In this document: positions 1-34,665 of the stretch, in pieces
Numbering within the stretch: position 1 is the first letter of the stretch
Layout of the letters: each line of letters opens with the position of its first letter
DNA from: Planctomycetia bacterium
Lineage (GTDB): Bacteria > Planctomycetota > Phycisphaerae > Phycisphaerales > SM1A02
NCBI GenBank assembly: GCA_005799495.1
Contig: SYGP01000026.1
Span: 1-34,665, forward strand
Length of the DNA: 34,665 bases
Direction: 5' to 3'
The notes under the pieces: generated by a model
Database searches by the model: none
Told to the model about the DNA's origin: nothing
The model's input: the letters and a program-made list of their open reading frames with translations, nothing else
Position numbers and translations under genes: made by a program

Positions 1-593
1 GCCTCGCGCACCCACAGATCCCTGCTGCCGCCCTCGCTCACAAGGTCATCGTTGACCGACTGGATGCAGCAGGCGTGTGGCTGCGGGTGCGTGTATGCGT
101 CCTGCGCGAGCGAGACGGCGCCCGTGCTGTGATGTGCGATCCAGTGTCCTTGCGCGGGACCGTTGATCCCGTACGCCCAGGCGAGCCCGGTGTTGAACCA
201 CTGCGGACTGTTGGGGGCCGCCATCTGGTGGACGAGCATGAACGCCAGTTCGTCGTAAAACGCCTGCGCATCCGCGGGCGAATCGAAGTAGCCGTGCGTT
301 TCGCCCCAGTGCCGCCAGCAGCCCGCGAGACGGTGCACGACCTGCTGCACGGAACGCTCCGGGCCGTGCGTGATGCTGCCGTCCTCGTGCAGTGTGGGAA
401 CGCCAGCCTTGCGGAAGTACTTGCTCACGACGATGTCCGTGGCAAGTTGGCTCCACTCCTTCGGAATCTGCGCGTCGTCCATCGCGAAGACGGTCGATCC
501 GTCTGGGTTCTTGATCTTGCTCGAGCGGGTCGTCCACTCGGTCGTGCTGTAGACATCCGTGTCTGCTGTGGTGAAGCGGCGTTCGATCTTCAT
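1..593 (-). CDS. nrdJ: Class II (B12-dependent) ribonucleotide reductase, N-terminal part
   Basis: Reduces ribonucleotides to deoxyribonucleotides using adenosylcobalamin; cytoplasmic. Only the first 197 codons are in the window and the gene runs off the left edge. The start is the ATG at 593-591, preceded by AGGA seven bases upstream. The translation begins MKIERRFTTADTDVYSTTEW and contains the segment typical of NrdJ N-termini (PNSPQWFNTGLAWAYGI, then QPHACCIQSVNDDLVSEGGS with the first active-site cysteine region). It follows dcd on the same strand with a 95-base gap, so the two probably form a dNTP-synthesis operon. Family assignment is from recognised motifs. The radical-site cysteines lie outside the window, so activity cannot be judged. 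Confidence 0.9.
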   Translation of the reverse strand, partial: MKIERRFTTADTDVYSTTEWTTRSSKIKNPDGSTVFAMDDAQIPKEWSQLATDIVVSKYFRKAGVPTLHEDGSITHGPERSVQQVVHRLAGCWRHWGETHGYFDSPADAQAFYDELAFMLVHQMAAPNSPQWFNTGLAWAYGINGPAQGHWIAHHSTGAVSLAQDAYTHPQPHACCIQSVNDDLVSEGGSRDLWVRE

Positions 594-646
594 GTGTGCA
601 TCCTGCTTGAAGTGGGTTGGAGTGAATGGAAATGATGACGAGGCGA

Positions 647-673
647 CGGAACCGCCCGTGACGGGCGGCTCCG
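647..673 (-). terminator. Strong hairpin between dcd and nrdJ
   Basis: An inverted repeat with arms CGGA-A-CCGCCCG and CGGGCGG-C-TCCG and a three-base loop: seven perfect G/C pairs, one mismatch, then four more pairs. It starts 16 bases past the dcd stop codon on the transcribed strand. No T-run follows, so it is not a standard intrinsic terminator. It may attenuate transcription into nrdJ or protect the 3' end of a dcd transcript. Confidence 0.5.
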
Positions 674-688
674 GCGTGAACAATGAGG

Positions 689-1285
689 TCAGGGAGAATG
701 AGGCGAGTGTGAGTTGCCGTCGACGCGGGGCAGGGTGAGTCCCTGCTGATCCTGGTACTTGCCACCCTTGTCTGCATAGCTGACGGCGCAGATGCGATCC
801 GCCTTCAGGAAGAGCATCTGTGCGATGCCCTCATTGGCGTAGATGCGCGCAGGCAGCGGGGTGGTGTTGGAGATTTCGATCGTCACCTTTCCGCGCCACT
901 CGGGCTCGAGGGGTGTGACGTTGACGATGATGCCGCAGCGGGCGTAGGTGCTCTTTCCCACGCACACTGCGAGCACATCACGCGGCACCGAAAAAACCTC
1001 GACGGTCTCGGCGAGCGCAAATGAATTGGGCGGAATGATGACGTGGTCGCGTCCTGTCAGTTCCGTGTCGATGGAAATGAAGAGGTCGCTCGAGAAGTTC
1101 TTCGGATCGACCACCGCAACGCCGCCGCTCGTGGCATTCGTGAAGATCTTGAACTTCGTGCCAACGCGAACGTCATAGCCGTAGCTCGAAACGCCGTAGG
1201 AAATGACGCCGCTTCGCTTGCGGCTCTCCTCGAAGGGTTCGATGCCGACGAGTTCGCGGATTTGAGTGTCGCACAGAATGCCCAT
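689..1285 (-). CDS. dcd: dCTP deaminase
   Basis: Deaminates dCTP to dUTP, the route to dTTP; cytoplasmic trimer of the dUTPase fold. The 198-residue product has the family core: GKSTYAR at 110-116, [12 protein letters not shown] at 121-132, and [12 protein letters not shown] at 134-145 with the catalytic glutamate at 137. It resembles the long dCTP deaminase subtype found in many Gram-negatives. The open frame extends 18 codons upstream, but the ATG at 1285 has a GGGAG Shine-Dalgarno nine bases before it and the usual family N-terminus. It is first in the dcd-nrdJ operon. NrdR-like boxes overlap its candidate promoter. A bifunctional dUMP-forming enzyme is less likely but not excluded by sequence reading. 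Confidence 0.93.
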
Positions 1286-1359
1286 CTTGAAGATCTCCCG
1301 ACGCCCGAAGGCACTGCACCTGATTGCTGCCACACCCACACGACGGGCAACGAGGATTC

Positions 1360-1387
1360 ACGATACCCCAACATCTTGGGGTCGCAA
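1360..1387 (-). promoter_or_regulatory. Candidate dcd-nrdJ promoter
   Basis: On the minus strand, TTGCGA (1387-1382) and TATCGT (1365-1360) are separated by exactly 16 bases. Each matches the sigma-70 consensus at four of six positions. The spacer is the perfect palindrome described as NrdR-like box 1, so a repressor bound there would block polymerase directly. The leader to the dcd ATG would be about 70 bases. Confidence 0.45.
1366..1381 (-). promoter_or_regulatory. NrdR-like box 1
   Basis: The minus strand reads CCCCAAGATGTTGGGG, a palindrome with six-base arms around GATG. It matches every strongly conserved position of the NrdR box core (C-W-A-N-A-T-N-T-W-G), although the outer ACA/TGT bases are replaced by CCC/GGG. 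NrdR represses ribonucleotide reductase genes, which fits a dcd-nrdJ operon. Its position in the spacer between the candidate -35 and -10 is typical of a repressor site. Confidence 0.5.
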
Positions 1388-1397
1388 GAGGCAAGCG

Positions 1398-1413
1398 ACC
1401 ACAAATACTGGGG
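1398..1413 (-). promoter_or_regulatory. Degenerate NrdR-like box 2
   Basis: On the plus strand this reads ACCACAAATACTGGGG. It matches box 1 at about nine or ten of 16 positions, mainly in the right half, and starts exactly 32 bases from box 1. NrdR normally binds paired boxes about three helical turns (31-32 bp) apart, and that spacing is the main reason for reporting this weak match. Confidence 0.3.
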
Positions 1414-1539
1414 GCTCTCCATCGCATCGGCAAGTTCACCGTAACTCCTTGAACCAACGGCAACTTGAGCTGCTCCCACCCAGCTGCACGCCGCCCTAGG
1501 CAGTGTGGACAGGTTGTCGGACCTTCGCCGGCACATCCC

Positions 1540-1545
1540 TAGACT
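1540..1545 (+). promoter_or_regulatory. -10-like element TAGACT of pcrA
   Basis: TAGACT lies seven bases before the GTG at 1553. No good -35 is visible at normal spacing. If it is a -10 box, transcription would begin at or next to the start codon, giving a leaderless message. Confidence 0.4.
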
Positions 1546-1552
1546 CGCTCGC

Positions 1553-3868
1553 GTGGAGCAGAGTTCGCTTTCGGTTTGCTTCGATGGATTGACGCCGCAG
1601 CAGCGCGCAGCGGTCGAGCACGGGAGCGGTCCGCTGCTGGTGCTGGCGGGGCCTGGGTCGGGGAAAACACGCGTGATTACGCGGCGAATCGCGGCGCGCA
1701 TCGCGCAGGGAGTTCCCGCATGGTCGATCCTCGCGCTGACATTCTCGAACAAGGCTGCGCGCGAAATGCGCACGCGAGTCGAGTCGCTGTGCGGCAGCCG
1801 CGCCGTGGGGCGCGGTGGGCCAACCATCAGCACATTTCACGCGTTTTCCGCGCAGTTGCTGCGCCGCTACGGCGCATCATCGCTCGCCGCGGGACTCGGC
1901 ACTGCGCCGCTGCGCGAGGACTTCTCGATCCTCGATGCGGACGATGCGGCGACGGCGCTGCGTCAAGCGATCTCCGATTCGGGGCTCGATCCGAAGCAGT
2001 GGCGAACCTCCACGGTGGCGGCGCACATTTCGCGGGCGAAGAACCAGTTGTGGACCGCGGTGGAACACGCATCCCAAGCCACCGACTTCCTCGATCGGAC
2101 CGTGGCGAAGGTGCATGCGGCCTACGAGCGCGAGGTGGCTCGGCAGAACGCGCTCGACTTCGATGATCTCCTCACGCGCTGCGCGCGCATGCTCCGCGAC
2201 GATGCGGAACTGCGCGCACAGTTGCAGCAAGGCTACGAAGAGGTCCTCGTCGACGAGTACCAGGACACGAATCACCCGCAGTTCGTCATCGCCAGCTTGC
2301 TCGCACAGCAGCACCGCAACATCTGCGTCGTCGGCGATCCCGACCAGTCCATCTATGGTTGGCGTGGCGCAGACCTCAGCAACATCCTCGAGTTCGAGAA
2401 GCATTTTCCACGCGCGGTCATCGTGCCGCTCGGCGAGAACTTCCGCTCGACGGGACACATCGTGGCAACGGCTGCGCGGCTGATTCTCCACAACGGCAAG
2501 CGCCGCCACAAGGAGCTGCACACTTCGCTCGGCGAAGGTGCGATCGTCGAGGTGGTGCGACTCGACAACGAGATCGCGGAGGCCGAACGCGTCGCGCAGT
2601 CCATCGAGCGGCAGCAGGCGGAGGGCATGCCGCTGCGCGAGATGGCCGTCTTGATGCGGATGAACGCCCTGACGCGCGTGGTGGAAGATGCGCTGCGCCG
2701 CCGCAACATCCCGTGTGTCATTGCGCGCGGCACGGCGTTCTTCGAGCGCCGGGAGGTGCGCGACGCACTCGCCTACCTGCGCCTGATCGCGAACCCACTC
2801 GATGAAGTCTCCCTGCAGCGCATCGTGAACGTGCCGACGCGCGGCATCGGCGGCACGACCATGCAGCGCATCGGCAACGCGGCGGCGCTTCGGCGGATCG
2901 CCCTGATCGATGCGATGCAGCAGGCGCGCGGGTTCGGAATCGCCGAGCGAACTGCGAAGTCCATCGACGGATTCGTGGCGCTGATCGCTCGCGCGCGTTC
3001 CGAACTGGATGTGAAGCCTGCCTCCAACCTCGGAGGGTTCGTCTCGCGGGTGCTGCTCGAAACCGGGCTGGGCCGTGCCGCTGCGGCGAGCGCGGAGACC
3101 GAGGAGGAAGGCGCAGAGCGTGAAGCGAATGTCACCGAAGTCGCGAATGCCGCCGCGCTGCATGAGATGCCGGAGGGCGATCCCTCGGCAACTCCGCCAA
3201 CCCTCGGCGACGCGCTGCGATCGTTTCTCGAATCGGTGGCGCTCGTCGCGGACGCTGACGCGGTGGACCCGGAGAAGGGTGCAGTCACGCTCATGACCCT
3301 GCATGCATCCAAGGGACTCGAGTTCGACAGCATCTTCATCATCGGGCTCGAAGAGGGGCTGCTCCCGCATGCACGCTCCCTCGGCAGCCCCGATGAAGTG
3401 GAGGAGGAACGCCGCCTGTTGTACGTGGGCATCACGCGCGCACGCCGTCACCTGCTGCTGACGACCTGCGCTTCGCGGACGGTTCGCGGCTTGCAGGAGC
3501 GCGCCATCGAGAGTGGATTCCTCCGCGAGATCGCCGGCGAAGGAGTGGTCAGCAGCGATGAGGCCGATGGCATCGGGCAAACGCGCATGCGTGAACCATC
3601 GGTGATGCGGCGATTCGGCGGGTCGCATGGCGAGTCGGGTGCCGCGGCTCGACCGTCGCTTCCCGCCGCGGGCGTCGGCGGTTCTCGGCAGGTGCCCGCG
3701 GGGATTCGTGTGGGCACGGTCGTGCGCCATGCGCAGTTCGGCGTGGGGCGCATCACCGCGCTGTTGCCGCGCGGCAGCATGACAAGCGTGGAGGTGGACT
3801 TCCGTCCTGGTGGGCGAAGAACGCTCGTCCTCGAATACGCGCGTCTCGAAATCGTCGTCGGTTCGTGA
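1553..3868 (+). CDS. pcrA: ATP-dependent DNA helicase, UvrD/PcrA type
   Basis: Superfamily 1A 3'-5' helicase acting in repair and in clearing proteins or R-loops from DNA. Helicase motifs appear in order: LAGPGSGKT (Walker A lysine at 38), TFSNKAAREM, STFHAFS, the Walker B segment VDEYQDTN, GDPDQSIYGWRGA, NFRST, TLHASKGLEF and YVGITRARRHL. The C-terminal end (VRHAQFGVGRITALL onward) is the Tudor-like tail of PcrA/UvrD. The product is 771 residues, normal for the family. I chose the GTG at 1553, seven bases after a TAGACT element. An in-frame GTG at 1505 would add 16 residues and has no better ribosome binding site. It converges on the next gene with a nine-base gap. Rep is an alternative name, but the tail favours PcrA/UvrD. 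Confidence 0.93.
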   Translation: MEQSSLSVCFDGLTPQQRAAVEHGSGPLLVLAGPGSGKTRVITRRIAARIAQGVPAWSILALTFSNKAAREMRTRVESLCGSRAVGRGGPTISTFHAFSAQLLRRYGASSLAAGLGTAPLREDFSILDADDAATALRQAISDSGLDPKQWRTSTVAAHISRAKNQLWTAVEHASQATDFLDRTVAKVHAAYEREVARQNALDFDDLLTRCARMLRDDAELRAQLQQGYEEVLVDEYQDTNHPQFVIASLLAQQHRNICVVGDPDQSIYGWRGADLSNILEFEKHFPRAVIVPLGENFRSTGHIVATAARLILHNGKRRHKELHTSLGEGAIVEVVRLDNEIAEAERVAQSIERQQAEGMPLREMAVLMRMNALTRVVEDALRRRNIPCVIARGTAFFERREVRDALAYLRLIANPLDEVSLQRIVNVPTRGIGGTTMQRIGNAAALRRIALIDAMQQARGFGIAERTAKSIDGFVALIARARSELDVKPASNLGGFVSRVLLETGLGRAAAASAETEEEGAEREANVTEVANAAALHEMPEGDPSATPPTLGDALRSFLESVALVADADAVDPEKGAVTLMTLHASKGLEFDSIFIIGLEEGLLPHARSLGSPDEVEEERRLLYVGITRARRHLLLTTCASRTVRGLQERAIESGFLREIAGEGVVSSDEADGIGQTRMREPSVMRRFGGSHGESGAAARPSLPAAGVGGSRQVPAGIRVGTVVRHAQFGVGRITALLPRGSMTSVEVDFRPGGRRTLVLEYARLEIVVGS

Positions 3869-3877
3869 TTGCGGCGG

Positions 3878-6169
3878 TCAGTGCGCTGCCGTCGGCGTTC
3901 CGCAGACGCCGGTCTGCCAGAACACGAACGACCACTGGTCAGCCTCATCTTCGATGCGGCGCGCCAGTGGCTTGCCCTGACCATGTCCCGCGTCGCGGTC
4001 CACCCACAATAGAACGGGTTCTGTGCGATCATCGCTCGCGGACGCCGCTTGCATCCGCGCCGTCATCTTGCGTGCATGGAGCGGATGCACGCGCGAGTCG
4101 TTCTCGCCGGCGGTGAAGAGCACCGCGGGATACCGCGTGCCGGGGCGGATGTTGTGGTAGGGGCTGTAGGCGTGGAGCCACTCGGCCGCAGCCGCATCCT
4201 CGCTCGATCCATACTCGGGCACCCAGTACTTCGCGAGCAGGAACTGCTGGTAGCGCATCATGTCGAGCAGCGGAACGGCGCTGATCGCGGCCGTATAGAG
4301 GTCGGGGCGCTGCGTGATCGCGACACCCGTCAGCAGCCCGCCATTCGATCCGCCCTCGATCGCCAGATGCGCCGAGTCGGTGATCTTCTGATCGATCAAC
4401 CACTGCGCACACGCATGGAAGTCGTCGAAGACATTCTGCTTGTTGCCGAGCATTCCCGCGCGGTGCCACGCTTCGCCGTATTCGCTTCCGCCCCGCAGGT
4501 TGGCCACCGCATACACGCCGCCGCGCTGCAGCCACGGCCACAGCGTTGGCGAGAACGCAGGATCGAGACTCACATTGAACCCGCCGTAGGCGTAGAGCAG
4601 CGCGGGAGTGCTGCCAGCATGCTTCATTCCCTTGCGCTGCACGATGAACATGGGCACGCGCGTTCCATCCTTGCTCGGAACGAACACCTGCTTCACCTCG
4701 ATCGCCGCTGGATCGAAGGGAATCTCGGGACGCGCCCACAACCGCATCGCTCCCGATGCGAAATCCGCTGCGTAAATGGAGCGCGGCTCGTTGAAGCTGG
4801 TGAACGACACGAAGCCGGTCGTTCGTTCGTCGGTCGTGCCCACGCCCGCCGTGCCAAGCCCCGGCAGTTCGATGGCGCCGACGGCGTCGCCCGTGGTTCG
4901 GATGCGTTCGAGTCGAGTGGTCACATCCTTCGAGAAGGTGAGCACGAGCAGATCGCCCGCGCGCGAGGCGCCTTCGAGGACCATGTCGGTGCGCGGTGCA
5001 ACGATCGTCTTCCACGAGGGTCGCTGCGGAGAACGAAGCGGCACGGCAACGAGTGTGCCCGTTGGCGCGTCGAGGGTCGTTCGCATGAAGAGAGTGTCGC
5101 CCACGGTCGCGGCTGGCGAGAATGTCGCATCGAGCCCCTCCGCCACCACCGTGGCGAGCGGGGCAGCTGCCGGCGGCATGCCCGCGCGCTGCCACGCGTC
5201 CGTCTCGATCACGGACAGGTCATTCGCCTGCCAACCGCGCGAGAGCGAAAGGAAGATCCATCGTCCGTCGCGGCTGATCGACGCGCCCGGAATACGGCTC
5301 GGATCGGTCTGCCGCGCGAGCAGCTTGTCGTGGCGAGGATGCTCGCCGATGGTGTGCCAACGCACTTCGCGTGAATAGGGATCCGTCGCGTCGGCGAGCG
5401 CCGAATAGATGAACGCATCGCTCGTGGGTGTCCAGCCCCCGAACGAAACCTTCCCCTCGATCTCATCGCTGATCCATCGGCCACTGACTGCATCGAGCAC
5501 ATGCAGCACGCTCATCTCGCTTCCCGACTGCGAGAGCCCAAACGCAACGCGCTTCCCGCAGGGCGATGGAACCCACCAGTCGAGGCTCGTGAGTCCTCGC
5601 GCGTCGAGTGCATTGACATCGATGAGCGTGCGTCGTGCGGCGCGGTCTGGACCGCGGTCTGGACCGTTGAGCGCAGGCGCGGAGGCACCCGCCGTGGGCG
5701 GCGTCCCGCTCGCCCTTCCCGCGCTCACATCCGTGCCGACATACAGCACGGGCTGATTCTGCGAACCTTCTCGTTCGGTCCAGAACGCGCTGCCGCCTTC
5801 GCAGACGGGCATCCCGACCGAACCGATCGACATGAGTGGGCGAAGTTCGGCCGTCAGTTCCGCATGACACGGCAGCGAGCGCAGCAGCGTGGTGGTGCGG
5901 TCGTTCTGCAGCGTCGTCCAGGCCGCGACTTCGGGCGAATCCTTCTCCAACTGCTCGAGCCACCTGTACGGGTCGTCCACCTTGCGTCCATGGATCATGT
6001 CGCTCACGGGTTCGCTGCGTGTCGGGGGCGGCACCGCGATCGATGTGGATGCGACGGAAAGGGCGGTCGTCGCGCAGGAGCAGAGGCAGAGGTCGAGCAG
6101 CGGCCGCGCAGCCGCGCGCGATGTGCGTGGACCGAGCAGGGATCGTGGAGCAGGGTGGCGGGAAGTCAT
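3878..6169 (-). CDS. Prolyl oligopeptidase family serine peptidase (S9A), probably exported
   Basis: Cleaves short proline-containing peptides after Pro. The 763-residue product has the S9A N-terminal start (VDDPYRWLEQL), a seven-bladed propeller region, and a C-terminal hydrolase domain. The catalytic triad is Ser608 in GGSNGG, Asp691 in GENDSRVHP and His729 in DAGHGQGK. Residues about 24-48 are hydrophobic after a basic N-terminus, suggesting a signal peptide or export. The ATG at 6169 has AAGGA eight bases upstream. An Ala/Gly/Pro-rich insertion of about 30 residues in the propeller includes a 12-base tandem repeat. It lies 21 bases after serA on the same strand, probably co-transcribed, though the functions do not obviously connect. 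Confidence 0.92.
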   Translation of the reverse strand: MTSRHPAPRSLLGPRTSRAAARPLLDLCLCSCATTALSVASTSIAVPPPTRSEPVSDMIHGRKVDDPYRWLEQLEKDSPEVAAWTTLQNDRTTTLLRSLPCHAELTAELRPLMSIGSVGMPVCEGGSAFWTEREGSQNQPVLYVGTDVSAGRASGTPPTAGASAPALNGPDRGPDRAARRTLIDVNALDARGLTSLDWWVPSPCGKRVAFGLSQSGSEMSVLHVLDAVSGRWISDEIEGKVSFGGWTPTSDAFIYSALADATDPYSREVRWHTIGEHPRHDKLLARQTDPSRIPGASISRDGRWIFLSLSRGWQANDLSVIETDAWQRAGMPPAAAPLATVVAEGLDATFSPAATVGDTLFMRTTLDAPTGTLVAVPLRSPQRPSWKTIVAPRTDMVLEGASRAGDLLVLTFSKDVTTRLERIRTTGDAVGAIELPGLGTAGVGTTDERTTGFVSFTSFNEPRSIYAADFASGAMRLWARPEIPFDPAAIEVKQVFVPSKDGTRVPMFIVQRKGMKHAGSTPALLYAYGGFNVSLDPAFSPTLWPWLQRGGVYAVANLRGGSEYGEAWHRAGMLGNKQNVFDDFHACAQWLIDQKITDSAHLAIEGGSNGGLLTGVAITQRPDLYTAAISAVPLLDMMRYQQFLLAKYWVPEYGSSEDAAAAEWLHAYSPYHNIRPGTRYPAVLFTAGENDSRVHPLHARKMTARMQAASASDDRTEPVLLWVDRDAGHGQGKPLARRIEDEADQWSFVFWQTGVCGTPTAAH
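5642..5665. repeat. Two tandem copies of a 12-base unit inside the peptidase gene
   Basis: The unit GCGGTCTGGACC occurs twice in direct tandem, followed by a partial third copy. On the coding strand it encodes Gly-Pro-Asp-Arg twice. It sits in a low-complexity insertion of the propeller domain and looks like in-frame slippage expansion. Confidence 0.8.
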
Positions 6170-6190
6170 GTGAGGGATCCTTGGGGTGGT

Positions 6191-7411
6191 TCAGCCGCGG
6201 CTTGTCGCGTTGGATGCCGTCCGCATGCGGATCGTTTCCGGCATGGCGCGGATGCCATCGAGCAGCGCGGGGTCGCCGATCGGCTCGACATCGAGAATGA
6301 CATAACTCGTCGAGGGGTTCGATTGCAGGTACTCCGCGTTGATGTTGACCCCAGCACGCGCAAGCAGCGTGTGCATCGTGCCGAGCACGCCGGGCACATT
6401 GCGGTGGACATGCAGAATGCGAAGTTGCCCGTCGCGCAGCACGGGCAGATCGACCTGCGGGATGTTCACACATGTTTCCGTGGAACCCCGTTCCCAGAAT
6501 CGTGCCAACTTCTCCGCCACTTCGAGCGCGATCAGTTCCTGCGCTTCTTCCGTGGAGCCGCCGATGTGCGGCGTCAGAATCGCCGAGCCACACGCCTGCA
6601 GCGGTGAAGTAAAGCGGTCGCCTGCCTTTGCAGGCTCGTCGGGAAACACATCGAGCGCAGCACCGCCGAGTCGGCCATCGTGCAGCGCGGCAGCGAGAGC
6701 ATCGGTGTCCACCACGCTCCCGCGCGCGTTGTTGATGAGGAACGCACCACGCTTCATCATCGCGATCTGCGAAGCGCCGATCAGCCCCGCGGTCTGCGGT
6801 GTTTCCGGCACATGCAGCGTTACGCAGTCCGCTTCGCGCAGCACCGACTCGAGCGATGGTCGCGGCGACGCATTGCCCAGGGGCAACTTGCGGAGAATGT
6901 CATGGAAGATCACGCGCATGCCGAGCGCTTCCGCGAGAACGCTCACCTGCGAGCCAATGTGCCCGTAGCCGATGATGCCAAGCGTTCGCCCGCGAACTTC
7001 GTGGCTGTTCGCCGCAGACTTGTCCCAATGTCCCGCATGAAGCAGGGCTGACTTCTCGAAGAGGCGGCGGAAGAGGCACACCGCTTCCGCAACGGTCATC
7101 TCCGCCACACTGCGCGTGTTGCTGAACGGCGAGTTGAAGACAGCCGTCCCAGCGGCTGCGGCTGCCGCGAGATCCACCTGGTTCGTTCCGATGCAGAAGC
7201 ACCCCACCGCCAAAAGATGCGGCGCAGCAGCAAGATCCGCCGCCCGCAGTTCCGTCTTCGATCGAATGCCCAGCACATCAGAACGCGCAAGCGCGGCGCG
7301 CAGCGCATCGCCCGTCAGTGCTCCCGCGGCACGCTCGACGGTGAATCCCGATTCCACCAGAACGGCATCGGCCGCAGCATGGATCGATTCAAGCAGGAGT
7401 GCGCGCGGCAT
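6191..7411 (-). CDS. serA: D-3-phosphoglycerate dehydrogenase, E. coli-type with ACT domain
   Basis: Oxidises 3-phosphoglycerate to 3-phosphohydroxypyruvate, the first step of serine synthesis; cytoplasmic and NAD-dependent. The 406-residue product closely follows the E. coli type: CFCIGTNQVDL, NSPFSNTRSVAEM, the Rossmann loop GIIGYGHIGSQ, NNARGSVVD, DVFPDEP, and TPHIGGSTEEAQ with the catalytic histidine. The last 80 or so residues (ILHVHRNVPGVLGTMHTLLA onward) form an ACT domain, the usual site of serine feedback inhibition. The ATG at 7411 has no clear Shine-Dalgarno but has TACCCT seven bases upstream, consistent with a leaderless message. The map gene ends 42 bases upstream, so serA probably has its own promoter. 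Confidence 0.94.
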   Translation of the reverse strand: MPRALLLESIHAAADAVLVESGFTVERAAGALTGDALRAALARSDVLGIRSKTELRAADLAAAPHLLAVGCFCIGTNQVDLAAAAAAGTAVFNSPFSNTRSVAEMTVAEAVCLFRRLFEKSALLHAGHWDKSAANSHEVRGRTLGIIGYGHIGSQVSVLAEALGMRVIFHDILRKLPLGNASPRPSLESVLREADCVTLHVPETPQTAGLIGASQIAMMKRGAFLINNARGSVVDTDALAAALHDGRLGGAALDVFPDEPAKAGDRFTSPLQACGSAILTPHIGGSTEEAQELIALEVAEKLARFWERGSTETCVNIPQVDLPVLRDGQLRILHVHRNVPGVLGTMHTLLARAGVNINAEYLQSNPSTSYVILDVEPIGDPALLDGIRAMPETIRMRTASNATSRG

Positions 7412-7418
7412 GGCAGGA

Positions 7419-7424
7419 AGGGTA
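7419..7424 (-). promoter_or_regulatory. -10-like element TACCCT of serA
   Basis: The minus strand reads TACCCT, then seven bases, then the serA ATG. No convincing -35 is visible. It has the same arrangement as at pcrA, chaN and sixA and suggests transcription starting at the start codon. Confidence 0.35.
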
Positions 7425-7453
7425 GCGGTCTCCCTGCGGCAGGGCAGGGTCGT

Positions 7454-8263
7454 TCACCCGACCACATCCGGCAGACGGAAGAGGTCCTCCGTGAGATTGA
7501 CGGGGCCATCATCGGTGATGAGTACATCGGCTTCGTAGTGAACGCTGAGCGATCCATCCGCCGTGAAGATCGGCCACGTACTCCCATGGGACTTCGTCTC
7601 GGTCGAGCCGACAGCGATCATCGGTTCGACCGCGATCAGCATGCCTGGCTTGAAAGTGGACCACGCCTCGTTCCATTCGCCTGGGAAGGATGGCACGACA
7701 TTCGACACGAATGGCGCATCGTGCAGCGTGCGTCCGTAGCCGTGCCCACCCAGTCCGCGCACGAGGCAGAAGCGGCACTCGTCCTCGACATGGCCCTGCA
7801 CGGCGCGGGCCCAGTCGATCAGGGGGCGGCCCGCCACCATCGTCTTCACGCCTCGCCGCAGGCTTTCCTTGCCGCACTCCATCAGTGCGTGTGCGAGTTT
7901 GTCGCCGCCGCGCACGAGGAATGTCCACGCTGCATCGCCGATGAACCCACGGTGGCGAACGCCGATGTCCACCGACAGCAGATCGCCTGCGTGCAGAGGA
8001 CGATCGGTCATGTCGTGCGTGCCGTGCACGACGCAGGCGTTCACGGAGAGGCAGGAGTGGCTCGGAAACGGCGGATGTCCGCGCGTGCGATAGCCGAGGA
8101 AACACGATCGACACTCCAGCTGTTCCAGCGTTCGTCCGACAAACGCATCGATCTCCGCAAGGGTCTGCCCTTCGCGAAGGAACGCCGCCAGCGCCTCGTG
8201 CGTGCGGCAGACGCAGGCGGCCGCGGCGGTGGCGTCTTCGATGTCGCGCGCGGAGCGGTGCAT
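7454..8263 (-). CDS. map: Methionine aminopeptidase, type I
   Basis: Removes the initiator methionine from new proteins; cytoplasmic, two-metal enzyme. The 269-residue product shows the full metal and catalytic set: His80 in VVHGTH, Asp99 in LLSVDIG, Asp110 in GFIGDAAW, His174 in GGHGYGRTLH, Glu213 in AVEPM and Glu244 in VHYEADVLI. The open frame reaches back to 8395 inside hutI, but the family N-terminus begins at the ATG at 8263. That start has no Shine-Dalgarno; TAGCCT lies ten bases upstream and includes the hutI stop codon. It follows hutI by 13 bases, so it may be co-transcribed with it. Confidence 0.93.
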   Translation of the reverse strand: MHRSARDIEDATAAAACVCRTHEALAAFLREGQTLAEIDAFVGRTLEQLECRSCFLGYRTRGHPPFPSHSCLSVNACVVHGTHDMTDRPLHAGDLLSVDIGVRHRGFIGDAAWTFLVRGGDKLAHALMECGKESLRRGVKTMVAGRPLIDWARAVQGHVEDECRFCLVRGLGGHGYGRTLHDAPFVSNVVPSFPGEWNEAWSTFKPGMLIAVEPMIAVGSTETKSHGSTWPIFTADGSLSVHYEADVLITDDGPVNLTEDLFRLPDVVG

Positions 8264-8276
8264 GAAGCGGGAAAGG

Positions 8277-9518
8277 CTAGCGAAATCGGGTGCCCGCACG
8301 GACGCCGCGAGCGAAGACTGCCTCGGGCAACGCGCCACTGACCTCATAGGCGAGCGTCCGCTCATCGCGAAAGGGCCAGAGCACGACATCGGCACTCTTG
8401 CCCACCGCGAGCGAGCCGCACTCTCCCTGCATCCCGAGCACGCAGGCGGCGTTCCAAGTGGTGGCGATCAGTGATTCGCTTGGTGTCAGGCGAAGGTGCC
8501 GCACCGCAAGTGCGATCACGAGCGGCATGCTGCGAACGGGTGCGCTGCCCGGGTTTGCGTTCGTCGCCAATGCGAGCGCGGCACCCGCATCCACCAGTTC
8601 GCGCGCGCGCAGGAAGGGTGTGCCGAGACAGAACGAGGTGGCGGGCAGCCCCACCGCAACGGAGCCGCTGCGGGCGACGGCCGCGATCTCTGCATCGGTA
8701 CACGCTTCGAGGTGGTCCAGGCTGACGGCGCCGAGCGCGATGGCGCGCTCCACCATGCCGAGGGAATGAAACTGGTTGGTGTGCACGCGGACTGGACAGC
8801 CGAGGGTGCGCGCGCGTTCGAAGTATGCGGTGCAGTCCGGCGCAGTCCACGCGCCTTGCTCACAGTACGCATCCGCGGTGATGCCGGGCATCAGGCGCGA
8901 CGCCGCGGGCAGCGTTTCCTCGATGGTGCGCGATACGAAGTCCGACTGCTCCGCATCGATCGCATGTGCGCCGAGAAAAGTCGCGGCAATTCGCTGCGGC
9001 GTGTGTGCGCGCGCTGCATGAATGGCGCGCAGCATCTTCAGTTCGCTCTCGGTATTCAGCCCGTAGCCCGACTTCACCTCCACCGTGGTGGTGCCGTAGT
9101 CCGCCATCTCGGCAAGTCGGCGGGCGAGCAGTGCGGTCAGTTCTTCCGCCGCAGCGGCGCGCACGGCGCGCACGGTGGACATGATGCCGCCACCCGCAGA
9201 AAGAATGTCCAGATAGGAACGACCCGCCAACTTCATTGCCCATTCATCCGATCGGTCGCCCGCCCAGCACGCATGCGTGTGGCAGTCGACGAAGCCGGGC
9301 GTGACCAGGCATCCGCCCGCATCCAGCGTGGTGCAGTCCTTGGGGAGCGACGCAGGTTCGCCGCGAGCGATCGCCGTGATTCTGTGGGACTCCCACAGGA
9401 TGTGCCCGCGTTCGATGATCCCGAGGTTCGCAGCGGTCGGGCGGCGGATCACCGCACGGGCGCCATGCACGGGATGCATCGTGAGAAGTCGCGCGTTCAC
9501 GATCGCGGTGGCTGCCAT
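8277..9518 (-). CDS. hutI: Imidazolonepropionase (histidine degradation) with Asp-to-Asn at a metal site
   Basis: Hydrolyses imidazolonepropionate to formiminoglutamate, the third step of histidine breakdown; amidohydrolase fold. The 413-residue product has FVDCHTHACWAGDRSDEW (metal histidines 80 and 82), EVKSGYGL, FLGAHA, RVHTNQF with His246, SLDHLEA and the C-terminal GSLAVGKSADVVLWP. At the usual metal-ligand aspartate (ATDxNPG) this protein reads ATNANPG, with Asn320. The same change may occur naturally in some HutI lineages, so loss of activity should not be assumed. No hutH, hutU or formiminoglutamase is in the window. The ATG at 9518 is chosen over a TTG three codons upstream. It diverges from the SixA-like gene across a shared palindrome. 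Confidence 0.9.
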   Translation of the reverse strand: MAATAIVNARLLTMHPVHGARAVIRRPTAANLGIIERGHILWESHRITAIARGEPASLPKDCTTLDAGGCLVTPGFVDCHTHACWAGDRSDEWAMKLAGRSYLDILSAGGGIMSTVRAVRAAAAEELTALLARRLAEMADYGTTTVEVKSGYGLNTESELKMLRAIHAARAHTPQRIAATFLGAHAIDAEQSDFVSRTIEETLPAASRLMPGITADAYCEQGAWTAPDCTAYFERARTLGCPVRVHTNQFHSLGMVERAIALGAVSLDHLEACTDAEIAAVARSGSVAVGLPATSFCLGTPFLRARELVDAGAALALATNANPGSAPVRSMPLVIALAVRHLRLTPSESLIATTWNAACVLGMQGECGSLAVGKSADVVLWPFRDERTLAYEVSGALPEAVFARGVRAGTRFR

Positions 9519-9526
9519 GTGCGGCA

Positions 9527-9536
9527 ACGGTACCGT
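9527..9536. promoter_or_regulatory. Shared palindromic -10-like element between hutI and the SixA-like gene
   Basis: ACGGTACCGT is a perfect ten-base palindrome, so each strand carries TACCGT. The hexamer sits eight bases before the hutI ATG (minus) and seven before the SixA-like ATG (plus). The two start codons are only 25 bases apart. Transcription in both directions would have to start nearly at the start codons. Confidence 0.4.
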
Positions 9537-9543
9537 ACCTGCG

Positions 9544-10065
9544 ATGCGTCTCTTCGTCGTCCGTCATGCGCGTGCCGAGGATCGTTCCGCCGCGTCTGCC
9601 TCGGACGATTCCCGGCGACCACTGACGAAGCAGGGCATCGATGAGTTTGCCCGCCTCGCCCGCCGCATCGGGCGTGCATGGGACGCGCCGGCGGTCGTTC
9701 TTGCCAGTCGATTCGAACGCGCCTGGGAAACCGCACGCATCCTGCGCGACGAGGCAAAGTGGCCGAAGGCCCAGCGATGCGAGGTACTGGAGGCGGATCA
9801 TCCGGGCGGCATGGAAGCGGTCGAGCAGGCGATCATCGACAGCGATAGCGAATCGCTCGCGGTCGTTGGGCATGAACCGACCCTCAGTGAACTGGTCAGC
9901 CACCTCGTCGGAACGGAGTTGCCAAGCATCGTGATGCGAAAGGGTGCAGTGGCGATCCTCGATCTCTCGCTGGCCCTGCGAAGTGCGGGGGATGTGCCCG
10001 GACTCTTCGGCAGTGCCACGCTGCTGACGCTGGCCGATCCGCGCGCCGTGGGAATCCACGAGTGA
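9544..10065 (+). CDS. SixA-like histidine phosphatase superfamily protein
   Basis: Small branch-1 histidine phosphatase; SixA of E. coli removes phosphate from phosphohistidine proteins. The 173-residue product begins MRLFVVRHARAEDR, with the catalytic Arg7-His8 motif (RHA in place of the usual RHG), SRFERAWETA in the middle, and VVGHEPTLSELV with the second histidine. The open frame extends far upstream through the opposite-strand hutI, but the family N-terminus and promoter geometry place the start at 9544. The substrate is unknown. It is followed after 57 bases by a STAS-domain gene on the same strand; no histidine kinase is adjacent, so a partner cannot be named. Confidence 0.82.
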   Translation: MRLFVVRHARAEDRSAASASDDSRRPLTKQGIDEFARLARRIGRAWDAPAVVLASRFERAWETARILRDEAKWPKAQRCEVLEADHPGGMEAVEQAIIDSDSESLAVVGHEPTLSELVSHLVGTELPSIVMRKGAVAILDLSLALRSAGDVPGLFGSATLLTLADPRAVGIHE

Positions 10066-10088
10066 GATCGCGCCCTGCGGGAAACCGT

Positions 10089-10094
10089 TAGACT
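10089..10094 (+). promoter_or_regulatory. -10-like element TAGACT before the STAS gene
   Basis: TAGACT, the same hexamer found before pcrA and the UXS gene, lies 28 bases before the ATG at 10123. Here a Shine-Dalgarno also exists, so the transcript would have a short leader. There is no clear -35. Confidence 0.25.
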
Positions 10095-10122
10095 TCAGGA
10101 CGCCGCCGATGGAAAGCACGCC

Positions 10123-10509
10123 ATGACCACTCGACAAGAACCTACCGTCAAGAAAACCCAACTGCTCGAAACCATCTGGGATGGCGCGGTGCTCATCGCG
10201 CGACCTGCAGGTCCGAACATCGGGCAGCGCGAGGCTCCGATCGTGGCGCAGGATCTCGATCCCATCATGAAGGCAGCGGGCAAGGCGATGAAGTTCATGG
10301 TGCTCGATCTGTCCGCTGTCCAGTTCATGAGCAGCATGGGCATCGGAACCTGCATCAACTGTCGCAACGGCGCGGCAGCGCTCGGCGCCAAGCCAGTGCT
10401 CTACGGGGTCAACAAGGAAATGCGCAATCTGCTGTCGATGATGAAGATCGACAAGCTCTTCACGATCGTCGATTCGCGCGAGGCGCTCAACAAACTCGTC
10501 GGCTATTGA
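10123..10509 (+). CDS. STAS-domain protein, anti-sigma factor antagonist-like
   Basis: A single-domain STAS protein of 128 residues, the class that binds and neutralises anti-sigma factors or links to other partner-switching kinases. The core VLDLSAVQFMSSMGIGTCI matches the SpoIIAA/RsbV phosphorylation loop, with Ser70 or Ser71 at the phosphorylated position. The N-terminal extension of about 15 residues is unstructured. GGAAAG six bases before the ATG at 10123 gives a clear ribosome binding site. No RsbW-type kinase or PP2C phosphatase is in the window, so its sigma factor or other target is unknown. The adjacent phosphatase-like gene upstream is a phosphohistidine type and need not be related. 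Confidence 0.85.
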   Translation: MTTRQEPTVKKTQLLETIWDGAVLIARPAGPNIGQREAPIVAQDLDPIMKAAGKAMKFMVLDLSAVQFMSSMGIGTCINCRNGAAALGAKPVLYGVNKEMRNLLSMMKIDKLFTIVDSREALNKLVGY

Positions 10510-10521
10510 CTCGCCGCGCGG

Positions 10522-11550
10522 CTACGGGTCGACCGCCGGGGCCTTCGTCATCACGGTCACATCGGCGCCGGCGTTCCACTCCGCTTTCGGAGGCAGCGTT
10601 TCACCCGGGTCGAGTTGCACGATCAGCACGCGCGCCTCGGGGCAAAGCCGCAGGAAGATCGCTGCAGTCCCAAGCCGCCGCTGCACATGAAATGCGCCCA
10701 CCAGATGCATGAACGGCATTCCTGACTTCCACGCTCGGGCGAGTGACGTCGCCATCGTGAGATCCCACACGCGCTGCGATCGGTGCACGGCATCGACCTC
10801 GGCATCCGTGGGTGGCTCGGCGGACCGATCCCCTTCGGAAACAGCCTCCGTGCGCATCTCGATCATCAGTTCGCGGAGCCTTTCCCAGTCTCCATCGCGC
10901 AGGATCGCTTCGTCCACATCGAAGAGCGCGCGCTCCTCGGGCGGCAGCACCCGCAGGCCATCGGGTCCTTCGCGGAACGACTGCGACACGTACTTTCGCG
11001 GCGCATTTGCGGCGATCACCGCTCTGCCAGCGGTTCGCGCAGCATCGATCGACGGCTGATACCACGGCACCCAAGAGTCCTTGCCAGCCCAGTCGCGCGA
11101 CTTCGTGCCGTCGATGAAGTCGTCGAGCGCCAGTCGTCCTGCAAGGTACGCATCGACTTCATCCTGATCGTCGCGCTCGAGCATCTCCAGTCCCACGGCT
11201 CCGCTGGGGTGCGCATCCAGGAATGCAGCGACGAGTGCATGCTGCGCCTTGTGCGCGGCGGCATCGTCATGGGTCTCGCCCACGAACACCGCATCCGCAG
11301 CGCGCACGCGAAGCAGGAGTTCCTCCCATGTGATCCGCGCGCCCGTTGCTCCATCGAATGTCGGACAGGACTGAGGTGGGCGCGCGGCGTCGATCGCCTC
11401 ACGCGGTGTCGGCGTTGCGTGACACCCACCGAGCGGTGCAGCGAGCGACATCCCCAGGACCACGCAGCATCCACAAGTCCGCCAGCCGATGGCGGCAACC
11501 CGGAGAAGCAGCGCCGGAAAGTTCGACCGGCAAGCAGCATCACGGCGCAT
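10522..11550 (-). CDS. ChaN-family lipoprotein
   Basis: Member of the haem-binding uptake ChaN-like family; biochemical role uncertain. The 342-residue product has a hydrophobic N-terminus ending in a lipobox (PLGGC, Cys43), predicting a lipoprotein. The family core is VFVGETHDDAAAHKAQ, then LEMLERDDQDEVDAYL, and near the end FMHLVGAFHVQRRLG. The ATG at 11550 has no Shine-Dalgarno but has TAGCCT seven bases upstream; an in-frame GTG at 11568 is an alternative. It converges with the STAS gene (12-base gap) and diverges from the DinG-like gene. The family link is firm; iron or haem transport is only an analogy with ChaN. Confidence 0.83.
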   Translation of the reverse strand: MRRDAACRSNFPALLLRVAAIGWRTCGCCVVLGMSLAAPLGGCHATPTPREAIDAARPPQSCPTFDGATGARITWEELLLRVRAADAVFVGETHDDAAAHKAQHALVAAFLDAHPSGAVGLEMLERDDQDEVDAYLAGRLALDDFIDGTKSRDWAGKDSWVPWYQPSIDAARTAGRAVIAANAPRKYVSQSFREGPDGLRVLPPEERALFDVDEAILRDGDWERLRELMIEMRTEAVSEGDRSAEPPTDAEVDAVHRSQRVWDLTMATSLARAWKSGMPFMHLVGAFHVQRRLGTAAIFLRLCPEARVLIVQLDPGETLPPKAEWNAGADVTVMTKAPAVDP

Positions 11551-11554
11551 CGGC

Positions 11555-11565
11555 CATAGGCTATG
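11555..11565. promoter_or_regulatory. Palindromic -10-like element between chaN-like and dinG-like genes
   Basis: CATAGGCTATG is palindromic around a central G. The minus strand carries TAGCCT seven bases before the ChaN-like ATG. The plus strand carries TAGGCT six bases before an ATG at 11569, which opens a 34-codon frame leading toward the helicase gene. The layout resembles the hutI/SixA-like palindrome. Confidence 0.35.
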
Positions 11566-11663
11566 CACATGAAGTGTCACTGCGCGCGTCCACGGAATGC
11601 GCCGCTCGTCGGCGGTTGTTTCGCGGCGACAGGGATGAAACGCAGGTGTCCGCGGGAGCATTC

Positions 11664-13730
11664 GTGGGAGTGAATCCGCAGACAGCGTTGATGCTTTCCG
11701 ACACGGGGCCGCTGGCGAGGCGTCTGGGCGGCTTTGAGCAGCGGCCGCAGCAGATCGAGATGGCGGCGGCGATCGATCGCTGCCTCGAACGCAAGGGGCG
11801 CCTGATGGTCGAGGCTGGAACGGGAGTCGGCAAGAGTTTCGCGTATCTCCTGCCTGCCCTCGCGCGCGTGGTGCAGAAGCGCGAGCGCGTGCTCATCTGC
11901 ACGAACACGATCGCGCTGCAGGAACAGCTGGTCGACAAGGACATTCCGCTGCTGCAAGCGGTCATGCCCGAGGAGTTCTCGACGGTACTCGTCAAGGGAC
12001 GCAGCAACTATGTCTCGCTGCGGCGACTTCGCATGGCCGTCGGGCGGCAGGAACGCCTGCTGCCGGTCGAGGATGATCGGCATGCGCTTGCAGCGGTCGA
12101 TTCGTGGGCGCAGGACACTGTGGATGGCAGCACCGCATCGCTTCCCGTGCTGCCGCCGCAGGGCGTGTGGGAGCAGGTGCAGTCCGATGCGGGAAACTGC
12201 ATGGGGCGGCGTTGTCCGACCTACGACGCGTGCTTCTATCAGCGCGCGCGCCGCCGCATGGAAGGGGGGGACCTGCTCATCTGTAATCATGCGCTCTTCT
12301 TCAGCGACCTCGCGCTTCGTGCGAGCAGTGGGCGCGGATTCCTGCCACCGTATCAGCATGTGATTTTGGATGAGGCGCACGCGATCGAGGAGATCGCCGC
12401 CGACCACTTTGGCGGATCGCTCTCCGAAGCCACGATCGCGTCTCTGCTTCGAACCCTGTGGAATCCTGCCGTTTCGCGAGGAGTGCTCGGACAGATGGCA
12501 CTGCGGGATGGGGGCGATGAACTGCTTCGATCCGCCGTGCAGCATGTCGCCACGGTTCGCGCAGCGGCGCAGGAATTCTTCAGCGCGTGGTGGCAGTGGC
12601 GTGGCGAGCAACCAGGTGAGGGAGAGTGCCGCATCCGAGCGGCGCATGCGATCGAGGATCGATTGAGCGCTCCGATGCAGCAGCTGGCGGCCACGCTGCA
12701 GTTGGTGCGCGAACGCGCCGCCGACGAATCCGCGGCGCAGGAGATCAGTGGGCTTGCCCAGCGAGCAGCATCGATGTCCGCCGCATGCGCTGCGCTCGTC
12801 TCGCAGTCCTTGCGCGGGTGTGTGTACTGGATGTCAACGACCGCTCGGCGCCGTGGGCGTTCAGCCGTACGCCCCGACATCACGCTCACTGCGGCGGTCG
12901 TCGATGTCGGCCCCGTGCTCAGCGAGCATCTCTTTGGGCAGGATGTGTCCGTGGTCCTCACCTCGGGAACGCTCGCCACCGTACGCGGCGACTGCACTGC
13001 GTCGGCGCGTGTGCTTGGGATGCAGGACCCCGAAGTGCTCACGCTCGGCAGTCCATTCGACTACTCGCGGCAGGTGCGGCTGTTCATCGAATCCGAGTTG
13101 CCCGATCCCCGCGATGAATCGCATCTCGCAGCGCTCGCCGCGCGCATCGAGTGGCATGTCGCCCAAACGGATGGCGGTGCGTTCGTCCTGTGCACGAGTT
13201 TCCGCGCCCTGCAGGAGTTGGTTCAGCGCACGGAGCCGTGGATGACGATGCACGACTTTCCCGTGCATGCGCAGGGCGCTGGAGTGCCCAATGCGCTGCT
13301 GCTGAAGCGCTTCCGCGAGAGCAAGCGAAGCGTGCTCTTCGGCGTCGCCAGTTTCTGGCAGGGGATCGATGTCCGCGGCGATGCACTTCGCAATGTCATC
13401 ATTACGCGGCTTCCCTTCGAGGTTCCCGATGCGCCCCTCGTTCAAGCGCGATCCGAGGCGATCCGTGCTCGCGGCGGGAACGCATTCGTCGAGGACTCGT
13501 TGCCGCGCGCGATCCTGCGGTTTCGTCAGGGGTTCGGTCGGCTCATCCGATCCGCGACGGATACGGGGCGCGTGGTGGTGCTCGATCCGCGCATCGTCCG
13601 AAAGTCCTACGGACAGAAGTTCATCGACGCGCTTCCGAGCGGCATCGACATCCGCGTCATCGGCGCGGACGGCGAGGAGATTCCCTTCGATCCCGATGAG
13701 ATGCAGCGCGACTCCGGCACCGGCAGCTGA
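11664..13730 (+). CDS. dinG: DinG/XPD-type ATP-dependent DNA helicase with Fe-S cluster motif
   Basis: Superfamily 2 5'-3' helicase that unwinds D-loops, R-loops and damaged DNA. In order: EAGTGVGKSFAYLLPAL (Walker A lysine at about 57), CTNTIALQEQL, a cysteine cluster (GNCMGRRCPTYDACFY and further LICNHALFF) expected to hold a 4Fe-4S cluster, the DEAH box in VILDEAHAIEE, VVLTSGTLA, FGVASFWQGIDV and the final FRQGFGRLIR. About 688 residues. The start is uncertain: GTG 11664 has GGGAG five bases upstream; GTG 11670 overlaps the stop of a small upstream frame; GTG 11646 and ATG 11691 are also possible. No exonuclease domain is fused at the N-terminus. Confidence 0.88.
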   Translation: MGVNPQTALMLSDTGPLARRLGGFEQRPQQIEMAAAIDRCLERKGRLMVEAGTGVGKSFAYLLPALARVVQKRERVLICTNTIALQEQLVDKDIPLLQAVMPEEFSTVLVKGRSNYVSLRRLRMAVGRQERLLPVEDDRHALAAVDSWAQDTVDGSTASLPVLPPQGVWEQVQSDAGNCMGRRCPTYDACFYQRARRRMEGGDLLICNHALFFSDLALRASSGRGFLPPYQHVILDEAHAIEEIAADHFGGSLSEATIASLLRTLWNPAVSRGVLGQMALRDGGDELLRSAVQHVATVRAAAQEFFSAWWQWRGEQPGEGECRIRAAHAIEDRLSAPMQQLAATLQLVRERAADESAAQEISGLAQRAASMSAACAALVSQSLRGCVYWMSTTARRRGRSAVRPDITLTAAVVDVGPVLSEHLFGQDVSVVLTSGTLATVRGDCTASARVLGMQDPEVLTLGSPFDYSRQVRLFIESELPDPRDESHLAALAARIEWHVAQTDGGAFVLCTSFRALQELVQRTEPWMTMHDFPVHAQGAGVPNALLLKRFRESKRSVLFGVASFWQGIDVRGDALRNVIITRLPFEVPDAPLVQARSEAIRARGGNAFVEDSLPRAILRFRQGFGRLIRSATDTGRVVVLDPRIVRKSYGQKFIDALPSGIDIRVIGADGEEIPFDPDEMQRDSGTGS

Positions 13731-13741
13731 TGCGCCTTGGG

Positions 13742-15031
13742 TCAGGTGCGCAGGATCTTCAGCGTGTCGTAGCGGGTTCCGAGCACCTTCGCGGAGCAAC
13801 CCTTGCCGGGCGCGCTCAGCCAGCGGTCCATCAGTGTCGCGTACACGCTTCGGAAGTCGGTGGTGAACCGTAAGTCGCCATCATCGAGATTGGTCAGCGA
13901 GGGGTGTGTCCCATGCACTCCCGCCTGCACCTGGGTCCCGATGAGGAACATCGGTGCAGCCGTCCCGTGATCCGTTCCGCCCGAGGCATTCTGGGCGACA
14001 CGACGACCGAACTCGCTGAAGACCATCGTCATCACACGATCCTCGTTGCCCTGCGCCTTCATGTCGTTCTGGAACGCCCGCAGCGCATCACCCACTTCGC
14101 GCATCAGGTTGCCGTGGGTGCCGGCCTGCCCACCGTGCGTGTCGAAGCCACTGATCGATGCGTAGTACACGCGCGTCTTCATGCCATCGCGGATCATCGC
14201 ACCAATCGACTGCATCTGACCCGCGAGTTTCGTTCCCGGGTAGGTCACCAGCGGTGCCTTGGCGATCGCAGCGCGCACGCGGTCGCTCGACAGTTGCGCA
14301 TCGAGCGCGGTGCGCATCAGGAATGCAGCCTGCGACCCCGGATCGATGCCATCCAGCAATCCCGCGCGGTTCGTCGCGTCATAGCTCGCGGTCAAGCCGC
14401 CCGGCAGTTCCTTGCCGCTCCACTGGTACAGGCGGGAATTCTCGAACGACACCGGATTGGCCTTCGCACCCATCATCGCGAGCGGAGCGCTCCGACCGAT
14501 CGCCACCTCGGCGTCCGCCGCGGGCGATCCACTGCACGAGCAATCGATGTAGCGACCGATCCAGCCGTGATCGCGTCCGCCTGGCTTGCCCGTGTGCCAG
14601 ATATCCATCGATGCGAAGTGCGACCTGTTGGGGTTGGGGTAGCCCACGCCCTGCACCACAGCGAGACAACCCCGGTCGAGCAGGTCGCGCAGTCCTTCCA
14701 GTCGCGGATGCAGGCCAAGTCCTTGCGCATCGTCCAACGGCAGTGCGCCGTCCTTCGCGCTCGGTGAACCGATGGCGAGTGCCGGTCGAGCTCGGTGATA
14801 GGCATCTGCGCCGTACGGAACGACCGTGTTCAGTCCATCGTTGCCGCCGCCGAGCTGCACCACCACGAGAATGCGATCCTCTGGTTCGCCTGGGCGGCTG
14901 GACAGCCGCGGGTCTGGCGACAGCATTGCCATCGCGGACTGCTGGATGAACCAAGGAAGCGTCGAAGTGAGCGATGCGAGCGTGGCGCCCTGTTGCAGGA
15001 AGATTCGGCGCGAGAAGGGGGTGTGTGTCAT
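13742..15031 (-). CDS. DUF1501 family protein with Tat-type signal
   Basis: DUF1501 proteins are secreted members of the alkaline phosphatase/sulfatase-like fold; their reaction is not established. The 429-residue product begins with a twin-arginine signal (FSRRIFLQQGATLAS), then VVVQLGGGNDGLNTVVPYG, GVGYPNPNRSHF, SGFDTHGGQAGTHG and FSEFGRRVAQNASGGTDHG, all hallmark segments of the family. The ATG at 15031 has AGGAG seven bases upstream, which excludes the longer frame to 15292. It is last in a five-gene operon, 35 bases after a DUF1800 gene. DUF1800-DUF1501 pairs are widespread in Planctomycetota and are thought to work together outside the cytoplasm. Confidence 0.92.
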   Translation of the reverse strand: MTHTPFSRRIFLQQGATLASLTSTLPWFIQQSAMAMLSPDPRLSSRPGEPEDRILVVVQLGGGNDGLNTVVPYGADAYHRARPALAIGSPSAKDGALPLDDAQGLGLHPRLEGLRDLLDRGCLAVVQGVGYPNPNRSHFASMDIWHTGKPGGRDHGWIGRYIDCSCSGSPAADAEVAIGRSAPLAMMGAKANPVSFENSRLYQWSGKELPGGLTASYDATNRAGLLDGIDPGSQAAFLMRTALDAQLSSDRVRAAIAKAPLVTYPGTKLAGQMQSIGAMIRDGMKTRVYYASISGFDTHGGQAGTHGNLMREVGDALRAFQNDMKAQGNEDRVMTMVFSEFGRRVAQNASGGTDHGTAAPMFLIGTQVQAGVHGTHPSLTNLDDGDLRFTTDFRSVYATLMDRWLSAPGKGCSAKVLGTRYDTLKILRT

Positions 15032-15066
15032 TTGGCGACTCCTGGTCGTGAGGCTGCTGTGCGAAC

Positions 15067-16551
15067 TCAACAGAGCTGATACTCGGGCAGTGCGGTGGCA
15101 AGACAAAGTGCGCGCACGAGGCGACGACCCTCGAGCGGACCACCGAGCGCTTCCACGGCGCTGCGGAACTGCTCGCGGCGCGCGGGCGTTGCCTCGCATG
15201 CCAGCACGAGGTCCAGCAGCGCATCGGCATCGCGCGAACGGTCGCCCGATGTCGCCGCATCGAGCGCGACGCGGATCGATGCGGGGTCCCATGAACCGAG
15301 GTCACCGCCACCGTCGGGTCCAGCGCCGGTCATCAAGTAGACGAGCAGGTTCTGCCGAACGAAGAGTGTTGAGGTGTTGATCCACAACTGCCCGCCCTCC
15401 CAGCCTTTCACGCTCGGAGGCATGAACAGGCTCTGTCCCATGAGGTCGGCGGCGGCGTTCACCGCGCCCATGTTTCGCACGGGCACGCCGAGCTCGCGGA
15501 CCGAGCCCACCACCAACTGCACGGGCGACTTGATCATGCAGCCGCGGTTGGTCGGGTCGTAAAAGTGCCGACTGAGCAGCAGCGTCCGCAAGACAGGCTT
15601 GAGGTCGTATTGCCCATCGCGCAACTTCTTCGCCAGGGCATCCACGACCCGCATCTCAATGCGCCCAGGCATGCCAGGCGCATCGTTCACCAGCGCTCGG
15701 TAGAGCTTGCCGCAGAGGTACAGGGAAGGCTCCTTGCGCGAGAGGATGATCCGCGCGAAGTCATCGCCATTCCAGTTTCCCGTGCTGCCGAAGATCGTCT
15801 TCGGCCCATCGTCATGCCTGTTCTGCTCGAACGCGAACGTGTCGTCGTTGAAGGTGTACCCCGTGAGGGCGCGTGCACCCTCCTTGATGTCATCCTCGCT
15901 GTAGCCGTTGCCTTCGCCGAGCACGAACAGTTCCATCAACTCGCGCGCAAGATTCTCGTTGGGTCGTCCCTTGCGGCTCTCGTCGTTGTCGAGGTACTTG
16001 AGCATCGCCGGGTCACGCAGAATGCGCATCACGATGTCCGCAAAATTGCCCGTGGCATGCTGCCGCAGCATCTCGTTCTGCAGGAACATGTGGTAGCTGT
16101 CCTCGACGCCGCGGTAGCCCGTGGCGAAATGCCCATGCCAGAACAGCGTCATGCGCTCCTGCATCGGGCGCCCCGTCTCGATCATGCGCTGCAGCCACCA
16201 CTGCTGGATCTCGCGCAGTTGCTCGCGGTCCTCACGGTCCCGTTCGTTTCGCATCTGCTGCAGTTGCTGTTGCATCGCCTCATCCTGACTGCGGCGTGCT
16301 CGCTGATAGGTCTCCCGCTCTTCAGCGGTCGGGGGACGGCGAATGTCCTTGCGAAAGGTCGAATCGGGAATCTCGGCAGTCGGCGTGCGCTCGAAGTCGA
16401 GCAGCAGGTCCACCGCATCGGCCGCCTTCATGCCCGCAAGCGCCTGCACCTGATCCGGGGGACCGCCAAACCCGGCCCGCCGCAGCAGGTGGCGCGCGGC
16501 GGCGGCATCCCAATCGGAGGGGCGGATCGGCTCGAGGCTGAAGTCAGTCAT
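15067..16551 (-). CDS. DUF1800 family protein
   Basis: Large helical DUF1800 protein, function not established, nearly always beside a DUF1501 gene. The 494-residue product has DAAAARHLLRRAGFG near the start, ERMTLFWHGHFATG, then NENLARELMELFVLGEG, GARALTGYTF, SPVQLVVGSVRELG and PPSVKGWEGGQLWINT, all typical of the family. A charged Gln/Arg/Glu-rich stretch at about residues 85-110 is probably coiled coil. There is no obvious signal peptide. The start at 16551 overlaps the upstream membrane-protein stop codon as ATGA, indicating translational coupling, so the much longer open frame upstream is not used. Confidence 0.92.
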   Translation of the reverse strand: MTDFSLEPIRPSDWDAAAARHLLRRAGFGGPPDQVQALAGMKAADAVDLLLDFERTPTAEIPDSTFRKDIRRPPTAEERETYQRARRSQDEAMQQQLQQMRNERDREDREQLREIQQWWLQRMIETGRPMQERMTLFWHGHFATGYRGVEDSYHMFLQNEMLRQHATGNFADIVMRILRDPAMLKYLDNDESRKGRPNENLARELMELFVLGEGNGYSEDDIKEGARALTGYTFNDDTFAFEQNRHDDGPKTIFGSTGNWNGDDFARIILSRKEPSLYLCGKLYRALVNDAPGMPGRIEMRVVDALAKKLRDGQYDLKPVLRTLLLSRHFYDPTNRGCMIKSPVQLVVGSVRELGVPVRNMGAVNAAADLMGQSLFMPPSVKGWEGGQLWINTSTLFVRQNLLVYLMTGAGPDGGGDLGSWDPASIRVALDAATSGDRSRDADALLDLVLACEATPARREQFRSAVEALGGPLEGRRLVRALCLATALPEYQLC

Positions 16552-17639
16552 GTGGCAAGAAGTCCCTTCGTCCCATCCTTGTCCTTCGTTGCCATCCAAA
16601 GGACAGCAAGTGCAACAATCGGTCCCCAAAGGAAAGCGGTACGACCGCCGATGAACGCCTGCGCATAGAAGGGGGAGGCGACAAGAATCAAGCCGATCAG
16701 CACCGCAGGGTGGATCCGCCTGCGCAGCAGCAAGGCGAAGGGAAAGATCAGCCCGTAAAACCCAAGCAGCGCCAGATAGGCCCACTCCCCAGCGAAATTG
16801 CCGATGCCTGGGGCTCGAACCGCCCAGCCAAGGGCGAGACCGCTCAGCGCAGCCCACACCGCAGACAGCGCTGTCAGGTGTGCGGGGCGCGCCAGACCAT
16901 CGACCAGGGGCGCGCTGCCCTCTCGTGCATGGGCTCCAATCGTGAACGCAAGCTGCACGGACCAGAGTGCCACGAGAGCACCGTCGCGCACGGGTCCGCG
17001 CAGCGCATCCGACCACCACAGCGCAACGGCGAGCAGCGTGAGCCCAAACGCCACCCCAAACACCGCGAAGGTCAGGCGCGAGCCGCTGCGCAGGCGCGCG
17101 CGGTGGAATGTCAGATCAAGGAAAGGGCACGCCAGGAAGCCGAGCGCGACTGCTGGCGCAAGCGCGATCACATCACTGGCTGGAAGGGAACCGTTCGCCT
17201 CCAACGGCGGCCATGTGCCGCCACGCAGATGCGCAGCAACTGCACAGCCGGTCGCGATGGCAACCGCGACGGACATCCACAACCAGGCGCGTTCTCGAAA
17301 CAGTCGTGCACTCAGCAGTCCGGCGATCACCACGGCGAACCCGCCGACGGACGGCAGCATCCATCCCGCAAAGAACGCCTGATACGCAATCGTCACGAGC
17401 GAGAACCAACCGCACAGCGGAAGCAGCCGCTCCCGCAGCGCACGGACGCGTTCCGTCGACTGCAGCAATCCGAACCCTGCACACCCGACCACATTGGGCA
17501 CGAAGAAGATCCAGAAGCCGATCCACCCATAGCGCTGCAGCATCACGAACGGGAGGAACATCCCGATGCACCAAGTCCAACTGGCGGAACAGAACAGCCC
17601 CCAGCCCACGGCGGCTGCGATGGGGGATCGCTCACTCAT
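16548..17639 (-). CDS. Polytopic membrane protein of unknown function
   Basis: I do not recognise a characterised family. The 363-residue product is very hydrophobic, with about ten likely membrane segments: for example LFCSASWTWCIGMFLPFVML near the start, WIGFWIFFVPNVVGCAGFGL, SLVTIAYQAFFAGWML, VIALAPAVALGFLACPFL and a C-terminal LIGLILVASPF region. The first two segments recall the opening helices of sodium/solute symporters, but no transporter signature follows. It begins at the ATG at 17639, eight bases inside the end of the FmdB-like gene, and ends overlapping the DUF1800 start. This tight coupling on both sides suggests its job is tied to the DUF1800/DUF1501 pair or to the upstream isomerase. 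Confidence 0.8.
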   Translation of the reverse strand: MSERSPIAAAVGWGLFCSASWTWCIGMFLPFVMLQRYGWIGFWIFFVPNVVGCAGFGLLQSTERVRALRERLLPLCGWFSLVTIAYQAFFAGWMLPSVGGFAVVIAGLLSARLFRERAWLWMSVAVAIATGCAVAAHLRGGTWPPLEANGSLPASDVIALAPAVALGFLACPFLDLTFHRARLRSGSRLTFAVFGVAFGLTLLAVALWWSDALRGPVRDGALVALWSVQLAFTIGAHAREGSAPLVDGLARPAHLTALSAVWAALSGLALGWAVRAPGIGNFAGEWAYLALLGFYGLIFPFALLLRRRIHPAVLIGLILVASPFYAQAFIGGRTAFLWGPIVALAVLWMATKDKDGTKGLLAT

Positions 17640-17916
17640 CGCGGTGAATGCTCGGAGGACCCTGGCCCGCCTTCTTCTCCCACACGCCATCACCCGCCCG
17701 CTCGTACTTGGTGAAGCCCAGTCGGTCGAGATTCTTGTTGGACAAGCGCGACGCATCACTGCCGAACTGCATCTGACTGGCGACAGGAACCCGGCGCACG
17801 GGTCGCCCATCTTCTGGGTGACGAGTCAGCACCGCTTCACTCATCGGCTGGAACACCTCGAATGCCTCGCCATCGCTTCCGTCTGGGTTCACGACGCAGT
17901 AGAGATAGGTCGGCAT
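17632..17916 (-). CDS. FmdB-like small protein lacking zinc-ribbon cysteines
   Basis: The 94-residue product starts MPTYLYCVVNPDGSDGEAFE and continues VFQPMSEAVLTRHPEDGRPVRRV, which aligns with the FmdB/CxxC zinc-ribbon family (MPTYxYxC..CG..FE..Q.M.E..L..CP.CGG.V.R). Here the paired cysteines are replaced (NPDG and HPEDG), leaving one cysteine, so it cannot form the usual zinc ribbon. The start is certain: GGAGG lies seven bases before the ATG at 17916. It begins two bases after the isomerase stop and overlaps the membrane-protein start. The C-terminal half (about 45-94) is polar and probably flexible. Function unknown. Confidence 0.82.
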   Translation of the reverse strand: MPTYLYCVVNPDGSDGEAFEVFQPMSEAVLTRHPEDGRPVRRVPVASQMQFGSDASRLSNKNLDRLGFTKYERAGDGVWEKKAGQGPPSIHRDE

Positions 17917-17918
17917 CG

Positions 17919-18764
17919 CTATCCCTCCAGTGTAGAACGCTCACGCTCGAGCAACGACAGCGCTTGCGCGATATCCGCGTCACGGCAGCGTCCCGATTCG
18001 CGTTCAATCGCCAGGTGCACAGGCTGCCCACGCCAACGCAGCGGCGCCACCACACGCAGGAAATCCGCCCACGGAACGACGCCCTCGCCCACCGGGACAT
18101 CGCGTCCCCAGGTGCCGGCGCGCTCCGTGGGTTGCGCGTCCTTGATGTGCACCTGTCGGATCCACGGGGCGAGCGCCTTCGCAGACTCCAGCGGATCGCC
18201 CATGCCATAGAGCACCATGTTCGCGGGATCGAAGTTCACGCCCACCCCATGCGGCGCGAGCGCTTCGAGCGCCGCGATCAGCGTGGGCGCGCTTTCCTGC
18301 CCCGTCTCGAGGGCGCATGCGACTCCGTGGCGCGCCAGTGCATCCGCCACCAGCCCGATCCGCTCGAGCATGGTGCGCCGCCTGGGATCTGCGGCGTCGT
18401 GCGGCAGGAATCCGCCGTGAAATGTCACGAGCGCAATGTCGTACCGTTGTGCAATCGCCGCCACCTGCAAGGCGCGGTCGAGATTGGCACCCCAGTGCGC
18501 ATCGCTGCGAACGCCACCCGTCGCGGCGATGGACTCGAGGGTCGAGTAGTCCTCGCCCGCCATTGCCAACATGCCGCTGACGACCTCGATGCCCTCGCCG
18601 CGAAGGACTTCGATGCCATCGTGCCACAGTGGATCCATGGCGCAGGGCACGAGGGAGAGTTGAACACACCCGACCCCAAGCGCATGCAGGCGATCCGCAA
18701 GCGCACGGGGCGATTCCGGGCGCAAACTCCAGGAACACACGGCGATTCTCGGGTGAGGCTGCAT
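17919..18764 (-). CDS. Sugar phosphate isomerase/epimerase (xylose isomerase-like TIM barrel)
   Basis: AP-endonuclease-2/xylose isomerase-like TIM barrel, usually a metal-dependent sugar or inositol isomerase or epimerase. The 281-residue product shows the barrel strand ends and metal-ligand segments: AVCSWSLRPES, LVTFHGGFLPHD, ALETGQES, GVNFDPANMVLYGMGDP, RQVHIKDAQP and AIERESG at the C-terminus. The specific substrate cannot be read from the sequence. The only possible start near the family N-terminus is the ATG at 18764. An AGGAG abuts it with no spacer, whereas TAGCAT lies nine bases upstream, so a leaderless message is more plausible than normal Shine-Dalgarno initiation. It heads a five-gene operon. 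Confidence 0.87.
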   Translation of the reverse strand: MQPHPRIAVCSWSLRPESPRALADRLHALGVGCVQLSLVPCAMDPLWHDGIEVLRGEGIEVVSGMLAMAGEDYSTLESIAATGGVRSDAHWGANLDRALQVAAIAQRYDIALVTFHGGFLPHDAADPRRRTMLERIGLVADALARHGVACALETGQESAPTLIAALEALAPHGVGVNFDPANMVLYGMGDPLESAKALAPWIRQVHIKDAQPTERAGTWGRDVPVGEGVVPWADFLRVVAPLRWRGQPVHLAIERESGRCRDADIAQALSLLERERSTLEG

Positions 18765-18773
18765 CTCCTGCCG

Positions 18774-18783
18774 ATGCTATGAT
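18774..18783. promoter_or_regulatory. Overlapping divergent -10-like elements
   Basis: The minus strand reads TAGCAT (18779-18774), nine bases before the isomerase ATG. The plus strand reads TATGAT (18778-18783), 32 bases before the DUF4442-like ATG. The two hexamers share two base pairs, so the divergent transcripts would compete for polymerase. Neither has an obvious -35. Confidence 0.35.
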
Positions 18784-18815
18784 TTCGAGGTTCGACGCAC
18801 ATTCGAATCGCCCCC

Positions 18816-21499
<2,684 letters not shown>

Positions 21500-21553
21500 G
21501 GGAGCAGGCGAGCGCCGGATGTGCGCGGCAGATCAGGCGCGAACGACGGACCG

Positions 21554-22114
21554 TCACAGGCCTGCGGCGGGCGCGGCGGGGGCGGCAGGCGCGGCAGGAA
21601 CTGCTCCCTTCGGCGCTGATGGCGGCATCGCCGCAGGTGCTTCGGCAGTGGGCTGGTGCACACCATCGGCGCCGCGCAGCACCATGCGTGCCTCTTGCTC
21701 GCTGGCTGCCGCGCGCGCCTTCACCGAACCATCGTTGGCCATCGAACCGATCCACCAACTGCTCGTGCCGTCGCGCTCCGCGTGAGCGGCAATCAGCATG
21801 CCGCCCGCGTGCACGAGTGGTCCGTGCACTTCACGCCAAATGCCTTCGATGCCGAAAGTCTGCTCCACCACATCGCCGCGCGCATCCACGGCGAGCAGTC
21901 GCCAACGCACGGGCGCCGCTCGATTTCCGTTGCCCGTGACCTGCAGATTCCATGCCTGTTGTCGCCACTGGAAACTCGGCAAGTTCACAACCTGCGATCC
22001 CGGGAAGATGGATCCACCGATCATCCAGGCGAAGACGCCCGCAAGCACCACGAAGATCACGATGCGGATCGCAAGGCTGCGAAGACCGAGAAGGAGTTGC
22101 AGGAACGCGGCCAC
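21554..22114 (-). CDS. Small membrane-anchored protein of unknown function
   Basis: Unrecognised. The 186-residue product has one N-terminal membrane segment (about residues 14-35, IRIVIFVVLAGVFAWMIGGS), a soluble region of about 110 residues probably outside the membrane (for example FQWRQQAWNLQVTGNG and GIWREVHGPLVHAGGMLIAA), and a low-complexity Ala/Pro tail with APA repeats. The start is a GTG at 22114 with no Shine-Dalgarno but with TAGTAT nine bases upstream, consistent with its own leaderless promoter. It follows uppP by 59 bases on the same strand. Function cannot be inferred beyond a cell-envelope location. Confidence 0.65.
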   Translation of the reverse strand: MAAFLQLLLGLRSLAIRIVIFVVLAGVFAWMIGGSIFPGSQVVNLPSFQWRQQAWNLQVTGNGNRAAPVRWRLLAVDARGDVVEQTFGIEGIWREVHGPLVHAGGMLIAAHAERDGTSSWWIGSMANDGSVKARAAASEQEARMVLRGADGVHQPTAEAPAAMPPSAPKGAVPAAPAAPAAPAAGL

Positions 22115-22123
22115 GAGGAATGG

Positions 22124-22129
22124 ATACTA
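22124..22129 (-). promoter_or_regulatory. -10-like element TAGTAT
   Basis: The minus strand reads TAGTAT nine bases before the GTG start at 22114, the same hexamer as at rpmH. No -35 is evident. It would give the small membrane protein its own start separate from uppP. Confidence 0.35.
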
Positions 22130-22173
22130 CGCGGTTGCCGCACAGGGCTTGCACAGGCGCGAGAGCGCCCGCC

Positions 22174-23070
22174 TCAACGCGGAATCCATCCCTGCAACAG
22201 CGCGATCCCGACGAGCACGGCAAGCGCGATCCGCCACCAGCCAAACAGCGCGAAGCCGCCGCGGCCGAGGAACCCCACGAGCCACCGAATGCTCAGGACG
22301 GCGCTGATGAAAGCCGCGACGAGCCCAACTCCAATCGGCAGCCAACCGCCGAGGAGTTCGAGCGATCCACCCGACGACAGCATCTTCGATCCCTTGTACA
22401 CGCATGCACCGCCGAGTGTCGGCAGCGCGAGGAGGAACGAGTATCGCGCCGCCTCACGCGGATGCATGCCGCAGGCGAGCGCCGCCACGATGGTGACCAT
22501 GGACCGCGAGGTGCCTGGCACCATGGCGATGCACTGGACAAGGCCGATGGCCAACGCAGCCAGGGCTGAGATGGATGCACCCGTGGGCCGTGCATGGGCA
22601 TCGGCCGCTGACTCTGCCGCGCGGCGGCGTACCGAGGGAGCGATGATCAGCATCGCCACGCCGCCGACGGCAAGGGCGCACATCACGGGAAGGCTGCCAA
22701 ACAGCAGTTGTTCGATGCGTTCGTCGAACAGTTTGCCGATCACCGCTGCGGGCAGGAACGACAGCAGCAGGTTGCGGGCAAGGCGCAGGTCTGCATCCAT
22801 CGACACACACTGCACTCGGGCGATGCCTCCGATCCAACGAAGCATGGCGTACAGCATCGCCCGCACATCATTCCTGTAGAGGCCGAGCACTGCGAGCACT
22901 GCTGCACCCTGCACCACGATGTTGAACTGATCGATGGCGCTGCGGTTGGCCTCGGTGTCGGCAAGTCCGAGTGCGCGCGAAACCAGAATCAGGTGTCCCG
23001 TCGAACTGACGGGCAGGTACTCGGTGATTCCCTCGACAATGCCGAGCAGAATGGCTTGCAGCAGTGTCAC
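22174..23070 (-). CDS. uppP: Undecaprenyl-diphosphatase
   Basis: Dephosphorylates undecaprenyl diphosphate to recycle the lipid carrier for peptidoglycan and other envelope polymers; integral membrane protein. The 298-residue product carries both family signatures: GIVEGITEYLPVSSTGHLIL at the N-terminus and MVPGTSRSMVTI in the middle, with several membrane helices. The start is the GTG at 23070, supported by AAGGGAG six bases upstream and by overlap with the KARI-like stop codon as GTGA. The longer open frame to 23184 is a shadow of that gene. Coupling to a reductoisomerase-like gene is unusual. Confidence 0.93.
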   Translation of the reverse strand: MTLLQAILLGIVEGITEYLPVSSTGHLILVSRALGLADTEANRSAIDQFNIVVQGAAVLAVLGLYRNDVRAMLYAMLRWIGGIARVQCVSMDADLRLARNLLLSFLPAAVIGKLFDERIEQLLFGSLPVMCALAVGGVAMLIIAPSVRRRAAESAADAHARPTGASISALAALAIGLVQCIAMVPGTSRSMVTIVAALACGMHPREAARYSFLLALPTLGGACVYKGSKMLSSGGSLELLGGWLPIGVGLVAAFISAVLSIRWLVGFLGRGGFALFGWWRIALAVLVGIALLQGWIPR

Positions 23071-24089
23071 TGTGAACTCCCTTGTGGGATGCGCAGCCAG
23101 GGCAGGAGCGCGCGTACCTCGCGCCCTGCAGATTCCACGCCACTTGCGTGCAGTTCGCGGCGCAACCCGGATGTTCGCGGCCACCCCGCCGCCGTTTCAG
23201 AGGCCAGCCTCTGCGCGAAAGATCCGTCTTGCACCGATGTCAACATTGCCTTCAGCCTCTCGCGAAGTGCATCGTCCACGATGCGCGGCGCCGCGTCCAC
23301 GGCACCGAAACGGGCCGTTGGCGAAATGGCGCTGAGCATCCCATCGAGGCCTCGATCACACACGAGATCCGCGATCTGCTTCACCTCGTGCGCGCACTCC
23401 ATGTATGCGATGAGCGGCGGGTAGCCAGCCTGCACGAGCGTTTCGTACGCGGCTCGGATCAGCCCCATCAGTCCGCCGCACAACACCGCTTGCTCGCCGA
23501 AGAGATCGGTCTCCGCCTCGGCGGCGAATGTCGTCCGAACGACTCCAGCTCGGGTGCAGCCAATGCCGTCCGCCCAGCCGAGCGCGAGGAGTTCTGCGTC
23601 GGCTGCGTTCGAGGAGTCTGCCGTTGCGAGCAGAGCTGGAATCCCCATGCCTTCGAGGAATCGCTGGCGAAGCGCTGTGCCAGGCCCCTTGGGTGCAAGC
23701 AGCACGGCGCCGCGGGACTTGGGTAGCGAGACAAGTCCAAAGTGGGCGGAAAAGCCATGCAGGAAACCGATGACCGCGCTCGGGCGCATGGCGTCAAGAA
23801 GCGGGGGGATCAGTTTGGAATGCAGGGTGTCGGGCAGTGCGGCAATCACCAAGTCCGCTTCCGCAGCCGCGCCAACAGCATCGACAGGGGAGAACCCGTC
23901 CGTTTCGGCAGCAGCAAATCCGCGAGACTCGGTACTGCAGCCGATCCGTACCGATACCCCCGAATCCCGCAGATTTTGCGCATGTGCGCGCCCTTGATTG
24001 CCATAGCCAATAATCGCAACTGTCTTTCCTGCAAAGGCTTGTCGTGCATAACTGACTTCGCCTTCACTTACGAGTTGAGAATCTGTCAC
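23067..24089 (-). CDS. Divergent ketol-acid reductoisomerase-like protein
   Basis: Ketol-acid reductoisomerase (IlvC) makes dihydroxy acids for branched-chain amino acids. The 340-residue product has the Rossmann start IIGYGNQGRAHAQNLRDSGV, then FLHGFSAHFG, APKGPG, the metal-ligand segment AEAETDLFGEQAVLCGG, YMECAHEVKQIADL and AISPTARFGAV, so the fold and metal site look intact. It departs from typical IlvC in several segments: APKGPG is followed by Thr-Ala instead of the usual His, and the cofactor loop is unusual. No ilvB, ilvN or leu genes are near; it is translationally coupled to uppP. It may be a true IlvC or a paralogue with another substrate. The start is a GTG at 24089 without Shine-Dalgarno. 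Confidence 0.8.
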   Translation of the reverse strand: MTDSQLVSEGEVSYARQAFAGKTVAIIGYGNQGRAHAQNLRDSGVSVRIGCSTESRGFAAAETDGFSPVDAVGAAAEADLVIAALPDTLHSKLIPPLLDAMRPSAVIGFLHGFSAHFGLVSLPKSRGAVLLAPKGPGTALRQRFLEGMGIPALLATADSSNAADAELLALGWADGIGCTRAGVVRTTFAAEAETDLFGEQAVLCGGLMGLIRAAYETLVQAGYPPLIAYMECAHEVKQIADLVCDRGLDGMLSAISPTARFGAVDAAPRIVDDALRERLKAMLTSVQDGSFAQRLASETAAGWPRTSGLRRELHASGVESAGREVRALLPWLRIPQGSSQ

Positions 24090-24095
24090 TTCAAC

Positions 24096-24125
24096 AGACT
24101 AACAAAAGAACAATTTGGCTTGCAA
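24096..24125 (-). promoter_or_regulatory. Candidate promoter of the KARI-like/uppP operon
   Basis: In an A/T-rich stretch, the minus strand has TTGCAA (24125-24120) and TAGTCT (24101-24096) with an 18-base spacer. The -10 lies six bases before the GTG start. This predicts a leaderless message. Confidence 0.4.
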
Positions 24126-24209
24126 AAACGTATTTGAAATGCAGATTGAAGTGCGGCGTTGAATTTCGACGCATTTGTTCAGGCTTTGTTCCCCAGTTGG
24201 ACGATAACC

Positions 24210-24599
24210 ATGGTCATGATCCCCCAAAGTGCAGCCGATCGACGCGCAGCCGATCGTTTCTCGCCGCAGGTGGGCTACAGCCGCGTTGTTGTTTCCGTGG
24301 ATAAGCCGAACCGTTCTGGGAGTCCGTTGGAGGGGCACGCCTACGACGTGTCCCTCAGTGGGCTCCGTTTCGAACTGGATGAGCCGCTCGAAGAGGGCAC
24401 GCCCATCGAAGTTGAACTTCACCTTCCTGGTCTCCTTCACTCGATCCGATCCACGGGGCGCGTTGTACGGGTTCTCGATGAGTTGGAAGACGCTGGCCCG
24501 CAGCGGATGGCGCTGGCCTTCCGTTCCTTCCCGTCGCCGCTCGATGCATCCCGTCTGACCAAGCATCTCGCGAGCGGATACTTCGGTCCGGAACAGTAA
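24210..24599 (+). CDS. PilZ-domain protein
   Basis: PilZ domains bind cyclic di-GMP. The 129-residue product has an arginine-rich N-terminal stretch (DRRAADRFSP), the DVSLSG turn matching the D/NxSxxG motif, and the beta-barrel LEEGTPIEVELHLPG and TGRVVRVL. Ligand-binding arginines are present but not in the exact RxxxR spacing I can be certain of, so c-di-GMP binding is probable rather than shown. A TTG at 24159 would give a longer form; the ATG at 24210 is preferred, with a second ATG at 24216 that sits seven bases after GATAAC. The rnc gene follows after 36 bases. Confidence 0.8.
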   Translation: MVMIPQSAADRRAADRFSPQVGYSRVVVSVDKPNRSGSPLEGHAYDVSLSGLRFELDEPLEEGTPIEVELHLPGLLHSIRSTGRVVRVLDELEDAGPQRMALAFRSFPSPLDASRLTKHLASGYFGPEQ

Positions 24600-24635
24600 C
24601 GCGCAGCGCGGCCGTTTGGCTGTGCGGAGAGCCTG

Positions 24636-25457
24636 ATGCCGATCAGTGCGGAAGCCCAGTCGCAGATTGAGACCATCCTTGGGCATCGCTTTTCCGACCC
24701 CGCTCTGATCGCATGTGCGCTCACGCACGCTTCGTTCGCCACCGTCCGGACCGACAGCAACGAACGCCTTGAGCTCCTCGGCGACAGCATCCTGGGCTTC
24801 ATCGTCTGCGAGCATCTCTTTGCGCGCTACCCCGAGGCGGACGAAGGAACGCTCACGAAGCTCAAGTCGTACCTCGTGAGCAGGGCAAAGTGTGCGGAGT
24901 ATTCCGCGCACCTTGGGCTGTCCCCGCTCATCATTGTCGGGAAGGGGTTCGCAGGGAGCGCACTGCCCATTTCGATCGCGGGCAGCTGCCTCGAAGCACT
25001 GATCGCAGCGCTCTACCTCGATGCTGGGCTGGATGCCGCGCGAGCATTCGTACTGCGCACCGTCGAGCCACATGTCGAATCGGCATACAGAACGGGTCAT
25101 CAGATGAATTTCAAGAGCGTTCTGCAGCAGGTGGCGCAGGCGATGAGTGCAGGCGTTCCCGTGTACTGCGTGGTCGATCAGCAGGGGCCAGATCACTCCA
25201 AAGCCTTCGCGGTTCGCGCGGAACTTGGTGAACGCGCATTCGAGCCGCAGTGGGGGCTCACCAAGAAGTCCGCCGAACAGGCGGCTGCACTGGCGGCGCT
25301 TCGGGAACTGGGACTCGCCGAGGGTGACGAGCCCGAAGTCAGGATCCGCTTTGATCGTCTCGCTTCTGCCGCTCAGGCGAGCGCGGATGCGAGCGTGGCG
25401 GACACGTCTGCGGGCGGCGCATCACCATCGACCGTCAGATCTGCGAGCGATTCGTAG
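24636..25457 (+). CDS. rnc: Ribonuclease III with altered metal-site residue
   Basis: Cleaves double-stranded RNA, matures rRNA and processes mRNA. The 273-residue product has the signature NERLELLGDSILGF (Glu43, Glu46, Asp50), the second metal segment ending in Glu120 (SCLEALIAALYLD), and a C-terminal double-stranded RNA-binding domain from about 155 to 230. At the position of E. coli Asp114 it has Ser117. A low-complexity Ala/Ser tail of about 30 residues follows the RNA-binding domain, and this tail is the part that overlaps aroK. The ATG at 24636 has GGAG about six bases upstream. Confidence 0.93.
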   Translation: MPISAEAQSQIETILGHRFSDPALIACALTHASFATVRTDSNERLELLGDSILGFIVCEHLFARYPEADEGTLTKLKSYLVSRAKCAEYSAHLGLSPLIIVGKGFAGSALPISIAGSCLEALIAALYLDAGLDAARAFVLRTVEPHVESAYRTGHQMNFKSVLQQVAQAMSAGVPVYCVVDQQGPDHSKAFAVRAELGERAFEPQWGLTKKSAEQAAALAALRELGLAEGDEPEVRIRFDRLASAAQASADASVADTSAGGASPSTVRSASDS

Positions 25458-25921
25458 CCGGCGCTGCGCGCGGCGTGCAGTGCCGCCAATTCCTGATCAA
25501 GTGGCGCGGGAGTGAGCCGGGGTCGATCGCCTTCGCAGGCTTGGAGGCGTTCAACCAATCTTGCCACGGATGTCCGAAGCCACACGATTCGCCAACCCTC
25601 CGAGCGTGCGCGCCGCAGTTGGGCGGCGCTTCGCGGATCGCTGGGCGCACCACCACCCACCGCCAGCACCGCACCGCCGCCGCTTCGGGCGTTAATCCCC
25701 GTCAAGACATCGCGGATCGAATCTGACTCGAGCGTGCGCCACGCGGGTTCACCCTGCTGCGCAAAGACATCGCGAACCGTGGGCAGCCCGGATCGACGCA
25801 GCGCGTGCTCATCGAGATCGTCGAATGTCCAACCCAACCTCGTCGCAAGCAGCGCCCCAACGGTGGTCTTGCCCGCCCCCCGCATGCCAATCAGAATGAT
25901 CCCCCGAAGCGGAGGTGCCAT
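25373..25921 (-). CDS. aroK: Shikimate kinase
   Basis: Phosphorylates shikimate in aromatic amino acid synthesis; cytoplasmic. The 182-residue product has the P-loop GMRGAGKTT (Lys18), FDDLDEHAL with the shikimate-binding aspartate, VFAQQGEPAWR, AVGGGAPSD and the lid DRPRLTP. Its last 28 codons lie antisense to the rnc tail (85 bases of overlap). The ATG at 25921 lies three bases after the rpmH stop, so the two are co-transcribed. There is no strong Shine-Dalgarno; translation is probably coupled to rpmH. Confidence 0.94.
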   Translation of the reverse strand: MAPPLRGIILIGMRGAGKTTVGALLATRLGWTFDDLDEHALRRSGLPTVRDVFAQQGEPAWRTLESDSIRDVLTGINARSGGGAVLAVGGGAPSDPRSAAQLRRARSEGWRIVWLRTSVARLVERLQACEGDRPRLTPAPLDQELAALHAARSAGYESLADLTVDGDAPPADVSATLASALA

Positions 25922-25924
25922 CGC

Positions 25925-26059
25925 TCAGCGCGGATTGATGCGACGACCGACGCGGCGCTTGCGGTTGACGATCTTGCGACCTGCGCGGGTCTTCATGCGG
26001 GCACGGAAGCCCACCGAGCGGACCTTCTTTCGGCGGCTGGTCTTGTGGGGGTAATGCAT
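25925..26059 (-). CDS. rpmH: 50S ribosomal protein L34
   Basis: Smallest protein of the large ribosomal subunit. The 44-residue product begins MHYPHKTSRRKKVRSVGFRA and has the invariant segment GFRARMKTRAGRKIV, then NRKRRVGRRINPR. It is short and extremely basic, as expected for L34. The start at 26059 has no Shine-Dalgarno, but a good promoter ends ten bases upstream. In most bacteria rpmH sits next to rnpA and dnaA near the origin; here it lies between phoU and aroK, with neither rnpA nor dnaA in the window. Confidence 0.93.
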   Translation of the reverse strand: MHYPHKTSRRKKVRSVGFRARMKTRAGRKIVNRKRRVGRRINPR

Positions 26060-26069
26060 GGGGGTGCAG

Positions 26070-26097
26070 ATACTAGCGGATGATCCGTCGGCGGCAA
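26070..26097 (-). promoter_or_regulatory. Candidate rpmH-aroK promoter
   Basis: The minus strand has TTGCCG (26097-26092) and TAGTAT (26075-26070) with a 16-base spacer; each matches four of six consensus positions. The start of transcription would fall within a few bases of the rpmH ATG. It lies in the 47-base gap after phoU, so rpmH need not depend on the pho operon. Confidence 0.45.
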
Positions 26098-26106
26098 GCG
26101 GCGCGT

Positions 26107-26763
26107 TCAGGCGGGCTGATGGCGAACCACGCGACCCTCGATGAGGAAGATCACATCGTCGGCCACATGAGCGGCGAGGTCTGCGATGCGTTCAAAGCGC
26201 TGTCCAATGCTGAGGAACTCGATGGCGAGCCCTGCGCAGCCGGGATTCCTGTCCATCTGTTCCTTTGCCCACGCGAGCACCGTCTTGTGCAGTTCGTCGA
26301 TCCGCTGGTCGGAACGCCGCACTTGGCGACAGAGTTGCGCATCCTCGTTTCCAAGCGCCGAAAGCACATCGCTGAGCATCGTGCGCGCACCGAAGGACAG
26401 GTCCACCAGCACGGGCGGCAGTTCCACCGCGTCCATTTGGCTCAACTTGATGATGCGCTTGGCGATGCCGCGGGCGAGATCACCAATGCGTTCGAGTTCG
26501 CCACTGATTCGAATCACCGCGAGGACAAAACGCAGGTCCGTTGCAACAGGGTGGGCAAGTGCCAGCAACCGCATGCACTGTGCTTCGATCGCCACCTCCA
26601 TGCGGTCGATCTCGTCATCGCCCTGGCGGACCGATTGTGCCGAGTCGAGGTCAGCATCCACCAGCGACTCCACAACCGCGTTGACCCGCTGCTCGACGAG
26701 CGCACCCATGCTGAGCAGCGAACGCCGCAGTTCCACGATCTCGTTCTCAAGGTTGACAGCCAT
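26107..26763 (-). CDS. phoU: Phosphate signalling regulator PhoU
   Basis: Connects the Pst transporter to the PhoR kinase and keeps the pho response off when phosphate is high. The 218-residue product has the two repeated helical bundles of PhoU, including VATDLRFVLAVIRISGELERIGDLARGIA-type and FLSIGQRFERIADLAAHVADDV segments, each with the metal-binding ExxD pattern. GGAGG five bases before the ATG at 26763 gives a clear ribosome binding site. It ends the pst operon, 17 bases after pstB. Confidence 0.95.
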   Translation of the reverse strand: MAVNLENEIVELRRSLLSMGALVEQRVNAVVESLVDADLDSAQSVRQGDDEIDRMEVAIEAQCMRLLALAHPVATDLRFVLAVIRISGELERIGDLARGIAKRIIKLSQMDAVELPPVLVDLSFGARTMLSDVLSALGNEDAQLCRQVRRSDQRIDELHKTVLAWAKEQMDRNPGCAGLAIEFLSIGQRFERIADLAAHVADDVIFLIEGRVVRHQPA

Positions 26764-26780
26764 GGATTCCTCCCGTGCTT

Positions 26781-27641
26781 TCAGCCGAAGCGGCCAGAGA
26801 CATAGTCTTCGGTTTGTTTCTGTGTGGGTGATGTGAACAGCAAGTCCGTCGTGCCATTTTCAATGAGTTTGCCTTCGAAAAAGAAGGCCGTCGTATCGGA
26901 GACTCGTGATGCCTGCTGCATGTTGTGCGTGACGATCACGATGGTGTAGTTGGAGCGCAACTGGCGAATCAGCGCCTCGATCGAAGCTGTGGAACGGGGA
27001 TCGAGCGCTGAGCATGGTTCATCCATCAGCAGTACCTCGGGATCCACGGCGAGCGCGCGCGCGATGCACAGCCTCTGCTGCTGCCCACCCGACAGCCCGA
27101 GCGCAGGACTGCCCAGACGGTCCTTCACCTCGTCCCAAAGCGCCGCGGCTCGAAGCGCCTTTTCGACCAGTTCGTCGAGATCGGCGCGCGTGAGGCGGTA
27201 ATGCAGTCGCGCGCCGAATGCCACATTGTCCTTGATCGACTTCGGGAAGGGATTGGGCTTCTGGAACACCATCCCCACTCGCCGGCGAAGCGCGACGACA
27301 TCCACGCCGCGGCCGAGCAGGTCGCTTCCGTGGAGGGCAAGCGATCCTTCGGCGCGCGCCCCCGCGATCGAGTCGTTCATGCGGTTGACCCAGCGAAGAA
27401 GCGTGCTTTTCCCGCAACCCGATGGACCGATGAATGCGCAGACCTGATGTTCGGGGATGTCGAGGTCGATCGACTGCAAGACCTGATGTCCACCATACCA
27501 AGCGCTGAAGCGTCGCATCGAAACAGCGGCAGGCTGCGTCGAAGGAGCGTGGGATGGCGATGATGTCGCGCCCGCGGCAACGGTTGATGCTGGCGGATTG
27601 GCGCTGCGCTGCGGCAATTTGGATTCGATGGGCTGTGTCAT
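26781..27641 (-). CDS. pstB: Phosphate ABC transporter ATP-binding protein
   Basis: ATPase of the high-affinity phosphate importer. The 286-residue product has the Walker [12 protein letters not shown] (Lys78), the Q-loop [10 protein letters not shown], the signature LSGGQQQR, the Walker [14 protein letters not shown] and the H-loop VTHNMQQA, and the PstB-specific WVNRMND. A 40-residue Ser/Ala/Pro-rich extension precedes the ABC domain. The ATG at 27641 is the first after pstA (25-base gap). There is no Shine-Dalgarno, so an alternative start closer to [11 protein letters not shown] cannot be ruled out. Confidence 0.95.
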
Positions 27642-27666
27642 GGTGGTGCGATTGGCCAAGGAACCC

Positions 27667-28638
27667 TCACGATTGGAGAGGCTTCTGGAACGCCTGACGG
27701 ACGAAGATGGCGAGGGCGTTGAAGGCAAGGAGGACCGCGAGTTGAACGATGATTGCTGCAGCCGCGATTCGGTGGAACTCTTCCTGAGGACGGCCAGACC
27801 AATTGTAAATCTGCAACGGCAGGACGGTGAAGTCACTCATCAGGTTGGTGGGTGTCTGCAGGACCATCAGGAATCCACCGATCACGAGCAGCGGAGCCGC
27901 CTCGCCGAGTGCACGGCTGATGGAGAGGATTGCCCCCGTCATCATGGTGGGAAGTGCAGCGGGCAATGTGACTCGCCATGCCACCTGCCAATGAGTCGAA
28001 CCAAGCGCCTCTGCTGCCTGCCGAAGCGACTTCGGCACGGCGCGAAGAGCCTCTTGGCTTGCAGTGATCATGATGGGGAGTACGACGAGCGCCAGCGTGA
28101 GGCCGCCGGCAAGCACACCCGATCCAAACGGAGCTTGAACGAACCAGAAGCTGTCAGGATTTCCAGGGGCGAGGACGCGCAGCTCGCTCCACTCAATGGA
28201 GAATGACAGCGGCTTTTCACCGGAGCGGAAGCCGAAGAAGCGCACAAACGCCGCCAACGCCAGCAGCCCGTAGACGATGCTCGGCACACCCGCAAGATTC
28301 GAGATGTTCAGTTGGATGATGCCCTGCAACCGCGACTTCTTCGCGTACTCCTCCAGATAGAGCGCCGTCCCAATGCCCATGGGGATGGCAACGAGCGCGC
28401 AGATCACGCAGACCCACACGGATCCCGCCAGTGGTGCGAGGATGCCGGCGTTCGCCGCCTTCCGCGATGCAAAGGATGTCAGGAACTTCCACGAGAGCGA
28501 TCCGGTTCCTTCGACGGCAATGGTCAGCAGCAGCGATGCAAGGGCAGCCACTGCGATGAACGCAGCAAGGGCGCAGGCAACCAGCACGAGGTGGCTTGAG
28601 CGCGTCCGCGCCGTGGGAGATGCTTCGGGACGGGTCAC
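27667..28638 (-). CDS. pstA: Phosphate ABC transporter permease PstA
   Basis: Second membrane subunit of the phosphate importer. The 323-residue product has about six helices, with the permease motif region ([21 protein letters not shown]) and [17 protein letters not shown], and [18 protein letters not shown] at the start of the transport domain. It starts at the GTG at 28638, overlapping the pstC stop as GTGA. The much longer open frame upstream is a shadow of pstC. Confidence 0.94.
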
Positions 28639-29609
28639 TCGTACACCTCCCGGTATCTGCGGAGGATCAATGCGCCGATCCAGGTCATCACGAACGTGAA
28701 CGCAAACAGCGTGAATGCCACCGCGTAGCTCGACTGGTACTCCACTCCGCCCGCGGGGGCGTCGCCGAGGAACACCTGCACCATGTAGGCGGTCATCGTC
28801 TGCACCTGTGCTGCGGGGTTGGCGGTCAGTTGTGCGACACCGCCGCCCGCGGCCAGTGCGACGATCATCGTTTCGCCGATCGCGCGGGTGATCGCCAGCA
28901 GGAACGATGCCACGATCCCCGAGAGTGCGGCAGGGATCACGACGCGAAGGATCGTTTCCGCCTTCGTCGATCCGAGCGCCAGCGAGCCGTCGCGAAGGGA
29001 CTGCGGAACGGCACGGAGCGCGTCCTCGGCGAGCGAACTCACGATCGGCAGGATCATGATCCCAACCGCGATGCCTGCACTCATGGCGCTGTGGGTTCCA
29101 AAGGAGGACGAGAGCGGCTGCAGCAGATTCGGCGTGATGAAGGTCAGCGCAAAGAAGCCGTAGACGACGGTGGGAATGCCCGCAAGAATCTCGAGCAAAG
29201 ACTTGAGGACGCTTCGCACGCGCTGCGGTGCGTATTCGCTGAGATAGACCGCCGTGAGGAGCCCGAGCGGCAACGCGAACGCCGCAGCGATGGCTGTGAC
29301 GAGCAGCGTTCCAGACACCAAGGATGCCACGCCGAATCGCGGAGGATTGCTGAGGAGCGGACTCCAAATCGAGTCGCCGAGGAAGTCGGCGATGGGAACG
29401 AGAACCTGCCCATCGGCGCCCCGCATGGTGAAGAAGCCCCAGGTCTCGCGCACCAGAATCAAGAAGATCGCGACCGTTGTGGCCACGCTGAGCACAGTCA
29501 GGAGGAAGAGAATGCTTTCGATGATCCACTCCACGGCCGCGCGCAGTCGCACTCGAGCTGGGCGCGCGCGAGGACTGAGGAAGGGCGTGGATGCCGGGAG
29601 CGATGTCAT
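28635..29609 (-). CDS. pstC: Phosphate ABC transporter permease PstC
   Basis: First membrane subunit of the phosphate importer. The 324-residue product has an N-terminal helix at about 30-52, a periplasmic-type loop (TWGFFTMRG and ADFLGDSIWSPL), and the transport domain with LGLLTAVYLSEYAP, EILAGIPTVVYGFFAL, ALRAVPQSLRDGSLALGSTK and ITRAIGETMIVALAAGG. The ATG at 29609 has no Shine-Dalgarno and sits 69 bases after pstS. Confidence 0.94.
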   Translation of the reverse strand: MTSLPASTPFLSPRARPARVRLRAAVEWIIESILFLLTVLSVATTVAIFLILVRETWGFFTMRGADGQVLVPIADFLGDSIWSPLLSNPPRFGVASLVSGTLLVTAIAAAFALPLGLLTAVYLSEYAPQRVRSVLKSLLEILAGIPTVVYGFFALTFITPNLLQPLSSSFGTHSAMSAGIAVGIMILPIVSSLAEDALRAVPQSLRDGSLALGSTKAETILRVVIPAALSGIVASFLLAITRAIGETMIVALAAGGGVAQLTANPAAQVQTMTAYMVQVFLGDAPAGGVEYQSSYAVAFTLFAFTFVMTWIGALILRRYREVYE

Positions 29610-29678
29610 CGGAGGATCAACGGGTTGGAAGTGCCCGACATGCGTTTGGCGTGCTTCGCGAGCGAGCGGAGGGGGCGT

Positions 29679-30683
29679 TCACTTGTAGAGCTTCGAAAAA
29701 CGGCCCTCGACCCGTTTCCCGTCCTTCACGAACTGTGTCCCCGTCCGGCGTGCAGCCCAGTTCGCCGTTGCCTTCGACAGTTGATCCTTCGTGAGCGGAA
29801 GGTAGCCGACCTCCGTCGCCAAGCTTGAGACATTGGCCAGGTAGAAGTCGATGTACGCGGCGACTTCAGGACGCGCTGCATCCTTTGCGTTCACGTACAC
29901 GAAGAGCGGCCGTGCAAGCAGGTAGGTCTCGTCGAGCACAGTGGCGGCGGAGGGCACCACGGGGGTTCCCGCGTTGCCGATGACTGGCACGGATCGGAGT
30001 CGGCTCTGATTCTCCATGTAGAACGCAATGCCGAAGAAGCCGATGGCATCCAAGTCGCCCGCGACGCCGAGCACAAGCACATTGTCATCTTCGCTCACAC
30101 TGATGTCCGTTCGGATCGTTCCATCCTTTCCCATCACCACTTCCTTGAAGTAGTCGAAGGTGCCGGAATCGGTGCCGGGGGAGTAGCGCTTGATCGCGCG
30201 GTCTGGCCAGGACGGATCGACTTCCTTCCACGTGCGCGGTCCACCCTCGGAAAAGATCCGTCTTGCCTGCTCGATCGAGATGGACTTCATCCAGTCGTTC
30301 TTGGGATGCACGACGAAGCACAGCGTGTCGATCGCGATCGGCACTTCGATGAAGTCAATCTTGGCGGCGGCGGCCATGGAGAGTTCGCTTGGAGCGATCG
30401 GACGCGATGCATCGGAGATCGCCGTCTCGCCTTGGCAGAAGCGCTTGAACCCACCTCCCGTGCCGGAGACGCCGACGGTGACATTCACTTTCGGCGCTAT
30501 CTTCGCAAACTCCTCCGTCACGGCTTCGGTGAGTGGGAATACGGTGGATGACCCATCGATCCGCACGGATCCGCGGAGGGACTTGTGGTCAGGTGGCGAC
30601 TGCAAAGCCCCTGTTGCTGTGGCGAGCAGGGCGATGGCCGCACTGATGCGGAGGATGCTTGGCACGGGGGCGAGGGAGCTCAT
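29679..30683 (-). CDS. pstS: Phosphate-binding protein PstS
   Basis: Exported phosphate receptor of the Pst importer. The 334-residue product has a signal peptide (about residues 1-27), then RIDGSSTVFPLTEAVTEEFA, VSGTGGGFKRFCQGE, SDASRPI and RYSPGTDSGTFDYF, the phosphate-binding loops of PstS/SphX-type proteins. GGGGAG nine bases before the ATG at 30683 is a good ribosome binding site but lies within a hairpin. It follows phoR by 35 bases. Confidence 0.94.
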   Translation of the reverse strand: MSSLAPVPSILRISAAIALLATATGALQSPPDHKSLRGSVRIDGSSTVFPLTEAVTEEFAKIAPKVNVTVGVSGTGGGFKRFCQGETAISDASRPIAPSELSMAAAAKIDFIEVPIAIDTLCFVVHPKNDWMKSISIEQARRIFSEGGPRTWKEVDPSWPDRAIKRYSPGTDSGTFDYFKEVVMGKDGTIRTDISVSEDDNVLVLGVAGDLDAIGFFGIAFYMENQSRLRSVPVIGNAGTPVVPSAATVLDETYLLARPLFVYVNAKDAARPEVAAYIDFYLANVSSLATEVGYLPLTKDQLSKATANWAARRTGTQFVKDGKRVEGRFSKLYK

Positions 30684-30690
30684 CGTTTTA

Positions 30691-30710
30691 TGCTCCCCGA
30701 TCGGGGTGCA
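30691..30710 (-). promoter_or_regulatory. Hairpin enclosing the pstS ribosome binding site
   Basis: The minus-strand transcript between phoR and pstS contains TGC-A-CCCC-GATC-GGGG-A-GCA: four perfect pairs, one A-A mismatch and three more pairs around a four-base loop. The 3' arm is the pstS Shine-Dalgarno (GGGGAG). When folded it would block pstS translation. Confidence 0.45.
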
Positions 30711-30718
30711 GAGAGTGT

Positions 30719-32098
30719 TCAGATTCCGTTCAGTTGGCGAAAGCCCCTTGGGAGTCGGAGTGTGAAGACCGTACCGCCGACCCTCGGACAGTCGACCGAT
30801 GCGGAGCCACCGTGCACCATGGCGATGTGCTTCACGATCGCAAGACCGAGGCCGGTGCCGCCCACCTCGCGGCTTCGCGCGGCATCCACGCGGTAGAAGC
30901 GTTCAAACAGTCTGGGCAGGTGTTCGGCCGCCACGCCAGGGCCTTCATCTCGGACGGCGACTTCTGCGAAGCCGTTGGAGAGTTCGCCTCGGATCTCCAC
31001 GGTCGTGCCCTCCGGGGAATACTTCAGCGCGTTGGACAGGAGGTTCAGGACCGCTTGCGACAGCAAACTTGGGTTCACGGTGGCATGGAGGTCTGGGGGC
31101 ACGACGTTGTGGATGGTCATGCGGCGTGCCTGCGCCATCAGCGTCACCTGACTGCATGCGTCCTCGATGACGCTCCGAAGGGATGTTTGCTCGAAGTCGA
31201 GATGGGTCGACACGCGCGGCTGATCGAGGAATGCCAGCAGGAGGATGTCCTCGATGAGTGTCGAGAGCCGGATGGTGCTGCGGTGGATCACGCCAAGGAA
31301 GTGGCGAACCTGCTCGGGGTCGTCGGTGCCGATGTCGAGCAGCGTTTCCACGTAGCCCTTGATGTTCGTGATCGGCGTTCGCAGTTCGTGCGACACATTC
31401 GCAGCAAAGTCCGCGCGGACATTTTCGAGGCGTCGAAGGCGAGTGACATCATCGAGCGCAAGCAGCACGCCTCCACTGCTCGATCCGCTCAGCGGTTCGC
31501 CCGCCACCATCAACGACTCCGCACCCGCTCCCGTGAGGCGGACTTCCGCGGTGATGGGTTCGGGAGAAATGGCGGCTCGCTCGGCAACGGCAAGCAACTC
31601 GGGCTGGCGGATCACTTCGGCGAGGAGTCGGCCGCGATAGTCGATCGTCTGCAAACCGAGCATCCGCTCGGCGATTTCGTTCGCACTCCGGATGCGCAGT
31701 TGTCCGTCGAGCGCCACAAGCCCCGTTTGGATCGCGCTCAGCAGCGTCTGGAGATCGTCGCGCTCCATTTCGGCGCGCGCGAGTGCCTCCGCATACCCAC
31801 GCTGCGCCCGCGCGATGCCGCGCTGCAGCCGCAGCGTTCCCTCGTGCGCGGAGTCAGGAAGCGATGCGCCGAGTTCGCCGTCGCCGATCCGGGCGAGGAG
31901 TGCGTAGAGCGTTTGGACGCGCTCGCGTTCCATGCGCCGCGTGATCCACGCACACAGTCCTGCCGATGCCGCCATGCCAGTGATCAGGAGTGGGGCAGGA
32001 CCGATCCCGCCCACAGCGCAAACGGTCAACGCGACGAACGCCGCTGCTGCGGCGATTCGATGGGAGCGCCAGCGCGTTCCATCAGCAAGGCGGGCCAT
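30719..32098 (-). CDS. phoR: Phosphate-sensing histidine kinase PhoR
   Basis: Membrane kinase that phosphorylates PhoB when phosphate is scarce. The 459-residue product has two N-terminal membrane helices (about 14-50) with almost no periplasmic loop, a linker, a PAS domain (about 118-220), HisKA with His237 in NVSHELRTPITNIKGYV, and an ATPase domain with NLLSNALKYS, DEGPGV and GGTGLGLAIVKH. The ATG at 32098 has GAGGG directly abutting it and TAAAGT six bases upstream, so a leaderless internal promoter may add to readthrough from phoB, which ends 30 bases before. Confidence 0.95.
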   Translation of the reverse strand: MARLADGTRWRSHRIAAAAAFVALTVCAVGGIGPAPLLITGMAASAGLCAWITRRMERERVQTLYALLARIGDGELGASLPDSAHEGTLRLQRGIARAQRGYAEALARAEMERDDLQTLLSAIQTGLVALDGQLRIRSANEIAERMLGLQTIDYRGRLLAEVIRQPELLAVAERAAISPEPITAEVRLTGAGAESLMVAGEPLSGSSSGGVLLALDDVTRLRRLENVRADFAANVSHELRTPITNIKGYVETLLDIGTDDPEQVRHFLGVIHRSTIRLSTLIEDILLLAFLDQPRVSTHLDFEQTSLRSVIEDACSQVTLMAQARRMTIHNVVPPDLHATVNPSLLSQAVLNLLSNALKYSPEGTTVEIRGELSNGFAEVAVRDEGPGVAAEHLPRLFERFYRVDAARSREVGGTGLGLAIVKHIAMVHGGSASVDCPRVGGTVFTLRLPRGFRQLNGI

Positions 32099-32104
32099 CC
32101 CTCG

Positions 32105-32110
32105 ACTTTA
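32105..32110 (-). promoter_or_regulatory. -10-like element TAAAGT of phoR
   Basis: The minus strand reads TAAAGT six bases before the phoR ATG. A weak -35 (GTGACT) lies 16 bases further upstream, just inside the end of phoB. It may allow phoR to be transcribed apart from phoB. Confidence 0.35.
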
Positions 32111-32128
32111 CCCGCAGGGCACGATGAG

Positions 32129-32851
32129 TCACTCGACGGGCACCGCTTCGCCATCGGCGAATCGGTAGCCGACGCCGCGCACCGTCTCGATCGCTTCGCC
32201 GATCTCGCCGATCTTTCGGCGGATTGCGGTGATGTGCACATCGATCGTCCGCTGCGAGAGGACGGTGAGCGGTCCATGAACCGCCGCGATGATCTGATCG
32301 CGTGTGCGCACGAAGCCTGGTTTGCGCGCCAGCATGTTGAGCATCTCGAACTCCGTGATCGTCAGTGCCACCATCTTGCCGTTCACCGAGACTTGATGGC
32401 GTTCCTTGTCGATGACCAGTCTGCCTCCGCACCGCACGATCATGGACTCCGTGGGTTGATCCCGAAGCGGTGAGGATGTCCGCCGAAGTGCATTGTGGAT
32501 GCGCGCCATCAGCACGCGAGGGCTGAACGGCTTGGTGACATAATCGTCCGCACCGAGTTCGATGCCATTGACGATGTCACTCTCGCTGCCTCGTGCAGAG
32601 AGCATCACAATCGGCACGCTTCGCGTGTCATCGTTCTCCTTCATGCGCTTGCAGACTTCGAGACCGTCGAGATCGGGAAGCATCAGGTCCAGCACCATGA
32701 GTTTCGGCGGCGCTTGGCGCGCCATCTCCAGTGCGCGACGACCGGATCGAGTGACGGCGCATTCAAAGCCCTCGCGTTGGAGGTGAAAGCGCACCAACTC
32801 GGCGATCTCCTGCTCATCCTCGACGATCAATGCGCTGTTCTTCGAAGTCAT
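32129..32851 (-). CDS. phoB: Phosphate response regulator PhoB
   Basis: Response regulator of the OmpR/PhoB class controlling phosphate-starvation genes. The 240-residue product has a receiver domain with the acidic pair in VEDEQ, phosphoacceptor Asp55 in LDLMLPD and Lys107 in VTKPFS, followed by a winged-helix DNA-binding domain (LTITEFEMLNMLARKPG, then the recognition helix region RTIDVHITAIRRKIG and GVGYRF). The ATG at 32851 has GGAG five bases upstream. It begins only ten bases after the anmK stop and heads the phoB-phoR-pst-phoU series. Confidence 0.95.
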   Translation of the reverse strand: MTSKNSALIVEDEQEIAELVRFHLQREGFECAVTRSGRRALEMARQAPPKLMVLDLMLPDLDGLEVCKRMKENDDTRSVPIVMLSARGSESDIVNGIELGADDYVTKPFSPRVLMARIHNALRRTSSPLRDQPTESMIVRCGGRLVIDKERHQVSVNGKMVALTITEFEMLNMLARKPGFVRTRDQIIAAVHGPLTVLSQRTIDVHITAIRRKIGEIGEAIETVRGVGYRFADGEAVPVE

Positions 32852-32861
32852 GTTCGCTCCA

Positions 32862-34067
32862 TTATCGCTGTTGGCGCTTCCCAGTTTTGGCCGAGAGATG
32901 TGAAGATTGGGTAAAGGTCGCCGAGGTGCAGCGCAGCAGGATGCCGTCCTGACCCGCGCCGATACTTCTTCCCGTGACGGCTGGCAGCGTGATGGGAACG
33001 CCGTCCATGGCCAGTGCACCGAGCACCGCCATGGCAGCCGACTCTCGAGCACCTGCTGCAATTCCCAGCGCCTGTGTCGTCTGAATGCTCCTGCCGATCG
33101 CCCTTTCGATGGATGCCATCAGGGGTTTGTGGTGAACGCCCCCTCCAGCCGCGAAGACCTCCGCGAGGGCTTCGCCCCGCGCGTTCGGCGGACCATCGAT
33201 GGTCCGACCGATGGCGCTGCCGACGGCAGCGGCGGCGGTGGCCAGGGCATCGTCGGTTGGGAGGGCTTGAAGCGCTGCTGCCGCGTTCGCCACCACTTCA
33301 TCCGCGGTCCCGAGTGAGCGACCGGACTCCGCCTGCCCGAGGAGCATGCGCTCGAGCTCGCGCTGCTCCGGGAGCGCGGGAGCACCGCGGGCTGCTCGTT
33401 CGCCGCTGCGGTCGAAGGGCTCGCCGATGCGCGTCCGTGCCAGATGATCGAGCAGTTGGTTGCACAAGCAGACATCGAAGCCGCGCACGCCGTCGACCCA
33501 CGCCGTGTCGCGTGCACGGCCGCGTCCCTGCGGCGCGCGCGGAAGGCGAGTGGCATTCGCGAATCCGCCGAGGTTCACGATCACGCGTGCGCGGCGAGGC
33601 GAGCGGAAGAGCATCCAGTCCGCGAGCGGCGTGATGGGCGCGCCTTGCCCGCCGAGCGCGAGGTCGCGAGCGCGCAGGTCGAAGAGGACATCGCAGCGAA
33701 GCTCGGTCATGAGTGGGGTCGGATTGATCCACTGCAGGCTCGTGGGCGGCGCATGGAACAGCGTCTGTCCATGCACGACCAGCAGTGCGGGAGCGCCATG
33801 GTTCGCCGCCAGCTCGTGCAGGGCGGGGAGATGCGCCAATGCAAGTTCGCGCGCGAGAGTGGCGAAGTCTGCGGCGGTCGCCGGCTCTTGACGCTGCAGC
33901 GCGCGCAGACGATCGCGCAGTGCACCGAGCGGCGCTGCGGCCGTGCCGAGCAGCGTCGCTCGTGCGCGGAGCCCGCGTCCCACGATGTGCACTGCGGCGG
34001 CATCGACCGCATCGATGCTCGTGCCTGTCATCGCACCGAAAATGAGTCGCGGACCGCGCGTCGGCAT
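32862..34067 (-). CDS. anmK: Anhydro-N-acetylmuramic acid kinase
   Basis: Phosphorylates and opens anhydro-MurNAc from peptidoglycan turnover to give MurNAc-6-phosphate; cytoplasmic, hexokinase-like fold. The 401-residue product has IFGAMTGTSIDAVDAAAV, VVHGQTLFHAPP, GGQGAPITPLADWMLF, RVIVNLGGFANAT, GFDVCLCNQLLDHL (catalytic aspartate region) and FAAGGGVHHKPLM. The ATG at 34067 lacks a Shine-Dalgarno but has GATACT six bases upstream with a good -35. The last 15 residues overlap nothing, and phoB follows after ten bases, so anmK may drive or share transcription with the pho operon. No murQ or nagZ is nearby. Confidence 0.92.
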   Translation of the reverse strand: MPTRGPRLIFGAMTGTSIDAVDAAAVHIVGRGLRARATLLGTAAAPLGALRDRLRALQRQEPATAADFATLARELALAHLPALHELAANHGAPALLVVHGQTLFHAPPTSLQWINPTPLMTELRCDVLFDLRARDLALGGQGAPITPLADWMLFRSPRRARVIVNLGGFANATRLPRAPQGRGRARDTAWVDGVRGFDVCLCNQLLDHLARTRIGEPFDRSGERAARGAPALPEQRELERMLLGQAESGRSLGTADEVVANAAAALQALPTDDALATAAAAVGSAIGRTIDGPPNARGEALAEVFAAGGGVHHKPLMASIERAIGRSIQTTQALGIAAGARESAAMAVLGALAMDGVPITLPAVTGRSIGAGQDGILLRCTSATFTQSSHLSAKTGKRQQR

Positions 34068-34073
34068 CCGTGC

Positions 34074-34103
34074 AGTATCGCAGTTGCTAGACTCCCGTGG
34101 CAA
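34074..34103 (-). promoter_or_regulatory. Candidate anmK (and pho operon) promoter
   Basis: The minus strand has TTGCCA (34103-34098; five of six to consensus) and GATACT (34079-34074) with an 18-base spacer. The -10 ends six bases before the anmK ATG, predicting a leaderless message. The -35 overlaps the start codon of the divergent UXS gene. Confidence 0.5.
34088..34093 (+). promoter_or_regulatory. Extended -10-like element of the UXS gene
   Basis: TGCTAGACT fits an extended -10 (TG-N-TANNNT). TAGACT ends nine bases before the ATG at 34103, or three before a GTG at 34097. No -35 is apparent, as is common for extended -10 promoters. It lies inside the anmK promoter spacer on the other strand. 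Confidence 0.4.
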
Positions 34104-34600
34104 TGAGCAAGCGAATCCTGGTGACGGGTGGGGCGGGGTTTCTCGGTTCCCACCTGTGTGAACGACTGCTCGCGGAGGGGCACGATGTGGTCTGCCTCGA
34201 CAACCTCTTCACCAGCCAAAAGCTGAACATCGAGCACATGCTCGGAAAGCCGCACTTTGAGTTCGTGCGCCATGACGTCACGGAGAGTTTCAAGTTCGAG
34301 GTGGATGAGATTTACAACCTGGCCTGTCCTGCCGCGCCGGGGCACTACCAGCACAATCCGATCAAGACGCTGAAGACCAGTGTGATGGGCACGATGCACG
34401 CGCTGGGGTTGGCGAAGCGCCTGCGTGCGAAGGTGCTGCAGGCATCGACGAGCGAGGTGTATGGTGATCCGGACGTCCATCCACAGCCCGAGGACTACCG
34501 AGGGAACGTGAACCCCATCGGTCCGCGCTCCTGCTACGACGAGGGGAAGCCCTCGTTGGGCAGCTCAGCCGTCAGCCACGCCTGCATCTGCGCCATGTGA
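34103..34600 (+). CDS. UDP-glucuronate decarboxylase (UXS), broken off at the active site
   Basis: Short-chain dehydrogenase/epimerase fold enzyme that converts UDP-glucuronate to UDP-xylose. Residues 1-149 match the family closely: [50 protein letters not shown] and [10 protein letters not shown] with the catalytic Tyr-x-x-x-Lys. After the lysine codon (34547-34549) the normal continuation (R-x-A-E...) is replaced by unrelated residues and the frame stops at 34598-34600, leaving 166 residues in place of about 310. The break coincides with a change in base composition. A chimeric contig end or an insertion are both possible. The start at 34103 is preferred over a GTG two codons upstream. Confidence 0.8.
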
Positions 34601-34665
34601 GCCGCCGTCAATTGCAGACTCTCATCCAAGTTTTTATCCACACTTTCTGCAGCCTCAGTATAACA
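34550..34665. other. Foreign-looking end segment after the UXS break
   Basis: The last 116 bases do not continue the UXS gene and become A/T-rich toward the edge. The minus strand has an open frame entering from the right edge and reading in part [20 protein letters not shown], ending at a TAG near 34532. I do not recognise the protein. It is either a misjoined contig end or the border of inserted DNA. Confidence 0.5.

Follow-up and report, generated by a model that had tools for sequence, protein, structure and literature searches.

A putative tandem NrdR operator spanning the dcd–nrdJ promoter in Phycisphaerae-like planctomycetes

Introduction

The DNA upstream of dcd in this uncultured, probably Phycisphaerae-like planctomycete raises a simple question: is the palindrome lying between the candidate −35 and −10 elements an operator of the repressor NrdR, and would dCTP deaminase then share its control with the ribonucleotide reductase encoded next to it? 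The original prediction, made from the window (the whole stretch of 34,665 bases analysed here), read positions 1360–1413 as tandem NrdR-like boxes in the promoter of a dcd–nrdJ operon. We examined it by comparing 60 genomes, this one and relatives from its order, represented by 50 dcd upstream stretches of 450 bases and 10 nrdJ upstream stretches of up to 700 bases without a dcd hit; in G007, neither dcd nor nrdJ was found. Published NrdR systems are cited from PMC9110341, PMC12051234 and PMC12176259.

Results

The dcd–nrdJ unit and its neighbours

The first gene of the unit, dcd (692–1285, minus strand, stop codon at 689–691), encodes dCTP deaminase, with 154.5 bits to TIGR02274 (cut-off 92.8) and a match to PF22769. 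It is followed after a gap of 98 bp by nrdJ (3–593, minus strand), which encodes the N-terminal 197 residues of a class II (B12-dependent) ribonucleotide reductase (PF08471, 1.3e-35) and runs out of the window; truncation keeps its partial match to PRK07562 (1.4e-85) below the cut-off for a full-length protein. Another contig of the genome (C12, positions 1–1500) begins with an open frame and a match to the reductase C-terminus, and nrdJ thus seems, from these two fragments, to have been split by the assembly. No match to the class I small subunit (NrdB-type, PF00268) or to NrdD (PF13597) was found in this genome, rated 97.8% complete, and the single hit to the large-chain reductase family is the C-terminal fragment on C12; for these reasons, nrdJ seems to be the genome's one reductase.

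The arrangement is widespread in the order. Among the genomes bearing dcd, 48 of 50 have nrdJ following it on the same strand less than 2.5 kb away; the distance is below 300 bp in 31 and above 300 bp in 17 of the 48. We infer that dcd and nrdJ are co-transcribed as one unit. The divergent neighbour (1505–3868, on the strand opposite to dcd) is a UvrD/PcrA-type helicase by family match. Between it and the promoter region, a stretch resembling CAAGT...CAA..GTTA (within 1415–1515) appears by eye to be kept in many same-genus genomes and is perhaps the helicase promoter.

A palindromic box fills the predicted promoter spacer

Read along the minus strand, the region runs from a distal box (box 1, 1414–1399) through 11 bases to a −35-like hexamer TTGCGA (1387–1382), a promoter-proximal box (box 2, 1381–1366), a −10-like hexamer TATCGT (1365–1360) and a leader of 74 bases before dcd. 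Box 2, CCCCAAGATGTTGGGG, was found where predicted and satisfies the NrdR core C-N-A-N-A-T-N-T-N-G within a 16-bp palindrome, as all six core positions (C4, A6, A8, T9, T11 and G13) are present. The claim that a perfect palindrome forms the spacer between the −35 and −10 elements stood in part: the two hexamers lie exactly 16 bp apart, the length of the palindrome, but positions 7 and 10 of box 2 are both G and remain unpaired, one inner mismatch. Just outside the palindrome, the additional A/T pair 1365/1382 does match.

A generic sigma-70 scan of positions 550–1600 gave no promoter at the scan threshold, and the assignment of the dcd promoter therefore rests on conservation. In an alignment of 41 operators from the order, TTG adjoins box 2 in 40 rows and TANNNT directly follows it in all 41, figures to be read knowing that the rows were partly chosen for their fit to the −35 and −10 elements, respectively.

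The leader (1286–1359) has features of its own. In 11 of the 18 genomes of this genus (leaders L022–L039), the word TGTGGGT recurs at varying distances between the −10 element and the start of dcd. No RNA family reached the Rfam gathering threshold in the leaders of 15 loci and the leader fold was not above shuffles (z 0.44), so that neither an RNA family nor a stable fold accounts for TGTGGGT.

The partner box is degenerate and one base further away than predicted

A second, degenerate copy near box 2 was also expected from the original prediction, and it exists: box 1, CCCCCAGTATTTGTGG (1399–1414, minus strand), keeps C4, A6, T11 and G13 and has TA in place of AT at its centre, or four of the six core bases. 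The predicted distance of exactly 32 bases did not hold. The partner scores 4/6 whether read at 32 or at 33, and it is the gap-free alignment with sisters such as G016, whose box ATTCAAGATATTGTGG has all six core bases, that sets the distance to 33, leaving an inter-box spacer of 17 bp (1382–1398) which contains the −35 element. The right half of box 1, TTGTGG, holds its 11-base distance to the −35 as it does in the sisters. Across 18 same-genus genomes, the distance is 33 in 14 (some with a degenerate box 1), 31 in two and 32 in one, while G005 has box 2 only; box 1 carries the complete core at the same distance of 33 in 7 of the 18. In the rest of the order, a distance of 31 (15-bp spacer) is the commonest.

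The left half of box 1 is altered in this genome and in three sisters (G003, G006 and G009), all of which retain C4, A6, T11 and G13 and score 4/6; the centre is TA in this genome, G003 and G006, and TG in G009. The outer bases CCC/GGG, which the original prediction considered possibly lineage-specific, are so in a narrow sense: CCCC..GGGG occurs in this species and the same three sisters, but most of the genus has CCA..GGG. As judged from the aligned genomes, the CCC/GGG flanks are a trait of this sub-clade; ACA/TGT-like flanks occur in other families.

NrdR sites with spacers of 14–17 bp (or 24–27 bp) bind in published assays (PMC12051234), a range that includes the 17 bp found here, and a functional NrdR box with a non-canonical AG centre is described in E. 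coli (PMC12176259). A possible adjustment of the protein was considered and set aside: NrdR linker length does not differ with the length of the operator spacer, in a thin comparison of 29 of 31 loci that lacks the 17-bp-spacer genomes G014 and G001 and in which the linker of this genome equals that of 28 other proteins, none from a 17-bp-spacer genome. We also rejected a third, downstream box of the kind seen in E. coli nrdAB, as the candidate CGTCGTGTGG, conserved in four sister species, has only 4/6 core bases and lies at a variable distance within the genus.

The regulator is present

Absence of nrdR from the genome had been named as an observation that would count against an NrdR site. 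The gene is present, on contig C32, with a match over the curated cut-off of the TIGR00244 equivalog family, and all 61 genomes, this one included, have it at E ≤ 0.001, 60 of them over the curated cut-off. Its translation of 165 residues combines a CxxC..CxxC zinc ribbon (C3, C6, C31 and C34), R12, D15 and R17, the RRRR motif at R26–R29, R37 and an ATP-cone, and it matches five NrdR chain sequences in the PDB (6.6e-32 to 4.6e-31). The arginines together with D15 and R17 are DNA-contact positions in S. coelicolor NrdR (PMC9110341). Around the nrdR gene of this genome, we found neither a box pair with at least 11 of 12 core bases, a threshold that the genome's own dcd site would also miss, nor, among the 150 of 292 first-look candidates scored, a match to the operator profile described below; there is no sign, at the sequence level, of self-regulation of nrdR in this genome.

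The box pair is conserved upstream of dcd and nrdJ

Aligned over 18 same-genus genomes, the region ahead of dcd has a mean column identity of 0.96 across box 2, 0.94 across the −35, 0.78 across the −10 and 0.72 across box 1; the flanks and the 11-base stretch that separates box 1 from the −35 show 0.50–0.58. The palindrome and its partner are likewise conserved beyond the genus, as the original prediction required of relatives. Of the 60 genomes, 38 have a core pair with at least 11 of 12 bases at a distance of 31–33 ahead of dcd or nrdJ; 100 shuffles gave 0.1 such genomes on average and never more than 2. Requiring all 12 bases leaves 26 of 60 against 0.02, and the reversed motif gives no pair in any of the 60. 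The 11-of-12 pair is present in 24 of 36 genera. The examined stretch holds no strict pair in 22 of the 60 genomes; this genome is one of them because of its degenerate box 1.

Simpler patterns were less informative. An ad hoc NrdR consensus gave no match in the window, which tells little, and the published NrdR box pattern gave no pair there, as box 1 of this species fails it. A single box is unspecific: its 14-base core version occurs in 20 places per strand of this genome versus 14 for the reversed pattern, and a profile of the whole pair was therefore needed. The only other full six-base core in the window (25068–25077) is absent from the matches of that profile at E ≤ 10.

The profile, R1, is a sequence-only model of 53 positions built from 41 operators, the aligned rows having been picked for their fit to the core, −35 and −10 (42 of 60, minus the duplicate operator of G055). 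Since this selection inflates them, the invariant columns of the alignment are unusable as a measure of conservation. In this genome, the sole match at E ≤ 1, and still at E ≤ 10, is 1360–1413 on the minus strand (E 1.5e-9), a score that is not independent, its own operator being in the training set; 150 of 292 first-look candidates were scored, and a weak second site could be missed. Scored at every position of the window, R1 gives 38.9 bits at the operator, followed by 8.1 bits on the other strand of the same palindrome and then by 4.3 bits.

Genomes outside training offer a fairer trial. With stricter filters and no more than 95 candidates scored per genome, the best R1 match of 15 of these 20 (of 61) falls at most 1 kb ahead of dcd or nrdJ, in the same orientation (G005, G018, G020, G024, G029, G031, G033, G034, G042, G046, G049, G050, G051, G054 and G055, the last with an operator identical to that of a training genome). 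Such matches reach E ≤ 0.01 in 12 of the 20, and the weakest, in G042, stands at 0.45. The five without a match near either gene are G007, in which neither dcd nor nrdJ was found, G027, whose best match is elsewhere, and G023, G037 and G053, with no match; by simple core count, G053 nevertheless holds a 6+6 pair at a distance of 32. Further weak R1 matches were seen in some relatives, the best on contig C18 of G049 (E 0.0037) and contig C16 of G035 (E 0.007).

A second sample, the best 80 GTDB loci around dcd, showed that the operator accompanies the gene pair. At E ≤ 0.001, R1 matches 20 of these best 80 loci, always upstream of dcd and on its strand; two of the twenty (L181 and L182) hold training-set operators and others may be near kin of training genomes. 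Among the best 80, the match is present in 19 of 23 loci with an nrdJ N-terminus downstream in the fetched stretch (L196, L199, L203 and L242 being the four without it) versus 1 of 57 without nrdJ in that stretch, the one being L201, on a contig that stops 184 bp past dcd. Counting core bases (at least 11 of 12 in 500 bases upstream) separates the same 80 loci more weakly, 12 of 23 with nrdJ versus 2 of 57 without, these two being L201 and the alphaproteobacterial L210.

Words of another kind occur in the same upstream regions: TTATCCACA, which we take to be a perfect DnaA box, precedes dcd in 4 of 60 genomes (G021, G040, G044 and G060, loci L050, L060, L048 and L052) versus a shuffle mean of 0.1, and the looser word TTWTNCACA in 7 of 60 versus 1.9 in shuffles. 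DnaA is named as a binder of an E. coli reductase promoter (PMC12176259).

Discussion

We read the region 1360–1413 as an NrdR operator, two boxes spaced by about three helical turns across the dcd–nrdJ promoter, with a probability of roughly 0.9. The boxes, their conservation, an nrdR gene encoding the zinc and DNA-contact residues and a single operator among the scored candidates identify it as such at the level of prediction, with the second box of this species as a doubtful feature, and the tandem NrdR-type site originally proposed is thereby upheld. It is reasonable to assume, by analogy with studied systems, that NrdR would bind and repress at dcd–nrdJ.

Several other explanations have to be weighed against this. 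The palindrome could have arisen by chance in GC-rich intergenic DNA, given that palindromes with 7-bp arms and a 4-bp gap number six in the window, box 2 included. By itself, the box 2 palindrome is no rarer than chance, and conservation is the argument beyond chance: an identity of 0.96 over 18 same-genus genomes where the flanks show about 0.5, together with pairs in 38 of 60 genomes where 0.1 would be expected, reduces this explanation to a negligible one. The palindrome could also be the operator of another repressor, such as LexA, its likeness to an NrdR box being accidental. The helicase gene next door is compatible with this, and so is the same 16-mer, CCCCAACATCTTGGGG, on contig C18 of G049 (L142, position 1387), some hundred bases before an ORF that is presumably LexA-like and coincident with the weak R1 match at E 0.0037 in that genome. 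The layout, however, goes with nrdJ: of the 10 genomes that have nrdJ and lack a dcd hit, 9 have their best R1 match upstream of nrdJ (all but G023; six of the nine being training rows), and the operator is nearly absent from dcd loci lacking nrdJ in the fetched stretch (the 1 of 57 among the best 80 GTDB loci). The exact 16-mer occurs in 5 of 61 genomes; in four, all of one genus, it precedes dcd, and in G049 it lies elsewhere. With 14 fixed bases, one stray copy in 61 genomes is by estimate about what chance would give (the reversed pattern has none), and we take it as chance rather than as a second real site. No second R1 site was found in this genome among the scored candidates, and the 16-mer lies near a lexA-like ORF in one relative only. 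An operator of a different repressor seems very improbable to us.

A different concern is that the tandem site has decayed in this sub-clade, box 1 being unbound and box 2 kept mainly as a promoter spacer or a weak single site. This overlaps with our preferred explanation, as the site would still be an NrdR operator by origin, and the weights given to the two need not sum to one. The four genomes with only four core bases in box 1 fit such a decay. In S. coelicolor, substitutions in the conserved GC pairs of a single box weakened binding about 50-fold (PMC9110341), and an ill-fitting box pair was bound weakly in E. coli (PMC12176259). Nevertheless, all four genomes retain TTGTGG and the C4/G13 pairs of box 1, the latter carrying the sequence specificity (PMC9110341), and the ends of box 2 are more symmetric here than in most of the genus. 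We consider decay unlikely on balance, while giving it more weight than either of the other alternatives.

Taking the site as a working NrdR operator, one of its closest counterparts is nrdRJ of Streptomyces coelicolor, where the target is also a class II nrdJ, a pair of palindromic boxes some three helical turns from each other covers the RNA polymerase site, and the repressor has the same contact residues as NrdR of this genome (PMC9110341). Unlike there, the unit begins here with dcd and not nrdR, which is on another contig (C32), the spacer is of 17 bp and box 1 is degenerate. Escherichia coli nrdHIEF, nrdDG and nrdAB share a box pair about 15 bp apart in the promoter, and nrdAB tolerates a non-canonical box centre (PMC12176259); however, E. 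coli has three reductase operons, whereas no PF00268 or PF13597 match was found here. In a helix-phase study of Listeria and Streptococcus NrdR sites, spacers of 14–17 bp bind well, which covers the present case (PMC12051234); the difference is that 17 bp is found in 14 of 18 genomes of this genus, the most frequent spacer elsewhere in the order being 15 bp.

In published work, DNA binding by NrdR requires dATP together with ATP, and the repressor carrying only ATP does not bind (PMC9110341, PMC12051234). We hypothesize that a rise in dATP would let NrdR loaded with both nucleotides form a tetramer gripping the two boxes and kinking the DNA at each of them. Because box 2 is the promoter spacer itself, such a tetramer would exclude RNA polymerase from the dcd–nrdJ promoter, and repression would lower dCTP deaminase in concert with the class II reductase. 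Once dATP drops, ATP-loaded NrdR would assemble into non-binding oligomers and the unit would be transcribed. A single dATP signal could thus set both the total dNTP supply and the flow from dCTP to dTTP, since the product of dcd converts dCTP to dUTP for dTTP synthesis.

Extended to the group, the hypothesis becomes more tentative. Phycisphaerae-like planctomycetes may have one main NrdR operator inside the dcd–nrdJ promoter spacer, through which a dATP sensor switches both activities, and in this sub-clade the operator may have shifted to a 17-bp spacer and a distal box with a TA centre, still bound by NrdR while departing from the published box rule; we regard this full picture as possible, with the balance somewhat against it. 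The control system as such is known, and what is modestly new, as far as literature searches show, is the placement of dcd first in an NrdR-controlled unit across the group. Among the papers listed, no title or abstract opening connects NrdR with dcd; PMC6925170, PMC10504254 and PMC10100675 name both NrdR and dcd or dCTP deaminase. The NrdR regulons of Rodionov and Gelfand (2005) and RegPrecise may already include dcd somewhere.

Taken together, these observations add a little-studied planctomycete group to those in which the NrdR operator is seen with its box layout. In this group, dCTP deaminase, which feeds dTTP synthesis, and the reductase would answer to one dATP-sensing repressor, and this shared control would tie the amount of DNA precursors to their balance. 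For the latitude of the NrdR box rule, the sub-clade that combines a TA-centred distal box with a 17-bp spacer offers a natural test.
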